DNA from: Roseinatronobacter monicus | Lineage (GTDB): Bacteria; Pseudomonadota; Alphaproteobacteria; Rhodobacterales; Rhodobacteraceae | DNA: 64,000 nt | Assembly: GCF_006716865.1 (NCBI RefSeq) | Contig: NZ_VFPT01000001.1 | Location: forward strand, 677,001 to 741,000 | Reading direction: 5' to 3' | In this document: positions 1 through 64,000 of the stretch, in pieces | Layout: each line of letters begins with the position of its first letter | Numbering within the stretch: the stretch's first letter is position 1 | The notes under the pieces: generated by a model | Seen by the model: only the letters and a program-made list of their open reading frames with translations | Told to the model about the DNA's origin: nothing | Database searches by the model: none | Translations under genes and position numbers: made by a program

Positions 1-1010
1 GCGCGCAATGCGATGCGGCCATCTCGGGGCTTGATGCCCTGATCTCTGCCTTTCTGGCGCAGGCAGAGGCGGGCGCGGATTGGGTCATGCCGGGGTTCAC
101 CCATCTGCAAACGGCGCAGCCTGTCACATGGGGCCATCACATGCTGGCCTATGTCGAAATGTTTGCCCGTGACAGATCGCGCTTTGAAGATGCGCGCGCG
201 CGGATGAATGAATGCCCGCTTGGCGCGGCGGCCCTTGCGGGCACGTCCTTTCCGATTGACCGGCACATGACCGCGCAGGCATTGGGCTTTGACCGGCCCA
301 CATCAAACTCGCTCGACACTGTCTCGGACCGCGATTTTGCGCTGGAATTTCTGGGCGCGGCCTCGATCTGTGCCATGCATCTGTCGCGTTTTGCCGAAGA
401 GCTGGTGATCTGGTCCTCGGCGCAATTTCGGTTCGTGCGCATGTCAGACCGCTTCTCGACCGGCTCCAGCATCATGCCCCAGAAACGCAATCCCGATGCC
501 GCCGAATTGCTGCGCGCCAAGCTGGGCCGCATCTTGGGCGCGACAGTTGCGCTGTTCACGGTCATGAAGGGGCTGCCGCTGACCTATTCGAAGGACATGC
601 AAGAAGACAAAGAACAGGTCTTTGACGCGGCTGATAACCTGATCCTCGGGCTTGCTGCGATGGAAGGGATGGTGCGTGATCTGACCGCCAATCGCGCAGC
701 CTTAGAGGCGGCGGCCTCGTCCGGCTTTTCCACCGCCACCGATCTGGCCGACTGGCTGGTGCGCGCGCTGAACCTGCCCTTCCGCGAGGCGCATCATGTG
801 ACCGGCGCTCTGGTCAAGCTGGCCGAGGATAAGGGCTGCGATCTGGCCGATCTCAGCTTGGACGAGATGCAGAAAATACATGGCGAAATCACGCAGGCGG
901 TCTATTCTGTATTGGGTGTGCAGAACTCGGTCGCCAGCCGGACAAGTTATGGCGGCACTGCACCAGAGAATGTGCGCGCCCAAGTCGCGCGCTGGAAAGA
1001 GGGGCTTTGA
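1..1010 (+). CDS. argH: Argininosuccinate lyase, C-terminal part (cut by window edge)
   Basis: Last step of arginine synthesis: splits argininosuccinate into arginine and fumarate in the cytoplasm. The frame is already open at the window edge (first full codon at base 3), so the N-terminus lies upstream. Visible family motifs are [18 protein letters not shown] near base 87 and the superfamily signature [12 protein letters not shown] near bases 465-500, whose serine loop contributes the catalytic residue in the fumarase/aspartase family. Family members are about 460 residues, and roughly 335 are present here. The stop overlaps the next start (ATGA at 1010), so it is translationally coupled to the small lipoprotein gene. 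An internal ATG at base 87 is not the true start, because conserved sequence continues in front of it. Identification is secure. Confidence 0.97.
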
Positions 1011-1147
1011 TGAAATACGCAGCACTCGCCGTCCTGCTCGCACTTGCCGCCTGCGGGGCAGAAGCGCCCCCAACCCATCCTGGCCAACCCGCCGCAGGCA
1101 TCGGCCTGAGCGGTGAGGTCACGATGGGCGCGAAGACAAGACTATGA
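1010..1147 (+). CDS. Small 45-residue lipoprotein, function unknown
   Basis: Very short gene between argH and the DUF2834 gene. It begins with the ATG that overlaps the argH stop and ends with TGA overlapping the next ATG at 1144. The product opens [20 protein letters not shown], a classic lipoprotein signal with lipobox LAAC and Cys15 as the lipidated residue. About 30 residues of proline- and glycine-rich sequence follow, with no recognisable domain. A tiny lipoprotein directly behind argH is familiar in Rhodobacteraceae, usually annotated as hypothetical. The double ATGA overlap argues that it is translated with its neighbours. The job is unknown; I infer membrane anchoring only. Confidence 0.75.
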   Translation: MKYAALAVLLALAACGAEAPPTHPGQPAAGIGLSGEVTMGAKTRL

Positions 1148-1458
1148 GTCCCCTGCGCCTGATATTCCTGGCCCTTGCCATCTGGGGCACGATCCATCCG
1201 ATGTATTGGTTCATCACATGGTTTGTGCAGAATGAATGGTCGCTAATGGCGATGGTCGATGCGTGGCACGCCAATGCCTCGACAACTGGTCTTGTCTGGG
1301 ATCTGACCATTGCGGCTGTCGCGCTGACAGTGTTCGTGCTGGTCGAAACATGGCAGCGCCGCCGCTTTATCGGGCTTCTGGCCATCCCCGCCACCTTTTG
1401 TATCGGGGTGTCCTGTGGGCTGCCTCTCTACCTGTTCCTGCGTTCACGACCAGAGTGA
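1144..1458 (+). CDS. DUF2834-type small membrane protein
   Basis: A 104-residue, very hydrophobic protein with three predicted membrane spans: about residues 5-25, containing the family-like stretch IWGTIHPMYWFITWF, about 48-68, and about 75-97. Length and pattern fit the DUF2834 family, whose function is not known. The start overlaps the lipoprotein stop by four bases, placing it in the argH transcript. It ends with a short basic tail. Not essential to the arginine or lysine steps on either side as far as the sequence shows. The family assignment is from memory of the sequence pattern and is moderately sure. Confidence 0.75.
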   Translation: MSPLRLIFLALAIWGTIHPMYWFITWFVQNEWSLMAMVDAWHANASTTGLVWDLTIAAVALTVFVLVETWQRRRFIGLLAIPATFCIGVSCGLPLYLFLRSRPE

Positions 1459-1466
1459 TCGGATCT

Positions 1467-1486
1467 TTTTCTTGCGCCAAATACTC
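1467..1486 (+). repeat. Dispersed post-stop motif, copy 1
   Basis: TTTTCTTGCGCCAAATACTC begins 8 bases after the stop of the DUF2834 gene and is followed by CCGCCGGAGG, in the 85-base gap before lysA. Near-identical copies lie at 63359-63378 (between argG and gpmI, sharing the CCGCCGGAGG tail) and at 39193-39212 on the minus strand (between soxB and soxD). It lies on the sense strand of the flanking genes each time. Confidence 0.8.
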
Positions 1487-1543
1487 CCGCCGGAGGCTCC
1501 CGCCCTCTCTTCCTCTCCTGCCGTTTGACTGAAAGCGCCTCTG

Positions 1544-2809
1544 ATGGACCATTTCCAATATCGTGGTGGCATCCTGCATGCCGAAGATGTGCCCCTGACC
1601 GAAATCGCCGCTGAGGTGTGCACGCCGTTCTATTGTTACTCCACGGCCACGCTGACCCGTCATTTCCGCCTGTTTCAGGAGGCGCTGGCGGGCATGGATC
1701 ATCTGGTCTGCTTTGCCATCAAATCGCTGTCCAATCAGGCGATCCTGCGCACGCTGGGCGATCTGGGTGCTGGAATGGATGTCGTGTCGGGGGGCGAGTA
1801 TCGCCGGGCATTGGCTGCGGGCATACCGGGCGCGCGCATTGTTTTCTCGGGGGTCGGCAAAACCCGCGAGGAAATGGCCTTTGCGCTGCGCAACGGTATC
1901 CGGCAGTTCAATGTCGAATCGGCCGAAGAATTGCGCGTGCTCTCGGATGTGGCAACGTCACTGGGCGCTGTGGCCCCGATCACGCTGCGCGTGAATCCTG
2001 ATGTGGACGCCAAAACCCACGAGAAAATCGCCACCGGGCGCAAAGAAGACAAATTCGGCGTCCCCATCAGCCGCGCGCGCGAGATTTATGCACAAGCCGC
2101 CGCATTGCCGGGCATTGATGTGGTGGGCGTCGACGTGCATATCGGCAGCCAATTGACAGACCTTGCGCCATTTGAAGCCGCATTCACCAAGATTGCCGAC
2201 CTGACGCGCGTGTTGCGCGCTGATGGCCACACCATCCGGCGGCTGGATCTGGGGGGTGGGCTTGGCATTCCCTATACCCGCTCGAATGAAACGCCACCGC
2301 TGCCGCTGGAATACGGCGCGATGATCCAGCGTGTGCTGGGCGATCTGGATGTCGAGATCGAGATAGAGCCGGGGCGGTTGATCGCGGGCAATGCCGGTAT
2401 TCTTGTGGCCTCGGTGATTTACCTGAAAGAAGGCGAGGGGCGTGATTTCCTGATCCTTGACGGGGCCATGAACGACCTGATCCGCCCGGCCATGTATGGG
2501 GCCTATCATGATATTGTGCCGGTGCTGGAACCTGTTGCCGCAGTCGCGCAAAGCCCGGTTGATATTGTCGGACCGGTCTGCGAATCGGGCGATACCTTTG
2601 CCAAAGGGCGTGACATGCCGCCACTTGCGCCGGGTGATCTTGTCGCCTTCCGCTCCGCCGGGGCATATGGCGCGGTCATGGCGTCGGAATACAATACGCG
2701 CCCTTTGATCCCCGAAGTTCTGGTGAAAGATGATCAATATGCTGTCATCCGGGCGCGTCCAAGCTTTGACGAGATCATTAATCGCGATACGTTGCCCACA
2801 TGGCTGTGA
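1544..2809 (+). CDS. lysA: Diaminopimelate decarboxylase
   Basis: Cytoplasmic PLP enzyme that decarboxylates meso-diaminopimelate to lysine. The product is 421 residues, typical of the family. Lys60 in CFAIKSLSN is the expected PLP Schiff-base lysine. The barrel shows the HIGSQ motif (about residue 204) and the glycine-rich phosphate-binding GGGLGIPY (about 237), and the EPGR motif lies near residue 276. The C-terminal beta domain carries CESGDTFAKGR, whose Cys completes the active site across the dimer. Downstream of argH and its small partners, with the dispersed motif in the preceding gap. The next gene follows after 33 bases, so co-transcription is likely. Identification is secure. Confidence 0.97.
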   Translation: MDHFQYRGGILHAEDVPLTEIAAEVCTPFYCYSTATLTRHFRLFQEALAGMDHLVCFAIKSLSNQAILRTLGDLGAGMDVVSGGEYRRALAAGIPGARIVFSGVGKTREEMAFALRNGIRQFNVESAEELRVLSDVATSLGAVAPITLRVNPDVDAKTHEKIATGRKEDKFGVPISRAREIYAQAAALPGIDVVGVDVHIGSQLTDLAPFEAAFTKIADLTRVLRADGHTIRRLDLGGGLGIPYTRSNETPPLPLEYGAMIQRVLGDLDVEIEIEPGRLIAGNAGILVASVIYLKEGEGRDFLILDGAMNDLIRPAMYGAYHDIVPVLEPVAAVAQSPVDIVGPVCESGDTFAKGRDMPPLAPGDLVAFRSAGAYGAVMASEYNTRPLIPEVLVKDDQYAVIRARPSFDEIINRDTLPTWL

Positions 2810-2842
2810 CACCAGCAGACCTGTAAGCACAAGCGAGGGTGT

Positions 2843-5323
2843 ATGCGCAGACGTAAAGCCAGCGAAACCAACCCGGCCCTGACACGCGCGCTGCGCGGCA
2901 CATTGACAGGGCTGTGGCTGGAGCGATTGGCCCGCGCTTTCTGGCCCTTCACGACCGTGATCTTGTTTGCGATTGCGGCACTCGGGTTTGGCGCACAGGA
3001 TGCTGTGCCCCCCGTCTGGGCGCTCTCGGGCGTTGTCACGACACTCGTGCTGGCGCTTGTGGCATTTGGTCTTGGTGCTTGGCGGTTGCGCATTCCCACC
3101 CGCGCGGATGCCGCCGCGCGGCTGGATGCCTCCATGCCGGGGCGACCACTCAGCGCTTTGGCGGATGAACAGATCATCGGGTCCGGTGATGACGCCTCAC
3201 GCCGTGTCTGGGCCGCACATCTGGCCCGAATGCAAGCGCGACTGGCACAGGCGCGGGCCGTTCCGGGCAATCTGCGGCTTGCACAATATGACCGGTTCGG
3301 GTTGCGCTACATTGCAATGACGGGCTTTGTGACGGCTGTCTTGTTCGGTGCCCCGTCGCGCGTGAGCGAGATTTCAGAGATTGCGCAGATACCGGGCCGC
3401 GCCGAAGCCGTAGCCCTTGGCCCGTCATGGGAAGTCTGGGTGCAACCGCCCAGCTATACCGGCCGCCCCAGCCTATACCTCAATGAGGTGGACCGTGTCC
3501 GTCTGGACCTGCCGCAAGGCAGCCGTGTGACTGTGCGGTTCTATGGTCAGGAAGGCATCATGTCGGTGCAGGAAAGCCTGTCTGACCGCGGCGAGTATGA
3601 CCCCAACGAGATGGCGCAGGATTTCGAGATTGAACGCTCGGGCCGGTTGAGTGTGCGCGGCCCCGCGGGGCGTGACTGGGAAGTCGTCGCCCTAGTGGAC
3701 CAGCCGCCAGAAGTGGCGTTGCGCGGGCGCGCGGAGCGCGAGCGTGGCGGGCTGATGCGTCAGGATTTCATCGCAACAGATGATTACGGTGTTGTCGATG
3801 GCGAGGTACAGGTCGCCCTTGATCTAGAGAATGTCGAGCGGCGCTTCGGGCTTGCAGCGGAACCAGAGCCGCGCAGCGATATGGCCTTGTCTTTGCCGAT
3901 GCCTGCGTCTGGTTCGCGCGCCGAGATTGAGGACGCCTTTATCGAGGATTTCTCGCAGCATCCTTGGGCCAATCTGCCTGTGACAATCGCGCTGCAAGTG
4001 GAAGATGCGCGCGGTCAGACGGCGACAACCGGCGCCACAGAGATGGTCCTGCCCGGACGGCGGTTCTTTGACCCAACAGCGGCTGCGGTGATCGAAATGC
4101 GGCGTGATCTGCTGTGGACACGCGAAAACGCGCGGCGCGTTGGCGAATTGATGATAGCCATCGGGCACAGGCCGGAAGAGGCCTTCCGCTCGGTCGAGGC
4201 ACGCATCCGCTTTACTGAGACGCGCGAGATGTTACTGGCCAGCCTAGATCAGGGCGAAATGGATGGCACCCTGCGTGACGAATTGTCGGAAAAATTGTGG
4301 GATTTGGCCGTCTTGCTGGAAGAAGGCGAGTTGGCTGATGCGCGCGAGCGGTTGCGTCGGGCGCAAGAGCGGCTGGATGAAGCGGTGCGCAGTGGCGCAG
4401 ATCCCGCCGAAATCGCGGAATTGATGGACGAGTTGCGCGAAGCGATGCGCGATTACATGCGCCAGCTTGCCGAGCAGCCGCGCGAACGTGGCGAGCCGCC
4501 GATGGATGGCGAAAGCATGGAAATCACGCAAGACCAGATTCAGGACTTGCTCGACCGTATTCAGGAGTTGATGGAAGAAGGCCGCATGGACGAAGCGGCG
4601 GAGCTTCTGGCACAGTTGAACGAGTTGCTTGAGAATTTGCAGGTGGCTGAAGGTGAGGGCGGCGAAGGCATGCCCGGCGATCAGGCAATGGAAGGTCTGG
4701 GCGAAACCCTGCGCGACCAGCAAAACCTGTCTGATGACACGTTCAACGAGCTTCAGGATGAATTCCGCAACGGCGACGAGTCCGCCGAGGGCGAACAAGG
4801 CGAAGGTGAAGGCGAGGGCGAGGGGCGGGGCGAAGAGCTTGGAGAGCGTCAGCGCGGATTGGCCGATCAGTTGCGTGACCAGCAATTGCAACCCCTTCCA
4901 GGCGAAGGAACGCCCGAAGGCGATGCCGCACTCGAAGCGCTGGAGCGCGCGCAGCGCGCGATGGAAGAAGCCGCAGAAGCCCTGGAGAACGGCGAGACGG
5001 GCGAGGCCCTGAGTCGGCAAGCCGACGCGATGGAGGCCATGCGGGACGGCATGCGTGCGATGAACGAGGCCCGTGCGCAGGACCAGCGCGACCAGCAAGG
5101 CGATCAGGCCAGCAATGAGGGCGGTGATGGCAGCAACCGCGACCCGCTGGGCCGCGAGCGCAATCAGGGTGGCGAAGTCGGGACCGACGATGACCTGCTG
5201 CAAGGCGAAGACGTCTATCGCCGCGCGCAGGACTTGCTGGAAGAGCTGCGCCGCCGCTCGGCAGAGCTGGAGCGCCCCGAGGCCGAACTGGATTACCTGC
5301 GCCGGCTTCTGGACCGGTTCTGA
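2843..5323 (+). CDS. TIGR02302 family (DUF4175) membrane protein
   Basis: 826-residue alphaproteobacterial protein of unknown function. N-terminal membrane spans are seen at about residues 30-50, 55-80 and 150-170, followed by a large soluble region. Roughly residues 440-790 are rich in Glu, Gln, Arg and Ala in heptad-like order (predicted coiled coil), with a low-complexity Gly-Glu patch near residues 645-670. The start ATG at 2843 is preceded by GAGG at a good distance. It lies 33 bases behind lysA, the usual neighbour in Rhodobacteraceae. A rho-independent-type hairpin follows at 5400. Length and layout match the TIGR02302 family (about 850 residues). A role in the cell envelope is only a guess from the membrane anchor and coiled coil. 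Confidence 0.85.
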   Translation: MRRRKASETNPALTRALRGTLTGLWLERLARAFWPFTTVILFAIAALGFGAQDAVPPVWALSGVVTTLVLALVAFGLGAWRLRIPTRADAAARLDASMPGRPLSALADEQIIGSGDDASRRVWAAHLARMQARLAQARAVPGNLRLAQYDRFGLRYIAMTGFVTAVLFGAPSRVSEISEIAQIPGRAEAVALGPSWEVWVQPPSYTGRPSLYLNEVDRVRLDLPQGSRVTVRFYGQEGIMSVQESLSDRGEYDPNEMAQDFEIERSGRLSVRGPAGRDWEVVALVDQPPEVALRGRAERERGGLMRQDFIATDDYGVVDGEVQVALDLENVERRFGLAAEPEPRSDMALSLPMPASGSRAEIEDAFIEDFSQHPWANLPVTIALQVEDARGQTATTGATEMVLPGRRFFDPTAAAVIEMRRDLLWTRENARRVGELMIAIGHRPEEAFRSVEARIRFTETREMLLASLDQGEMDGTLRDELSEKLWDLAVLLEEGELADARERLRRAQERLDEAVRSGADPAEIAELMDELREAMRDYMRQLAEQPRERGEPPMDGESMEITQDQIQDLLDRIQELMEEGRMDEAAELLAQLNELLENLQVAEGEGGEGMPGDQAMEGLGETLRDQQNLSDDTFNELQDEFRNGDESAEGEQGEGEGEGEGRGEELGERQRGLADQLRDQQLQPLPGEGTPEGDAALEALERAQRAMEEAAEALENGETGEALSRQADAMEAMRDGMRAMNEARAQDQRDQQGDQASNEGGDGSNRDPLGRERNQGGEVGTDDDLLQGEDVYRRAQDLLEELRRRSAELERPEAELDYLRRLLDRF

Positions 5324-5397
5324 CCTGCTGTGACGAGGAGCCTGTGCAACAGAGCGCGCAGTCGCGGCAGTGACAAGACGCTGACAATCTGACCACG

Positions 5398-5426
5398 AAA
5401 AAGCCCCGCCAGACTGGCGGGGCTTT
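5398..5426 (-). terminator. Strong intrinsic terminator behind rpsD (probably bidirectional)
   Basis: A 12-bp perfect stem (AAAGCCCCGCCA at 5400-5411 paired with 5415-5426) with a three-base GAC loop. On the minus strand the stem is followed by five T residues, the intrinsic terminator layout for rpsD, which stops at 5453. The AAA/TTT ends mean it may also stop transcripts coming from the TIGR02302 gene on the plus strand. Confidence 0.9.
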
Positions 5427-5452
5427 GAAATTCTGCTGGGGTATGGCGAAGA

Positions 5453-6073
5453 TCAGTTCTTCGCGTAGAATTCCACCACAAGGTTTGGTTCCATCTGAAC
5501 CGGATAGGGAACATCGCCAAGTGCAGGCATACGCACGAAAGTCGCGGTCAGCTTGGAGTGATCGACTTCCAGATAGTCGGGTACGTCACGTTCTGCCAGA
5601 CCAACAGCTTCCAGAATGATGGCCAACTGCTTGGACTTGTCGCGGATTGCGATGACATCGCCTTCTTTGACGCGGTAGCTTGGAATGTTCACGCGTGTTC
5701 CGTTCACGGTGATATGCCCGTGGTTGACGAACTGGCGCGCGGCAAAGACTGTCGGCACGAATTTCGCACGGTAGATCACGGCATCAAGGCGACGCTCCAG
5801 CAGGCCGATCAGGTTTTCACCCGTATCGCCCTTGATACGCTCGGCTTCGGCAAAGATGCGGCGGAACTGCTTTTCGGTCAGATCGCCGTAATAGCCCTTC
5901 AGCTTTTGCTTGGCGCGCAGCTGGGTGCCGAAATCCGACATTTTGCCCTTGCGGCGCTGGCCATGCTGGCCGGGGCCATATTCGCGGCGGTTCACAGGGC
6001 TTTTTGGACGGCCCCAGATGTTTTCGCCCATGCGGCGGTCAAGTTTGTATTTGGCAGACGTGCGTTTGGTCAC
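5453..6073 (-). CDS. rpsD: 30S ribosomal protein S4
   Basis: Primary 16S rRNA-binding protein of the small subunit body. The product is 206 residues when started at the GTG at 6073 ([20 protein letters not shown]), preceded by AAGGAG at an ideal distance. A longer open frame reaching 6181 is not supported by homology. N-terminal S4 domain, then the S4 RNA-binding fold with [18 protein letters not shown] (about residues 95-112) and [20 protein letters not shown]. This is the cysteine-free S4 form without the N-terminal zinc motif. Monocistronic here, with its own terminator. Identification is secure. Confidence 0.98.
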
Positions 6074-6258
6074 GGCTGATCTCCTTCGGTTGCAGCCCCG
6101 GATGGGGCAATATGAAGGGCGTTGTCCTCTCCCGCGTGTGGCGGGCGACAGGCGTCCTTTTGCAAGGGCCCCCAACACCAATGATGTCCAAGGCGCAGAA
6201 GCGCCACAGATTGCGCGCTTATACAGAGCGCGCGGGTGGTGTCAATGCAAGCTGTCGC

Positions 6259-7290
6259 TCAGGCTGCGAGAAGGGCCGCTTCGGCCAGATTTAGGCAGCG
6301 GCGCGCGGTCGGGCCATAGCTTTCCGGCGCTGTCACCCAGTTTTCACACAGCTGCCGCAAGGCGCGCTTGTGCTCGCGCAGGGTCTGCGCCGGGGCCAGT
6401 GCCGGGTGGAAACTTTCGGTTGGCACGCCATTGGCATAGATGATCTGGTGTTCTTCCAGCAGCAAATGCCGGTAACAGATGCCATGAAGCGCCGGATCTT
6501 GCGTGATTGTTCTGAAATTGATCAGGTCGCTTGCACGGACCAGCACTTCTTCGCAGCCAAACAATGCGCGCGCCTGTGCCCCGCTGACAACGATCCTGTG
6601 TCCGGGCGAGACGCACAGATCGTCACTCGGCATCCCGTCTTCCAGTGCCCCGCGCCGCAGCCGGATGGGGCGCAATTGCGGATGGCGGCGCAGTGCTGGT
6701 CCCGACAGCATGCTCTGGCCAAGCCAGAGCACTGGTTGCGGGCCGTTGTCGCGTGTCATGATCTTGTCACCGACCTTGAGCAGAGCGACTGGCCGTGCCC
6801 CCTGCGGTGTTGCAATCAGTGTGTCGGACGCAAAGCAGATCACATCTTGCGACGGGTTTCGCGCAGCGCAGGGGGCCGGGCGATGATGGGTGATCCAGCA
6901 GGTCTGGCCTTGTGGTGGCATCGGACCCTCAAAGATAACAAGCGTTTGCAGCCCAGTGTCGGCAATGCGGGCGGTATAGCTTGCAGAACCGTCGGTCACA
7001 GTGAACCCGCCAGCGGGTGGCCCCGCGAAATCTTCAACACCTGATGGTCGGGGCAGGGCACCGCTAAGTCGTTGCGCGATCGCGCGCGCATTCTCTCGGA
7101 TATCGTGAATTTCAATCGGTGCAGGCAAAGGCAAGACTGATTGCTGGCCATCAAGGCGCATTGCCGCACCCCGCCATTGCCAGCTTGCCCCGACACGCAA
7201 CCATGAAGGGTCTATTCCGGTTGCGCCGTCAATCTGCGTCATGTCCCAGCTTATCGCGAACACGCCGTCATGCGGTATTGCCATTGTCAT
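6259..7290 (-). CDS. Hint-domain protein (Hint_2 type), 343 residues
   Basis: Contains a Hedgehog/intein-type (Hint) autoprocessing fold: the start CFASDTLIATPQGARPV (about residue 170) carries the nucleophile-position Cys followed by block A, and LCVSPGHRIVVSG (about 245) matches the block with the conserved His. An N-terminal region of about 165 residues has no recognisable domain. Such stand-alone Hint proteins are common in Rhodobacteraceae, often on secreted or surface proteins, but their role is unproven. I chose ATG at 7290 (GACGAGG just upstream) over the TTG at 7353. Single gene, 185 bases behind rpsD. No signal peptide or export repeat is obvious in this copy. Whether it self-cleaves is unknown. 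Confidence 0.8.
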   Translation of the reverse strand: MTMAIPHDGVFAISWDMTQIDGATGIDPSWLRVGASWQWRGAAMRLDGQQSVLPLPAPIEIHDIRENARAIAQRLSGALPRPSGVEDFAGPPAGGFTVTDGSASYTARIADTGLQTLVIFEGPMPPQGQTCWITHHRPAPCAARNPSQDVICFASDTLIATPQGARPVALLKVGDKIMTRDNGPQPVLWLGQSMLSGPALRRHPQLRPIRLRRGALEDGMPSDDLCVSPGHRIVVSGAQARALFGCEEVLVRASDLINFRTITQDPALHGICYRHLLLEEHQIIYANGVPTESFHPALAPAQTLREHKRALRQLCENWVTAPESYGPTARRCLNLAEAALLAA

Positions 7291-7413
7291 GCCAGCCTCG
7301 TCTATGCTGCTTTTGCAGTGCAGCTTACGCAGACGATAGCAAAATTTTTTCAAAAAAACCAGTGGTTATATCATCATCGGCGGGCGCATGCGTTGGGGCG
7401 CGTGTGTGATTCT

Positions 7414-8052
7414 TCAGGGCCAGCCATGCGTGAGCGCCGCCATCACGGCTTGCGTGCGGTTACTCACCCCCAAGCGCCGGCATAGGGTTTTCACATGCAG
7501 CTTGATGGTCGGCTCGCTTAGTTTCAGAATGCGGGCAATTTCCTTGTTGGTCTTGCCATCACATAGCGCCTTTAGAACCTCGTTCTCGCGCGTGGTCAAT
7601 TTCGGACGCTCAGGCACATTCGGAGCGGCGCACAGTGGCCCCTCGCTTTGCGGGTCAGTTTCTGTTAACAGATCGACAGGAACATACCGCTCTCCCAATG
7701 CCATAAAGCGTATGGCGTTCAAAAGTGACGATGCTGTCATGGATTTGTGCAAAAACCCCTGTACACCCATCAAAAATGCCCGCTCGACGGCAGCGCGTGG
7801 GGCCATGCCAGAAAACAGTGCAACGGGGGGCGCATCGGGCATTTTGAGGATGGCGTCCAGCCCCTCCAAGGCGTTCATGCCTGGCATACTGTAATCAAGC
7901 AGCACCAGATCGAACCTTTCGGCACGCGCTAGTATTTGCGTTGCTTCGTCAATGGTGCCTGCGGTGACAATTTCAATATCGTGCTCTTGCTCTAGGAATG
8001 AGCAGAGTGTGTCTCGCAAGAGCATATGATCGTCGGCAATCAGAAGTCGCAT
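7414..8052 (-). CDS. NarL/FixJ-type response regulator with LuxR HTH
   Basis: 212-residue transcription regulator. The N-terminal receiver (residues 1-120) has the acidic pair in LLIADDH and the phospho-acceptor Asp in LVLLDYSMPGM (about residue 54). The C-terminal LuxR-type helix-turn-helix (about 148-208) reads LTTRENEVLKALCDGKTNKE. It lies 21 bases behind the hybrid kinase, so kinase and regulator form one operon and presumably one phosphorelay. Because an insertion sequence separates the kinase 5' end from this gene, its native promoter is probably disconnected; expression would depend on internal or IS-derived promoters. Target genes are not evident. The call as a response regulator is secure, the partnership is inferred from position. 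Confidence 0.93.
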   Translation of the reverse strand: MRLLIADDHMLLRDTLCSFLEQEHDIEIVTAGTIDEATQILARAERFDLVLLDYSMPGMNALEGLDAILKMPDAPPVALFSGMAPRAAVERAFLMGVQGFLHKSMTASSLLNAIRFMALGERYVPVDLLTETDPQSEGPLCAAPNVPERPKLTTRENEVLKALCDGKTNKEIARILKLSEPTIKLHVKTLCRRLGVSNRTQAVMAALTHGWP

Positions 8053-8073
8053 ATAATGTGCCCTAGCTAGACT

Positions 8074-10662
8074 CTAATGTGTCGTCCGCAGCTTTGTGTG
8101 GTGAGATAGTGTTTCCAGTACTGACGCTGCATCAGCCCGGTGGAAAACTATGTCGTTTTCATTTTGCGCGGAAGGTGTTGCAAAATGCAAAGATCCTTCA
8201 GCAACTGTCAAGATGACCGGAATTGATAATTCTGCCTGTCGGAAGCTTTTCGCCCACGTGTCGACAGAGGGCGTTGCTGTGTTGGTTTTTACGACGATAA
8301 CATCCCAGTTACCGGGGTCATCCTGCACGGCGGAAATCGCTTCTTGCGGGGTCGCACAACTGGCAACTTCGGCGCCAGCGCTTGACAGCAACTTTGACAT
8401 TTCTGTCAAGTCCGTCTCATCGTCGCCAGCAAGCAAGACATTCAGGCCAACAAGGGACGGTGTTTCTTCGACGCCTGCCGCCGCCAATTCCGGCGCGCTT
8501 GCATCAGATGCGATTGGCCAGAAAACCTGCACGCGCGTCCCTTTGCCCGGTTCTGACTGAACGCGCAACGCTGCTTTGTTGGACAACAGAATGCCAGAAA
8601 CAATGCTCATACCCAGTCCAGTGCCATGTTCACCTTTGGTAGAAAAATAAGGATCAAACATCTTTTTTTTCAGTTCTGTGCTTAAACCAATGCCGGTGTC
8701 GCGAACTTCCAACACAGTATAACGATGCTCAGGCCAGAAAGTTCCCACATCGAGCGGAAAATTATTTTCCGGTCGCTCAAGGCGGTCCACGCAAACGCTG
8801 ATCTGTGCACACAGGCATGCGCCAAGCGGCAACGCATCGCGGGCATTGATCATCAGATTGATCAGAACCTGCATCAATTCAGTCTGATCGCACAGTATGT
8901 TGATCGGATCGTCTGGCAGTGTGAGCGTCAGTTCTGCGTCGCCCCCAAGGCTGGGGCGCAACAAGTCGGTGGACTGTTTTACAATCGGGCGTATGTCCCT
9001 CACGCTGCGCTGCGCTTCGCGCGTTGAAAGCTTGCTCATGTTCTTCAACAAAGACAAAACCTGTGCGCTCGCAGACTCGATCCGCGCAAGGCTTTCGTGT
9101 GTTGTATGCCCCGAATCTTGCTTCATGGCCTCGATGGTATGCATAATCACCGCCATAAAGTTGTAAATATCATGCGCCAGTCCCCCGGCTAGCTGCGCGA
9201 TCTGCTGGCGGCTTTGGGCGATATGAAGCTGCTCTCGCAGCAGCGCATTGTTTTTTTCGCTTGCTTTGCGCGCTGTAATTTCGCGTGCGATTGTCAAGAA
9301 TGTGCCGTCGCTCTGGACCCATATCGACATGTCAAAATATCGGTCGGCTGCGTTCTGTTGAGGAAAGGCAACTTCGCCATTCCACTGCCCCTGACTGTAA
9401 AGTTCGGGCAATATCTTGGCAAATTGATCCCGCAGAGGCTGCGGGTTGATGTCGTGCCATGTCAGGGTCTGAATCGGGGTATCGGCAGATACATACATGA
9501 CACGCCGCATAGTCGAATTCATATAGGCAATGTAGCCATCCGGCTGGGTGATAGCGATAGCATCATCTGATAGATCCATCGTGCTGATCCGTTCTCGCAA
9601 AGCGCGCGCTTCGGCCAGTTTATGCAGGCTCACATCGCTGGCGACGATCATATACCCCTGAAGTTTGCCCTCTGCATTGGTCAAGGATTGCACATTCAAA
9701 TCAACCCAATAGGGCAGTCCGGTCCAGCTTGTGGCGGCGACGTCCTGCTTGAACTGGTCAAACTTCTTGAGCTTGTGGCGCAGGTCATCCGCTGCGCTAC
9801 TGTCCGAGGTGTCGAGGCGCAAGATGTCGACAGGGTCGCGCCCCAGTGCTGCGTCCAGCGAGATGCCGGTTCTTGCGATAGCGGCAGGGTTCATCCATGT
9901 GACCCGCTGCTCTTCATCCGTCAGCATGATCAGGTTGCTGGACAGGTCGGCCATGCGCCCGAGCAAGCGCAAATGGTGTGTCTGCTCGTAGCTTTCCGTC
10001 ACATCGCGCACAACGAACAGATATCCCTGTGACCGGCGTGAAGCGGATGCGCCGCGTCTGGTCGCGTGCAAAGCAAATCGCTTGGCCCGGCCATCAATAT
10101 TGATCGTGTAACTCAGTGTTTCGGACCAGCCGCTGGCATCGACCTGCGCCATTGCCTTGCGCGAGATCGCTGCCACATGCGGGGGTAGAAACTGTTCGGG
10201 GGGGTGGCCAATCACCTCTTCCGGGGCAAGCGCAAGGATCAGTGGCGGACTTTGATGAAAGCCGACAACGACACCATGGCGATCTGTTTCCAAAAGCAGT
10301 TCGGGCAACGCTCTGACCATAGAGGAAATTCTGTCAAGCGCGGTTTGGAGGTCTGTTTCAAGACGGGCTTGTTGGCGGGTTTGCTGGCGGTGCTTGAGCG
10401 CCGCACTCAGACTGGCGGCAAGGCTTCGGATCAAGGCGCAGTCGCGCGCTCCGAATGACCTTGCTTTGCGGCAGAAATCCAGCCCGACAAACCCCGAGAT
10501 GTCATCCGCGTTCCAGAGCGGGGCCGCGATCATGGATTTTATGTCTTGCTGCACCAGAATATTGTGTATGTCGGACCCGGCAGGAACAGTGCTGGTATCC
10601 GCGAGCGCAAGCATTCCGTCACGACGAAAGGCATCCCAGAACATAGCCCCCCCTAAATGAAG
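8074..10662 (-). pseudogene. Hybrid sensor histidine kinase, C-terminal fragment of IS-split gene
   Basis: About 862 codons open from the IS edge. In order: C-terminal half of a GAF domain (residues about 1-85, counted from the ATG at 10644), three PAS-like domains (about 110-220, 233-345, 355-470), a HisKA domain with the phospho-acceptor His in GGLAHDIYNFMAVIM (about 490), an HATPase domain with DTGIGL and GTGLGMSIV motifs, and a C-terminal receiver-like domain. In that receiver the phospho-acceptor position reads VIVVKTNTATP, with Lys where Asp is expected, so it is probably a pseudo-receiver. The missing N-terminal GAF half is at 12138-12409 beyond the IS. An ATG at 10644 could restart translation but has no good ribosome site. 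No membrane spans: a cytoplasmic sensor. The kinase may retain partial activity if transcribed, but sensing by the GAF domain is lost. Confidence 0.9.
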
Positions 10663-10681
10663 CTAAGGGATGCACACATCT
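10663..10681 (+). repeat. IS50-like element, left terminal inverted repeat
   Basis: CTAAGGGATGCACACATCT; partner of the right end at 12119-12137. The CT start and the ACACA block mirror IS50 ends. Confidence 0.8.
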
Positions 10682-10764
10682 TTGGCTGTGCGCTCCGGTT
10701 TTCGGCACTTGACCGTTTTTGTTGCGCATGATTCGATCGCTCTACCTAAAGTGGGAGGGCGTCT

Positions 10765-12128
10765 GTGGTGACTTCGGAAGGCTGGAGGCTGGGTGATTTC
10801 GGAGACGAACGCCTGGCAAAAAGGGGGGTCTGCTGCTCGCAGCAATGGTGGCGCGCACGAGCACCTGTCTTCGGCGTCTGGCGGGTGGCCGCCGCAGTGG
10901 GATTGTCGGATTTTCGCGCTTTCTGGCCAATCCGCGCGTGACGGCTGAGGCGGTGATTGAAGGCTGGGGAGCGGAGCTTTCGCAAGCCTGCGCGGGGCGG
11001 CATATTCTTGCGATTCAGGACAGCAGCGACTTCAATTTCTCGACAACCAAAGAGCGCAGTCGCGGACTGGGTGCAATCGGCAAGGGGTCTGGGCGCGGTG
11101 TTTTGCTCCACGCGATGCTGGGTGTGGATGCCGAGACGGGTGGCATTCTGGGTTTGGCCGCGGGCCGGATATGGACACGCGATGGCCGCGTAAGTGTTCC
11201 CCACCGGGCCCGCCCCCTGTCCGAGAAGGAATCGCATCGGTGGCTGAGCACGGCAGAGGCTGCCAAGACAGTTCTGGCCCAGGCGCATATGGTGACTGAA
11301 ATCGGCGATCGCGAGAGCGATATCTATGAGAAATGGGCACGATTGCCGGAGCCGGGCTTTCACATCCTGACCCGTGCCATGACGGATCGCTCAATCCTGG
11401 AAGGTGGCGGCAAGCTGTCCTCTGCCCCGCTGAAATTGGCAGGTACGGCACAAGTGGCGATGCGCGCACGCCCAGGGCGCCCGGCGCGCACCGCCAGACT
11501 TGAGGCCCGATTTGGCCCCGTTACGATCAAGCGTCCTGCCAATCTGGCCAGACAGCCGGGGCTGGCCGAGACGGTGGAGGTCAGCCTGATCGAAGTCAGC
11601 GAGGTGAATGCGCCACCGGGCGCCGAGCCCATCTCATGGCGGCTTTTGACCACTCACAAGGTCGAGGATGCGGACATGGCCTGGCGCGCGGTAAGCTGGT
11701 ACCGGCAACGCTGGCATATCGAACAATTCTTCCGCACCCTGAAGCAACAGGGGTTGCAACTGGAGGACAGCCAACTGGAAAATGCCGAGCGGTTGATCAA
11801 GCTGACCGCGATTGCCGCCCGCGCGGCCTGCACCATCATGCAACTCGTTCAGGCGCGCGATGGCAAGTCCGGGCAAGACGCCAAAATCGCCTTCTCATCC
11901 TCCGAAATCCAGACCCTTCATGCTCTCCTGCCCGAACTCGAAGGCAAGACCGCGCTCCAGAAAAACCCTCACCCGCCGGAAACACTTGCCTGGGCCGCGT
12001 GGATCATCGCCAAGCTCGGCGGATGGGACGGCTACCCAAAATCCAAACCGCCAGGTCCAATTACATTCCGACATGGCCTACAATACTTCAAATCCGTCTC
12101 ACACGGATGGAAACTCAGAAATGTGTGA
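10765..12128 (+). CDS. Tn5-like IS4-family transposase, frame interrupted near 10823
   Basis: DDE transposase moving the surrounding element. The downstream frame (from 10845) shows the first Asp in AIQDSSDFNF, the second in GDRESDIYE, and the family signature Y-x2-R-x3-E-x6-K in WYRQRWHIEQFFRTLKQ, supplying the catalytic Glu. The natural N-terminus lies in another frame: GTG at 10765, preceded by GGGAGGG, encodes MVTSEGWRLGDFGDERLAKRG, like the Tn5 transposase N-terminus. Reading must then slip back one base in the A5G6 run at 10818-10828 to enter GLLLAAMVARTS. With one extra G the gene is intact at about 454 residues (Tn5 transposase is 476). So it is either a one-base deletion (inactive transposase) or a frameshift-expressed enzyme. 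Confidence 0.85.
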
Positions 12129-12137
12129 ATCGCCTAG
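12119..12137 (-). repeat. IS50-like element, right terminal inverted repeat
   Basis: Read inward on the minus strand: CTAGGCGATTCACACATTT. The transposase stop codon lies inside this repeat. Confidence 0.8.
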
Positions 12138-12409
12138 CCGATTTCGGGGGTAACCTTCAGATCTTCCTGTACGGGCTTTGTCCCATGGGCGACCCATTCA
12201 TGCGTGTTCTCGACGAACATCATATCCTTAATCATAAACAGATAGGCGCGATCGGCGTCATGGGCCTGCGCAATCATCTTCAACACCGCGACGATTTCTG
12301 CGTCCAGTCGCGCATTGGAGCTTTGAAGCAGCAGGGTTTGCGCTTCTGCAAGGGCGATCACGGGATCAGATGTCGCGGTGCGGTTCGCGGCGTTGGCACT
12401 AAAGCCCAT
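12138..12409 (-). pseudogene. Hybrid histidine kinase, N-terminal GAF fragment cut off by the IS
   Basis: Start ATG at 12409 (MGFSANAANRTATSDPVIAL). The 90 codons up to the IS encode the first half of a GAF domain: an alpha helix (AEAQTLLLQSSNARLDAEI), then ADRAYLFMIKD and NTHEWVAHGTKPVQEDL, the usual GAF beta strand and the turn before the ligand pocket. The frame runs only four more codons into the IS before a stop. The other half of the domain begins LHLGGAMFWDAFRRDG at the far side of the IS (10662 downward, same strand). The junction leaves two codon bases here and a complete codon there, so at least one base was also lost. Divergent from map, with the shared promoter gap at 12410-12574. 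Confidence 0.88.
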
Positions 12410-12574
12410 CTCAATGTCCTGTTTTCTAGGCCGACTTCGGGGGCGAATGGGTAACATATTCCATTATGCAGCCGACTATCTGAAAAATCCTGATGAAAGC
12501 GCGCTGCACAGTCTGGTTTTCTGGACGATGTGCCTCTATTTTGCCACTCGGAATGATAACTAAGAGGTCGAACC

Positions 12575-13387
12575 GTGGACGACAAGCACGATGGGCGCAT
12601 GACAAAAGAAGGAATCCGCCTGCATGAGGGGTCGGATTTCGCGGGCATGCACAAGGCTGGTCGGTTGGCCGCAACGATCCTTGATGAAATTGCAGAACAT
12701 GTCTTTCCGGGGCAGACCACGGCTGAAATCGACCGGATCATTACCGAAAAGGTCGCGGCCGCCGGGGCAGAGTCTGCTACGATTGGCTACCGGGGTTATC
12801 AGCATGCAAGCTGCATTTCGGTAAATCATGTGGTCTGTCATGGCATCCCCGGACCTAAGGTTCTGAAGCCCGGTGATATTTTGAACATTGATGTCACGGT
12901 TATCGTGGATGGGTGGTTTGGAGATACGTCGCGGATGTATGTCGCGGGTGAATTGCCGCGCAAGGCAGAGCGGCTTATTCAAGTCACTTATGATGCGCTG
13001 ATGCTGGGAATCGAGGCTGTGCGCCCTGGCAATACTTTTGGCGATATCGGGCATGCGATCCAAAGCTATGTCGAAAGCCAGCGCATGTCAGTCGTGCGCG
13101 ACTTTTGCGGCCATGGTCTGGGCCGTGTGTTTCATTCACCGCCCAACGTGCTGCATTATGGCCGCGCAGGGCAGGGGCCACGGCTGGAAGAGGGAATGTT
13201 TTTCACCATCGAACCAATGGTCAATCTGGGGCGGCCTGAAACAAAAATTTTGGGCGATGACTGGACAGCCGTTACACGCGATAAATCTTTATCTGCCCAG
13301 TTCGAGCATTCGATTGGCGTGACGTCCTCCGGATTTGAGTTGTTTACCCTGTCTCCGGCGGGTCGGTTTCATCCAACTTGGGCGTGA
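12575..13387 (+). CDS. map: Methionine aminopeptidase type I
   Basis: Removes the initiator methionine from nascent proteins; a two-metal cytoplasmic hydrolase. 270 residues from the GTG at 12575 (AAGAGG upstream). The pita-bread fold metal ligands are visible: Asp in NIDVTVIVDGWFGDTSR (two Asp), His in DFCGHGLGRVFH, Glu in FTIEPMVNLG, and Glu in the C-terminal AQFEHSIGVT. The substrate-binding His is in SCISVNHVVCHG. The GTG start gives the MDDKHDGRMTKEGIRLH leader common in Rhodobacteraceae; an ATG nine codons in is the alternative. The 3' end overlaps the converging YihY gene by 44 bases. Divergent from the broken kinase gene. Secure. Confidence 0.96.
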   Translation: MDDKHDGRMTKEGIRLHEGSDFAGMHKAGRLAATILDEIAEHVFPGQTTAEIDRIITEKVAAAGAESATIGYRGYQHASCISVNHVVCHGIPGPKVLKPGDILNIDVTVIVDGWFGDTSRMYVAGELPRKAERLIQVTYDALMLGIEAVRPGNTFGDIGHAIQSYVESQRMSVVRDFCGHGLGRVFHSPPNVLHYGRAGQGPRLEEGMFFTIEPMVNLGRPETKILGDDWTAVTRDKSLSAQFEHSIGVTSSGFELFTLSPAGRFHPTWA

Positions 13388-14249
13388 ATAGATCCTGCTC
13401 CTCAGTATCGGAACTCTCGGATTCGGCGTTGCGCATTTCCAGTGTTGCGTTCAGAACAGCACCCAAAAGCACAGCATAGGCAGAAATATAAAACCACATC
13501 AGCAAGGCAACCACCGCCCCGATAGAGCCATATATTTCGTTATAATTTCCGAAATTGCTGAGATAATACGAAAATCCAGCCGAGGCGCTGACCCAAAGAC
13601 CCATCGCGGTCACAAGGCCGGGGTTCAAAACTGCGGTTGAGTTGTCAGAACGGTTTGGCCCGATGCGGTAGAATACCCATATCCAAAGCGCAACCAGCCC
13701 CAGGGACACAAACCACCGCGTCACCTCAATAAGCAGGGCTTGAACGCCTATTATCGGGAAAAAAGCGAATAATACGGGCAATACCAATATTGAAAGTAGG
13801 GCCACCACGCCCACGATCAGCATTCCTAAGGTAATCACCGCCACACGCAATGCGTGTGAAACGCCTGATCGGCGCGGTGTGCCGTGAATGGCGCATAGCC
13901 CGATCAGCATTGCGTCTACGCCCCGCCGTGCCAGAAAAAGTGCGACAAGAATTGAAATCGCACTGGTCCATCCCAGCACGCCTTCGCTTGCCCAAACGAT
14001 CCGCGTGATCTGATTACTCATCAAGGTGAATGCCGCAGGTGGAACCAAATCTTGCAGCAGTGCAAGTTGATCCTGAATCATCAGCGGGTCAGCAAAAACG
14101 CCGAAAACGGACACCAGCGCAGCAATGCCAGGGAATACCGCCAGAAGTGCGAAAAAGGCCACTCCCGCAGAGAGCAGCCCTATATTGCGAGCGTTCATCG
14201 CTTTGTACATATCCATTACAAAGCGGATTGAGGCCCGAAATTTTGGCAT
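13344..14249 (-). CDS. YihY/virulence factor BrkB family membrane protein
   Basis: About 300 residues with six predicted membrane spans (near residues 25-50, 85-110, 130-155, 170-195, 205-225, 235-265). The family signature N-IGLLSAGVAFFALLAVFPG lies in the first span. Function of the family is unsettled despite the old RNase BN label. The C-terminal tail is acidic (ESESSDTEEQD). The start is uncertain: ATG at 14249 lacks a clear ribosome site, and a TTG at 14261 would overlap the H-NS-like stop by two bases and could be coupled. Same strand as, and directly behind, the H-NS-like gene. The convergent 44-base overlap with map is unusual for two conserved genes. Family call is secure. Confidence 0.92.
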   Translation of the reverse strand: MPKFRASIRFVMDMYKAMNARNIGLLSAGVAFFALLAVFPGIAALVSVFGVFADPLMIQDQLALLQDLVPPAAFTLMSNQITRIVWASEGVLGWTSAISILVALFLARRGVDAMLIGLCAIHGTPRRSGVSHALRVAVITLGMLIVGVVALLSILVLPVLFAFFPIIGVQALLIEVTRWFVSLGLVALWIWVFYRIGPNRSDNSTAVLNPGLVTAMGLWVSASAGFSYYLSNFGNYNEIYGSIGAVVALLMWFYISAYAVLLGAVLNATLEMRNAESESSDTEEQDLFTPKLDETDPPETG

Positions 14250-14257
14250 ACGTTTAA

Positions 14258-14566
14258 TCAAATACTCAGGTCGTCCAGTGTTTTACCCGATTCCAGCTCA
14301 GCAATGACCCATCTTGGCTTGCGCCCGCGCCCTGTCCAGGTCTGTGATCGATCTGCGGGGTTGGCATATTTCGGTGCAACAACCGCGCGCGTTGCCTTCA
14401 CGCTTTTGCCAAAAAGCTGATCCATTGTGAACCCGTGCTGGCGCGCAACGGCTTCTGCTTCGGCAAGGGCTTTCTTGCGGGCGCGATCTTCATATGAATC
14501 AATCGCTTTAGTGACGTCTTTATGAAGCTTCTTTAATTCGTCTAAGGATAATGTGCTAAGGTCCAT
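14258..14566 (-). CDS. H-NS family nucleoid-associated protein (HvrA/Spb-like)
   Basis: 102 residues from ATG at 14566, preceded by AGGAG; the longer open frame to 14653 lacks family similarity. N-terminal helices (MDLSTLSLDELKKLHKDVTK, about residues 1-50) form the oligomerisation part. The C-terminus carries the H-NS DNA-binding core: YANPADRSQTWTGRGRKPRW (about 72-91), with the AT-hook-like RGRKPRW loop. In Rhodobacter the relatives HvrA and Spb modulate photosynthesis and nitrogen genes. It would bind AT-rich DNA, silencing or tuning genes such as acquired elements. The upstream gap is AT-rich for this genome, fitting autoregulation (inference). Secure as to family. Confidence 0.93.
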   Translation of the reverse strand: MDLSTLSLDELKKLHKDVTKAIDSYEDRARKKALAEAEAVARQHGFTMDQLFGKSVKATRAVVAPKYANPADRSQTWTGRGRKPRWVIAELESGKTLDDLSI

Positions 14567-15016
14567 TTCACTCACTCCTGCATGCAACGATACTCTAGAT
14601 CTGCACACCATAACATTAGCTTCTGCAAGTGAAAAATCAATAATCAGGGACATTTCTATTAGGATAGACCTTTAGTATGATGCTCTCTCTCAAATTATTT
14701 GCGATCTGCTCAAATGAAACACACCTATTTTGAGTGGAGTTCCAGTATTCACATACACGTGACAGGATAGGCAGACCATGAAATTAACCGCAATGTAATT
14801 TCGTCCCCTAAGATGTGCTTGGCATACGATGCCAATATGCAGGTAAATGGGTCTGTTCATTGCTCGGCCTGCAGCCATGCATCGCCGCGGTCTGACCCGA
14901 TGCGCAGGCGCGTGGTCGGGCGGCAGTTTCAATGCAAGAAATGCTGTGAAATTCTTTCTTTTCCCTGCGCGCTGGTCTATCTCTCGACCCATGACATTCT
15001 GGAACCGGACCCGCGC
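14567..15016. other. 450-base gap between H-NS-like gene and cobT
   Basis: Holds the divergent promoter region; 14567-14830 is clearly more AT-rich than its surroundings. An open frame from ATG 14813 runs into cobT and would add 68 residues with two CxxC pairs, but these residues do not resemble the CobT family. I see no RNA gene or riboswitch. Confidence 0.5.
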
Positions 15017-16885
15017 ATGACCCGCACCGACAATCCCGCCGACCCCTTCAAGAAGGCCCTTTCCGAGGCCGCGCGCACGATGGCGGATGCGCGGGAGATG
15101 ACAGTGACCTATTCGGTCGATCCACCGGGGATGAGTGGCGATGCCATGCGCCTGCCGCAGATCACGCGCCGTATGACGCGTGATGAGGTGTTGTTGGCGC
15201 GCGGCACGGCTGACACGCTAGCCCTGCGGCACCGCTACCATGACACCGCGCTCCATGCGCGGTACATGCCCCAAGGCCAGATGGCGCGCGACCTGTATCA
15301 GGCGATGGAAGAAGCCCGCTGCGAGGCCGTTGGCGCCCGCCATATGCCCGGCACATCCAAGAATATCGACGCACGCATCGCCCATGAGGCCACGCGCAAA
15401 GGCTATACCCAGATACGCGACCGTCAAGATGCGCCCTTGTCGGTGGCCGCATCCTACATGATCCGCCAACTGGCAACAGGCCGCGAGTTGCCAGAGGGCG
15501 CAGGCCACGTGCTGGACCTGTGGCGCGGTTTCATCGAGGAACGCGCAGGCGGTACGTTGGACGGGTTGGAGAAAGTCTTGACCGATCAGGGCGCGTTCGC
15601 CCGCTTTGCCCGCAAGATGATCGAAGATCTGGGCTATGGCGACCAGCTTGGTGATGATCCCGATGAGACGGGCGATGAGGATGATGCCAGCCAAGACGAC
15701 ACCGAAGATCAGGCAGAGGAGCCGGAGAACCCTGACAGCGAAGGGCAGGACGAGCAATCGGATGAGGACAGATCGGAAGACAGCCCCGCGCAGGACAGTG
15801 CACAGGCAGATGTGGCGCTGGATGACGATTCGGATGACGAAATGTCCGATGAAACCCAAATGCCCGAGGCCGACGCCCCGCTAGAGCCACCTGCACCGCC
15901 CCCCCATTCCGAAGCCAGCGCCGATTACAAGGTGTTCAGCACTGCATTCGACGAAGAGGTCCGCGCCGAGGATCTGGCCGAACCAGCGGAACTGGAACGC
16001 CTGCGCGCTTATCTGGACCAACAGTTGGAACCGCTGAAGGGCGCCGTGTCGCGGCTGGCCAACAAGCTGCAACGCCGCCTGCAAGCGCAGCAGAACCGGT
16101 CATGGCTGTTTGATCTGGAAGAGGGGATTCTCGATGCTGGCCGCTTGGCGCGTGTCGTTGCAAACCCGACCACACCGCTGTCGTTCAAACAGGAAAAAGA
16201 CACCGAGTTTCGTGATACGGTGGTCACGCTGCTGCTGGACAATTCCGGCTCTATGCGGGGGCGGCCCATCTCGATTGCGGCAATCTGCGCCGATGTTCTG
16301 GCCCGCACGCTGGAGCGGTGCAATGTCAAGGTCGAGATCCTTGGCTTCACCACCCGCGCATGGAAGGGCGGGCAATCGCGTGAGCGCTGGCTGCAAGACG
16401 GGCGCAGCCTGCAACCTGGGCGGCTGAATGATTTGCGCCATATCATCTATAAGCAGGCCGATGCACCTTGGCGGCGCGTGCGCCCCAATCTGGGACTGAT
16501 GATGAAAGAGGGCCTGCTGAAAGAGAATATCGACGGCGAGGCGCTCGAATGGGCGCATCGGCGCATGATGGCCCGGCCAGAGGCGCGGCGTATCCTGATG
16601 GTCATTTCCGACGGCGCACCGGTCGACGATTCCACGCTATCCGTGAATGCCGCGAATTTCCTTGAAAAACACCTGCGCGATGTGATCGCCATGGTCGAGC
16701 GGCGCAAAGCGGTCGAGTTGCTGGCAATTGGCATTGGCCATGACGTGACACGTTATTACGAACGCGCAGTCACCATCACGGATGTCGAGCAACTGGCCGG
16801 AGCGATGACCGAACAACTGGCGGCCCTGTTTGACAAAGACCCCCGCGCCCGTGCGAAATTCCGTGGGATCAATCGCGCGCGGTAA
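15017..16885 (+). CDS. cobT: Aerobic cobaltochelatase subunit CobT
   Basis: With CobS and CobN it inserts Co2+ into hydrogenobyrinate a,c-diamide in aerobic cobalamin synthesis; CobS-CobT form the ATP-driven chaperone-like part. 622 residues, a usual length. An N-terminal domain (1-210) includes a region with [16 protein letters not shown] strongly acidic Asp/Glu linker (about 215-300) follows. A C-terminal VWA domain (about 395-620) carries the metal-binding MIDAS motif in [13 protein letters not shown]. The start at ATG 15017 gives the family N-terminus [20 protein letters not shown]. Unusually, cobS is not adjacent: upstream is an H-NS-like gene and downstream a convergent dehydrogenase. 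It could therefore depend on a cobS elsewhere. The call is secure. Confidence 0.94.
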
Positions 16886-16924
16886 ATCCGTGCCGCCTCC
16901 TGCGCTGAACATCACTGCGACGGG

Positions 16925-17677
16925 TTATGGCGTTTGATCCTTAAGTTTTGCGAACAGCACGCGGCCCATGATCCGCGTCATCAGCGCAGGCGCAATGCGG
17001 CCCAGCAGGGCCGCCAGCTTCGCCGCATTGCCCGGCAACAGCACGAAGCGCCCGCGCGGCGCATCAAGCACGATCTGCGCCACCAGTTCCGGCGCGATCC
17101 TGCGATCTGCGCGCGCGCCTTTCGGGGCGTATTTTGTGGCATGGGGCGTGTCCATCGGGCCGGGACATAGCAGATGCACGGCAACGCCCGCGCGGTTCAT
17201 GGGCTTGCGCAAGGACCGAGCGAAGGCGGCCAGCCCATCCTTGCTGGCCCCATAACTTGCCGCACCCGGATAACCGGTAAAGCACGACAATGACGCGACA
17301 AAAACCAATCGCGCAGCCCCTGTAAAACCACCTTGCTGGTGCAGCAGCAAACTGAGTTGCATTGGCGCGTGCAGATTGACGCGGCTGACCTGTTGGTGGG
17401 CATTTGGCGAAATGGTTTCAAAGCGCCCTGTGGCACTTATTCCCGCACTCAGAACCGCCAGATCATAGGGGCCGTGCTGTACCAGTTCCAATGCGATCTG
17501 GCCCCATGTCGCGGGGTCGGTGGCAGACAGATCGTGGCGCAGCCACGTTACTGTCGGGGGCAGACCGGCCGGGCGGGCATCCAGATCAATCACGCTTATA
17601 CGGTCGCCGCGCGCAACGCAGGCATTCAGCAATGTAGCACCCAGCCCACTGGCTGCCCCTGTCAGCAAAATGTTCAT
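16925..17677 (-). CDS. Short-chain dehydrogenase/reductase (second of tandem pair)
   Basis: 250-residue NAD(P)-dependent SDR. Rossmann motif TGAASGLG (residues 6-13), VLSAG corresponding to the NNAG motif, and the catalytic YGASK (about 150). ATG at 17677 has AAGGAG upstream, and the longer frame to 17911 is not family-like. Its start overlaps the previous SDR stop (ATGA), so the two are coupled and may act on related substrates. Substrate unknown. Sequence similarity between the two SDRs is moderate, suggesting an old duplication. Convergent with cobT, leaving a 39-base gap. Confidence 0.9.
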   Translation of the reverse strand: MNILLTGAASGLGATLLNACVARGDRISVIDLDARPAGLPPTVTWLRHDLSATDPATWGQIALELVQHGPYDLAVLSAGISATGRFETISPNAHQQVSRVNLHAPMQLSLLLHQQGGFTGAARLVFVASLSCFTGYPGAASYGASKDGLAAFARSLRKPMNRAGVAVHLLCPGPMDTPHATKYAPKGARADRRIAPELVAQIVLDAPRGRFVLLPGNAAKLAALLGRIAPALMTRIMGRVLFAKLKDQTP

Positions 17678-18390
17678 CGCGCACTCCTTGCCAGTTTTCG
17701 CCACAGCATGTTGCGGCCCACTTGCGCGAAGGACACGACTTGCCGGTCTGCCCCGCGCGGGGCGTTTAGCCTGTCCAGCAAAGTCATCGCCACAGCGCGC
17801 GGTGACAGGAACAGACTGTCCATCATGTCGCGCGGGCGGCCTGCGCGTTCTGACATGCCGGTTGCGACCGGGCCGGGATGCAGAACCCGCACGCGAACCT
17901 GCCCGCGCCATTCTTCGGCCAAGGCACGCCCGAACCCATCCAGCGCGCCCTTGCTGGCGGCATAGACCGGCATCCCCGCTGCACCCCTATGCGCGACAGA
18001 CCCAATCAGCCCCAATGTGCCACCTTGCAGCTTGGGGTATAGCGCCTGCGCAAGCTGTAGATTGGTGTCAAAGTTGATCTGAAGAACCTCTGTCATCTCG
18101 GCCGCCGTCTCGGCGTGCAAGGGGCGATACCGCCCGGCACCTGCATTCAGAATCGCAAGGGGCAGAGTGCCTGCCACCTGCTGCGTGGTCCATTCCGTGA
18201 TCTGCAAGGCCGCACCCGGTTGGTTCAGGTCCACTTGCAGATAGGCGCAATCTGGGTAATCGTTGGGCAAGTCCTGCAAGGGCCTGCGTCCCGTTCCCAG
18301 CACCCGGTAGCCCCGCACGACCAGCTCTTGCGCCAGCGCCAGCCCCAACCCATGCGAGGCCCCTGTCAGCAGGCAGGTTTTTTCTGACAT
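17674..18390 (-). CDS. Short-chain dehydrogenase/reductase (first of tandem pair)
   Basis: 238-residue SDR. Cofactor motif TGASHGLGLALA near the N-terminus, AILNAGAG in the NNAG position, the catalytic Ser in IGSVAHRG and YAASK as the Tyr-Lys pair (about residue 140). No membrane span. It leads a two-gene unit with the following SDR (four-base overlap). The divergent gene at 18563 is the upstream neighbour across a 172-base gap. The substrate cannot be told: SDRs of this length act on sugars, lipids or alcohols. Secure only as to family. Confidence 0.9.
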   Translation of the reverse strand: MSEKTCLLTGASHGLGLALAQELVVRGYRVLGTGRRPLQDLPNDYPDCAYLQVDLNQPGAALQITEWTTQQVAGTLPLAILNAGAGRYRPLHAETAAEMTEVLQINFDTNLQLAQALYPKLQGGTLGLIGSVAHRGAAGMPVYAASKGALDGFGRALAEEWRGQVRVRVLHPGPVATGMSERAGRPRDMMDSLFLSPRAVAMTLLDRLNAPRGADRQVVSFAQVGRNMLWRKLARSAR

Positions 18391-18562
18391 TGTTAACTCT
18401 CCCCACGGCCCCGCGCATCGCGCTTCCTCGCCTTATATGCACCCCGTCGAAGATGTGACAGAGGCGGGCAAGGTCAATGCGCTTTCTGGGACACGCCTTG
18501 TCACGACGCTTCTCATACCTTCCGATCCTTGATGGCGCGGCTTTCTGCGCCATACTTACCGC

Positions 18563-19249
18563 ATGTTCATTCTAAGCCCCGACACAGTCGCCAATCGCAC
18601 CGCCCTCGATATCCGCTGGTTGCCCCGGCGGTTTCTGGGGCGCACCTTCCTGTGGCCCCGGCAGGGGGGCTGGCGGCTGTGCCTGCGCGTGGTGTTCGAG
18701 ACGGAGGTGCTGCGCTATTCGCTTTCGTTGTTGCCCTTCGTGATTGCCGCACTGGTCTGGCAGGACTACGCGATCATCATCGCAAAAGCTCCGATCCTGA
18801 TGCTGATAGCGATCTATCTGGTCGAGGCACGGCTGCTGCGCGCCACGCCTGCCCAGCGCGCGGCCTTGGTGTCTGAGGCGCAGGCAGATAGCGGGCTGGA
18901 CATGCTGCGCGCACGGGCCCGCGCCATCCTGACCAAGATCGCCGCGCGGCGCGGGCTGGACTCGGGCTGCCTGCATCTGGTGGTCGAGCAATCCGACCTG
19001 CTGCGGGTCGCGCCCCTGTCGCTGGTGTCCGTTCAGTCGGAGGAGGGGCCAGAGCTGTTGGCGCTGGATGCGCAAGAGCGTGCTTTGATCGAAGACACGC
19101 TTTTCGTACCCCCCCTGACCGAGCGCGCCTTGCAGCGCATCGGGCTGGCCCGCAAGATCGAGATACATGATGTGAGCTTTGCCCCTGCCCAGATATCGGC
19201 CCATGCGCGGATGGCGGCCCTGATGGCCGCGCGCTCAGCGGGCGAGTGA
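18563..19249 (+). CDS. Unrecognised membrane protein, 228 residues
   Basis: I do not recognise the family. Two predicted membrane spans lie near residues 52-70 (SLSLLPFVIAALVW) and 72-92 (YAIIIAKAPILMLIAIYLVE), preceded by a basic and aromatic N-terminus. The remaining 135 residues look soluble, with a helical, Ala- and Arg-rich stretch (about 95-140) and then mixed alpha/beta sequence containing LHLVVEQSDLLRVAPLSLVSV. Plain codon use in keeping with its neighbours supports a real gene. It converges on the VWA-like gene with a 15-base overlap at the 3' ends. No functional claim is made. Confidence 0.7.
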   Translation: MFILSPDTVANRTALDIRWLPRRFLGRTFLWPRQGGWRLCLRVVFETEVLRYSLSLLPFVIAALVWQDYAIIIAKAPILMLIAIYLVEARLLRATPAQRAALVSEAQADSGLDMLRARARAILTKIAARRGLDSGCLHLVVEQSDLLRVAPLSLVSVQSEEGPELLALDAQERALIEDTLFVPPLTERALQRIGLARKIEIHDVSFAPAQISAHARMAALMAARSAGE

Positions 19250-20545
19250 CAGCACATGCCCAAAGGGCATGGCGCGGGGCTGTGCATCGGGGCTGGCCCA
19301 TATGACAGGGCAGTTTGGGGCGCGGTCGCCTGCGGGGCCGTCAAGATCGCTTAGCACGACCAGAACTGACGCGGCCAGATGGCTGGCATGTGCCAGAACC
19401 GGACGGAAATCGGTGCCGCCGCCTTGCGGCAGGTCCAGCGTTGCCAAGGTCTGACGCCAGTTGGCGGGATCGAGCGGGATCTCGCTGTGGATATCCTCGT
19501 CAAATATCAGCAGTGTCACGCGGGCTTGCAGGCGTCGGGCAATGCCGCTGGCTTCGGCCATCAACCGGCGCAACACCTCCACTGGGATCGAGCCGGAGCA
19601 ATCCAGCGCCACCACAATCGCGGGGCTGGCTTGCGGTGCTTGCAGGCGGGGTTGCCAAGGGGGCAGGGCTGCGCCCGATTGTACAGCAAGACCTGCCTGC
19701 GCCAGCCACCGCCGCGCGGGGCGCGTGCTGCTTGGCGCAGGCTTTTGCAGCATGGCGCGCAGCAACAGCCGACGCAGCACCACTTCCCACGGAGTATGGG
19801 GTTGCGGCAGATCAGCCAGACGCAGCCCAAGCGCACCCAGACCCACACCCGCCATGCGCCCTGCGGACAGCGCGCGCGCCAGGTGCGCGCGCCAGTCGCC
19901 TGTATCGCTATGATCTGGCGCAGAGCTGTCATCCGCATCCGCAGGGGCGAAGTCTGGCTGAAATCCTTGCTCTTGTGCATGGGCGCGCGCCGTGGCGGCT
20001 GTCTCGCGGCGCGCATTCTGCCCCCGCCCCCCGCGGGTGCCGGTCTGCACAAGGCGATGATACAGCCGCTCTGCATCCCATTCGGCCAGCAGGTTTTGGG
20101 CGTCCGGTTCTGTGCCAATCGACTGCATCAGGCGCGACAGTGTCAGCGCCGGGCGGGGCAGGGCATGGCCTGCGGCCAGCAACGCTTCGTTTATCAGCGC
20201 GTCGCAGCCGATCTGCCACAGGTCTGGTGCGAAATCCGGCCCCAGCCGCTCGACCATCGCCTGCATCCGGCCGGGATGTTGCAGCGCCACATGCAGGATA
20301 TGATGGCCCGCAAGTCCGATCTGCTCGTGCAAGGGCAGCGCCTCAAACCCTGCGCCATAGCGAATTTCATCCCCCCATGTTGCGGCCAAAGGGGTATCGT
20401 CATCATCGCGGTGCCGGCACCAAAGCGAGAGTGCCGCCAGTGCAGGATCCGCTTCAGTCAGGGCCTGCAAGGCGGCGGTCGCGCGTCTTGTGTGGCGCAA
20501 CTCAGCCAAGGCCCGCAGCGCCGCGTTCGCTGGCATAGGCCGCAT
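19235..20545 (-). CDS. DUF2201-type putative metallopeptidase with VWA-like domain
   Basis: 436 residues. N-terminal metallopeptidase-like domain (about 1-200) with GLAGHHILHVALQHPGRM near residue 77, a zincin-like H-x3-H core in which the usual catalytic Glu position is not conserved, so activity is doubtful. The C-terminal VWA-like domain (about 310-436) starts IVVALDCSGSIPVEVLRRLM, a MIDAS-type D-x-S-x-S motif. Pairs of such proteins with a MoxR-like AAA ATPase are common, and here that ATPase is the upstream gene, overlapping by 44 bases. By analogy with MoxR-VWA systems the pair may remodel or load a partner protein; the partner is unknown. Start may be the ATG at 20545 or 20536. Confidence 0.85.
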   Translation of the reverse strand: MRPMPANAALRALAELRHTRRATAALQALTEADPALAALSLWCRHRDDDDTPLAATWGDEIRYGAGFEALPLHEQIGLAGHHILHVALQHPGRMQAMVERLGPDFAPDLWQIGCDALINEALLAAGHALPRPALTLSRLMQSIGTEPDAQNLLAEWDAERLYHRLVQTGTRGGRGQNARRETAATARAHAQEQGFQPDFAPADADDSSAPDHSDTGDWRAHLARALSAGRMAGVGLGALGLRLADLPQPHTPWEVVLRRLLLRAMLQKPAPSSTRPARRWLAQAGLAVQSGAALPPWQPRLQAPQASPAIVVALDCSGSIPVEVLRRLMAEASGIARRLQARVTLLIFDEDIHSEIPLDPANWRQTLATLDLPQGGGTDFRPVLAHASHLAASVLVVLSDLDGPAGDRAPNCPVIWASPDAQPRAMPFGHVLSLAR

Positions 20546-21608
20546 AGGCGGGCGAACTCAGGAATGACTCTTGCCAGCCATGCTCTAATGCTTTGGCGAT
20601 CAGCAATTCAAACCCATGCGTGCCAAGCTCCGCCAGTGGCATGGCTGCGAAGGGCGCGCCGCGCAGTTCCGCCAGCCCCCGCAATTCAGCCATGATCTCG
20701 ATAATCAAGGGCAAGTTCTGTGCGTCCGCCCGCCCCACCAGCGCATAGACCAGCGCGGTCATGCCATGCAGCGATGCCGGGTAAAGTGCTGCGCGGTCCT
20801 TGTTGGCCAGCAGCGCTTCAAGCTGGACTGTGGCGGCGATATCTTCGGCGATCAAGCGAAACTCTGCCGCGACATTTTCGCCAAGCACGCCCGCAAGGGC
20901 GATGTTGCGCAAACCCCGATCCTTGATCGTGCCCATCAGCGCCGAGGCGCGCGCCCAAGATCGCGGTGTGCAGGCAATCATCTCACAACGGCGCAAGGCG
21001 TCTTGCGTGGTATCAAGGCAGTCCGGTCGCGTACGGATAAAGGCAATCACCGCAGGGTCCAGCGCATTGGGCACAGCGAAGTTGCGCAACCAGTCATCGG
21101 CATTGGCCCCAAGGCGCAGATGGATCAACCGGTCTGACAGCGCGGTTCCCATTTCGTAGGCAATCGCGCCATCCTCGACCATATTGCCCGCAGCAACCAG
21201 AAAACAGCTGTCGGGCAGCTTATGTGGGCCGACACGGCGTTCCTGTAACAAACCGTAGACTGTGGGCTGAAGATGCGGCGGTGCGGCGGTCAATTCATCC
21301 AGAAACAGAACTGACGGGGTATTCGGGTCGTCGGGCAGGTCTTCGGGCCGGAACCAAATTGTGCGCTTTGCCTCAAGATCGAAAAAGGGCAGGCCGCGCA
21401 GGTCTTGCGGCTCAATCGTGGTCAGGCGCAGGTCATACAGCCGCGCGCCGATGTCACGTGCGAATTTCTGGACGATCTCGGTCTTGCCGATGCCGGGGCT
21501 GCCATGCAGCATCCAGCTTGCCAAAAATCCGTGCGCATTCTGCGCTTCCCACCCTGCTCGCAACAGCAAAAGCGCCTGACCTGTTGCAATTGAGGGGGTG
21601 TTAACCAT
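20502..21608 (-). CDS. MoxR-like AAA+ ATPase
   Basis: 368-residue AAA+ ATPase. Walker A GSPGIGKTE (about residue 36), Walker B VLFLDELTAAPP (about 99), sensor-1-like AAGNMVEDGAI (about 141) and an arginine-finger region after SDRLIHLRL. The C-terminal lid is alpha-helical. Translated with the downstream VWA-like protein through a 44-base overlap; together they resemble MoxR-VWA chaperone pairs that activate or insert cofactors into target enzymes. The chemically related CobS-CobT pair works the same way, and CobT is encoded 4 kb away, though this ATPase lacks CobS-specific features I can recognise. Target protein unknown. Confidence 0.9.
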   Translation of the reverse strand: MVNTPSIATGQALLLLRAGWEAQNAHGFLASWMLHGSPGIGKTEIVQKFARDIGARLYDLRLTTIEPQDLRGLPFFDLEAKRTIWFRPEDLPDDPNTPSVLFLDELTAAPPHLQPTVYGLLQERRVGPHKLPDSCFLVAAGNMVEDGAIAYEMGTALSDRLIHLRLGANADDWLRNFAVPNALDPAVIAFIRTRPDCLDTTQDALRRCEMIACTPRSWARASALMGTIKDRGLRNIALAGVLGENVAAEFRLIAEDIAATVQLEALLANKDRAALYPASLHGMTALVYALVGRADAQNLPLIIEIMAELRGLAELRGAPFAAMPLAELGTHGFELLIAKALEHGWQESFLSSPAYAAYASERGAAGLG

Positions 21609-21687
21609 GACCGACCGCGTTCCACTGATGTGCTAGGCATCAGTATCTGGCCCGCTTGCGCCGTTTGGCAAGCCTGATCGCGCCGCC

Positions 21688-21718
21688 CCCCTCTCGCGCC
21701 AGATATGCGCGAGAGGGG
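21688..21718 (-). terminator. Strong hairpin behind the glutamine-synthetase-like gene
   Basis: A 12-bp perfect stem (CCCCTCTCGCGC at 21688-21699 with 21707-21718) and seven-base loop, 12 bases past the stop at 21730. No T run follows on the minus strand, so it may act as an mRNA end-stabiliser or a weak terminator. Confidence 0.6.
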
Positions 21719-21729
21719 TGGCCTCGGGT

Positions 21730-23061
21730 TCAGATGTCGAGCGTATTCTCGCGTTCCCAGCGGCTGAAATGCGACACAAAGGAATTCCATTCCTGCCGCT
21801 TGAGCTTGAGGAAAGCTTGCGAGAATTCCTTGCCCATCATCGCCACCAGTTCGTCATCGGCCTCGTAGTCGCGCAGCGCATCCAGCAGGTTCAGCGGCAG
21901 TTTCGGTGCGCCTTCGACCTTGTGGCCTTCGGCATACATGTCGATATCCCAGCGCTTGCCCGGATCGGCCTTGGAGTGAATGCCGCTCATGCCCGCCGCA
22001 ATGATCACGGCTTGCAAAAGATAGGGGTTCGCCGCGCCATCCGGCAGGCGCAATTCAAACCGCCCCGGCCCCGGAACGCGCACCATATGGGTGCGGTTAT
22101 TGCCGGTCCATGTGACCGAATTGGGGGCCCATGTGGCCCCTGACATGGTGCGCGGCGCGTTGATGCGCTTGTAGCTGTTCACAGTCGGGTTGGTGATCGC
22201 GGCCAAGGCACTGGCGTGTTTCATGATCCCGCCCAAGAAAGCCGCGCCCTGATCGGACAGGCCCAGTTCGCGGGTTGGCCCTTCGCCCTTTTCGGCAGCA
22301 AAAGCGTTCTTGCCCTTGCCGCGCCCCGGCGCATCCCAGACCGACACATGCACGTGGCAGCCATTGCCGGTCAGCCCCTCGATGGGTTTAGGCATGAAGG
22401 TCGCGCGCAGGCCGTGGTTTTCGGCCACAGATTTGACCATGAATTTGAAGAAACTGTGCTTGTCCGCAGTGACAAGTGCGTCGTCGAAATCCCAGTTCAT
22501 CTCGAACTGGCCATTCGCATCTTCATGGTCGTTCTGATACGGGCCCCAGCCCAGATCGAGCATATAATCGCAAATCTCGCGCACAACATCATAGCGGCGC
22601 ATGATCGCCTGCTGGTCGTAGCAGGGTTTCGCGGCGGTGTCGTAAGGGTCGGAAATCTGCTGGCCATCAGGGGTCAGCAAGAAAAACTCGGCCTCGATGC
22701 CGGTTTTGACATGCAAGCCCTCTTTCGCGGCTTCCGCAATCTGGCGGCGAAGCACGTTGCGCGGGGCTTGTGCGACATCCTGCCCTTCCATCACGCAATC
22801 CGCCGCCACCCATGCCACTTCGGGCTTCCACGGAATTTGAATGACCGAAGCCGGGTCCGGCACGGCCAGCATGTCGGGATGCGCAGGCGTCAGGTCCAGC
22901 CATGTGGCGAAACCGGCAAATCCGGCACCATCTTCCTGCATATCGGCAATGGCCTGCGTCGGTACCAGCTTTGCGCGCTGGCCGCCGAACAGGTCGGTGA
23001 AGGAAATCATGAAGTATTTGACGCCGCGCTCGGCTGCGAAATTTGCAAGATCTTGTGTCAT
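21730..23061 (-). CDS. Type III glutamine synthetase-like ligase (GlnT / GmaS type)
   Basis: 443 residues, cytoplasmic, ATP-dependent ligation of an amine to the gamma-carboxyl of glutamate. Motifs of the glutamine synthetase fold: GIEAEFFLL with the metal-binding Glu (about 121), NDHEDANGQFEMNWDFDD (about 176-193), NGCHVHVS (about 233), and the FELRLPDGAANPYL segment (about 339). The same family holds GlnT (ammonia as substrate) and gamma-glutamylmethylamide synthetase GmaS (methylamine). The gene order with glxBCD/mgsABC-like genes fits both, and the two cannot be told apart by eye. Last gene of the four-gene unit, 76 bases after the glutamate-synthase-like gene. Confidence 0.85.
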   Translation of the reverse strand: MTQDLANFAAERGVKYFMISFTDLFGGQRAKLVPTQAIADMQEDGAGFAGFATWLDLTPAHPDMLAVPDPASVIQIPWKPEVAWVAADCVMEGQDVAQAPRNVLRRQIAEAAKEGLHVKTGIEAEFFLLTPDGQQISDPYDTAAKPCYDQQAIMRRYDVVREICDYMLDLGWGPYQNDHEDANGQFEMNWDFDDALVTADKHSFFKFMVKSVAENHGLRATFMPKPIEGLTGNGCHVHVSVWDAPGRGKGKNAFAAEKGEGPTRELGLSDQGAAFLGGIMKHASALAAITNPTVNSYKRINAPRTMSGATWAPNSVTWTGNNRTHMVRVPGPGRFELRLPDGAANPYLLQAVIIAAGMSGIHSKADPGKRWDIDMYAEGHKVEGAPKLPLNLLDALRDYEADDELVAMMGKEFSQAFLKLKRQEWNSFVSHFSRWERENTLDI

Positions 23062-23137
23062 GCTGTCCTGTCCCTGTTGGTCGCGTGTTCGATAAAGAAA
23101 GGCGCGGGCCAGAACGTTGTCTGACCCGCGTTTGATT

Positions 23138-24481
23138 TCAGTAAGCGGTTCCCGGTTTGCCGGGATACCAGTCTGTGCCTGCCAGCGGGATCTGGGCCAT
23201 GGCCGCGGCCCCCATTGTCAGGGCGCACAGGTCTTCGGGTTCCAGATTGTGCAGGTGGTTGTGGCCGCAGGCGCGCGCGATGGTCTGCGCTTCCAGCGTC
23301 ATCACCTTCAGGTAATTGCGCAAGCGCCGACCTGCGTCCACAGGGTCCAGCCGCGCGGCAAGTTCGGGGTCTTGGGTGGTGATGCCCGCGGGGTCGCGGC
23401 CTTCGTGCCAGTCGTCATAGGCACCAGTTGTGGTGCCCAGCTTCTGATACTCTGCCTCCCATTTCGGATCATTATCGCCCAACGCGATCAGCGCGGCCGT
23501 GCCAATCGCCACTGCATCCGCGCCCAAGGCCATGGCCTTGGCTACATCGGCCCCAGTCCGAATGCCACCCGAGACGATCAGTTGCACCTCGCGGTGCATA
23601 CCAAGGTCTTGCAACGCGCGCACCGCAGGGCGGATGCAGGCGAGGGTTGGCAGGCCCACATTCTCGATAAAGACATCCTGCGTGGCCGCTGTGCCGCCCT
23701 GCATCCCGTCGAGAACCACCACATCCGCGCCCGCCTTGACCGCCAGCGCCGTGTCGTAATAGGGCCGCGTGCCGCCCACTTTCACATAGATCGGGACGCG
23801 CCAGCCCGTGATCTCGCGCAACTCCAGAATCTTGATTTCCAGATCATCGGGGCCGGTCCAGTCGGGGTGACGACAGGCCGAGCGCTGGTCGATCCCCTTG
23901 GGCAGGGTGCGCATTTCGGCAACACGGTCGGAAATCTTCTGACCCAGCAACATGCCGCCCCCGCCCGGTTTGGCACCCTGACCCACCACGATTTCAATCG
24001 CATCTGCCCGGCGCAGGTCATCAGGGTTCATGCCATAGCGTGACGGCAGGTATTGATAGACGAGTGTTTGCGAATGCCCGCGCTCTTCTTCGGTCATGCC
24101 GCCATCGCCTGTGGTGGTCGAGGTGCCCGCCGCCGACGCGCCGCGCCCCAGCGCTTCCTTGGCCTGCGCCGACAGTGCGCCAAAGCTCATGCCCGCGATG
24201 GTGATGGGAATGTCCAGCTTGATCGGGTTCTTGGCAAACCGCGTGCCAAGGGTGACGCTGGTGTCGCATTTCTCGCGGTAGCCTTCCAGCGGGTAGCGGC
24301 TGATGGAGGCACCCAGAAACAACAGATCATCGAAATGCGGAACTTTGCGCTTCGCGCCACCCCCGCGAATGTCATAGATGCCCGTTGCCGCCGCACGCCG
24401 GATTTCGGCATTGATCGGGTTTGAGAAAGTTGCCGACTGGATCGGCACTGTCTGCGGAATACGCTTGTCGTGTTCATTCAT
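23138..24481 (-). CDS. FMN-dependent glutamate synthase-like protein (GlxD / MgsC type)
   Basis: 447 residues matching the FMN/iron-sulfur synthase domain of the glutamate synthase large subunit. Phosphate and flavin-binding segments include GMSFGALSAQAKEALGRGAS (about 95-115), VGQGAKPGGGGMLLGQKI (about 178), VKVGGTRPYYDT and DGMQGGTAATQD (about 265-275). The region after residue 390 carries Cys and His (ACGHNHLHNLEPEDLCAL). In N-methylglutamate synthase (MgsABC) and in Glx clusters this is the synthase module working with separate amidotransferase and GXGXG subunits, as encoded next door. It would transfer ammonia or methylamine to an oxo acid, and which one is not decided by sequence alone. 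Confidence 0.88.
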   Translation of the reverse strand: MNEHDKRIPQTVPIQSATFSNPINAEIRRAAATGIYDIRGGGAKRKVPHFDDLLFLGASISRYPLEGYREKCDTSVTLGTRFAKNPIKLDIPITIAGMSFGALSAQAKEALGRGASAAGTSTTTGDGGMTEEERGHSQTLVYQYLPSRYGMNPDDLRRADAIEIVVGQGAKPGGGGMLLGQKISDRVAEMRTLPKGIDQRSACRHPDWTGPDDLEIKILELREITGWRVPIYVKVGGTRPYYDTALAVKAGADVVVLDGMQGGTAATQDVFIENVGLPTLACIRPAVRALQDLGMHREVQLIVSGGIRTGADVAKAMALGADAVAIGTAALIALGDNDPKWEAEYQKLGTTTGAYDDWHEGRDPAGITTQDPELAARLDPVDAGRRLRNYLKVMTLEAQTIARACGHNHLHNLEPEDLCALTMGAAAMAQIPLAGTDWYPGKPGTAY

Positions 24482-24494
24482 GAGTCAGGTTTCC

Positions 24495-25178
24495 TCAATA
24501 CGCCGCAGCATTGTCAATGTCGAAGTTATACAGGTTTCGGGCTGATCCGTAGCGGCGAAATTCCTCTGGTTTGGCATCAACCCCTGCACGGTCCAGAAGA
24601 TCGCGCAGGATTTCCAGATGCTCGGGGCGCATGTCCTTCTCGACACAATCCGCGCCAAGGCTTTTGACCGAGCCGCGCACGAACAGACGTGCCTCATAGA
24701 GCGAGTCGCCCAAAGCGTCGCCCGCATCGCCGCAGACCACCAGATTGCCTGCCTGCCCCATAAAGGCCGACATATGACCGATATTTCCCTGCACGACGAT
24801 GTCGATGCCTTTCATCGAAATCCCGCAGCGTGACGCGGCATTGCCTTTGATGACCAGCAACCCGCCGCGCCCGGTGGCCCCGGCATACTGGCTGGCATCA
24901 CCGTCAATGATAACCGTGCCCGACATCATGTTTTCGGCCACACCCGGCCCTGCCGAGCCGGTGACATGTACCGTCGCCTGCTTGTTCATGCCTGCGCAAT
25001 AATAGCCGGTAGAGCCGCGCACAGTCACTTCAATCGGGGCATCCAGCCCCACAGCGATGGCATGTGCGCCGCGCGGGTTTTCAATATCCCATTGCGTTGC
25101 GTTGGTCTGGTCTGTCTGCGCCTGAAGGGTTGCGTTCATGTCGCGCAGGGTTTGGGTTGCAAGATCAATCGTTTGCAT
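24495..25178 (-). CDS. GXGXG-domain subunit (GlxC / MgsB type)
   Basis: 227 residues corresponding to the C-terminal beta-helix (GXGXG) domain of glutamate synthase, as a separate polypeptide. Repeated glycine-turn strands are visible: GYYCAGMNKQATVHVTGSAG, GTVIIDGDASQYAGATGRGG and GNIGHMSAFMGQAGNLVVCG. It has no catalytic site of its own and couples the amidotransferase to the synthase. Three bases separate it from the upstream glxB-like stop and 13 from the next start, so this is a tight operon. Family call is secure, pathway as discussed for its neighbours. Confidence 0.9.
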   Translation of the reverse strand: MQTIDLATQTLRDMNATLQAQTDQTNATQWDIENPRGAHAIAVGLDAPIEVTVRGSTGYYCAGMNKQATVHVTGSAGPGVAENMMSGTVIIDGDASQYAGATGRGGLLVIKGNAASRCGISMKGIDIVVQGNIGHMSAFMGQAGNLVVCGDAGDALGDSLYEARLFVRGSVKSLGADCVEKDMRPEHLEILRDLLDRAGVDAKPEEFRRYGSARNLYNFDIDNAAAY

Positions 25179-25181
25179 GGG

Positions 25182-26078
25182 TCAATGGCTCCAGAAATAG
25201 ACAGTTGCGGGCTCGGGTTCCCAGACGCGGGCCGCCTCAATCCCCGGCAGGTTCACCAGCGCGCGATACTCAGATCCGAAGGCCACATATTGGTCAGTCT
25301 CGGCCATGACAGCGGGTTTGCAGGCAATCGGATCACGGACCACGCCAAAGCCATTCTTGGTGCCGACAACAAAGGTGAAGAATCCGTCAAGGTCTTCAAG
25401 CGTGCCTTCCAGCGCTTCGCCCAGTGACGCGCCGTTCTGCATTTTCCATGTCAGATAGGCCGCGCCCACTTCGGTGTCGTTCTGGCTTTCGATCCGCACG
25501 CCTTCGCGCCGCAATTTGCGCCGCCAGTTATTGTGGTTGGAGAGCGAGCCATTGTGCACAAGGCATTGGTCGGACCCGGTCGAGAACGGATGCGCGCCTT
25601 GTGTCGTGACGGCCGATTCAGTGGCCATGCGGGTGTGCCCGATCCCATGCGTGCCCGACATCGCCGCCAGATTGAACCGCGCGGCCACGTCCTTGGGCAG
25701 GCCCACGGCCTTGTAGATTTCGACATTCGCGCCATCGCTCATGACCCGCAGGCCGGGGCGCAACTCAGCAAGGGCGGCGCGGGCATGTTCGGCCTTGTCG
25801 GCAGGCAGGCTTAGAACCGCGTGGCTGTCTGCACGGCGCAGATCAACCTCGGCCCCGATCGCAGCACCCAGATCCGCCGCAAGCGTGGCGAAATCTGCAT
25901 CGGCCTGATCCGATTGCACAGTGAGTTTCGACAATGCCGCATTTCCGTCCCCATAGATCGCTATCCCGGCACTGTCGGGGCCACGGTCGGTCATGGTGAC
26001 CAGCATGTCCGTCAGCATCGCGCCAAGTCGTGGCTCCAGGGATTTGTCTTTCAGGAACAATCCAACAATTCCGCACAT
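25182..26078 (-). CDS. Class II glutamine amidotransferase (GlxB / MgsA type)
   Basis: 298 residues starting MCGIVGLFLKDKS: Cys2 becomes the N-terminal nucleophile after Met removal, the hallmark of class II (Ntn) amidotransferases. TDRGPDSAGIAIYG (about residue 30) and GIGHTRMATESAVTTQGAHP (about 148-167) match the glutamine-binding segments. ATG at 26078 is preceded by AAGGAG; the longer open frame to 26198 would bury the nucleophile and is rejected. First gene of the glxB-glxC-glxD-glnT-like unit. A 260-base gap to phoB upstream holds its promoter. It supplies ammonia, or a gamma-glutamyl group, to the GlxD-like synthase. Confidence 0.9.
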   Translation of the reverse strand: MCGIVGLFLKDKSLEPRLGAMLTDMLVTMTDRGPDSAGIAIYGDGNAALSKLTVQSDQADADFATLAADLGAAIGAEVDLRRADSHAVLSLPADKAEHARAALAELRPGLRVMSDGANVEIYKAVGLPKDVAARFNLAAMSGTHGIGHTRMATESAVTTQGAHPFSTGSDQCLVHNGSLSNHNNWRRKLRREGVRIESQNDTEVGAAYLTWKMQNGASLGEALEGTLEDLDGFFTFVVGTKNGFGVVRDPIACKPAVMAETDQYVAFGSEYRALVNLPGIEAARVWEPEPATVYFWSH

Positions 26079-26338
26079 CTGTGCTGCTCCTTCTCGAATG
26101 GAAGTGTTAATCTCAGGCTTAGGTGTATCCGTGGATGAGTTCAACTTGCAAGAAACATTTTTTCCTGCTGGGTGATTATTTGCCGGATTTTTACGCAAAT
26201 AGCCCCGCGCACGCGCAGGGCGAGACCTGCGCGGGCGCGCAACGAGGCAAAGCCCGCCGCGCTTCTGTCCGGCACGGTGGCGCGGCAGGCGGATATTTCA
26301 AACGGAAAGATGATTCGTGACAGGGATGCGACGGGCTG

Positions 26339-27031
26339 TCAGCCCATCGCGTAACCGGCCCCGCGTACGGTGCGGATCGGGTCTTCGCCGCCTGCGGCGC
26401 ACAGCGTTTTGCGCAGACGTCCCACATGCACATCAACCGTGCGTGTGTCGATATAGATATCACGTCCCCAAACCCGGTCGAGCAGCGCTTCGCGCGTCCA
26501 GACCTTGCCGGGGCGTTCCATAAAGGCCGCGAGCAGGCGAAACTCTGTCGGACCAAGATGCAGGTTCTGGTCGCCGCGCTTGACGCGATAGCTGTCCGGC
26601 TCCAGCCGGATATCATTGTATTCCAGCGTCTGCCCTGTGCTTGTCGGGCGCAGACGGCGCAGGTTTGCCCGCACGCGCGCAATCAATTCGGCCACGGAAT
26701 AGGGCTTGATGATGTAATCATCCGCGCCTGTGTCCAGCCCGCGCACACGGTCGCTTTCCTCAGACCGGGCAGAGACCATGATGATCGACGCCTCGCGCCC
26801 CTCGGGGGTTGCGCGGATCTGGCGGCAGGCTTCCAGCCCGGACAGGCGCGGCAGCATCCAGTCCAGCAGCACAATGTCGGGGCCAAGTTCGGCGACAGCC
26901 AGCAGCGCTTCTTCACCATCCTTGGCCGTTGCGATGCGAAAACCCGCAGCTTTCAGATTGTAGCTCAGAAGCGCAACCTGTGCAGGTTCGTCATCGACGA
27001 TCAGAACCAGCGGGGTATCGGCGTCCGACAT
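26339..27031 (-). CDS. phoB: Phosphate regulon response regulator PhoB
   Basis: OmpR-type activator of phosphate-starvation genes. 230 residues from ATG 27031, with AAGGAG 8 bases upstream; a GTG nine bases earlier overlaps the phoU stop and is the alternative. Receiver domain: acidic pocket in IVDDEP, phospho-acceptor Asp57 in IVLLDWMLPRLSG, and switch Lys in IIKPYS. The C-terminal winged helix (about 130-230) ends with VDVHVGRLRKTL and RTVRGAGYAMG, the usual recognition helix and wing. Last gene of the pst-pho block. The PHO box in front of phoU makes positive autoregulation likely. Secure. Confidence 0.96.
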   Translation of the reverse strand: MSDADTPLVLIVDDEPAQVALLSYNLKAAGFRIATAKDGEEALLAVAELGPDIVLLDWMLPRLSGLEACRQIRATPEGREASIIMVSARSEESDRVRGLDTGADDYIIKPYSVAELIARVRANLRRLRPTSTGQTLEYNDIRLEPDSYRVKRGDQNLHLGPTEFRLLAAFMERPGKVWTREALLDRVWGRDIYIDTRTVDVHVGRLRKTLCAAGGEDPIRTVRGAGYAMG

Positions 27032-27036
27032 AAAGT

Positions 27037-27744
27037 TCACTCCTTCGGGCCGGCAATCGTTGCTGTGGAATGGCCCTTCTCGCGCGGCTCGGCATGTCTG
27101 CCCTCGGTCACGAAGATGACCTGCTCGGCCCCATGCGTGACCAGATCTCCCATGCGTTCGATATTCTTAGCAATGAACACATAATGCAGGCAGGGCGTGA
27201 TATTGCGCGGGTCTTCCATCATATGGGTGATGAATTCGCGGAACAGCGCGTTGGTCATGTCATCCACCTCAATATCGCGGGTGATGACATCGCGCGCCAG
27301 TTCGGCGTCCATGCGCGCAAAAGCGTCCAGCATGTCTTTGAGCATATGGCCGACCAGCCGCGCCTGCCGCCGCAGCGCACCGGCGGCCCCCTCGATCATG
27401 GGCGCGTTGATCAGGATGGGAACGCGCTTGCCCATGTTCTTGGCGTAATCGCCCAGCCGCTCCAACTCGCCGGCCATTTTCATGACGGCCACGGCGGCGC
27501 GCAGGTCATCGGCATGGGGCTGGCGCAAAGCCAGCAGGCGCACGACCTGATTGTTGATTTCTTCTTCGGCGGCGTCGATCACCTTGTCCCCCTGCACAAC
27601 CTGCGCAGCAAGGTCTTCGTCGCGTTGCTCCAGCGCGCGGGCGGCGTTCATGATCGCGGCTTCGACATGCCCGCCCATGGTCAGCACATTCAGGCTGATG
27701 GCTTCAAGATCACGGTCAAAGGCCGAAAGTGTATGCGGTTTCAT
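27037..27744 (-). CDS. phoU: Phosphate signalling regulator PhoU
   Basis: Negative regulator linking the Pst transporter to PhoR. 235 residues of two three-helix bundles, with the metal-binding E-x3-D-type signatures: MKMAGELERLGDYAKNMGKR (about 94-113) and its repeat FIAKNIERMGDLVTHGAEQV (about 195-214). Start ATG 27744 is chosen with AAGGACC upstream; the longer frame runs antisense-like through the end of phoR and lacks family sequence. A PHO box lies 41 bases upstream. The downstream phoB follows after a gap of 5 bases, so phoUB can be made as a unit apart from the full pst operon. Secure. Confidence 0.96.
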   Translation of the reverse strand: MKPHTLSAFDRDLEAISLNVLTMGGHVEAAIMNAARALEQRDEDLAAQVVQGDKVIDAAEEEINNQVVRLLALRQPHADDLRAAVAVMKMAGELERLGDYAKNMGKRVPILINAPMIEGAAGALRRQARLVGHMLKDMLDAFARMDAELARDVITRDIEVDDMTNALFREFITHMMEDPRNITPCLHYVFIAKNIERMGDLVTHGAEQVIFVTEGRHAEPREKGHSTATIAGPKE

Positions 27745-27785
27745 GGTATTGGTCCTTTTCCACACTGACGGAATACCGTCGGGAC

Positions 27786-27803
27786 GTAACAGTGATGTGA
27801 CAG
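27786..27803 (-). promoter_or_regulatory. PHO box in the phoR-phoU gap
   Basis: Minus strand reads CTGTCAC-ATCA-CTGTTAC: two seven-base half-sites eleven bases apart, matching the PhoB consensus CTGTCAT-N4-CTGTCAT. It lies three bases past the phoR stop and 41 bases before the phoU ATG, the right place for a PhoB-driven internal promoter. Confidence 0.85.
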
Positions 27804-27805
27804 TT

Positions 27806-28834
27806 TCAGCTACACGGCAGGATTGTGTCAAACCGTGCCCCTTGCCCCGGCTGCGATTGAATGACAAGCCGCCCGCGATGACGCCCCAGAATATGCTTGA
27901 CGATCGCCAGCCCCAGCCCCGTGCCGCCACTGTCGCGCGAGCGCGCCTTGTCGACGCGGTAAAACCGTTCTGTCAGGCGGGGAACATAGATCGGGTCGAT
28001 CCCTTCGCCGTAATCCCTGATCGACATGCGCAGCACCGCGCTGTCATAGCCGGGCATACTGGCAATTTGCTGGCCCGTTATCTCGACGCGGCCACCGCTT
28101 GCGCCGTATTTCAGGGCGTTCTCGATCAGGTTGTGATAGACTTGCACAAGCTGGTCATAATCGCCCGGAATTTCAGGCAATTCCGGCAGGTCGCATGTGA
28201 CTGTCAGCCCCGCATTCTCGATCTGGGGGCGCAAGGCGGCAAGCGTTGCGCGGATGACCGCATCAAGCGCGACTGTGCCGCGCGGGCGGATTTTCTCGAC
28301 ACTCTCAACACGCGACAGCGATAGCAAATCCGCGACAAGGCCAGTCATGCGCGAAGCCTGTTCCGACATGATGCCCAGAAATTCTGCGCGTGTTTGCGGG
28401 TCATCACCCGCCGGGCCTTGCAGTGTCTCGATGAAGCCTGCCAGAACCGTCAGCGGCGAGCGCAACTCATGGCTGACATTTGCGACAAAATCACGACGCT
28501 GCGCGCTGGCCGCTTCCAGATCGGAAATGTCGCGCATGGTGATAAGAATGCGCGCGCCATCCATGCGGCGCGCCGCGACTTGCCAGATCGTTTCGCCCTG
28601 CGTGCCATGCGACTGAAAACTGGCGCTCTCGCCATCTGACCCGGCCAGAACCCGCTCCAACATGCTTGAGACTTCGGGCTGACGCAAATGCGCGCGCAAC
28701 TGCGCGCTGCGAATGCGCATACCGAACAGGTCTATCGCTGCGGGATTGGCCGCAACCACAAACCCTTCCAGATCGACCAGCAGGACCGGATCGGAAAAGG
28801 CTGCAATCAAGGCCTGCAATGCCGTGTCGTTCAT
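27806..28834 (-). CDS. phoR: Phosphate regulon sensor histidine kinase PhoR (no membrane anchor)
   Basis: 342 residues: PAS domain (1-115) with FSDPVLLVDLEGFVVAANPA, HisKA with phospho-acceptor His in FVANVSHELRSPLTVLAGFI (about 125), and HATPase with the N box in NLIENALKYG, then YGEGID and GTGLGLAIVKHIL (G boxes). No hydrophobic segment precedes the PAS domain, whereas the E. coli protein has membrane spans; signal reception presumably runs through PhoU and PstB in the cytoplasm. Placed between pstB (6-base gap) and phoU. Its position in the pst operon fixes the partner as PhoB. Secure as to identity. Confidence 0.94.
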   Translation of the reverse strand: MNDTALQALIAAFSDPVLLVDLEGFVVAANPAAIDLFGMRIRSAQLRAHLRQPEVSSMLERVLAGSDGESASFQSHGTQGETIWQVAARRMDGARILITMRDISDLEAASAQRRDFVANVSHELRSPLTVLAGFIETLQGPAGDDPQTRAEFLGIMSEQASRMTGLVADLLSLSRVESVEKIRPRGTVALDAVIRATLAALRPQIENAGLTVTCDLPELPEIPGDYDQLVQVYHNLIENALKYGASGGRVEITGQQIASMPGYDSAVLRMSIRDYGEGIDPIYVPRLTERFYRVDKARSRDSGGTGLGLAIVKHILGRHRGRLVIQSQPGQGARFDTILPCS

Positions 28835-28840
28835 TGATGA

Positions 28841-29647
28841 TTATCCAAACCGCCCGGTGACATAGTCATTGGTGCGGCTTTTCTTGGGATTGGTAAAGAT
28901 CGTTTCGGTGTCGCCAAACTCTATCAGGCGGCCCAGATACATGAACGCGGTGTTATCCGACACCCGCGCGGCCTGCGCCATGGAGTGTGTGACCATGACA
29001 ATCGAATAGGTGCCCTTCAACTCTTCGATCAATTCCTCGATCCGCGCCGTAGCAATCGGGTCCAGCGCCGAGCACGGCTCATCCATCAGCAGAACTTCGG
29101 GGTCAGAGGCGACAGCCCGCGCGATGCACAGGCGCTGTTGCTGCCCGCCCGACAGACCCAAGGCGCTTTCCTGCAAGCGGTCCTTGACCTCTTTCCACAA
29201 GGCGGCCTGTTGCAGGGCGCGCTCGACCGTCTCGTCTAGAATGGATTTCTCTGTGACCCCATCCACGCGCAGCGGGTAGGTGATGTTGTCATAGATCGAC
29301 ATGGCAAAGGGGTTGGGCTTTTGGAACACCATGCCCATACGCTTGCGCAACGCAATCACATCGACACCCTTGCCATAGATGTCAAAGCCATCCACCGTGA
29401 TCTTGCCATTGATCTTCAGCCCGTCGACCAGATCATTCATCCGGTTCAGACTGCGCAACAAGGTGGATTTGCCGCAGCCCGATGGCCCGATCAGCGCTGT
29501 CACCTGCCCCTGTTGAATCTCCAGATTGCAGTCAAACAATGCCTGCGCTTCGCCATACCACAGATTGAAATTTTCAATATTCAGGCAGGCCCCATCCGGG
29601 CTTTTCTTGACATGGTACGAGGTGGGTTCGAATTCTATAGTGTCCAT
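28841..29647 (-). CDS. pstB: Phosphate ABC transporter ATP-binding protein PstB
   Basis: ATPase of the high-affinity phosphate importer, on the cytoplasmic face. 268 residues. Walker [10 protein letters not shown] (about residue 53), Q loop in [19 protein letters not shown] signature [14 protein letters not shown] (about 164), Walker [15 protein letters not shown], switch His in [12 protein letters not shown]. The Q-loop sequence [12 protein letters not shown] is characteristic of PstB. Located nine bases behind pstA and just before phoR. Secure. Confidence 0.97.
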
Positions 29648-29656
29648 GATGCTCTC

Positions 29657-31447
29657 TCAGAACTGGCCGGTTGCGTATTTGCGCTTGAGGCGGTTGCGGA
29701 CGATGATGGCCGTCGCGTTCATAGCAACGATCAGCGCCAGAAGCAGCAATGTGGTGACAAAGACCATCGGTTTGCCTGCTTCGGAGTTGCGCGATTGAAA
29801 GCCCACATCGAAGATGTGAAAGCCCAGATGCATGAAGCTGCGATCAAGGTGGATGAAAGGGTAGAAGCCGTCAATCGGCAGGGCAGGGGCCAGTTTGACC
29901 ACGCCCACCAGCATCAGCGGGGCCACTTCGCCCGCGCCGCGTGCCATTGCCAAGATCATGCCGGTCATGATGCCGGGCAGGGCCTTGGGCAGTACCACAT
30001 AGCGGATGGTTTGCCATTTCGACGCGCCGCACGCCAGCGACCCTTCGCGCATGGAGCGTGGCACCGCCGCCAGCGCCTCTTCGGTGGCCACGATGACCAC
30101 AGGAACGGTCAACAGCGCCAGCGTCAATGACGCCCACAGAATACCACCCTTGCCAAAGGTCGGGTTTGGCAGCGCTTCGGGGTAGAACAACTGGTCAATC
30201 GTCCCACCCATTGTGTAGGCGAAGAACCCCAAGCCAAACACACCGTAAACAATGCTTGGCACACCGGCCAGATTGTTGACCGAAATACGTACAATCGACG
30301 TGACCCGCCCCTGTTTGGCATATTCGCGTAGGTAAAGCGCTGTGATGACACCGAACGGGGCCACGAAAACCACCATCAGCAAGGTCATGGCAACAGTGCC
30401 AAAGATCGCAGGCAGAACGCCGCCCTGTGTGTTGGCCTCGCGCGGCTCGGCCGAAACAAACTCCCACCAGCGCGAGAAATAGATGCCGATCTTCTCCGGG
30501 ATGCTGATCGTATTGGCGGGGAAATACCGCACGATCTGGCTTATTTCCGGCTCGATTGTGCGCCCGCCTACCTCTTCCAAGGTGACAGTGTAGCGCCGGT
30601 CTGTCGCGCGGATTTCATTGACGCGGGCTTGCAGCACCTCGAATTCGGCCTGCAATTCCTGAATACGCGCCTGCGACTCTGCCAAAACCCCGTCGCGGGC
30701 TTGCGACGCCAGACCATCGACATCCGCAGTCTCGCCTTGCTGCAACGCGCCTTCTTCCAATAGCGCGCGCCGCTGGGCCAAACGTTCGCGCTCGATCTGG
30801 TGGTTGATCCGTCCAATCTCTGTGCGCTCGATCCGGCGGATCTGGTTGAAGCGGTCGCGGGCCAAGGATTGTTCGCGGCGCAGAACAGCGGGATCATAGT
30901 CCATCTGCTGGCCGTCAATCTGCATCCCCGCAATACGTCCGACAAACACGCCCCAAGTCTGGCGCTCGAAGTAATAGAAAACTTCGGGCTGGGTGACGTT
31001 CTGGGTCTCAAAGTCTGCGACCCATTGGAAATCATCGCCATACAGGTCGAAATTCGCAGTCTGGTATAGGGTGCGATAGGCAAAGCCGTCATTGGCCTCG
31101 ACCTCGGCGCGCACATCTTCTGCAAGGCGGGGCATATCAGGCCGGAAGATCGTGCCGCGCCGCTCAACACCGGCGATGACGGTGCCATCTGTCAGTTCAA
31201 CCTGCGCGATGGGTTTGGGCCAGAATGTCGTGGCACCATTATACAGCACCATCATCAAAAAGCCTGCAATCAGGATGATCCCAAGCGCAAGTGCGCCGCC
31301 AAACCCCCAAAGGGCAGGCTCGCCTGTGGCCGACAGGTCGGCCGAGAAGCGCCGGACACGTCTGCCCTTCACGGCGTCTTTTGCAGCGACCCCGGCCGCA
31401 CCGGCCGCGCCGGATGCGGGTGGCAATTGTTCGTTCAAGCTGGTCAT
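29657..31447 (-). CDS. pstA: Phosphate ABC transporter permease PstA, enlarged
   Basis: 596 residues, about twice the E. coli length. Residues 1-40 are cytoplasmic, and the first span is near 48-70. A periplasmic insertion follows (about 75-320), including a predicted coiled coil (QSLARDRFNQIRRIERTEIG onward), and then the five-span BPD-type permease core (about 330-590). The coupling EAA loop reads EEALAAVPRSMREGSLACGA. ATG 31447 is chosen (GGGGA upstream) over a TTG at 31465. It pairs with the equally enlarged PstC 21 bases upstream. Such large forms occur in other proteobacteria, and the added domains have no proven job. Confidence 0.93.
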   Translation of the reverse strand: MTSLNEQLPPASGAAGAAGVAAKDAVKGRRVRRFSADLSATGEPALWGFGGALALGIILIAGFLMMVLYNGATTFWPKPIAQVELTDGTVIAGVERRGTIFRPDMPRLAEDVRAEVEANDGFAYRTLYQTANFDLYGDDFQWVADFETQNVTQPEVFYYFERQTWGVFVGRIAGMQIDGQQMDYDPAVLRREQSLARDRFNQIRRIERTEIGRINHQIERERLAQRRALLEEGALQQGETADVDGLASQARDGVLAESQARIQELQAEFEVLQARVNEIRATDRRYTVTLEEVGGRTIEPEISQIVRYFPANTISIPEKIGIYFSRWWEFVSAEPREANTQGGVLPAIFGTVAMTLLMVVFVAPFGVITALYLREYAKQGRVTSIVRISVNNLAGVPSIVYGVFGLGFFAYTMGGTIDQLFYPEALPNPTFGKGGILWASLTLALLTVPVVIVATEEALAAVPRSMREGSLACGASKWQTIRYVVLPKALPGIMTGMILAMARGAGEVAPLMLVGVVKLAPALPIDGFYPFIHLDRSFMHLGFHIFDVGFQSRNSEAGKPMVFVTTLLLLALIVAMNATAIIVRNRLKRKYATGQF

Positions 31448-31468
31448 ATCTGTCCCCAGGCCCAAGAT

Positions 31469-34093
31469 TTACAGATTGAAAGCGCGCTTGCGAAAGCGCT
31501 GGCGGATCAATTCCGCAACGGTATTGATGATGAAGGTCATGATGAACAGCGTCAGCGCCGCAAGGAACAACACGCGGTAATTGGTGCCGTCCTTCACTGC
31601 CTCGGGCAATTCAATTGCGATGTTGGCGGATAATGTGCGCAGGCCCGAAAAGATGTTCCATTCCATGATCGGCGTGTTGCCCGCCGCCATGACCACGATC
31701 ATCGTCTCGCCCACCGCGCGGCCCATGCCCATCATCACTGCCGAGAACACGCCCGATGCCGCCGTCGGCAACACGACCCAACGCGCGGTTTGCCACGGTG
31801 TCGCCCCGCACGCCAAGGAGGCCGCGCGCAAATGCCCTGGCACCGAGTTCAGCGCATCTTCGGCAAGCGTGTAGATGTTGGGGGTCACGGCGAATGCCAT
31901 GATGAACCCCACCACCAGCGCGTTGCGTTGCTGATAGCTGTCGATGAACGACCCGCGCGGGTCATAGCCGATCAGCGTCAGGAACGATGCAAAGCCGTAG
32001 GACAGCAGCATCGCGCCCACCAGCATGGCAATCCAGCGGCCTGCATCGAACATACCAGCGCGCGAACGCTCCATATTGCCGATCAGGTCGCGCCAATGGT
32101 GCCCGTACAGTTTGCGAAAGCCCCAACTCACAGCCAGATAGGACAGCGGCAGCAGGATCAGGAACATGAACGGCGTGCCTGTGCCGATGCGTCCGGTGGT
32201 CCAGCCCTTGAAATCCCCATAGAACAGGACCCGCTCGAAACTGGCCCCAAGACTGGCCGCGATCCACGCTGTCAGCAGAATTGTGACGCCCATCAGCGCA
32301 AATTTCGGAAACCCGTCATATTTCAGCGCGACACTCTTGGGCAGGGCTTGCCAGACAAACGCCCCGATCATCAACCCGGTCGGCAAAGCAAAGAAGCCCA
32401 GCAAGACAGCGCCAATCCATTCCTCGACCAAGGGGGCGAGCACGAGTGCGGCAATGAAACCCAGAACCACGGTTGGCAGCGATTCCATCATCTCCATCAT
32501 CGGCTTGACGGTGCCGCGCACACGCTGGTCCACAAATTCCGAAGTGTAAATCGCCGCCATCAGTGCGATGGGCACGGCAAACAGCATGGCATAGCTGGCC
32601 GCCTTGATCGTGCCGAAAATCAGCGGCACCAGCGAGTATTTCGGCTCTGCCAGGTCCGTGCCAGCGGTGGATTGCCAAACATAGGTCGGCTCCATATAGC
32701 CTTCATACCAGACCTTGCTGAACAGCACGCCCAGCGTGACTTCGGGGTGGCGCTGTGTGTACTGCCACGCCTCAATCTCGCCGCCCTGCGACACGAGCAT
32801 CACCCCGTTCGAGCGCGGAAAAATCATGCCGCTGGATTCTGTACTCACATCGCCAGAGCGCGCGAGTTCAAACAACACCTGATCCGAGGTGGAGTGATGC
32901 ACCCAGACATTGCCCTCGGCGTCGATGGCGACAAATTCTTTCTGGCGCTGCGCTGGCGACACATCGACAATCGCCGCAGGCATGGCGCGATGCGTGCGCG
33001 CGCGGATCAACTCCCGCCCGTCTGTTGTTTCTGTGGTGCCGGTCTGAAGGCGGAAAAACGCGTTCAGCCCACCGTCTTCGGTCCCCACAATCAATGTGTC
33101 TTCGCCCGAAAGAAAGGTCATCGCCGTTACGGCAATGCCGTCATCGGCCACGCGCCGGACTTCGGCCAGCGAAGGCGCGTTCATATCGCGCAGGTCGTAG
33201 CGGAAAACAAAGCCGTCACTGCTGGACACGATGGCGCGGTCGCCTGTACCGGACAGCAGAATGTCGGTCACCTCGGCATCGGCCGCAAGGCCGACCAGCG
33301 GCGGCAGATCGGTCGTTGTGGTCGTGACCGTTTCTTCGCCCGTCATCATGTTGATTTGCACACGTGACTGGCTGACCCGCACGCGGTTGTCGGCATCCAC
33401 TGTGGCAAATGCGATGGTGGGCCGCTCGCGCGTGCCACCGATGCGGTAATCAATGGCAATGATCGGCAAGTCAGAGATTTGCTGCCCGTCGCCCAACTCG
33501 ATCTGCGCGAACAAGGTTCTGAAATCACCTGTGCCCACTTCGGTATAAACACGCCCATCCAGCATACGGTCGCGTGTGTCGATTTCAGTCAATCCGCTGG
33601 GCAGGGCGCGCCGCGCCGTTGTCTCGGTTTCCACACCCAGAGTGGCAAAGCGCACAACCCCGTCGTTAAAGCCGAAAGCAACACGGTCGCGCTGCAAAGT
33701 TCCGGCCACGGCCGTGACTTCTGCGCCGCGGAAATCAAACTGTTCGCGCGACACTTCGGTGCCAGTGGGAATATGAAAGGTGATGACCCGACCTTCAGCG
33801 GCGACAGCCAGCCCAAGGGTCTGGAATTCGTCGCCATTGGTCCAGATAACATCTTGCTGCGTGTCCAACTGGTAGCGGGTGTTGCCCTGTAATTCGCCGC
33901 CCGCCATCAGTGGCATGACCACCCGAAACAGGAACACCATGATCCCCATAACGGCAACAATCACCATCAGCCCGCCGACAGTGATAATTCCTCCCGCCAG
34001 TTTTTCGCCAATGACAACACTGGTCCGGGTGGTCATCCGCCGCTGCCGTGCCGCTTTGCCGCGCTCACTTGTGGTGGGGGCCAAATCGCTCAT
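31469..34093 (-). CDS. pstC: Phosphate ABC transporter permease PstC, with beta-propeller-like insert
   Basis: 874 residues against about 320 in E. coli. One span near 28-60 leads into some 400 periplasmic residues (about 65-470) made of repeated short strands such as DRVAFGFNDGVVRFATLG, DRAIVSSSDGFVFRYDL and DTLIVGTEDGGLNAFFRL, which resemble WD40/PQQ propeller blades. The permease core follows (about 485-870), with the EAA loop AEDALNSVPGHLRAASLACG. The propeller could sense or hold PstS or the cell wall; that is inference. It follows pstS across a strong hairpin. Start ATG 34093 is the only good one. Family call is secure. Confidence 0.93.
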   Translation of the reverse strand: MSDLAPTTSERGKAARQRRMTTRTSVVIGEKLAGGIITVGGLMVIVAVMGIMVFLFRVVMPLMAGGELQGNTRYQLDTQQDVIWTNGDEFQTLGLAVAAEGRVITFHIPTGTEVSREQFDFRGAEVTAVAGTLQRDRVAFGFNDGVVRFATLGVETETTARRALPSGLTEIDTRDRMLDGRVYTEVGTGDFRTLFAQIELGDGQQISDLPIIAIDYRIGGTRERPTIAFATVDADNRVRVSQSRVQINMMTGEETVTTTTTDLPPLVGLAADAEVTDILLSGTGDRAIVSSSDGFVFRYDLRDMNAPSLAEVRRVADDGIAVTAMTFLSGEDTLIVGTEDGGLNAFFRLQTGTTETTDGRELIRARTHRAMPAAIVDVSPAQRQKEFVAIDAEGNVWVHHSTSDQVLFELARSGDVSTESSGMIFPRSNGVMLVSQGGEIEAWQYTQRHPEVTLGVLFSKVWYEGYMEPTYVWQSTAGTDLAEPKYSLVPLIFGTIKAASYAMLFAVPIALMAAIYTSEFVDQRVRGTVKPMMEMMESLPTVVLGFIAALVLAPLVEEWIGAVLLGFFALPTGLMIGAFVWQALPKSVALKYDGFPKFALMGVTILLTAWIAASLGASFERVLFYGDFKGWTTGRIGTGTPFMFLILLPLSYLAVSWGFRKLYGHHWRDLIGNMERSRAGMFDAGRWIAMLVGAMLLSYGFASFLTLIGYDPRGSFIDSYQQRNALVVGFIMAFAVTPNIYTLAEDALNSVPGHLRAASLACGATPWQTARWVVLPTAASGVFSAVMMGMGRAVGETMIVVMAAGNTPIMEWNIFSGLRTLSANIAIELPEAVKDGTNYRVLFLAALTLFIMTFIINTVAELIRQRFRKRAFNL

Positions 34094-34119
34094 GTTGCGT
34101 GTCCATCACGTTGTAAAAT

Positions 34120-34155
34120 AAAAAAAGGGGTGGGGCGGTGTGCACCGCCCCACCC
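34120..34155 (-). terminator. Intercistronic terminator/attenuator between pstS and pstC
   Basis: A perfect 13-bp GC-rich stem (34128-34140 with 34143-34155, two-base loop) directly after the pstS stop (34171), followed on the minus strand by C and a run of seven T residues. This is a full intrinsic terminator inside the operon; leaky read-through would give far more pstS than transporter mRNA. Confidence 0.9.
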
Positions 34156-34170
34156 GACAGGGTCAGACCC

Positions 34171-35136
34171 TTAGTTCAGGCCGAATGCAGCCAGATCCTG
34201 CTCGGCGATAGCGTTCACCAGCGGGAAGAAGCCGGCGCGCACAACATCGTTCTGGCCTTGCCGGCTGTAGACATAGCGCACGAATTCGGCGCGCAGCGGC
34301 TCCAGCTCTGCATTGGGGTCCACGTTCATGTAGATATAGAGGAAGCGTGCAATCGGATAATTGCCCGAGCTGGCATCCTCTGCGGTCGGCGCGTAGCAGT
34401 TGCCATCCGCGCCACGGATATTGACCGCTTTCACATCAGCGGTCGCATAGCCAACACCGGAATAGCCGATCCCGCCGATATCAGCGGCAGTGCCCTGAAT
34501 AACAGTCGAGGAGCCGGGCTGTTCGCGCACTTCGGGGCTGTAATCGCCGCCGAACAGAGCCACTTCGCGGAAGTAGCCATAGGTGCCCGAAGCCGAGTTG
34601 CGGCCATACATGGCAACAGGACGGTCTGCCCATTCGCCTTCCAGACCAACCTGGGCCCATGTGGTGATGGCTTCATCTGCACCACCGGCGCGGGTGGACG
34701 AGAAGATTGCATCGACTTCCTGCATGCTCAGGCACTCGATGGGGTTGTCGCGGTGTACGAACACACCCAGCGCATCAATCGCACCGCGCATTGGCAGCGG
34801 CTCATAGCCGTAGCGTGCTTCAAACTCTTCGATTTCCGAGCCGCGCATCGGGCGCGACATCGGGCCAAACTGGGCAGTCCCTTCGACCAGTGCAGGCGGG
34901 GCTGTGCCCGAACCGGCACCTTGGATCTGGATCGCAACATTGGGGTAGATGCTGCGGAAGCCTTCCGACCACAGCGTCATCAGGTTGTTCAGCGTGTCCG
35001 ACCCGATCGAGGTCAGGTTGCCCGACACACCCGAACCAGCTTCGTAGCTGGGCAGGTTGGGGTCAACATTCTGGGCATTGGCAGCACCGGTCAGCGCCAG
35101 CGCGCTTGAGGCAAGCAGCAGCGAAAAACGTGTCAT
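34171..35136 (-). CDS. pstS: Periplasmic phosphate-binding protein PstS
   Basis: 321 residues with a cleavable signal peptide (MTRFSLLLASSALALTGAANA, cut after ANA). Ligand-binding signatures: GSDTLNNLM (about residue 47), IQGAGSGTAPPALVEG (about 72-87), the SRPM stretch in FGPMSRPMRG, and the NSASGTYGYFRE loop (about 165). ATG 35136 has AGGAG five bases upstream. First gene of the pst operon, behind tandem PHO boxes and in front of a terminator-like hairpin, so it is set up for high expression in phosphate starvation. Secure. Confidence 0.96.
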   Translation of the reverse strand: MTRFSLLLASSALALTGAANAQNVDPNLPSYEAGSGVSGNLTSIGSDTLNNLMTLWSEGFRSIYPNVAIQIQGAGSGTAPPALVEGTAQFGPMSRPMRGSEIEEFEARYGYEPLPMRGAIDALGVFVHRDNPIECLSMQEVDAIFSSTRAGGADEAITTWAQVGLEGEWADRPVAMYGRNSASGTYGYFREVALFGGDYSPEVREQPGSSTVIQGTAADIGGIGYSGVGYATADVKAVNIRGADGNCYAPTAEDASSGNYPIARFLYIYMNVDPNAELEPLRAEFVRYVYSRQGQNDVVRAGFFPLVNAIAEQDLAAFGLN

Positions 35137-35222
35137 GTCATCTCCTGTCACGTTGTGACGTCAGTTTTTTCAAATAACGTGCCAACGCAGTTTATCGGCA
35201 CGACACGCACTGCCTAACGCGG

Positions 35223-35266
35223 CGATGTGACAGCCATAATAAGGTTTTGTAACAGGTTCATGACAA
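35223..35266 (-). promoter_or_regulatory. Tandem PHO boxes upstream of pstS
   Basis: On the minus strand four successive 11-base units begin TTGTCAT, CTGTTAC, CCTTATT and CTGTCAC (first bases 35266, 35255, 35244, 35233). Units 1 and 2 form a good PHO box (TTGTCAT-GAAC-CTGTTAC), unit 4 is a near-perfect half-site, and unit 3 is degenerate. They lie 87-130 bases before the pstS ATG. Confidence 0.85.
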
Positions 35267-35293
35267 TTCGGGCCTGGTATGCAGACAAACGCA

Positions 35294-35326
35294 ACCCCCC
35301 CTCTGCGAAATGCACAGAGGGGGGGT
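35294..35326 (-). terminator. Hairpin behind soxG
   Basis: A 12-bp perfect stem, ACCCCCCCTCTG (35294-35305) with its complement at 35315-35326, and a nine-base loop. It lies 36 bases past the soxG stop and upstream of the pst promoter, between the two minus-strand operons' head and tail. Read on the minus strand it is followed by TTGCGTTTG, a weak T-rich tail. Confidence 0.7.
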
Positions 35327-35361
35327 GAGTAGTCGTTGAAAGTATGGCGCGGGCTTGTCGT

Positions 35362-35922
35362 CTAAAAGGCTGCGCGGGCTGCATTTGTCATGGCATGATG
35401 CAGACTTTTAGCCGAGGATCGCGGCCCATAAACATGCACCCCATCTGCGCGGCAAATAACATAGCAGCCCAGATGCTCGATCACTGTGCGACGCGCAGTC
35501 CCTGTTGCCCGCCCCCCAAGGTCGAGGTTGCACAGCCGCTCGAACAGCCGCTCCAACCCGTCGCCAGAAATGTCGAATCGGACCCAAGCGTCGCTTTGCA
35601 CCGTCACGCTGGCGCAATCGCCCAAACGGGCCTTCAGGCTGGCGGCCAGATTTTCGTGGCTGTGATAGGGGGCGTCAATCATCCAGATATGCGGCCCGGT
35701 CCAGAATGCGCCCATGTGCGCCGCCTGCACATGCGCCGCGATACCGGGCAGGGGGGCGCCCAGAATATCGGCAAGTGCTGCATTGCATGCATCCTCTTGT
35801 CCAAGGCGCGCCGCGACCGAAGCCAGCGCCCAGTCCGGCGCTTCCAAAATCGTCACAGGGCCGATGGTGTCGCTCATAGGTGTGCTGCCACCAAGGGCAG
35901 TCAGGGGGGCCAGATCATGCAC
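35362..35922 (-). CDS. soxG: Sarcosine oxidase gamma subunit-like protein
   Basis: 186 residues, the small subunit of heterotetrameric sarcosine oxidase (SoxBDAG) or of the homologous N-methylglutamate dehydrogenase. Its fold is related to the folate-binding aminomethyltransferase; GPHIWMIDAP and RFDISGDGLERLFERLCNLD are recognisable. The GTG at 35922 with GAGGGAG upstream gives the expected VHDLAPLTALGG start and overlaps soxA by eight bases. Last gene of the operon, followed by a strong hairpin. Catalytic role is minor and it stabilises the complex. Family call is secure, substrate open. Confidence 0.88.
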   Translation of the reverse strand: MHDLAPLTALGGSTPMSDTIGPVTILEAPDWALASVAARLGQEDACNAALADILGAPLPGIAAHVQAAHMGAFWTGPHIWMIDAPYHSHENLAASLKARLGDCASVTVQSDAWVRFDISGDGLERLFERLCNLDLGGRATGTARRTVIEHLGCYVICRADGVHVYGPRSSAKSLHHAMTNAARAAF

Positions 35923-38863
35923 GAAGTCGTTCTCCCTCTGGGTCGATGAAATGGGCCGAGACAATCTCGACCTCGGTATCATCCCCTGTCAGGGGCGAGG
36001 CTGCGCGCAACACATCGCCCATGCGTGTCTCGCCGGATTTCAAGAAACCGATGGCGATATAGGATTGCAGATTGGGCGAATAACAGGCCGAGGTCACATA
36101 GCCCAGATCATTGGCCGCTGTCATATCCGCGCCCAGTTCCAGCAAATGCGCGCCCGCCAGAACACGCGCTTGCGGGCTCTTGGGCCGGAACCCCACCAGC
36201 CGCAAGCCGTCAGGTTCGTTCAACCCTTCGCGCCGCGACAAGACCGTGCCGATACTGTCTTTCTTGTCGCTGACCATGCGGCCCATGCCCAGATCGCGGG
36301 CGGTGGTGGTGCCGTTCAATTCATTGCCTGCGGCATGGCCCTTTTCAATGCGCATGACGCCCAAAGCTTCGGTGCCATAAGGGGTGACATCAAATTCCGC
36401 GCCTTCCTGCATCAACCGCCGGATCAGCGCATCGCCATAGCGGGTGGGCACGGCAATTTCATAGGCCAACTCACCCGAGAACGAGATGCGGAACAACCGT
36501 GCCCGCAACCCGCCACACACCGTGATCTCACCACACGTCATGAAGGGGAAAGCGTCATTCGACAGATCAAACGCAGGGTCCACGATCTTTTGCAGTAACT
36601 TGCGCGCGTTCGGGCCTGCAATCGCATATTGCGCCCATGCTTCGGTGGTCGAGATCAGTTGCACATCCATATCCGGCCACAGGCATTGGCGTGCAAATTC
36701 CATATGGCGGTAGACTGGCACAGCATTGGCAGTGGTGGTGGTGACGACGAAATGATCCTCTGCCAGACGCGCGGCGGTGCCGTCATCCATCGCGATTCCA
36801 TCCTCGCGCAGCATCAGCCCATAGCGCACGCGCCCCACGGCGAGTTTTGCAAAACCGTTACAATAGATGCGGTTCAGGAAGGCCGCAGCGTCGCGGCCCT
36901 GCACATCAATCTTGCCAAGCGTCGTCACATCGCACACCCCGACAGAGGCGCGCGTGGCCAGAACCTCGCGGTCCACACTCTCGCGCCAGTCTTTCTCGCC
37001 CGCGCGCGGGAACCATTGCGCGCGCAGCCACATGCCCGCTTCGACAAAGACAGCGCCTTGCTCGGTCGCCCATGTGTGGCTTGGGGTCAGGCGGGTAGGC
37101 TTGAAGTCACGACCCGTAGACCGCCCCGCAATCGCGCCCATCGCAACGGGCGTATAGGGGGGGCGAAAGATGGTCGTGCCGGTGGCTTGAATGCTTGCGC
37201 CCGTCAACGCGGCCATGACGGCAAGCCCGCCCATATTGGACGTTTTGCCCTGATCGGTTGCCATGCCCAGCGTCGTATAGCGTTTCAGATGCTCGACCGA
37301 GCGGAAATTTTCCTGATGCGCCAGCTTTACATCTTTGATCGTCACATCATTCTGGAAATCCAGCCATGCGCGCTTGGTGCCGCCAACATGCCAGAACGGG
37401 CTGATGTTGACCGGCGCATCCTCGGCATGCGGCAGATCGGCGGGCGTGGACGACAGGCCCAGATCAGCCAGTGCTTGCACAGCGCCCGCGGCCCCGGTGT
37501 GCAATGCGGCATGGGTGCTGAACTGCCCCGTTGCGGCACCCACAACGCGCATACCTTGTGGCAGCTCCGCGCCGGGCACAAACGCGGCAATCGCATCGTC
37601 CCAGACAGGTCGCCCGCGCTGGTGGCAGGTCAGCGACACATTCGGGTTCCAGCCGCCAGAAACCCCCAAGGCACCGACATTCAGCCTGCGGTTTTGCCCA
37701 TTGGCCAGACGCACCGTGACCGATTTCAGGCCCAACCGGCCCGCGCTGTCCGTGACCTGCGCCCCTGCCAGAACCTCGACCCCCGGCAAGCTGGGCGCAT
37801 CGGCGCGCGTGTCGATCACAGCGGCAAGTTTAACGCCAGCGGCCAAAAGGTCAGCTGCCGTGCGGTGGCCGTCGTCATTATTGGTGAACACGGCAACAGT
37901 CTCGGCGGGGCTGGCGGCCCAGCGGTTGACATAAGTGCGCAGCGCGCTTGCAGTCATGATGCCGGGGCGGTCGTTATTGGCAAAAGCGATGGGCCGCTCG
38001 ATCGCCCCTGCGCATAGCAGCGCACGTTGCGCGTAGATGCGCCACAGGATTTGTCGGGGCTTGCCAGTTTCAGGGCTGGGCAGATGGTCGGACACACGTT
38101 CCACCGCGCCATAAATGCCATGATCAAAGGCCCCGAAAATGGTCGTGCGTGGCAACAGGCGGACATTGGGCAGGCTGGCAAGCTCGACCACAGCTTGTGC
38201 GGCCCATTGCGCGCCGGCAACGTCGCCAAGCTGGAAGGTTTCGGCATTCAGCCGTCCCCCCATGCGAAAATCCTCATCCGCCAGAATGACCCGCGCGCCC
38301 GCCCGCCCTGCGGTCAGTGCGGCGGCCATACCAGAGGGTCCAGCCCCGATGATCAACAGATCGCAATGCAGAAACCCCTTGTCATAAAGGTCGGGGTCCG
38401 CCTTGGTCGTGATAGAGCCAAGACCAGCCGCGCGCCGGATGATGGGTTCATACAGCTTTTCCCAAAAAGCGGCGGGCCACATGAAGGTCTTGTAATAAAA
38501 CCCCGCTGTCAGGAAATTGGAAAAGCGGTCATTGATCGCCAGCGCGTCGAATTTCAGACTGGGCCAGGCGTTTTGGGAATTGGCCTGCAAACCATCGAAC
38601 AGCTCGATCGTGGTGGCGCGGGTGTTGGGTTCCTGCCGCCCGCCGGTGCGCAACTCGACCAGCGCATTGGGTTCTTCGCTGCCTGCGGTCAAGACACCGC
38701 GCGGGCGGTGATATTTGAACGAGCGCCCCATCAGCCGCACGCCATTGGCCAAAAGTGCCGAGGCCAGAGTATCGCCGGGATGGCCCTTGTAATACTGGCC
38801 GTCGAACCGGAAGCTGATCTTGCGTGCGCGGTCGATCTGGCCGCCTGTTGGCAATCTGCTCAT
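35915..38863 (-). CDS. soxA: Sarcosine oxidase alpha subunit-like protein
   Basis: 982 residues. The N-terminal ferredoxin-like domain (about 15-110) includes RFDGQYYKGHPGDTLASALL. The dinucleotide-binding domain (about 165-470) opens LLIIGAGPSGMAAALTAGRA. The C-terminal region (about 610-982) is a glycine-cleavage T-protein-like folate domain with GAVFVEAGMWLRAQWFPRAG and FSGELAYEIAVPTRYGDAL. The complex oxidises the N-methyl group and hands it to tetrahydrofolate. Overlaps soxD by four bases (ATGA). The same architecture is found in MgdC of N-methylglutamate dehydrogenase, so the substrate could be sarcosine or N-methylglutamate. Identification as a SoxA-type protein is secure. Confidence 0.93.
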   Translation of the reverse strand: MSRLPTGGQIDRARKISFRFDGQYYKGHPGDTLASALLANGVRLMGRSFKYHRPRGVLTAGSEEPNALVELRTGGRQEPNTRATTIELFDGLQANSQNAWPSLKFDALAINDRFSNFLTAGFYYKTFMWPAAFWEKLYEPIIRRAAGLGSITTKADPDLYDKGFLHCDLLIIGAGPSGMAAALTAGRAGARVILADEDFRMGGRLNAETFQLGDVAGAQWAAQAVVELASLPNVRLLPRTTIFGAFDHGIYGAVERVSDHLPSPETGKPRQILWRIYAQRALLCAGAIERPIAFANNDRPGIMTASALRTYVNRWAASPAETVAVFTNNDDGHRTAADLLAAGVKLAAVIDTRADAPSLPGVEVLAGAQVTDSAGRLGLKSVTVRLANGQNRRLNVGALGVSGGWNPNVSLTCHQRGRPVWDDAIAAFVPGAELPQGMRVVGAATGQFSTHAALHTGAAGAVQALADLGLSSTPADLPHAEDAPVNISPFWHVGGTKRAWLDFQNDVTIKDVKLAHQENFRSVEHLKRYTTLGMATDQGKTSNMGGLAVMAALTGASIQATGTTIFRPPYTPVAMGAIAGRSTGRDFKPTRLTPSHTWATEQGAVFVEAGMWLRAQWFPRAGEKDWRESVDREVLATRASVGVCDVTTLGKIDVQGRDAAAFLNRIYCNGFAKLAVGRVRYGLMLREDGIAMDDGTAARLAEDHFVVTTTTANAVPVYRHMEFARQCLWPDMDVQLISTTEAWAQYAIAGPNARKLLQKIVDPAFDLSNDAFPFMTCGEITVCGGLRARLFRISFSGELAYEIAVPTRYGDALIRRLMQEGAEFDVTPYGTEALGVMRIEKGHAAGNELNGTTTARDLGMGRMVSDKKDSIGTVLSRREGLNEPDGLRLVGFRPKSPQARVLAGAHLLELGADMTAANDLGYVTSACYSPNLQSYIAIGFLKSGETRMGDVLRAASPLTGDDTEVEIVSAHFIDPEGERLRA

Positions 38864-39147
38864 GCGCTGCGCCCCGAATTGCGCGCAACATCGCGCGCCA
38901 GTTCAACATTGGTGATCTCATGGGTTACGGTATTGCGCGTGACCACCAGCCAAGAGCGGTCACCCTGCTCATGGAACCACAATTCGCGGTGCAAGCCCGC
39001 TGGATTGTCACGCAGATAATCGTAGTCGAAAAACGCCGCTTCTGCGCCCGCAGCCATGCCATCGGGGCGGTCAATCAGGCGGGCGTCGCCCAAATAGGTG
39101 AATTCCTGCGCATCACAGGGGCCAAGCAATGGGTGGTTGATAATCAT
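38860..39147 (-). CDS. soxD: Sarcosine oxidase delta subunit-like protein
   Basis: 95 residues, small metal-binding subunit of the SoxBDAG complex. The family start MIINHPLLGPCDAQEFTYLG is obtained from ATG 39147 with AAAGGGGG upstream; the open frame reaching 39207 begins inside the dispersed motif and is rejected. LWFHEQGDRSWLVVTRNTVT is the conserved C-terminal part. In the known zinc site of heterotetrameric enzymes Cys and His from this subunit bind metal. It lies 85 bases behind soxB and overlaps soxA by four bases. Secure as to family. Confidence 0.9.
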   Translation of the reverse strand: MIINHPLLGPCDAQEFTYLGDARLIDRPDGMAAGAEAAFFDYDYLRDNPAGLHRELWFHEQGDRSWLVVTRNTVTHEITNVELARDVARNSGRSA

Positions 39148-39192
39148 GCGCGCCCCCTTTGGCGGCTGGTCCCGGTGGTGGCCGTGGAATTT

Positions 39193-39212
39193 GAGTATTT
39201 TCGGCAAGAAAA
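39193..39212 (-). repeat. Dispersed post-stop motif, copy 2 (soxB-soxD gap)
   Basis: Minus strand TTTTCTTGCCGAAAATACTC, starting 20 bases past the soxB stop, inside the only sizable gap of the sox operon. It differs from copies 1 and 3 in the middle bases and lacks their CCGCCGGAGG tail. Confidence 0.75.
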
Positions 39213-39232
39213 TGGCAACATGTGCTGCGCCC

Positions 39233-40483
39233 TTAATGCAGGTTGGGCTGCGCGCCCATACCTTTTTCGTCGATCATGCGGCCCTTCTCGAAGCGGTCAA
39301 AACGATAGGCGGCGGCGGTCGGGTGCGGGGTGTCGGTGGTCAGAAGATGGGCAAAACACCAGCCCGAGGCAGGCGTGGCCTTGAACCCGCCATAACACCA
39401 GCCGCCGTTGAAATAGAGCCCGTCAATATGGGTGCGGTCGATGATGGGCGAGCCGTCCATGCTCATGTCCATCACGCCGCCCCACATGCGCAGCAGACGC
39501 ACGCGGCCAAGGCCGGGAAAGAGCGCCATGCCCCCCTCAATCACATCTTCGACGACGGCCAGATTGCCGCGCTGGGCGTAGGAGTTGTAGCCGTCGATAT
39601 CGCCGCCAAAGACCAGACCGCCCTTATCGGACTGGCTGCAATAGAAATGGCCTGCGCCAAAGGTGATGACGCCGGGCAGGACGGGCTTTAACCCTTCCGA
39701 GACGAAGGCTTGCAACACATGGCTTTCAATCGGCAGGCGCATTCCGGCCTGAGCCATGACGCGGCTGGAATTGCCCGCAACTGCAACGCCGACTTTGCCT
39801 GCCCCGATGAAGCCGCGCGATGTCTCGACGCCAAGGCATTGGCCGTTCTCGATGCGAAAGCCTGTCACTTCGCAATTCTGGATGATATCGACCCCGAGGC
39901 TGTCGGCCCCGCGCGCATAGCCCCAAGCGACTGCGTCATGGCGCACAGTGCCGCCGCGCCGCTGTGCCAGACCGCCCTTGATGGGAAATCGTGCATCGTT
40001 GAAATTGAGGAACGGGTATTCGCGGCGCACTTGCTCCGCGCTGAGCAGTTCGGCATCGGCCCCGTTCAGCATCATCGCATTGCCGCGCCGGATATAGGCA
40101 TCGCGCTGGGCATCCGAATGGATCAGGTTCAGAATGCCGCGCTGGCTGACCATGGCGTTATAGTTGAAATCCTGCTCCAGCCCTTCCCACAGCTTGAGCG
40201 AGAACTCGTAAAACGGCTCATTGCCATCAAGCATGTAATTCGAGCGGATGATCGTGGTGTTGCGCCCGACATTGCCGCCGCCGATCCAGCCTTTCTCGAT
40301 AACCGCGATATTGCTCTGGCGGAACTCTTTGGCAAGATAATAGGCCGTTGCCAGACCGTGGCCGCCGCCGCCAATGATGATGATGTCGTATTTCGGCTTT
40401 GGCTGCGGATCGCGCCAGGCTGGTGTCCAGCCCTTATGACCGGTCAACGCTTCCTTGATGACGCGAAATCCTGAATAGCGCAT
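39233..40483 (-). CDS. soxB: Sarcosine oxidase beta subunit-like flavoprotein
   Basis: 416 residues, FAD amine oxidase that carries out the dehydrogenation of the N-methyl substrate. Dinucleotide motif IIIIGGGGHGLATAYYLAKE (about 34-53), DxG-like region near the C-terminus (LYFNGGWCYGGFKATPASGW, about 370-389), and RYSGFRVIKEALTGHKGW at the N-terminus as in heterotetrameric enzymes. Leads the operon soxB-soxD-soxA-soxG. The gap to lexA (319 bases) holds its promoter. No serine hydroxymethyltransferase or formyl-THF deformylase gene, frequent companions of true sarcosine oxidase, lies nearby. Confidence 0.92.
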   Translation of the reverse strand: MRYSGFRVIKEALTGHKGWTPAWRDPQPKPKYDIIIIGGGGHGLATAYYLAKEFRQSNIAVIEKGWIGGGNVGRNTTIIRSNYMLDGNEPFYEFSLKLWEGLEQDFNYNAMVSQRGILNLIHSDAQRDAYIRRGNAMMLNGADAELLSAEQVRREYPFLNFNDARFPIKGGLAQRRGGTVRHDAVAWGYARGADSLGVDIIQNCEVTGFRIENGQCLGVETSRGFIGAGKVGVAVAGNSSRVMAQAGMRLPIESHVLQAFVSEGLKPVLPGVITFGAGHFYCSQSDKGGLVFGGDIDGYNSYAQRGNLAVVEDVIEGGMALFPGLGRVRLLRMWGGVMDMSMDGSPIIDRTHIDGLYFNGGWCYGGFKATPASGWCFAHLLTTDTPHPTAAAYRFDRFEKGRMIDEKGMGAQPNLH

Positions 40484-40802
40484 GCTGTGCTCTCCTTGCC
40501 GGGGCCAGAGATAGCAAATAATCCGAATATCGCTTTGCTTGAATCGGACATGGGTGTCACCGGATGCGACACTGGCCTGACAAATTCGCAGTCATCAGGG
40601 CGGGCAGGGGCCATGAGAGGCGCAACATGTTGGCTGTGCACATGTCTTGAGCTGGTGCTTGATGCGACGCGCAGCCGCAGCTCGCGTCGCACCATCCAAG
40701 ATGGTCGATCTGCGACATTTGCACTGGTGCCGTTGTGGCGGCACCTTCTGCATCGGGCTTGTGCCATCGCTGGCGCAGGCGGTTATCTGGAATGGACCGC
40801 TG
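40484..40802. other. 319-base gap between lexA and soxB
   Basis: No convincing gene. It must hold the soxB promoter. One imperfect hairpin is seen: TGCGACGCG at 40663-40671 paired with 40683-40691, possibly ending the trp-moa-lexA transcript. In many Rhodobacteraceae comEC follows lexA, and I see no recognisable remnant of it here. Confidence 0.5.
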
Positions 40803-41495
40803 TCAGTAGCTGCGGATCAGACCAACCAGCCGCCCCTGAACCTGCACTTGGTCATCCCGCAGCAGGCGTGTTTCATAGGCCGCATTGGCAGCTTCCAGCG
40901 CGATCATGCCATTCTGGCGGCGAAATTTTTTCAATGTTGCTTCCAGTCCATCGACAAGGGCCACAACGATATCGCCATTATCAGCCGTGTCCTGTTCGCG
41001 GATGACAACGATATCGCCGTCATTGATGCCCAGATCAATCATCGAGTCGCCCTGCACCTCCAGCGCATAATGGCTGGAGCGGCCGCGCAACATGCTGGCG
41101 GGAACCGAGATGTCGTTGACCACTGCGCTGATCGCCTCGATCGGGGTGCCGGCTGCGATGCGGCCCATGATCGGCAGGCTGAGCGAGGATGCGTCCACAG
41201 GCAGGGCTTGCGCAGGTGGAGCTGGTTTTTCGGTGGCACCGCCGTCAATAACTTTGGCTTCAAATCCCTGCTTTTGCAGCGCGTCGGGCAATTTCAACAC
41301 TTCGATTGCGCGGGCGCGGTGATGCATGCGCCGAATGAAACCCCGTTCTTCCAGTGCTGTGATAAGTCGGTGAATGCCGGATTTCGAGCGCAGATCGAGG
41401 GCATCTTTCATCTCGTCAAATGATGGGGCAACCCCGTCTGTTTCCATGCGTGTATGTATAAGCTTGAGAAGTTCAATCTGCTTGCGTGTCAACAC
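40803..41495 (-). CDS. lexA: SOS-response repressor LexA
   Basis: 230 residues. N-terminal winged helix (1-65, [20 protein letters not shown]), a linker of Ala/Pro, then the S24 self-cleaving domain. The cleavage bond is Ala115-Gly116 in [11 protein letters not shown], the nucleophile Ser151 in QGDSMIDLG and the general base near Lys189 in ATLKKF. Binds GTTC-N7-GTTC, and exactly such a site lies 46 bases upstream of its start. Follows moeA on the same strand with its own control region. Represses DNA repair genes until RecA-stimulated cleavage. Secure. Confidence 0.97.
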
Positions 41496-41540
41496 TGCGC
41501 GCCCCCCGGCTATGGTTTTGTCCCAAATTACGGTAGCAAT

Positions 41541-41555
41541 GTTCTATCTATGTTC
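41541..41555. promoter_or_regulatory. Alphaproteobacterial SOS box in front of lexA
   Basis: GTTCTATCTATGTTC: a perfect GTTC-N7-GTTC direct repeat, the LexA operator of Alphaproteobacteria. It sits 46 bases upstream of lexA, between lexA and the moeA stop at 41575, implying a separate, LexA-autoregulated lexA promoter. Confidence 0.9.
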
Positions 41556-41574
41556 TGCGCCTGTGTCAACTGTT

Positions 41575-42747
41575 TCACACAAGGATATACCGCATTTGTT
41601 CACCGGCCTTGCGGGCACCGTCGCCTGCGGGATGGATCAGCAGCGCATCAGCCTGACACAACACGCCCAAAAGCGCGCTGTCCTGATCGGGGTGGGGCGC
41701 AATCGTGCCACCGGGGCCAAGGGTGGCGCGCATGTAATGCGTGCGCGGGCCATTGGCGGGCAGGTCACAGGCCAGCGTGGCGGTTGCACTGTGCATCGGA
41801 TAGGCCCCAAGCCCCTGCATCGCGCGCAGGGCAGGGCGCATGAACAGATGCCCGCACACGATTGAGGAGACGGGATTTCCGGGCAGGCCCAACAACAAGG
41901 CCCCTTCCAGACGTCCGGCCATCAGCGGTTTGCCGGGGCGCATGGCAACCTTGTAGAAGGCGCGGCTGGCCCCCATGGCGTGCGTGACCGGCCCGACAAG
42001 GTCGTGATCGCCGACTGACGCGCCGCCAATGGTGACAATCATGTCGGCATCTGCGGCGAGGTCCAGCACGGCGCGCAGGCTGGCCTCATTATCGCGGGCG
42101 ATGGGCAGGATGCGTGCGCGTGCGCCCTCTGCCTCGGCCATGGCTTTGAGCGCGAAGGCGTTGGAGGCGATGATCTGATCGGGCTTCGGGTCTTCGCCGG
42201 GCATGACCAATTCGTCCCCGGTGGCGATAATTGCGACATCGGGGCGGCGGCTGACGTGCGCATTGGCGCAGTTCATTGCTGCCAGCCATGCCAACTCTGA
42301 CGGGCGCAGGCGGCGCGGTGCGCTGATCTGGTCGCCAGCGCTGAAATCCGTGCCTTGGGGGCGGATGTGGCGCGCAGCCACGCGGTCTTCGGTCAGGGTG
42401 ATCGTGTCACCGTCGCGCGTGACATCTTCTTGAATGACCACGCAGTCAGCACCTTCTGGCACGGGCGCCCCTGTGAAGATGCGCACGGCCTCGCCTGTGC
42501 CCACACGGCCTGCAAATGCGTGGCCTGCCGCGGCTTCGCCGATGACGCGGTAGCTGGTCTGGGGCGATGTCGCAGCAGAGAGGGCATAGCCATCCATCGC
42601 CGCCGCCGCGAATGGGGGCTGGTCGCGCTGCGCCGTGACAGGTGCGCGCAACACGCGGCCCGAGGCCTGTGCAAGTGCGACCTGCTCTGTGCCCAAGGGC
42701 GTAATTAACGCAAAGACATGTGTCAGCGCCTCTTCGACCGAGATCAT
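41575..42747 (-). CDS. moeA: Molybdopterin molybdenumtransferase MoeA
   Basis: Inserts molybdate into adenylylated molybdopterin in the last step of cofactor synthesis. 390 residues. Signature stretches: [13 protein letters not shown] (about 39-51), [15 protein letters not shown] (about 92), and the MoCF-binding core [15 protein letters not shown] (about 233-248), which replaces the usual GGxSxGxxD. The C-terminal domain IV follows (about 320-390). Overlaps moaC by four bases (ATGA), and its end is 80 bases before lexA. In keeping with the Rhodobacteraceae order trp-moaC-moeA-lexA. Secure. Confidence 0.96.
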
Positions 42748-43223
42748 GGCTGCACCTGATAGCGGCCAGATTTGCCGCCATCTTTCAACACGACGCGCGT
42801 GGCGGTGATGGTCATGGATTTTTCGGCGGCTTTGAGCATGTCATAGATTGTCAACGCAGCAACAGAGGCGGCGGTCAGCGCCTCCATCTCGACGCCGGTC
42901 TGGCCGGTGGTGCGCACTTCGGCGCGGATACGCACACCGGGCAAGGTTTCATCGGGTGTCAGGTCCACCGAGACTTTGGTGATGGGCAGCGGATGACAGA
43001 GCGGGATCAGGTCTGCGCAGCGTTTGGCCCCCATGATCCCTGCAAGTCGCGCGACGCCCAGAACATCGCCCTTTTTGGCGCGGCCTTCTGTAATCAATGC
43101 CAGTGTTTCGGGCAGCATCTGCACGGCACTTTCGGCGACAGCCACACGCGCGGTATGCGACTTTTGCGACACGTCAACCATGTGAGCGTGCCCCTCAGCG
43201 TCAAAATGTGTCAGTTTTTCCAC
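42744..43223 (-). CDS. moaC: Cyclic pyranopterin monophosphate synthase MoaC
   Basis: Second enzyme of molybdenum cofactor synthesis. 159 residues from GTG 43223, one base after the trpC stop; an open frame extends further but overlaps trpC out of homology. Signature [20 protein letters not shown] (about 47-66) and [12 protein letters not shown] carry the conserved Lys, Asp and His of the active site, and [20 protein letters not shown] completes the core. Physically coupled to trpC and moeA, an arrangement conserved in this family but without a known metabolic reason. Secure. Confidence 0.96.
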
Positions 43224-43224
43224 A

Positions 43225-44034
43225 TTACACCTGTTCTGGCTGAAGGGGGTTGGCCAGCAGAGTACGGGTGGCTTGGGCCACATCGGGCTGGCGCATCAGG
43301 CTTTCGCCAATCAGGAAACTGCGCGCGCCGTACCCCGCCAGATCGGCCAGATCGGCGGGGGTGTATATGCCGCTCTCCGCGATCAGCATTTTACCCTGTG
43401 GCACAAGGCGCGATAACTGGCGCGTGGTGTCCAGTGTCACGTCAAATGTGTTCAGGTTGCGATTGTTGATCCCCAGAAGGGGCGAGTCCAGCGCCAAGGC
43501 GCGGTCCAGTTCTGCCGCATCATGCACTTCGACCAGCACATCCATGCCCCATGCGACCGCGGCCTGTTCCAGTTCCTGCGCCTGCGCGTCAGAGACAGAG
43601 GCCATGATGATCAGAATGCAATCGGCATGCAGCGCGCGGGCCTCGGCCACCTGATAGGTGTCATACATGAAATCCTTGCGCAGCGCGGGCAATGTGGTGG
43701 CCGTGCGCGCAGCAGTCAAAAAGCTGTCAGCGCCTTGAAAGCTGGGGGTGTCGGTCAGCACGCTCAGACAGGTCGCTCCGCCTTGTTCATAGGCGCGGGC
43801 CAATGCAGGCGGGTCGAAATCGGCGCGGATCAACCCCTTGGAAGGGCTGGCTTTCTTGATCTCGGCAATCAGCCCGTAGCCGGTGGTTTCAGCCTTGCGC
43901 AAGGCGGCGGCAAAGCCGCGTGGGGTGGGGGCATGGCGTGCCGCGTCCTCTACATCTGACAGCGCGCGCGCGGCCTTTCGGTCCGCGATTTCTTGCAATT
44001 TGTAGCTTTTGATCTTGTCGAGAATGGTGGCCAT
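43225..44034 (-). CDS. trpC: Indole-3-glycerol phosphate synthase
   Basis: Fourth step of tryptophan synthesis. 269-residue TIM barrel. Motifs: [20 protein letters not shown] (about 57-77) with the catalytic Lys, [20 protein letters not shown] (about 118), [12 protein letters not shown] (about 183-194) and [12 protein letters not shown] (about 214). Monofunctional, not fused to TrpF. Follows trpD after 20 bases and is directly followed by moaC. Secure. Confidence 0.97.
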
Positions 44035-44054
44035 GGCTGTGGTCTTTCCGAAAT

Positions 44055-45074
44055 TCAGGCAGTTACAGGGCTGATGCGGGCAAGTATCTCGACCGCGCGC
44101 ATCGCGGCACCAGAGGCAAGGCTTTCGCGTGCACGCTCCACCCCTTCATTCAACGCGATGGCCTTGCCCGCGATCACCAACGCAGCGGCAGAATTCAGCA
44201 AGACAGCATCGCGGTAGGCAGGGCGGCCCGCACCTTGCAGCACCGCGCGCAGTTCGCGGGCGTTTTCATCTGGCGCACCGCCCAGCAAATCCTCAAACTT
44301 GTGCACGGGCAGGCCCGCATCCTCGGGGTGCAGGGTGAACTCGCGCAATGCGCCCGCTTCCAGCGCCACGACAGCACTTTCAGCGGCAATCGACAGCTCG
44401 TCCGTGCCATCGCCGCCATGCACCAGCCACGCGCGCTCGGTCCCAAGGGCGCGCAGTGTTTCGGCCATAGGGCGCAGCAGATCGGTCGAGAATGCGCCAG
44501 TCAGTTGGTATTTCACCCCTGCCGGGTTGGTCAGTGGTCCGAGTATGTTGAAAATGGTGCGCGTGCCCAATTCCATACGCACAGGGCCGACATGGCGCAT
44601 GGCGGGGTGGTGCATTGGGGCCATCATAAAGCCGATCCCGGCCTCGTTCAGGGCTTGTTCAACCACCGATGCGCCGACCATAACGTCAATGCCCAAAGCC
44701 CCTAGCGCATCTGCCGCGCCAGACTTTGATGACAGGTTGCGATTGCCATGCTTGGCCACCGGCACGCCCGCGCCTGCGACCACAAAGGCCGTCGCGGTCG
44801 AGATGTTCAGCGTGCCCTTGCCATCGCCGCCTGTGCCGACAATGTCCATCGCCCCTTCGGGCGCGCGGACCTTGACGCATTTGGCGCGCATCACGCTGGC
44901 TGCGGCGGCATATTCATCTACGGTTTCGCCGCGTGTGCGCAGGGCCATTAGAAAACCGCCCGTCTGCGCAGGCGTGGCTTGGCCTTCAAACAACAGGTTG
45001 AACGCGGCCTCTGCCTCTGCCCGTGTCAGAGCGCGGGTGGCGGCAATGCCGATCAGGGGTTTGAGGTCATCCAT
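44055..45074 (-). CDS. trpD: Anthranilate phosphoribosyltransferase
   Basis: Transfers phosphoribosyl to anthranilate. 339 residues. Phosphate-binding [19 protein letters not shown] (about 82-100), [20 protein letters not shown] (about 108-127), and the metal-binding [13 protein letters not shown] region are all present. [20 protein letters not shown] matches the anthranilate-channel segment. It shares one base with the trpG stop (TAATG), so translation is coupled. Part of trpGDC; trpE is not in this cluster. Secure. Confidence 0.97.
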
Positions 45075-45655
45075 TATGCACCAACCGCAGCTTGATCCAG
45101 AAAATTGCGCAGCATCGCATGCCCATGTTCCGACCGGATGCTTTCGGGATGAAACTGCACCCCCTCTACGGGCAAATCGCGGTGTCGCAGCCCCATGATC
45201 AAGCCATCTTCCAGCCAGCTTGTGACCTCAAGACAATCGGGCAGGGTGTCGCGGTCCACCACCAGCGAGTGATAGCGCGTGGCCATCAGCGGCGAGGGCA
45301 GACCATGAAAGACACCTTGTCCTGTGTGGTGCATCTGCCCCAGCTTGCCGTGCACGATCTGCCGCGCGCGCAAAACCCGCCCGCCAAATGCCTGTCCGAT
45401 GGTCTGATGCCCAAGGCAAACGCCCAGCAGCGGCACGCGCGCCTCGGCAGCGGCAAGGGTCAGCGGCAGGCAAATGCCCGCCTGATCCGGGTCGCAGGGG
45501 CCGGGCGACAGCACAATGGCAGACGGGTTCAGTGCCATCGCTTCCTGCACATCCAGCGCATCATTGCGCCGCACCAGCACATCTGCCCCTAATTCGCCCA
45601 AGTAATGGACCAGATTATAGGTGAAACTGTCATAATTATCGATCAGCAGCAGCAT
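45074..45655 (-). CDS. trpG: Anthranilate synthase glutamine amidotransferase component
   Basis: 193-residue class I amidotransferase supplying ammonia to TrpE. Catalytic Cys in [17 protein letters not shown] (about residue 79) and the His-Glu pair in [20 protein letters not shown] (about 163-182). Could also serve aminodeoxychorismate synthase, as PabA does. First gene of the trpGDC-moaC-moeA series; trpE does not lie directly upstream, where a 160-base divergent promoter gap separates it from the deacetylase gene. Secure. Confidence 0.96.
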
Positions 45656-45815
45656 GGGCGATTTCCGGGGTTCTGGTCCATTGGAAACCTACATGCCCGC
45701 CCCTTGCTAGCAAGGTCAAGGGCGCGCGCGCCAATCCGTTTGATCCGCACGCGTATTTGTGGAAGAATCATGCCAGACCGTGCAGTATAAGCGCGGGCAT
45801 TTGTAATTTAATAAT

Positions 45816-47318
45816 ATGGGGCGTGGTGTGGACAGCAATCTACTTGCAGGGCTTGCGACCGGGACCGGACTGGTTTTGGTCGGGTTTATCGGCGTAAATG
45901 TCGTCTATCCACCAGCGCATGATGCGCCAATGCAGGACATAAGCACAGCGCCGCCCACGCCAGAGGACGTGGGCCTTGCGCCCTTGCCCCTTGTTGAGGA
46001 TGCGCCGCCAGAAACACTTGCCGACACGGACCAGCCCTTGGTCGAAGTCGCACCGCCGGAAGATGACACACCCGCCGCAGATACCGCCGAGGGTCTGCCG
46101 GATGCGCCCGTATCTGACGACATGGCCGCCGATGCCCCCGCGCCGGAAGGTCTGCCCGAGCAGATGCCAGAGAGCGCCAGCGTGCCACAAGTAGAGAGCG
46201 CGCCGGAAGAGGAGGCGGGCGTGGAACCCGCCACCGAAATGGACATCGCAGACATACCTGACGAAAACGTCCCGCAGGTTGAACTGCACATCCCCACCCC
46301 GTCCGAGGGTATGACCGAAGATAGTGCCGCCGAGATGCCCGCAGCGCAAGCGCAGGTCAGTGCTGTTCCATTGCCGTCGCGCATGGCATCTGCGCCCCAA
46401 GCAGATGTTGCGTTAGAGGGGCCGCAGTTGTTGCCGCCCGCCCCCATCGGTCGGGTTGAGGATGCCCCTGAAGCCCGCGCTGACCTTGAAATAGAGGACG
46501 CGCCCGAAGAACAAGTCGCACAAAACGACGCCCCCCAGACGATACCCGGAACCCGCGTATCAGGCCTGCCACGCATCGGCGAAGGATCGGATGCGCCCAT
46601 CGTGGTCGATCAGGAACCACTGCCCTCAGCCACCCCACAATCGGCATTGCAGCGCAATTCGCTGTATCAGGCCGGTCCCGGAACTGCCGATAAAATGGCT
46701 TTGGTCCTGTCCGATCCTGGGCTGCCAATGGCCCGGCGGCGCATGCTTGCCGCGCTGGAGGTTCCCTTTACTATTGCGTTGAACCCGATGGACCCCACTG
46801 CACCCGAAGCCGCCGAAATCTACCACGAGGCTGGCAAAGAGGTTGTGATACTGGCTGCCGGTCTGCCTGCGGGGGCCACGGCGTCTGATCTGGATGTGTC
46901 GCTGAATGCCTATTTTGACGCGCTACCGCAGGCTGTCGGGGTGATCGACCTGCCAGAGAACGGGGTCGCCCGCAATGCAGCGCTTCTGCGCGAGGTGCTG
47001 CCATTGCTTGCGCAGGACGGACATGGGTTTTTGACCTTTTCAGGCGGGCTTTCGCAAGCCGGACGCTCTGCCGAAGCCGCAGGGGTCGCACATGCCGAAG
47101 TGTTCCGCGTGCTGGACGCAGGCGATGAAAGTGTCTTTACCATCCGGCGGTTTCTGGACCGCGCTGTGTTTCAGGCCAGCCAGATCGGCAATGTGATTGT
47201 CTTTGGCGATGCCACCAATGAGGAAACACTGGACGCAATCGAGATGTGGCGCGAAGAACGCCGCGCAGGGCAGATCACACTTGTGCCTGTATCCGGTATT
47301 CTGTTGCAGCAAGAATGA
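45816..47318 (+). CDS. Divergent polysaccharide deacetylase family protein (YibQ-like)
   Basis: 500 residues. One membrane anchor near residues 9-30. A long disordered periplasmic stretch follows (about 35-270), made largely of Pro, Glu, Ala and Asp. The C-terminal domain (about 280-500) is of the divergent deacetylase type: MALVLSDPGLPMARRRMLAA, VPFTIALNPMDP, and EVVILAAGLPAGATASDLDV. The metal-binding His and Asp of active NodB deacetylases are largely absent, as is normal for this family, so an enzymatic role is doubtful. Its unusually long acidic linker could span the periplasm or peptidoglycan. Divergent from trpG. Confidence 0.88.
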   Translation: MGRGVDSNLLAGLATGTGLVLVGFIGVNVVYPPAHDAPMQDISTAPPTPEDVGLAPLPLVEDAPPETLADTDQPLVEVAPPEDDTPAADTAEGLPDAPVSDDMAADAPAPEGLPEQMPESASVPQVESAPEEEAGVEPATEMDIADIPDENVPQVELHIPTPSEGMTEDSAAEMPAAQAQVSAVPLPSRMASAPQADVALEGPQLLPPAPIGRVEDAPEARADLEIEDAPEEQVAQNDAPQTIPGTRVSGLPRIGEGSDAPIVVDQEPLPSATPQSALQRNSLYQAGPGTADKMALVLSDPGLPMARRRMLAALEVPFTIALNPMDPTAPEAAEIYHEAGKEVVILAAGLPAGATASDLDVSLNAYFDALPQAVGVIDLPENGVARNAALLREVLPLLAQDGHGFLTFSGGLSQAGRSAEAAGVAHAEVFRVLDAGDESVFTIRRFLDRAVFQASQIGNVIVFGDATNEETLDAIEMWREERRAGQITLVPVSGILLQQE

Positions 47319-47375
47319 TCCGCGCACTCTGGGCTTGAAGCCGCTTGCGCAGCAGTCTAGACCATCGCGGTGATT

Positions 47376-47462
47376 GGCCGCTTGCTGGAACTGGTAGACA
47401 GACCGGACTTAAAATCCGTTGCTCGCAAGGGCGTGTGGGTTCGACTCCCACAGCGGCCACCA
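47376..47462 (+). tRNA. tRNA-Leu (anticodon UAA), CCA encoded
   Basis: 87 bases including an encoded CCA. Seven-base acceptor stem GGCCGCT with AGCGGCC, TGGTAGAC in the D arm, anticodon loop CTTAAAA with TAA at 47410-47412, a long class II variable arm (TTGCTCGCAAGGGCG) and T arm GTGGG-TTCGACT-CCCAC. The long variable arm and UAA anticodon identify leucine. Confidence 0.97.
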
Positions 47463-47464
47463 CG

Positions 47465-47968
47465 TCATGGTAATATGCGAATGGGCGTTCCGTCGCGCAC
47501 CATGGCATAGATATCTTCCATCTCCCGGTCAGTCACCGCGATGCACCCGTCTGTCCAGTCACCGCGCGCCTGTTGGAATCGAGGTCCACGGCCATGGATG
47601 AAAATATCACCGCCCGGTTTCCAGCCATTTTCTTCGGCGCGCGCCTTATCGGCCTCGTTCGGGTAATCTATCCCGATTGACAGGTGAAACCGGCTGTTCG
47701 GGTTGCGCCGGTCGATGATGTAATCGCCCTCTGGTGTGCGGCGGTCACCCTCGTGCTGCTTATGGCCGAACGGATTGCCGCCTAGTTGCACGTCAAAACT
47801 GCGCAACAAGCGGTTATAGTGCCACAAATCCATCCGGCGCGCCGTCTTATACACGACGACATGCGTCACCTCTGGGCCTTTGTAGGTCCGAAATTTGCTT
47901 GGGGGGCCACCGCAAGATGCCAAAACGGCAACCAGCACCAGCGCGGCGACGACACGAAAGAATATCAT
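47465..47968 (-). CDS. L,D-transpeptidase family (YkuD-type) lipoprotein
   Basis: About 167 residues from ATG 47968, preceded by GAGG; an ATG at 48001 would put 11 extra residues before the signal. The signal peptide MIFFRVVAALVLVAVLASCGG has lipobox LASC. The YkuD-type domain holds YIIDRRNPNSRFHLSIGID, the conserved HG in DIFIHGRGP and the catalytic Cys in GDWTDGCIAVTDREM. Probably acts on peptidoglycan or related cross-links at the outer membrane. It ends two bases past the tRNA on the opposite strand, so transcripts converge with the tRNA gene. Enzymatic specificity unknown. Confidence 0.88.
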   Translation of the reverse strand: MIFFRVVAALVLVAVLASCGGPPSKFRTYKGPEVTHVVVYKTARRMDLWHYNRLLRSFDVQLGGNPFGHKQHEGDRRTPEGDYIIDRRNPNSRFHLSIGIDYPNEADKARAEENGWKPGGDIFIHGRGPRFQQARGDWTDGCIAVTDREMEDIYAMVRDGTPIRILP

Positions 47969-48054
47969 TATTGCTGCCTCAGGGTTTTTTGCAATGACCA
48001 TGCCCTAAAGGCGCGATTCTGCCAAGTCCTGTCATATGCCAGATCACGGATACG

Positions 48055-48852
48055 TCATTCGGCGGGCGGCACTTTGTCTTTCTCTTGTGCGTTCAACCGC
48101 TCTTCGATGGCCGCAAGACGTTTAAGCACTTCATCGCGGTAATCGGATGTGGCCTGATTGCTTTCGGCGGCATGGGCGTCCTGCATCGAATTGACGATCA
48201 GACCCACCAGCAGGTTCACCACCGCGAATGTCGTAACCATGATGAAGGGCACGAAAAAGGCCCATGCATAGGGATAGGCCTCCATCACCGGGCGCACGAT
48301 CCCCATCGACCACGATTCGAGCGTCATGATCTGGAACAGGGTATAGGCCGAATTGCCCAAATCACCGAACCAGTCTGGAAACGTCTCTTTAAACAGCTTG
48401 GTGGCCATAACTGCGCCGATATAGAACAACATGCCCATCAACAAAAACACCGACCCCATTCCGGGCAGCGCCTTGATGAACCCTTCGACCACGCGGCGCA
48501 GATTGGGGCTGACCGAGACGACACGCAGTAGACGCAAAATACGCAAAGCCCGCAATACGCTAAAGCCCTGTGCCCCCGGCACAAGCGAGATGCTGACGAT
48601 CAGGAAATCAAAGATATTCCAGCCAGAGCGCCAGAATTTCCCGCGCTGCGCGTGGAATTTCAACACCAGTTCCACCACGAAAATGGTTAGGCAAGCCGCA
48701 TCCAACCCAAGGATCAGCGGCCCGGCAATCGCCATCAACGTGTCAGACGTCTCCATGCCCAACAGGATCGCGTTGAAGATGATCACAACGATAATCCCGT
48801 TGCGCACCCATGGCTGATCCAGAAACGCGGCGGTCTTTTCACGGCTAAGCAT
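48055..48852 (-). CDS. Bacterial voltage-gated Na+ channel (NaChBac type)
   Basis: 265 residues, one six-span channel subunit that would assemble as a tetramer in the inner membrane. S4 voltage sensor with Arg at 101, 104, 107 and 110 (SVLRALRILRLLRVV). The pore loop has the selectivity filter TLESWSM (177-183), essentially the TLESW of NaChBac that selects Na+. S6 is near 198-222. A C-terminal coiled coil (about 236-258, DEVLKRLAAIEERLNAQEKD) matches the tetramer-forming tail of this family. Relatives are known from Ruegeria (Silicibacter) pomeroyi and Rhodobacter. It may serve Na+-dependent motility or pH balance, by analogy with alkaliphiles. Monocistronic. Confidence 0.93.
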   Translation of the reverse strand: MLSREKTAAFLDQPWVRNGIIVVIIFNAILLGMETSDTLMAIAGPLILGLDAACLTIFVVELVLKFHAQRGKFWRSGWNIFDFLIVSISLVPGAQGFSVLRALRILRLLRVVSVSPNLRRVVEGFIKALPGMGSVFLLMGMLFYIGAVMATKLFKETFPDWFGDLGNSAYTLFQIMTLESWSMGIVRPVMEAYPYAWAFFVPFIMVTTFAVVNLLVGLIVNSMQDAHAAESNQATSDYRDEVLKRLAAIEERLNAQEKDKVPPAE

Positions 48853-48889
48853 TATTGGTCCCCGATTTTCGGTTGTAGGGCGCGATATG

Positions 48890-50098
48890 CTATCTTGTGA
48901 ACTGGGCTGCAAGCTCCACATGCGGGCTGAAGCGGAATTGATCGACCATTTGCACCCATTCAAGGCGATAGCCGCCTGCAACGAGGATTTTTGCGTCGCG
49001 CGCAAAGGTCGCAGGGTTGCACGACACAGCGGCAATGCGCGGAATGGTTGAAGCGGCCAGCGCGACAGTCTGCGCCTCGGCACCAGCGCGGGGCGGATCG
49101 ATCACGGCGGCCTCGAATTTTTTCAACTCGGCTGGCAGCAACGGGCGGCGGAACAGATCGCGCGCCTCATGGGTGATGCGCTTCAGGCCTGTGGCTTGTC
49201 GCCACCCCGCATCCAGGGCGTGCAGCATGTCCGCGTCGCCCTCGACCGCGTGGATCTCTGCCCGCTCGGCCAATGGCAGCGTAAACGTGCCGCAACCTGC
49301 AAACAGATCAACGATTTGCGCGGCATTGCCCACAGCCTCGCTGACGGCGATCTGCAAGGCCTGCTCGGCGGGTTTGGTCGCTTGCAGAAAGCCACCGGGC
49401 GGCGGCGTGATCTGCGCGCGTGCGATCTGGTGAAAGGGCGGCTGCGTCTGCGCGATCACCTCGCCCTCCCATGCCAGCCGTGCAAGCCCCGCTTGCCCCG
49501 CCCATTGGCCCAATTCCGCGCGCAACGCATCATCAAGCAGCTTGCCACCTGAAACCGCCAGATCAAGCCCGGCATCGGACCGCGTCAGTGACAGCGACAG
49601 CGTGGTCTTGCGCGCGCCAAAACGGGCGGTCAGTTCTTCCAGCAGCGGCAGGGCAGCGGTCAGGTCGGGATGCAGGATCAGACAGTCTGGCACTGGCGTA
49701 ATCACATCGGACGCGCGGGCGTGAAAGCCGACCAAAGCGCCTCTCTTCAGCCGACGCCCTGAAAAACTGGCGCGCCTGCGGCTGTGCAACTCCGAGATAT
49801 GCGGCGCGCGAAACTCTGCACTCAACCCTTGGGCGGCAAGTGCTTGCCGGATCACGCCCTCTTTCCAGTCGGTCACGAATTCTGCCTGTGCGTGTTGTAA
49901 CGCGCAACCGCCACAGTTGCGGTAATGCGGGCAGGGCGCTCTGATACGCAGCGGGGAGGGGGTCAGGATACGCGGTGCATCCATCCGGCCCTGCACGATC
50001 TCGCCGGTCACGACTTCATCCGGCAATGTGCGTGGCACGAAAACCGGACCTTCGGCAATGCCGTCGCCATGATGGCCAAGGCGGAGGATTGTGATCAT
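48890..50098 (-). CDS. Iron-sulfur 23S rRNA (uracil-5-)-methyltransferase, RumA/RlmD type
   Basis: 402 residues, SAM-dependent m5U methyltransferase of ribosomal RNA. N-terminal part with the cluster-binding CPHYRNCGGCALQHA (about residues 64-78). SAM-binding IVDLFAGCGTFTLPLA (about 268), the DPPRAG motif (about 337) and the catalytic Cys in VSCNPATFARDA (about 362). ATG 50098 starts the family N-terminus; upstream extension is not conserved and there is no TRAM domain in front. Which uracil (747 or 1939 in E. coli numbering) it modifies cannot be told here. Secure as to family. Confidence 0.92.
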   Translation of the reverse strand: MITILRLGHHGDGIAEGPVFVPRTLPDEVVTGEIVQGRMDAPRILTPSPLRIRAPCPHYRNCGGCALQHAQAEFVTDWKEGVIRQALAAQGLSAEFRAPHISELHSRRRASFSGRRLKRGALVGFHARASDVITPVPDCLILHPDLTAALPLLEELTARFGARKTTLSLSLTRSDAGLDLAVSGGKLLDDALRAELGQWAGQAGLARLAWEGEVIAQTQPPFHQIARAQITPPPGGFLQATKPAEQALQIAVSEAVGNAAQIVDLFAGCGTFTLPLAERAEIHAVEGDADMLHALDAGWRQATGLKRITHEARDLFRRPLLPAELKKFEAAVIDPPRAGAEAQTVALAASTIPRIAAVSCNPATFARDAKILVAGGYRLEWVQMVDQFRFSPHVELAAQFTR

Positions 50099-50356
50099 AA
50101 GGCCCCTGTATCGCGCGCTAGTTCTTGAGATTTTCCGCCCCGCGGCACGTGCAAGGGCGGCATATTGCGGCGCCTTTATCATGGTGTTGCCCGACAGACA
50201 AAACCTTCCTGCGTTCGGTCGTGAAGGGGTGGTTTGCGGGATAATCCGATGTGCGCGTAACCCGACCCGCACAAAAAGCGGTCGAAGGCCGCCGCAACTC
50301 AAAGGGCCGCCCACAATTCCCTCAAAACAGCCATGTCATATCGCGTCAGACGCCAC

Positions 50357-50773
50357 TCACACCACCCGCGCAGGACTGAACGCATAGCCTTCGGGCGACA
50401 GGATCGTCGCCTCGCGCAACCCGTGCGGCTTATCGGCAGGCTGCTCCAGCACCATATCGGCCTGCGCGCGCGCAACTGCTTGATCGGGGTCCACGCCGAA
50501 CAGATAAATCTGCGCGCCGGTCCCGCGCGGCGGCACCTCTGGGACAAGGGCCAAAAGCGGGTGCGCGTGATAGGTTGCATCCGCGTGTAATTGCATCATC
50601 CAGTCACCATGACGGATGATCGCGAAATCCTTGCTTGCGCGGTGGATTTCCAGATCAAAGACATCGTGTAGGAACGCAGCCATTCCCATCACGTCACGAC
50701 ACAGAAGGTTCACCCCGATCCCGCGTAGACTGCGCCCGAAATCCACTGGGGTGATATGCTCCAGATCAGTCAC
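50357..50773 (-). CDS. VOC (glyoxalase/bleomycin resistance-type) family protein
   Basis: 138 residues forming two beta-alpha-beta-beta-beta modules: GVNLLCRDVMGMAAFLHDVF with FAIIRHGDWMMQLHAD, then AQIYLFGVDPDQAVARAQAD followed by ATILSPEGYAFSPARVV. His62-64 region and a C-terminal Glu (SPEGY) could bind a metal as in the VOC fold. The substrate is unknown: glyoxalase, antibiotic-binding or ring-cleaving functions all occur in this fold. Lies 21 bases behind the ABC exporter on the same strand, so they may be co-transcribed. No more can be said. Confidence 0.85.
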   Translation of the reverse strand: MTDLEHITPVDFGRSLRGIGVNLLCRDVMGMAAFLHDVFDLEIHRASKDFAIIRHGDWMMQLHADATYHAHPLLALVPEVPPRGTGAQIYLFGVDPDQAVARAQADMVLEQPADKPHGLREATILSPEGYAFSPARVV

Positions 50774-50794
50774 TTCGCCCCCTCACGCGCTTTC

Positions 50795-52699
50795 TCAGGC
50801 TGTCATATCCGCATCGTCGTCAAAGCCCAGAAACCCGCCCGATTGCCGCGCCCAGAAACGGGCATATGTGCCGCCCGCGTTGAGCAATTCGTCATGGCTG
50901 CCCTGCTCGATGATATGCCCATCATCCAATACGATAATACGGTCCAGCTTGGCAATCGTGGACAACCGGTGCGCGATGGCCAGCACGGTCTTGCCTTCCA
51001 TCAACGGCTCCAACGCGTCCTGCACAGCGGCCTCGACCTCGGAATCCAGCGCCGAAGTTGCCTCATCCAGCACCAGAATCGGCGCGTCTTTCAGGAATGC
51101 GCGCGCAAGGGCGATGCGCTGGCGCTGTCCGCCAGACAGGCGCACACCCCGTTCGCCCAGATGCGCATCATAGCCATGCCGCCCCTCATGGTCTTGCAGC
51201 GACAGGATAAACTCATGCGCTTCTGCCGCGCGGGCGGCTTGCTGGACCTCGGCCAATGTGGCATCCGGGCGGCCATACCGAATATTCTCGAAGGCCGAGC
51301 GGTTGAACATCGCCGTTTCCTGCGTGACCATCGCAATATTGCGCCGCAAGCTTTCTTGTGTGACCTGCCTGACATCGCGCCTGTCAATGGTAATGCGCCC
51401 GCCCTCGACATCATACAGCCGCAACAGCAGCGCCACGAGCGTGGATTTCCCGGCACCAGAGGCCCCGACAATGCCAATCTTCTCGCCGGGTGCGATCTTC
51501 AGATCCAACCCTTCAACGCCCCCGGTCTGGCGGCCATAGGCAAAATTCACGTTGTCAAAATGCAGCGCCCCTGTGACGCGGCCAAGTTCCACTGCATCAT
51601 CCGCGTCTTGCAGATTCGACGGGCGCGTCAGAGTTTTCATCCCATCCTCTACCTCGCCCAGATTGCCATAAATCGCCATCAGCACGAAACTGACCCAGCC
51701 CGTCATCTGCGCAATCCGAATAGCGACCGCCCCTGACGCAGCAATCGCCCCCGGAGTGGCCTGTCCCAGCGACCAAAGCCACAGCGTGCCACCGATCAGC
51801 AGCACAGGCAGCACACCCGCCACCAGCATCAGCCAGAAGCGAAACCATGCCTGCACTTCGCCAAATTCGACAGCCCGGTCGCGGAACACACCCATTGCAT
51901 TCAACGCGGCGCGATCCTCGAACTCGGAATGGGCAAACAGTTTGACTGTTTTGATATTGGTGATCGTGTCCACCACCTGCCCGCTGACCTGCGCGCGCGC
52001 GCCCGCCCGCGCGCCTGCCCGCTGGCGCACTTGCGGCAGGAAATACCGGATCAATGCCAGATACCCGACCAGCCAGACCGCCAGCGCCAAGGCAATCCGC
52101 GCGTCGATCGTCAGCAGCAAAATGACCGAACCGATGATCGAGGCCAGCGCAAAAGCCATCGTGTTGATCGTTTCATTCGCCACATCCGTCAGCGCCCGCG
52201 CGGTCTGAACCTGTTTCTGGGCAATCCGCCCCGCAAAATCATTGTCGAAAAACGTAACCGGCTGCCCCAGCGTCCAGCGGTTCAACCGCGATTGCACCAG
52301 CACATAGACATTGGGCTGCACCACAATACTGTTTGCCGCCGAAGACAGGCCAAAGGCGACCGGGCGCAGAACCACGAAGAATATCACGAAACCCGCAACC
52401 AGCCACAGATGCTGCGTGAAGAAATCAACAGGGCCGGTTTCAACCACTGCGTCAATGATCATGCCCAGCAACAGCGCAGACACCACCTCGGTTGTGCCGA
52501 CAAGAGCCGAGATTACGGCGGCCAGCAACAAGACCGGCCATGCCCCTTGCACAGACCACAAAATAAAGGCCCACAGACTGCGGGGCGGCGCGCCGGGCGC
52601 GCGTTCAAACGCATTGATCATCCCGGCCAGACGCTGCGCAGGTCCGGGCCGCTCAATATGGGTGGAAGTCTCGGTATCTGTCGTGATTTTCTGTAACAC
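50795..52699 (-). CDS. ABC transporter, fused permease and ATPase (exporter half)
   Basis: 634 residues. N-terminal ABC_membrane domain with six predicted spans (about 45-345). ATPase domain (about 370-610) with Walker A GIVGASGAGKST, signature LSGGQRQRIALARAFLKDAP, Walker B ILVLDEATSALDSE and switch His in AIAHRLS. Exporter half-transporters of this layout act as homodimers or heterodimers on lipids, peptides or drugs. The substrate is not evident. A single gene with VOC behind it and cca upstream across 51 bases. Reliable as to class. Confidence 0.92.
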   Translation of the reverse strand: MLQKITTDTETSTHIERPGPAQRLAGMINAFERAPGAPPRSLWAFILWSVQGAWPVLLLAAVISALVGTTEVVSALLLGMIIDAVVETGPVDFFTQHLWLVAGFVIFFVVLRPVAFGLSSAANSIVVQPNVYVLVQSRLNRWTLGQPVTFFDNDFAGRIAQKQVQTARALTDVANETINTMAFALASIIGSVILLLTIDARIALALAVWLVGYLALIRYFLPQVRQRAGARAGARAQVSGQVVDTITNIKTVKLFAHSEFEDRAALNAMGVFRDRAVEFGEVQAWFRFWLMLVAGVLPVLLIGGTLWLWSLGQATPGAIAASGAVAIRIAQMTGWVSFVLMAIYGNLGEVEDGMKTLTRPSNLQDADDAVELGRVTGALHFDNVNFAYGRQTGGVEGLDLKIAPGEKIGIVGASGAGKSTLVALLLRLYDVEGGRITIDRRDVRQVTQESLRRNIAMVTQETAMFNRSAFENIRYGRPDATLAEVQQAARAAEAHEFILSLQDHEGRHGYDAHLGERGVRLSGGQRQRIALARAFLKDAPILVLDEATSALDSEVEAAVQDALEPLMEGKTVLAIAHRLSTIAKLDRIIVLDDGHIIEQGSHDELLNAGGTYARFWARQSGGFLGFDDDADMTA

Positions 52700-52750
52700 A
52701 TCGCCCCCGGTTCTGCCTCAGATATAGGGGCGGGGCAGGGCAAAGGCCAG

Positions 52751-53884
52751 TCACGCCAGCAGATCAGCCTTGCTCATGCTGAAATCAGAGGCAATCCAGC
52801 GGGCCTCAAGCGCGCGCAGATGCGCGCCCAGTTCCGGCCCTTGCAGATGCGGCAGATCACCTGCGCGGACAGGAAAGCGGGCCTGCGCCCCACGCGCGAT
52901 CTGGCGTTGCCAATCTGGCGGCAGGGGCGTTTCAAAAACCACTGCACGCGCCAGAATGACATCGCGCGCAAGTGCCGCCCCAAGGCGGTAGCCCAACTGC
53001 GCCGGTGGTTCCATCTGGCCCAGTGCGGCGCGCGCCAACTTCAGGTCGCGCGCCTCTTTGCGGGTCAGGCGCAAACGGTCCGTCTGCCCGCCCAAGACCA
53101 GCATCCGGCGGGTCCAGACCGGTTCCATCCCGGCCTCCAGATGAACCAAAGGGGCCAATCCATCCGAGCCGGCACCCGGCACCACGCGCGCCAGCACACC
53201 GCACTGGGCCATCGCGGCGACGGCAGGGGCAGGGTCGGGCGCACCCAGCAATTTGCGCATCTCAGCGCCGATACGTTCCGCCGATAGCTGTTCCAGCCCC
53301 TCGGCCCCGTCAGCGCAGGCCGCAAGTGCGTCGGCATCCAAGCCCTGCGCCGGGTCGCCATATTGTGCATGAAACCGAAAGAAACGCAGAATGCGCAGAT
53401 AATCCTCGGCGATTCGCGCCTGCGCCTCGCCAACAAACCGGACCCGCCGCGCCTGCAAATCCTTCACCCCGCCCAAAGGGTCTAGCACAGTGCCATCGGC
53501 GCGCGCATAAAGCGCATTCATGGTGAAATCGCGCCGCGCTGCATCCTCGGCCAGATCGTCGGAAAAGGCGACCGTGGCGTGGCGGCCATGCGTCTCGACA
53601 TCGCGGCGAAAGGTTGTGACTTCAAACCCTTGCCCCTCCGCCACAAGGGTGACCGTGCCATGCGCGATCCCGGTCGGCACCGCGCGCAGCCCCGCATCCT
53701 CGGCCAGCGCCATGACGGTTTCGGGCCGTGCATCGGTGGCAATATCGACATCCGTGACAGGCACGCCGATCAGGGCATTGCGCACACAGCCGCCCACCAC
53801 CAGCGCCTGATGCCCCGCATCGCCCAACAACCGCAAAACATGCTGCGTGTGCGCCGCGTGCAGCCATGCATCCCTTATCTGCAT
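52751..53884 (-). CDS. cca: CCA tRNA nucleotidyltransferase
   Basis: Adds or repairs the 3' CCA of tRNA. 377 residues. Nucleotidyltransferase head with ALVVGGCVRNALIGVPVTDV (about 26-45), catalytic DVDIATDA pair of Asp, RRDFTMNALYA (about 113) and the helical neck around AEDYLRILRFFRFHAQYG (about 155). ATG 53884 lies inside the upstream Nudix gene end (10-base overlap). Relatives in Alphaproteobacteria may act as full CCA-adding enzymes; the split A-adding form cannot be ruled out. The window tRNA already encodes its CCA, so repair would be its role there. Secure as to family. Confidence 0.93.
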   Translation of the reverse strand: MQIRDAWLHAAHTQHVLRLLGDAGHQALVVGGCVRNALIGVPVTDVDIATDARPETVMALAEDAGLRAVPTGIAHGTVTLVAEGQGFEVTTFRRDVETHGRHATVAFSDDLAEDAARRDFTMNALYARADGTVLDPLGGVKDLQARRVRFVGEAQARIAEDYLRILRFFRFHAQYGDPAQGLDADALAACADGAEGLEQLSAERIGAEMRKLLGAPDPAPAVAAMAQCGVLARVVPGAGSDGLAPLVHLEAGMEPVWTRRMLVLGGQTDRLRLTRKEARDLKLARAALGQMEPPAQLGYRLGAALARDVILARAVVFETPLPPDWQRQIARGAQARFPVRAGDLPHLQGPELGAHLRALEARWIASDFSMSKADLLA

Positions 53885-54480
53885 GGTCCCGCCCTCTCGG
53901 CCAGACCCCGCAGAATGCGCGCGGTCGCACCCCAGATGTAATACGGCCCCCACGGTACAATGTAATAGTTCCGCCATGTGCCCCGCCACATGCGCCGCTC
54001 TACCCGAAAGCGGGTCGGGTCGGTGACATGGGCAAGGGGGGCGGCAAATATCTCAGCCACTTCACCGGGGTCAGGGCGCGGGGTAAAGTCGCGCGTGATT
54101 TCCGCCAGAATGGGCGTGACCATAAACCCGGTGACAGTCTCATGCGCGGGCAGCGCACCCAGCACCTCAACGGCCTCTCGCGGAAGGCCGATTTCTTCAT
54201 TCGCTTCGCGCAGGGCGGTCGCAACAAGATCGGCATCTCCTTCGTCCTGCCGCCCCCCCGGAAAGGCGATCTGGCCGGGATGATTGCGCAGATGCGAGGC
54301 GCGCTTGGTCAGCACCAGACGCGGGCCATCTTGACCGCGCGTGATCCCCACCAGCACCGCCGCCGGGCGCAATACGCGGTTTTCCGGCAGCACGACACCG
54401 GGGTTCAGGTCAAAATCGCTGGACCCCTGCGCGGGCCGGGCAAGGGCGCTGCGCAACTGCTCCAAGGCATCACTCGTCAT
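53875..54480 (-). CDS. Nudix hydrolase, CoA pyrophosphatase type
   Basis: 201 residues. Nudix box GGRQDEGDADLVATALREAN followed by EEIGL (about residues 78-102), in which the first acidic position is Asp as is usual in CoA pyrophosphatases. The flank LTKRASHLRNHPGQIAFPGG is the NuCoA-type sequence upstream of the box. Hydrolyses CoA derivatives or nucleotide sugars; the exact substrate is inferred. ATG 54480 is chosen, overlapping hslO by 11 bases, while a possible ATG at 54495 has no better support. cca follows with another overlap. Probable operon hslO-nudix-cca. Confidence 0.9.
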   Translation of the reverse strand: MTSDALEQLRSALARPAQGSSDFDLNPGVVLPENRVLRPAAVLVGITRGQDGPRLVLTKRASHLRNHPGQIAFPGGRQDEGDADLVATALREANEEIGLPREAVEVLGALPAHETVTGFMVTPILAEITRDFTPRPDPGEVAEIFAAPLAHVTDPTRFRVERRMWRGTWRNYYIVPWGPYYIWGATARILRGLAERAGPCR

Positions 54481-55417
54481 TGCCCCCGGCCTCAAAGCCC
54501 AAACTGGTGGGGTCCATCACATAATGCGCGCCGCAAAACTGGCAGTCGGCGGTGATCGTGCCCTCATCCGTGGTCATGGTCGCCAGATCCTTGGCCGAAT
54601 AGATCGACAGGCTTTGGCGTACCTTATCCTCGGAACACGAGCAGCCAAAATGGACCGCTTGCGGGTCAAAGACGCGCGGCGCTTCTTCGTGGAACAGGCG
54701 CAACAGCAATTCGGGGGGCTGCACATTTGGCCCCATCAACTCCAGTTCCTCGACCGTATCGAGCAGCAGGTTTGCGCGGTTCCAATCCTCGGCGACAAGG
54801 TCTTGCGTGCGCGGGCTGGTGCCAGAGGCTTGTGGCATATGTTGCAGCATGACCCCGCCCGCGCGCCACTTCTCGGGCTGGCCCGGCAGAATCGTCCGCC
54901 CGAAACTGAGCGAGAAGCGCGTTGGCAATTGCTCGGACTGGTCAAAATAAGCCTCGGCACAATCCGACAGCGACTCTCCTGCAATCGGGGTGATGCCTTG
55001 GTAGGGTGTCATGTCGCGGCCCTGATCGATAAGAATCGCGAAATACCCTTTTCCAATCTGCTCGAACGGGCGCGCATCCGGCGTCAGGCGCGCAGCGTCG
55101 AAACTGGCATAGGCGCGAATGCGGGCGGGCGCACCGTCTTGCGTCGGCGCGTAGTAATCCGTTGTAATCAGCCGGATCGGGCCACTGCCGCGCACTTGCA
55201 ACGACAGGCGCCAGCGCAGCTTGATCGTTTGACCAATCATCGCCGTCAATAGGGCCGCTTCTGCAACCAGCGCTTCGACAGCAGGCGGATAGTCATGTCG
55301 GGCCAGCACGCGTTCCAGTGCCGTATCCAGCCGTGCGACCCGCCCCCGAATATCGCTGCGATCCAGTTGGAATGGCAGGACGGTGTCATCCCAGGCGATC
55401 TGTGCGCCGAAGCTCAT
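54470..55417 (-). CDS. hslO: Redox-regulated chaperone Hsp33
   Basis: Holdase activated by oxidation that protects unfolding proteins from aggregation. 315 residues with the zinc-binding tail FGCSCSEDKVRQSL (C-x-C) and CQFCGAHYVMD (C-x2-C), which releases zinc and forms disulfides under oxidative stress. N-terminal chaperone domain begins MSFGAQIAWDDTVLPFQLDR. ATG 55417 matches the family start, and the frame further upstream to 55495 does not. Leads the nudix-cca unit. Secure. Confidence 0.96.
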   Translation of the reverse strand: MSFGAQIAWDDTVLPFQLDRSDIRGRVARLDTALERVLARHDYPPAVEALVAEAALLTAMIGQTIKLRWRLSLQVRGSGPIRLITTDYYAPTQDGAPARIRAYASFDAARLTPDARPFEQIGKGYFAILIDQGRDMTPYQGITPIAGESLSDCAEAYFDQSEQLPTRFSLSFGRTILPGQPEKWRAGGVMLQHMPQASGTSPRTQDLVAEDWNRANLLLDTVEELELMGPNVQPPELLLRLFHEEAPRVFDPQAVHFGCSCSEDKVRQSLSIYSAKDLATMTTDEGTITADCQFCGAHYVMDPTSLGFEAGGNDE

Positions 55418-55595
55418 GAAATGTTCCTTGTCTTGGCTGGCAAAGTTTTCGTGCGTGTCTGGCCCTCCATATAGGAACTCGGGCCCAAGGGCCAAGTGCG
55501 ATCCGATCTTTGTGCTGCACAGCGCCTGTGCTGTCGCCTATGCGCTGGAAATAATGGCGTGGCGCGGTGCAAAGTTCAGCGCGCTGCGGGTTGCG

Positions 55596-57041
55596 TCACT
55601 CTTCAATCCGCACACCGCGGTAATAGCGCGAGGGCGGCTCTGTCAGGTATGTGGCGTGATTAAACTCCAGCAAGGCCCCTGATACATCATCGTCAAATTC
55701 ATCCTTGCCAGACCAATGCATCAATTCCCATTTCAACGCGTCGACAAAGTCTGTTCCCTTCACTTTTGCAAGCTTCACAAGGGTTGCGCGCAGCCCATCC
55801 TCGCCAAATTCCTCTGAATTGCGGTTGATGCATTCGGTGACACCGTCGCTGTACAAAAGCAGCCGGTCACCCGGCATGAGCTGCGCCTCGATTGTTGCGA
55901 AGCGGGCATTCGGGATCAAACCTATGGGCAAACCCCCATCGCCGATAAACTCCACGCGCCCATCTGCCCGCTGGATTACCGGGTGCGGGTGCCCCGCCTG
56001 AACCAGCCGCATTTTGCCTGTTTGCAGGTCGATATCGGCATAGGCAATCGTCAGATAAGTTTCCGTCTCAAATTCATCGAGCATCAACTCATTGATCCGT
56101 GCAGCAACGTCATGCGGATCGTATGCCTTGGATTTTCCGGTTTTGGGGTCACGGATCAGGACGATATTCTGTTGGTGTTCGCCCCCCGAAAACAACCCCG
56201 CAATGCGTGCCCCTAGCATGGCCGCCGCCACACCATGGCCCGACACATCAATCGCATAAATCCCGATCCGGGCGGTGGAGATAATGAATGTGCCAACCAT
56301 ATCGCCGCCAACATGCCCCGAGGATTTCAACAACAGCGACAGCGTGCTGCCGTCAAAATCATGCTGGCGCTTGCGGATCAGCGAGTGCTGTAGCTTGCGC
56401 GCTTCCATCAGATCACGATCAATCGCGTCATACAGGTTTTGCAACTCATCCAAAGCGGCGCGCAAGTCCCGATTCTGTTGCAGCGCACGTGCTTCGGAGT
56501 TGCGGGCATTCTCGCGCGCCAAACTCAGTTCCGTGACATCGACCCGCAATCCGACCCTGCCGCCATCATCAGTCCTGCGCTCCACGATCTGCAAAACACG
56601 CCCATCGGACAGGCGCTGGCTGCTGCGCCCGGTATTGCGAAATCGCTCCAACCTGTGGCGCAACCAGTCTTCTTCGCGCCCGATGGCGTCGGGATAGCGC
56701 CCCTGCGCCAAGTTGTGGCGCAACAGGTCTTCGAACCGCGCGCCCTTCACCAGAATCGCCGGATCAATCTGATAAAGTTCCCCATATTTGCGGTTTGCCA
56801 GAACCAGCCGGTCGTCGGCATCGAAATAGACAAATCCGTCATCCAGCGCCTCCACCGCTGCCAGCAGTTGCCCCCGCGCGGTGCGCACCTCGCGCTCCAT
56901 CGCCAGCAAACGTTCGCCCGCTGTGATGCGGGCGCGCAACTCTAGCGGTGAAACAGGTTTTGACAGAAAATCATCTGCACCAACATCCAACCCTTCGGCG
57001 ACAGCATTTTTGTCATTTTTCGACGTCAGCAAGATGAAGTA
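55596..57041 (-). pseudogene. Receiver-PAS-SpoIIE phosphatase, main fragment after IS630 insertion (RbaY-like)
   Basis: Carries the end of the receiver (YFILLTSKNDKNAVAEGLDV with the switch Lys in DFLSKPVSP), a coiled linker, a PAS domain (about residues 95-215 of the frame from 57143: LLAAVEALDDGFVYFDADDR), another coil, and a PP2C/SpoIIE phosphatase domain (about 275-500: GGDMVGTFIISTARIGIYAI, DVSGHGVAAAML, YSDGVTE, DDDVSGALLEF). The acidic metal ligands of the phosphatase are intact. The first 86 codons lie at 58224-58483 across the insertion. Joining both at one TA gives about 567 residues with an unbroken frame. The architecture resembles RbaY of Rhodobacter capsulatus, a partner-switching phosphatase. 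Without the front half the receiver is broken. An open frame continues into the IS and could still be translated. Confidence 0.9.
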
Positions 57042-58223
57042 ATACCAATCAGCATTGATCAGAACTCTTGAGCCCAGTCGCGGGTTCCAATGGAGGTGAT
57101 TGTGTCGGGCATGCTGACCAATTTGTTCCAAGCCTTGCAGCAATGATCTACGATGTCTTCATAGGTTTCGAAGATGAGGTTTGATAGCCAGTTGTCTCGC
57201 ATGAATTGCCAGATGTTTTCGACTGGATTGAGTTCTGGGCATTTTGCGGGGATCGGGATGATGGTGATGTTGTCCGGAATGACCAGCTTGTCAGTCATGT
57301 GCCATGCGGCTTGATCCACGAGCACAGCCCCATGTGCTTTGGGTGCGACAGTTTGGGAGATTTCAGCAAGATGCAGGGCCATCGCTTCGGTATTGCACGC
57401 TGGCAGCACAAGACCTGCAGCTTTCCCGAGGGCTGGGCAAATCGCTCCAAAGATGTAGCTTGAACTCGTGCGCTGATCATGTGGGGCGGAAGGTCGCGTA
57501 CCGCGCTTCGCCCATCGGCGCGTGATCTTGTTTTTCTGGCCGACACGCGCTTCATCTTGGAACCAGACTTCGATCACAGTGCCTTGCAGGAGCCGTGCGC
57601 GGAGCTTTGCTACTGCGGCTGCAAACCCTTTTTTTTAAAGTCCTCCAGTGCGGCTGTATCTTGCGCGTGATGGCGCGGGCGTGCTGTGAGTTTGACATAA
57701 CCAAGCGCCCTGAGTTCCCGGCTTATCGACGTCTCGTGAAGTGAAATCCCAAATGTGTCTGCAATCCATTTCCTCAGATCACTCAGGCGCCAGCGGACGA
57801 CCCCATGGACCGATAAGGTCGGACCGCTCTCAACAATTGCAGCAAGCGCCCTGCGCTGCTCATCGTTAAGCTTAGACTGCTGACCAGGAGCTTTGCCGTT
57901 GATCAAGCCGTCAGGCCCGCGGGCATTAAACCGCTCCACCCAGTCACGGACAATTTGTAGGCCAACACCACCAATCCGAGCAGCATCGCTGCGCCGACCG
58001 CCATCATAGATCTCCGCCAGCGCCAAAAGCCTGCGGGCTTGGTTGGCATCCTTTGTCTTTCGCGCAAGTTCTCTCAACTTCATGCCGTCGTAGTCTGTCC
58101 GTAACGCGAGCGCTGCGCCCATAGAGAGGCCCTCCCCAGAAAATCTGACGCCATTGAGTCAGATCTTCATAGATTTGGGAATCCCAAAACCCTCAGAAGA
58201 GTCAGATTTCGCGAGACTTGGTA
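57042..58223 (-). mobile_element. IS630-family insertion sequence A, 1182 bp, inside receiver-phosphatase gene
   Basis: Bounded by TA dinucleotides at 57040-57041 and 58224-58225, the target duplication typical of IS630/Tc1-mariner elements. Terminal inverted repeats start ATACCAATC (left) and TACCAAGTC (right) with partial similarity continuing inward for about 28 bases (CTCTT near the inner end). Removing the element and one TA restores the codon series Tyr-Ser-Tyr-Phe-Ile in the receiver domain, which proves both ends. Encodes a transposase in two frames. Confidence 0.93.
57059..58122 (-). CDS. IS630-family transposase A, two frames joined by -1 frameshift
   Basis: First frame 57610-58122 (170 residues): HTH-type DNA binding, RSDAARIGGVGLQIVRDWVE, then the linker DFKKKGLQPQ. 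Second frame 57059-57577: DDE core with Asp in FQDEARVGQ, Asp in AVLVDQAAWH and Glu in CPELNPVENIW. The two overlap through the sequence A-AAA-AAG at 57634-57628, the classic slippery heptamer for -1 ribosomal frameshifting. Slipping there gives FKKKGFAAAVAKLRARLLQ, which continues smoothly into VIEVWFQDEARVG, the expected family order. So the enzyme, about 355 residues, is probably produced by programmed frameshift and not broken. Confidence 0.88.
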
Positions 58224-58483
58224 TAACTATACTTTTCTTCCGACAGCGCGCGAAAGCTGCGGCAGAATTCCAGCCCATCCATTTCCGGCATCATCCAATC
58301 CGACAGGATCAGGTCGAAATGGCGTTTGGTGCAGGCCTCCAGAGCGTCAATCCCAGAGCGGGCCTCTTGCGTTTGATATCCCCAGTGTTGTAACAGCTTG
58401 GCGAAAATCATACGCTGCGCGCGACTGTCATCGACGATAAGTGCAGTTTTCTGCGCATTCGGCCTTGGCGCTGGTTGTTTCAT
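58224..58483 (-). pseudogene. Receiver-PAS-SpoIIE phosphatase, N-terminal receiver fragment
   Basis: 86 codons from ATG 58483: MKQPAPRPNAQKTALIVDDS opens a response-regulator receiver, continuing SRAQRMIFAKLLQHWGYQTQ and the phospho-acceptor Asp in LILSDWMMPEMDGLEFC. The frame ends within six codons of entering the insertion sequence. It lacks the Lys and Thr switch residues, which are at the other side (57041 downward). Starts divergently from the Hpt gene at 59925 before the second IS was inserted. A GTG at 58495 is an alternative start. Confidence 0.9.
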
Positions 58484-58573
58484 GGTGTTTTGCACGCGTT
58501 TTTACCCGGAGTACCTGTCTTGCCTTTTTCACTGATCCCGTTGCTTTTCGCAGGGCTTTGTTAAACAGTGGTA

Positions 58574-59874
58574 AAGGTGACAGCTTTCGGTGCGTTTTTT
58601 TCTATCTGCCTTTCCATCAAGCGAATTGAACAAAGTATTAGGAATTCGGTTCTAGTCCTGCGATTCACTCGATTTGCGGATAAAGCCGGATAAGCTTTGT
58701 GCGCGCGTCTTGAGTTGTGAACTGCCAGTTGGTTTTGGCGCGTTGGGAGTTGCGATTTGTTGTCCATGCATCGACTTCGGCCTTCAGCATAGTTTTGTCC
58801 GGGATGCGCCGGGCCAGACATTGGCGAGCGAGGACGCTGAGTTCACATTCAGCGATGTTGAGCCAAGACCCATGTTTTGGCGTGTAGTGCCATTCGAACC
58901 GTTGTGCGATGCGGCGCGCTTGGGCAGGCGGGAAAGCCTCGTACAGCGATGCAGGGTTGTGGGTGTTCAGATTATCCTGCACGAGATCGATCTTTTCGGC
59001 ATAGGGAAAGTGGAGATCAGCCAGATCGCGCAGGATATGGGCATAATCGATGGCAGTGCGTCGATCGCGTATCTCGACGTGGCGCCAGCCCTCCAGAGGA
59101 GCGAATAACATGAACAGGCTGGCGACACCTGCGCGTTCATATTCGTAGTCATGGCGCGCCTCGCGCCCTGGCTGCATGGGAATGGGTGTGCGGGTCTCAC
59201 GGGTCAATTGTTTGCTGGTCTCGTCCAGACAAACCAGCGGACGGTTTTGATCGTGTGGACGGGTGTAGACGTCCAGCACATTCTCCATGGCCGCCACGAA
59301 ACCAGCGTTGGCTTTGGGTGGGATTACCCAGTACCGGTTCCGGTGCGGTTTGAGCGCGTTTTTTTAAGCGTGCGTTGGATTGTGGTATCACTGGCCTGCT
59401 CAACAATGCCCAGTTCGACAACCCGCTTTTCCAACAACCTGAGTGTCCAGTGCGTATATCCTTCGGGTGGTTCGGAACAGGCAAGCGCGATCAGCTTGGC
59501 CTCGGCTTGCCCATCGAAGATCCGAGGTTGTGAAAGCGACGCTGGAACTTTGCGCGCTAAAGTCGCCTCAAGCCCTTCCTCCACAAGTTGGCGCCGGGTG
59601 TGGAAAACAGTCGAGAGACTGGTCTCTAATGCCTCGGCAATGCGCGCATCTTCCCATCCCGGGCCATCAGAGGACACATCCGCCTTCAGCAAAATCCGCG
59701 CCTTCAGCAGTCTGTAGGCGGCTTGCCGACCCGTTCTGATCATCCCTTCAAGGTGTTCACGCTCCTCTGTCGTCAGTCGAACTACATACTTCGGCTTGCA
59801 CCCTCTTGTCATCATCTCACCCCCAGAAAGCTGCTACGCTCCACAGAGATTCAGAAAAAATCAAAGCTGTCAAA
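58574..59874 (-). mobile_element. IS630-family insertion sequence B, about 1.3 kb
   Basis: A different IS630-family element from A. TA dinucleotides at 58572-58573 and 59875-59876 fit a target duplication. Inward sequences share GACAGCTTT close to both ends, followed by T-rich DNA; the exact ends may be off by a few bases since two bases differ in distance to the repeat. It sits in the gap between the receiver-phosphatase gene and the divergent Hpt gene, separating their promoters. Confidence 0.75.
58665..59815 (-). CDS. IS630-family transposase B, two frames around an A7 run
   Basis: N-terminal frame 59324-59815 (163 residues): HTH region VVRLTTEEREHLEGMIRTGR and WEDARIAEALETSLSTVFHT. C-terminal frame (open from 59297 down to 58665, 210 residues): DDE core with Asp in PLVCLDETSKQL, Asp in DLVQDNLNTHN and Glu in WLNIAECELS. 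The upstream frame ends RTLKKTRSNRTGTG; one base back at the seven-A run (59365-59359) gives KNALKPHRNRYWVIPPKANA and then FVAAMENVLDVY, the normal IS630 order. Both programmed frameshift and a disabling mutation are possible; the site is a less perfect slippery heptamer than that of element A. Confidence 0.85.
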
Positions 59875-59924
59875 TACCCCGAAGCGAGGCACTAGGCTTG
59901 GGCGTGTGATGGAAAGGAACGTGC

Positions 59925-60263
59925 ATGATCGACTGGTCGCAAGTGGCTGACCTATATGCTGATTTCGGCGAGGACGGGTTCGGCGAAGTGGTGCAGGTCT
60001 TCGTGCAGGAGGTGGAGACCGGTCTGGCGCAGTTGAATGCCGCGCAATCCCCAGATGAAAACCGCATCGCGTTCCATTTCCTGAAGGGGGCGGCCCTGAA
60101 CCTTGGCTTCAGCGAGGTTGCCGATCTGTGCGCGGCAGGCGAGTTGCGCGCATCCGAGGGCAAAGATGCCGCGCGCGAGAAAGAACAGGTGTTGCGCGTG
60201 TTTCCACCAACCTGCACCCTGTTTGAACAGCAATGGCGGCAGCGACTTGCCCCGAAGCACTAG
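59925..60263 (+). CDS. Hpt (histidine phosphotransfer) domain protein
   Basis: 112 residues forming a single helical Hpt domain. The phospho-accepting His51 lies in NRIAFHFLKGAALNLGF (the H-x2-K-G pattern), and helix packing residues match the family. Such stand-alone Hpt proteins shuttle phosphate from a hybrid kinase to a receiver. The nearest receivers are the split phosphatase gene, which was divergent from this gene before element B inserted, so it could have been that protein's phosphate donor. Start ATG 59925 is preceded by GGAAAGGA about ten bases upstream. Function is inferred from the motif and position. Confidence 0.88.
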   Translation: MIDWSQVADLYADFGEDGFGEVVQVFVQEVETGLAQLNAAQSPDENRIAFHFLKGAALNLGFSEVADLCAAGELRASEGKDAAREKEQVLRVFPPTCTLFEQQWRQRLAPKH

Positions 60264-60290
60264 CCATGTCTGCGCGTGACGGGGCGGCGG

Positions 60291-61538
60291 TCAGATTACA
60301 AAACCCGCTATCACCTCATCATCGGTGATATCGGTAAATCTGAACCCCAGCGCCGACATTCTGGCAAACAGGCTTTCAAAATTATCCGGGTGCCGGGTCT
60401 CGATCCCGATCAGCACGGTGCCGAAATTGCGCGCTGTCTTTTTCAGATACTCGAACCGCGCAATGTCATCCTCGGGGCCAAGTGTTTCAAGAAAATCACG
60501 CAGCGCGCCCGGTCGCTGGGGCAGGCGCAGCATCAGGTATTTCTTGGTGCCCAGATGGCGCATCGCACGTTCTTTGACCTCTGGCAGGCGCTCGAAGTCG
60601 AAATTCCCGCCAGATGTCAGGCAGACAACAGTTTTTCCCTTCAAATCCGGCGCAAGCAGCGGCAGCACATCGACCGACAATGCCCCCGCAGGTTCCAGCA
60701 CGATCCCTTCGACATTCAGCATTTCCAGCATCGTGACACAGATACGGTTTTCCGGCGCGATCAGCAGGTGCGCAGGGTTAATCTGGCGCAGATGCTGGAA
60801 TGTCCGCGCCCCGATCCGCGCAACCGACGCACCGTCCACGAAGCTGTCCAGTTGCGTCAGCGTAACAGGCGCGCCCGCCGCCAATGCCGCTTGCAGACTG
60901 GCACCGCCCAATGGCTCGACATAGCGCAGCGCGGAACTTGTAGCCGTTTCCTCGAAATAACGCGTGACGCCCGCACTCAGCCCGCCGCCGCCCACTGGCA
61001 GAATAACCATGTCCGGCGCGCGACCAAGCTGCTCCAGCATCTCAACCGCAACACTGGCCTGCCCCTCGATCACATCATCATCATCGAAGGGCGACAGGAA
61101 ATGCGCGCCCTGTTCGGTGCAATAGGTCTGCGCCGCCGACAAGGCCTGATCGAAAATATCGCCCACAAGCGTAATCTCGACCTGATCGCCGCCGAATGTG
61201 CGCGTTTTCATGATCTTTTGCTGCGGTGTTGTCACCGGCATAAAGATCGTACCCTTGACCCCGAAATGCCGGCACGCGAAGGCAACACCTTGCGCGTGGT
61301 TGCCCGCACTCGCGCAGACAAACTGGCGTTGGCCGGGATGGGTGGCAAGGCGCTTGCGCATCGCGTTGAAGGCACCGCGTATCTTATAGCTGCGCACCGG
61401 GCTCAGGTCTTCGCGTTTCAGCCAGATATCCGCGTCGAACCGCTTGGACAAATGGTCATTGCGCGCAAGCGGTGTCGGCTCGAACACGTCGCGCATGGCG
61501 GCTGTCGCGTCCTGCGCGGCCTTGGCAAACGCGCTCAT
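60291..61538 (-). CDS. ilvA: Threonine ammonia-lyase (threonine dehydratase)
   Basis: PLP enzyme making 2-oxobutanoate from threonine for isoleucine synthesis. 415 residues from ATG 61538 (MSAFAKAAQDATAAMRDVFE), which overlaps the thioesterase stop (ATGA). PLP Lys in SPVRSYKIRGAFNAM (about residue 53), phosphate-cup Gly in VCASAGNHAQGVAFA and GGGGLSAG. The C-terminal region (about 330-415, LMLRLPQRPGALRDFLETLG and IGIETRHPDNFES) is a single ACT-like regulatory domain as in the TIGR02079 (IlvA1) class. Possibly feedback controlled by isoleucine. Coupled to the thioesterase gene. Secure. Confidence 0.94.
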   Translation of the reverse strand: MSAFAKAAQDATAAMRDVFEPTPLARNDHLSKRFDADIWLKREDLSPVRSYKIRGAFNAMRKRLATHPGQRQFVCASAGNHAQGVAFACRHFGVKGTIFMPVTTPQQKIMKTRTFGGDQVEITLVGDIFDQALSAAQTYCTEQGAHFLSPFDDDDVIEGQASVAVEMLEQLGRAPDMVILPVGGGGLSAGVTRYFEETATSSALRYVEPLGGASLQAALAAGAPVTLTQLDSFVDGASVARIGARTFQHLRQINPAHLLIAPENRICVTMLEMLNVEGIVLEPAGALSVDVLPLLAPDLKGKTVVCLTSGGNFDFERLPEVKERAMRHLGTKKYLMLRLPQRPGALRDFLETLGPEDDIARFEYLKKTARNFGTVLIGIETRHPDNFESLFARMSALGFRFTDITDDEVIAGFVI

Positions 61539-61960
61539 TGCGCGCGCATCCATGTTTCCAACTGCGCGCGCACTGCATCGGGCATGGGGGCGGATTTGCG
61601 GGTTTGTGGGTCGAAAAACACCTCAATCAGATCATAGGTTGCATGTACCGCGTCGGTATCGGCGTGGCGCATGTGCAACTGAAACGCGCAACTTTTGGTG
61701 CCCAATGACACCACGGTTCCGTCAATTACGATCAGATCACCCGCCGCAAGTTCCCTGACAAAGCGCGTGCTGGCCTGCGCAGTCACCAGATGCACCCCGT
61801 GTTGCGCCTGCATTTCGCTATAGGCCAGCCCCAGCCGCGTCCATAAATGATAGGTCGCATCATCAAAAAACGGGGCGTAATGGCGCACATTCATATGTCC
61901 GAAATGGTCATGGTGCCACGGGTGGACCACCCCGCGCAAAAGTTCCAGCCGCTCCGCCAT
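61535..61960 (-). CDS. 4HBT hot-dog thioesterase family protein
   Basis: 141 residues. Hot-dog fold with the active-site stretch RGVVHPWHHDHFGHMNVRHY, close to the conserved D-x-x-G-H-x-N of 4-hydroxybenzoyl-CoA thioesterase-type enzymes, and strands such as GDLIVIDGTVVSLGTKSCAF. Likely hydrolyses an acyl-CoA; the acyl group is unknown. Translationally coupled to ilvA by ATGA overlap, an association seen in relatives without explained reason. Start ATG 61960. Family call secure. Confidence 0.9.
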   Translation of the reverse strand: MAERLELLRGVVHPWHHDHFGHMNVRHYAPFFDDATYHLWTRLGLAYSEMQAQHGVHLVTAQASTRFVRELAAGDLIVIDGTVVSLGTKSCAFQLHMRHADTDAVHATYDLIEVFFDPQTRKSAPMPDAVRAQLETWMRAQ

Positions 61961-62119
61961 TGCGTGTTCCTTTGTTCAATCTCACCCTGTTAGCAGTCGC
62001 CCATGCCCAAACGCAACTGCGCCCGCGCGCATGGCCCTTATGTTTCAATAGCGCCCCTTGCCCAGAGGCGGCAAAGCCAATAGACGGATGGCCAAACGCA
62101 TAGTGTGACCGGAGCCCCC

Positions 62120-63349
62120 ATGACCAACGCCCCCAAGAAAGTCGTGCTTGCCTATTCGGGCGGGCTGGATACCTCGATCATCCTCAAATGGCTCAAGACC
62201 GAATATGACTGCGAAATCGTCACCTTCACTGCCGATATCGGGCAGGGTGAGGAGTTGGAGCCAGCGCGCGCCAAGGCCGAAATGCTCGGCGTCGCACCAG
62301 AGAATATCTATATCGAAGACCTGCGCGAGGAATTCGTGCGCGATTTCGTCTTCCCCATGTTCCGCGCCAATGCGCTCTATGAGGGGCTGTATCTGCTGGG
62401 CACTTCCATCGCGCGCCCGCTGATCTCGAAGCGGCTGGTCGAGATTGCCGCCCAGACCGGGGCCGACGCAGTGGCGCATGGCGCAACCGGCAAGGGCAAC
62501 GATCAGGTCCGGTTCGAGCTGTCCGCCTATGCGCTCAACCCCGAGATCAAGGTCATCGCACCTTGGCGCGAATGGGATCTGACCTCACGCACACGCCTGC
62601 TGGAATTTGCCGAGGCCAACCAGATCCCTATCGCCAAGGACAAGCGCGGCGAAGCGCCCTTCTCGGTCGATGCCAATCTGCTGCACACCTCGTCCGAGGG
62701 CAAGGTGCTCGAAGATCCGGCAGTTGATGCGCCCGATTACGTCTACCAGCGCACTGTGAACCCCGAAGATGCGCCAGATCAGCCCGAAATCATCGAGATC
62801 ACATTCGAGAAGGGCGACGCCACCGCGATCAACGGGCAGGCGATGTCTGCGGCCTCGATCCTGACCGAACTCAACGCATTGGGCGGCAAGCACGGCATCG
62901 GGCGGCTCGATTTCGTCGAGAACCGTTTTGTCGGCATGAAATCGCGCGGCATCTATGAAACCCCCGGCGGCACCTTGCTGCTCGAAGCCCATCGCGGGAT
63001 CGAACAGATCACCCTTGATAGCGGAGCGGGCCACCTCAAGGACTCGATCATGCCGCGCTATGCGGAATTGATCTATAACGGCTTCTGGTTCTCGCCTGAA
63101 CGCGAGATGCTGCAAGCCTTGATCGACAAATCGCAGGAACATGTCAGCGGCACTGTGCGTTTGAAGCTCTACAAGGGGCATGTGCGCACCATCGGGCGCT
63201 GGTCTGATCACAGCCTGTATTCAGAAGCGCATGTGACCTTTGAAGAAGATGCGGGCGCTTATGACCAGAAAGATGCGGCGGGTTTCATTCAGTTGAATGC
63301 GCTGCGCCTGAAACTGATCGCGGCGCGCAACCGCCGGACGAAAAGCTGA
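62120..63349 (+). CDS. argG: Argininosuccinate synthase
   Basis: Joins citrulline and aspartate with ATP to form argininosuccinate, the substrate of the ArgH encoded at the left edge. 409 residues from ATG 62120 (GGAG upstream; the GTG at 62105 gives five extra residues). ATP-binding [16 protein letters not shown] (about 10-25), [15 protein letters not shown] (about 118-132), and [20 protein letters not shown] (about 183). argG and argH are not adjacent here, about 61 kb apart in this window. Followed by the dispersed motif and gpmI. Secure. Confidence 0.98.
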
Positions 63350-63358
63350 CAGGGCACA

Positions 63359-63378
63359 TTTTCTTGCCCCAAATACTC
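63359..63378 (+). repeat. Dispersed post-stop motif, copy 3
   Basis: TTTTCTTGCCCCAAATACTC, nine bases after the argG stop, followed by CCGCCGGAGG like copy 1, in the gap before gpmI. Differs from copy 1 in one base of the 20. Confidence 0.8.
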
Positions 63379-63428
63379 CCGCCGGAGGCACGCCTGCCTC
63401 TGGCACCACGCCAGACCGAGGGACCGCC

Positions 63429-64000
63429 ATGACCAGACCCGTCGTTTTGTGCATTCTGGATGGCTGGGGTCTTAGCCCCACGCGCGAAGGCAATGCTGTC
63501 GCACAGGCAGATACCCCCCATTTCGACCGCGTGATGCGCGCCTATCCCAATGCGACCTTGCTGACACATGGCCCCGATGTGGGCCTGCCGACAGGGCAGA
63601 TGGGCAATTCCGAAGTGGGCCATACCAATATCGGGGCGGGCCGCGTCGTCGCCATGGACCTTGGCCAGATTGATCTTGCCATCGAGCAGGGCAGTTTTCC
63701 GCAAAACCCCGCGCTCTTGGGTTTTGTTGAGAAACTGACAGAAACCGGCGGCACGGCGCATCTGTTTTCAGTTGTTTCTGATGGCGGTGTGCATGGTCAT
63801 GTTGAACATTTGAAAGCCGCGATTGCAGCTTTGACGGATGCTGGCGTGCAGGTTGTGATCCATGCCATCACCGACGGGCGCGATGTGGCGCCCCAATCTG
63901 CCGACCGCTTCATTGCCGATCTGCAAGCCACTTTGCCCGAAGGCGCAAAGATCGGCACTGTAATCGGGCGCTATTGGGCAATGGACCGCGACAACCGCTG
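63429..64000 (+). CDS. gpmI: Cofactor-independent phosphoglycerate mutase, N-terminal part (cut by window edge)
   Basis: Glycolysis/gluconeogenesis: interconverts 3- and 2-phosphoglycerate with Mn2+. The frame from ATG 63429 runs off the window, 190 codons seen. MTRPVVLCILDGWGLSP holds the first metal-binding Asp; MGNSEVGHTNIGAGRVV has the phosphoserine-forming Ser (in NSEVGH) of the alkaline phosphatase superfamily; SVVSDGGVHGHVEHL and HAITDGRDVAPQSA follow in the family order. About 505 residues expected in full. Preceded by the dispersed motif and an upstream GGACC weak ribosome site. Secure. Confidence 0.97.
   Translation, partial: MTRPVVLCILDGWGLSPTREGNAVAQADTPHFDRVMRAYPNATLLTHGPDVGLPTGQMGNSEVGHTNIGAGRVVAMDLGQIDLAIEQGSFPQNPALLGFVEKLTETGGTAHLFSVVSDGGVHGHVEHLKAAIAALTDAGVQVVIHAITDGRDVAPQSADRFIADLQATLPEGAKIGTVIGRYWAMDRDNR

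Follow-up and report, generated by a model that had tools for sequence, protein, structure and literature searches.

Insertion of a multicopy IS630-type element within a receiver-PAS-SpoIIE phosphatase gene of Roseinatronobacter monicus

The interrupted phosphatase gene and its reconstruction

The window (i.e., the whole 64,000-nucleotide stretch of DNA analysed) corresponds to positions C1:677001-741000 of the 4.73-Mb genome of Roseinatronobacter monicus, which is assembled in six contigs. Close protein relatives mostly bear the name Roseinatronobacter, a genus placed in Rhodobacterales, Paracoccaceae. In this window, a minus-strand gene coding for a receiver-PAS-SpoIIE protein is broken at 57040-58226 by an IS630-type insertion element, hereafter element A. 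A second IS630-type element, hereafter element B, lies between the phosphatase gene and the divergent hpt gene. The features of the locus are as follows:

55596..57039, minus strand: 3' fragment of the phosphatase gene, with the remaining part of the receiver, the PAS domain and the SpoIIE domain (Pfam)
55596..56900, minus strand: 434-aa PAS-SpoIIE ORF from an internal ATG (database entry P0006), a possible receiver-less product
57040..57042: left target repeat, TAA (TNA)
57043..58223, minus strand: element A, IS630-type, 1181 bp, ends TACC...GGTA, 41 copies in the genome
57059..57577, minus strand: transposase ORF 2 of element A, DDE_3 part, 172 aa (NF033545, over the cut-off)
57610..58122, minus strand: transposase ORF 1 of element A, HTH part, 170 aa
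58224..58226: right target repeat, TAA
58202..58495, minus strand: 5' fragment of the phosphatase gene, a 97-aa ORF with the first two thirds of the receiver (Pfam); native part 58227-58495, ATG start at 58483, ORF end inside element A
58652..59895, minus strand: element B, with CTAG on both sides, in the hpt-phosphatase intergenic region
59925..60263, plus strand: divergent neighbour gene with an Hpt domain (Pfam), starting 29 bp after element B

The receiver is represented on both sides of element A: positions 2-68 of the Pfam profile PF00072 are found in the ORF to its right, and positions 73-110 in the ORF to its left (25.8 bits, below the cut-off of 30.2), where they are followed by PAS_7 and SpoIIE. 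When 1184 bp (element A plus one repeat) are removed, an open frame of 571 codons and a stop results from GTG 58495, and the same frame comprises 567 codons from ATG 58483. The junction codons then read AAG TAT AGT TAC TTC ATC, which places the insertion point in the codons for Ser86-Tyr87, and the sequence obtained is identical whether the repeat is read as TA or as TAA. Actually, an intact public protein of 567 aa (P0001; 18 member sequences, 2 contigs) differs from the joined protein by only 8/567 substitutions; in it, PF00072, PAS_7 and PF07228 are all above the cut-off, in the receiver-then-SpoIIE/PP2C order of the RbaY group.

An orthologue was present in all 23 other genomes of the genus that were searched. 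Fifteen residues around the junction align without gaps in every one of these orthologues (Y, then S, C or T, then YFILLT); the PAS domain is present in 16 of them (one with an internal TGA) and absent in seven (loci L079-L101). The hpt gene adjoins the phosphatase gene in 23/23 (22 short loci and one longer stretch), ilvA lies beyond this pair in 22/23, and argG is found in all three of the longer stretches that extend to its position. In genome G005 (L227:5971-7340), a different insertion with transposase-like ORFs is located between hpt and the phosphatase gene.

The initial annotation of this DNA had claimed that the element splits the receiver of a receiver-PAS-SpoIIE gene, and this is borne out by the two Pfam receiver pieces, the joined frame and the gap-free orthologues; the unbroken Tyr-Ser-Tyr-Phe-Ile at the junction (TAT AGT TAC TTC ATC) and the reconstructed length of about 567 residues, which is both the codon count from ATG 58483 and the length of P0001, were likewise correct. 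That the joined architecture is an artefact is ruled out by P0001 and the orthologues, which stand at the same locus in the relatives. Furthermore, a profile search of the genome for a second SpoIIE gene, intact or not, returned a single match, namely the split gene. Both findings that, according to the initial annotation, would have spoken against its claim were looked for, and neither was made. The presence of the insertion within the phosphatase gene is hence confirmed, beyond chance, as a well-supported gene disruption of an ordinary kind, in a regulator. Nevertheless, the joined frame proves insertion, not reversion: the suggestion that the strain may revert by precise excision of element A is not supported, and Ku was not found in the genome by a search that was positive in one of 14 control genomes.

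Element A and its target repeat

The two transposase ORFs of element A show the HTH-DDE organization of the IS630 type (Pfam DDE_3 and HTH_32/33). ORF 2 matches the curated IS630 model NF033545 with 134.4 bits (cut-off, 100), while ORF 1, which matches the first half of the model, stays below the cut-off (85.6 bits) because it is only half of the protein. Near its end, ORF 1 has eight consecutive A on the coding strand (57629-57636), a likely site of frameshifting. Apart from these matches, (i) ORF 1 has a weak IS481 match (26.1 bits, cut-off 224); (ii) neither ORF matches an ISAzo13 model (NCBIfam, E 0.001); and (iii) a search of solved structures with the transposase gave five matches, Sleeping Beauty among them, none with an E value better than 0.19. 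The DNA of element A had no match in a plasmid collection; protein relatives of ORF 2 occur in 258 plasmid records, where the annotated ones are called "IS630 family transposase" or are nameless, and no element name appears among the matches listed.

There are 41 left and 41 right ends of element A in the genome, corresponding to 40 full-length copies and one opened copy. Thirty-nine of the 40 full-length copies are identical and the other one has a single change; a search of 36 further genomes of the genus, with up to 11 candidates scored in each, gave no match to element A. This is read as a recent burst of multiplication, and gene conversion among the copies could also keep them alike. The opened copy contains about 2.8 kb of other DNA (L030, G000:C1:1345800-1350600). 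Elsewhere (L050, G000:C2:152100-155200), two copies follow each other head to tail, and a single base separates their ATACC and GGTAT ends.

The target repeat had initially been taken as TA, with an element at 57040..58225. The flanks of the 41 copies correct this to TAA, an instance of TNA, and to an element at 57043-58223. All copies share the ends ATACC...GGTAT, and the same base N flanks both sides in 38 of them (A 19, T 14, G 3, C 2), with a probability of 6e-20 for at least 38 of 41 matches at 25% chance. Among the matched copies, T precedes N in 37/38 and A follows it in 38/38; the most frequent context of TNA is CTNAG (16/38: CTAAG 7, CTTAG 5, CTCAG 2, CTGAG 2). The three copies whose flanking bases do not match are those at L028, L038 and L041. 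The pattern extends to other genomes, mostly of Alphaproteobacteria: at 57 loci with both ends and both flanks, N matches at 45, T precedes in 56 and A follows in 57. These loci are what is left of 80 transposase relatives after subtracting 21 in which ATACC or GGTAT was missing from its expected position and two that end at the element; since ends were sought by the ATACC/GGTAT pattern, the result applies to elements with such ends. The cases of non-matching N (12/57 elsewhere, 3/41 here) suggest recombination or rearrangement between copies.

The simplest reading of these letters is a 1181-bp TACC...GGTA element that would have duplicated TNA (TAA in the phosphatase gene); a 1-bp repeat of N with a 1183-bp element is possible and gives the same letters. 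It is very improbable that the repeat is instead the usual TA of IS630 and that TNA merely reflects a target preference. Such a repeat is what the family leads one to expect: IS630-family elements are described as duplicating TA in the consulted parts of two papers, one Thermus IS630 element is tabulated with a 2-bp repeat, and element B, in the same genome, sits in CTAG in all its 20 copies, which fits TA. But a TA outside ATACC requires a left flank that ends in TA, which holds at 22/57 loci elsewhere and at no more than 19/38 matched copies here, and a TA inside ATACC, with GGTAT as repeat, would leave five extra bases in the gene after removal, and no orthologue has them. In addition, the same N on both sides of 38/41 copies is not expected under TA, which was rejected as the repeat of element A on these flanks and on the gap-free orthologues. 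The reading frames at other insertion sites weigh little in this matter: a strict test returned no site, and a looser one returned 6/37 sites, the phosphatase gene included, with a net offset of 3 bp in four of the six (flanks of 210 and 270 bases) or three of the six (flanks of 150 bases), too few to weigh in either case. Due to the TNA pattern, then, with the 2-bp TA duplication of the family not found at this element, element A is called here IS630-type rather than a canonical IS630 member.

In wider terms, it seems likely that a widespread and mainly alphaproteobacterial IS630-type lineage with ATACC...GGTAT ends has moved from a 2-bp TA to a 3-bp TNA stagger, so that the TA rule would not be universal, and that in this strain an element of this lineage has just multiplied to 41 copies and interrupted the sole phosphatase gene of the Rba type.

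Partner switching and the gene-transfer-agent cluster

The insertion separates residues that are invariant in 12 aligned relatives: D18, D19 and D62 are encoded before it, and T92 and K114 after it. We take D18/D19 to be the receiver acidic pair and D62 the phospho-acceptor, with T92 and K114 as the conserved Thr and Lys. As D18/D19/D62 and T92/K114 are on different fragments, neither fragment can be expected to be a working receiver.

Homologues of rbaV and rbaW, to be looked for elsewhere in the genome according to the initial annotation, are indeed present and open: a STAS gene (rbaV, L207:5316-5672) and a HATPase_c_2 gene (rbaW, L207:4771-5319) overlap by 4 nt, so the partner pair expected for the RbaY group exists in this strain. 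The reading that we favour, with a probability of about 0.75, is that a recently multiplied element A inserted into the only SpoIIE-type, RbaY-kind phosphatase gene of the strain, duplicating TAA, with a presumed loss of RbaV-dependent functions. The proposed course is this: element A entered the Ser86-Tyr87 codons; the phosphatase would then have lost its activity or, failing that, its connection to the receiver; by analogy with R. capsulatus, RbaV would stay phosphorylated by RbaW; and the RbaV-dependent outputs, which in that species are gene-transfer-agent (GTA) expression and stationary-phase survival, would be low. It is also by analogy that the split phosphatase is linked to RbaV. In R. 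capsulatus, mutation of rbaY lowered both GTA expression and stationary-phase viability, according to the parts of the report consulted (PMC3999984). The present strain would be expected to resemble that mutant, provided that the 434-aa PAS-SpoIIE ORF does not work alone. Element B, beside hpt, probably also disturbs the Hpt gene.

This last proviso amounts to a different outcome, in which the insertion frees the phosphatase: transcription from element A would run into the 3' fragment and yield a receiver-less, 434-aa enzyme, either constitutive or PAS-controlled. A receiver-less phosphatase could still be made, since the 434-aa ORF is open downstream of the transposase ORFs, which are on the same strand as the phosphatase gene; the ORF from ATG 56900 is complete, its PAS_7 and SpoIIE matches are above the cut-offs, and this form stands in the database as P0006. 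Nevertheless, by eye there is no clear ribosome-binding site in the 25 bases before ATG 56900, and we know of no receiver-less form in the family of receiver-SpoIIE phosphatases that is active. We hence consider this outcome unlikely.

As for the GTA itself, NCBIfam models for portal, capsid, protease, tape measure, distal tail and megatron proteins place a cluster at about C1:3.0129-3.0269 Mb, its genes being numbered g1 to g15 by order, an assignment that we assume. The initial annotation reasoned that the split phosphatase might deprive the strain of GTA control. This is too simple, because the cluster has lesions of its own: element B is inserted 85 bp ahead of the g1 start (G000:C1:3027014-3028260; L205:15015-16261), and the g15 (megatron) gene is in three pieces (L205:926-4887). 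In 27 of the other 36 genomes of the genus, a single frame of g15 matches nearly the whole model (in one genome it contains an internal TAG); in the rest it is partial, often at contig ends, or absent. Compared with G010, two single-base losses, near homopolymers of 2 and 4, break the frame of g15, while other gaps balance; the frame is unbroken in the remaining GTA genes for which G010 served as comparison. With element B upstream of the cluster and g15 frame-broken, GTA output is probably impaired by more than the loss of the phosphatase gene.

The hit in the phosphatase gene might be part of a wider decay of the GTA pathway, in which GTA output was lost and lesions in structural genes and regulators were then tolerated. 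Consistent with this idea are the split Rba phosphatase, the element B upstream of g1 (in R. capsulatus, the -129 to -100 stretch was needed for expression, according to the consulted part of the source), and a g15 in three pieces whose single-base losses lie near homopolymers of only 2 and 4, compared with the single frame of most other genomes. But elements A and B together have more than 60 copies, so that some hits are to be expected whatever the pathway, and the GTA pathway was singled out post hoc; moreover, rbaV and rbaW are open, the other GTA genes compared remain in one frame, and the breaks in g15 are possibly a sequencing error. Such decay is therefore a tentative proposal, somewhat doubtful at present, and it complements rather than excludes the favoured reading of an insertion with loss of RbaV-dependent output.

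Element B has 20 near-identical copies in the genome, all of them in CTAG. The copy beside hpt lies in TTAGG-N9-CTAG, and CTAG occurs at that place in only 2/23 relatives (L082 and L090); the copy at the GTA cluster lies in the CTAG of TTCAG-N9-CTAGTCT. Upstream of g1, 15 relatives were compared, one of which does not hold the region; among the 14 usable ones, TTCAG and CTANNCT with the same spacing are found in six, CTANNCT alone in three, and neither together in five. Within the 110 kb examined (the window and three stretches), the pattern TT[AC][AG]G-N9-CTAG is confined to this pair of B sites, and the hpt and GTA copies are the only ones of the 20 that carry it on the left. This shared promoter pattern is a lead, not a result, as it was chosen after both sites had been seen. 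Within positions 1-64000 of the window CTAG is rare: 26 occurrences, including those at element B, versus about 230 expected from base composition.

In any case, the one SpoIIE phosphatase gene found in this genome was disrupted naturally and recently and, together with the lesions in the GTA cluster, this makes the strain a possible case of how a gene-transfer-agent system is lost.

Comparison with known systems

The closest described counterpart of the split gene is rbaY (rcc00181) of R. capsulatus: both proteins combine a receiver with a PP2C/SpoIIE phosphatase and, in both genomes, rbaV and rbaW form an overlapping pair elsewhere (PMC3999984). They differ in that the gene studied here has a PAS domain between receiver and phosphatase and is split, whereas RbaY is described as a 1230-bp ORF with a receiver plus PP2C, with no PAS mentioned in the consulted parts of that report. 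The likeness to RbaY is thus one of described domains and gene pairing.

Regarding the element, ISY100 and IS630 are given as TA-specific members of the IS630 family in the consulted part of the corresponding article (PMC2170065). Element A resembles them in its IS630-family transposase (by curated model), its length of about 1.2 kb and its short terminal inverted repeats, but its repeat is read as a 3-bp TNA instead of TA and its transposase is encoded in two frames. No report of a TNA repeat in IS630 was found in the consulted open-licence literature; one may exist elsewhere, for instance in ISfinder. Groups with 3-bp repeats are the ISAzo13 family and Zator, according to the consulted part of another article (PMC10045372); element A shares with them the length of the repeat, but its ORFs match the IS630 model rather than ISAzo13. 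Finally, element B is like element A in its match to the IS630 model, two ORFs, size of about 1.24 kb and recent copies, and differs in being always in CTAG and in having a transposase that is not alignable with that of element A by BLASTP. How many bases are duplicated at the target is regarded as characteristic of a family and as an expression of transposase complex geometry. If the move to a TNA stagger is true, 2-bp and 3-bp staggers could be compared within one family and even, with elements A and B, in one cell.
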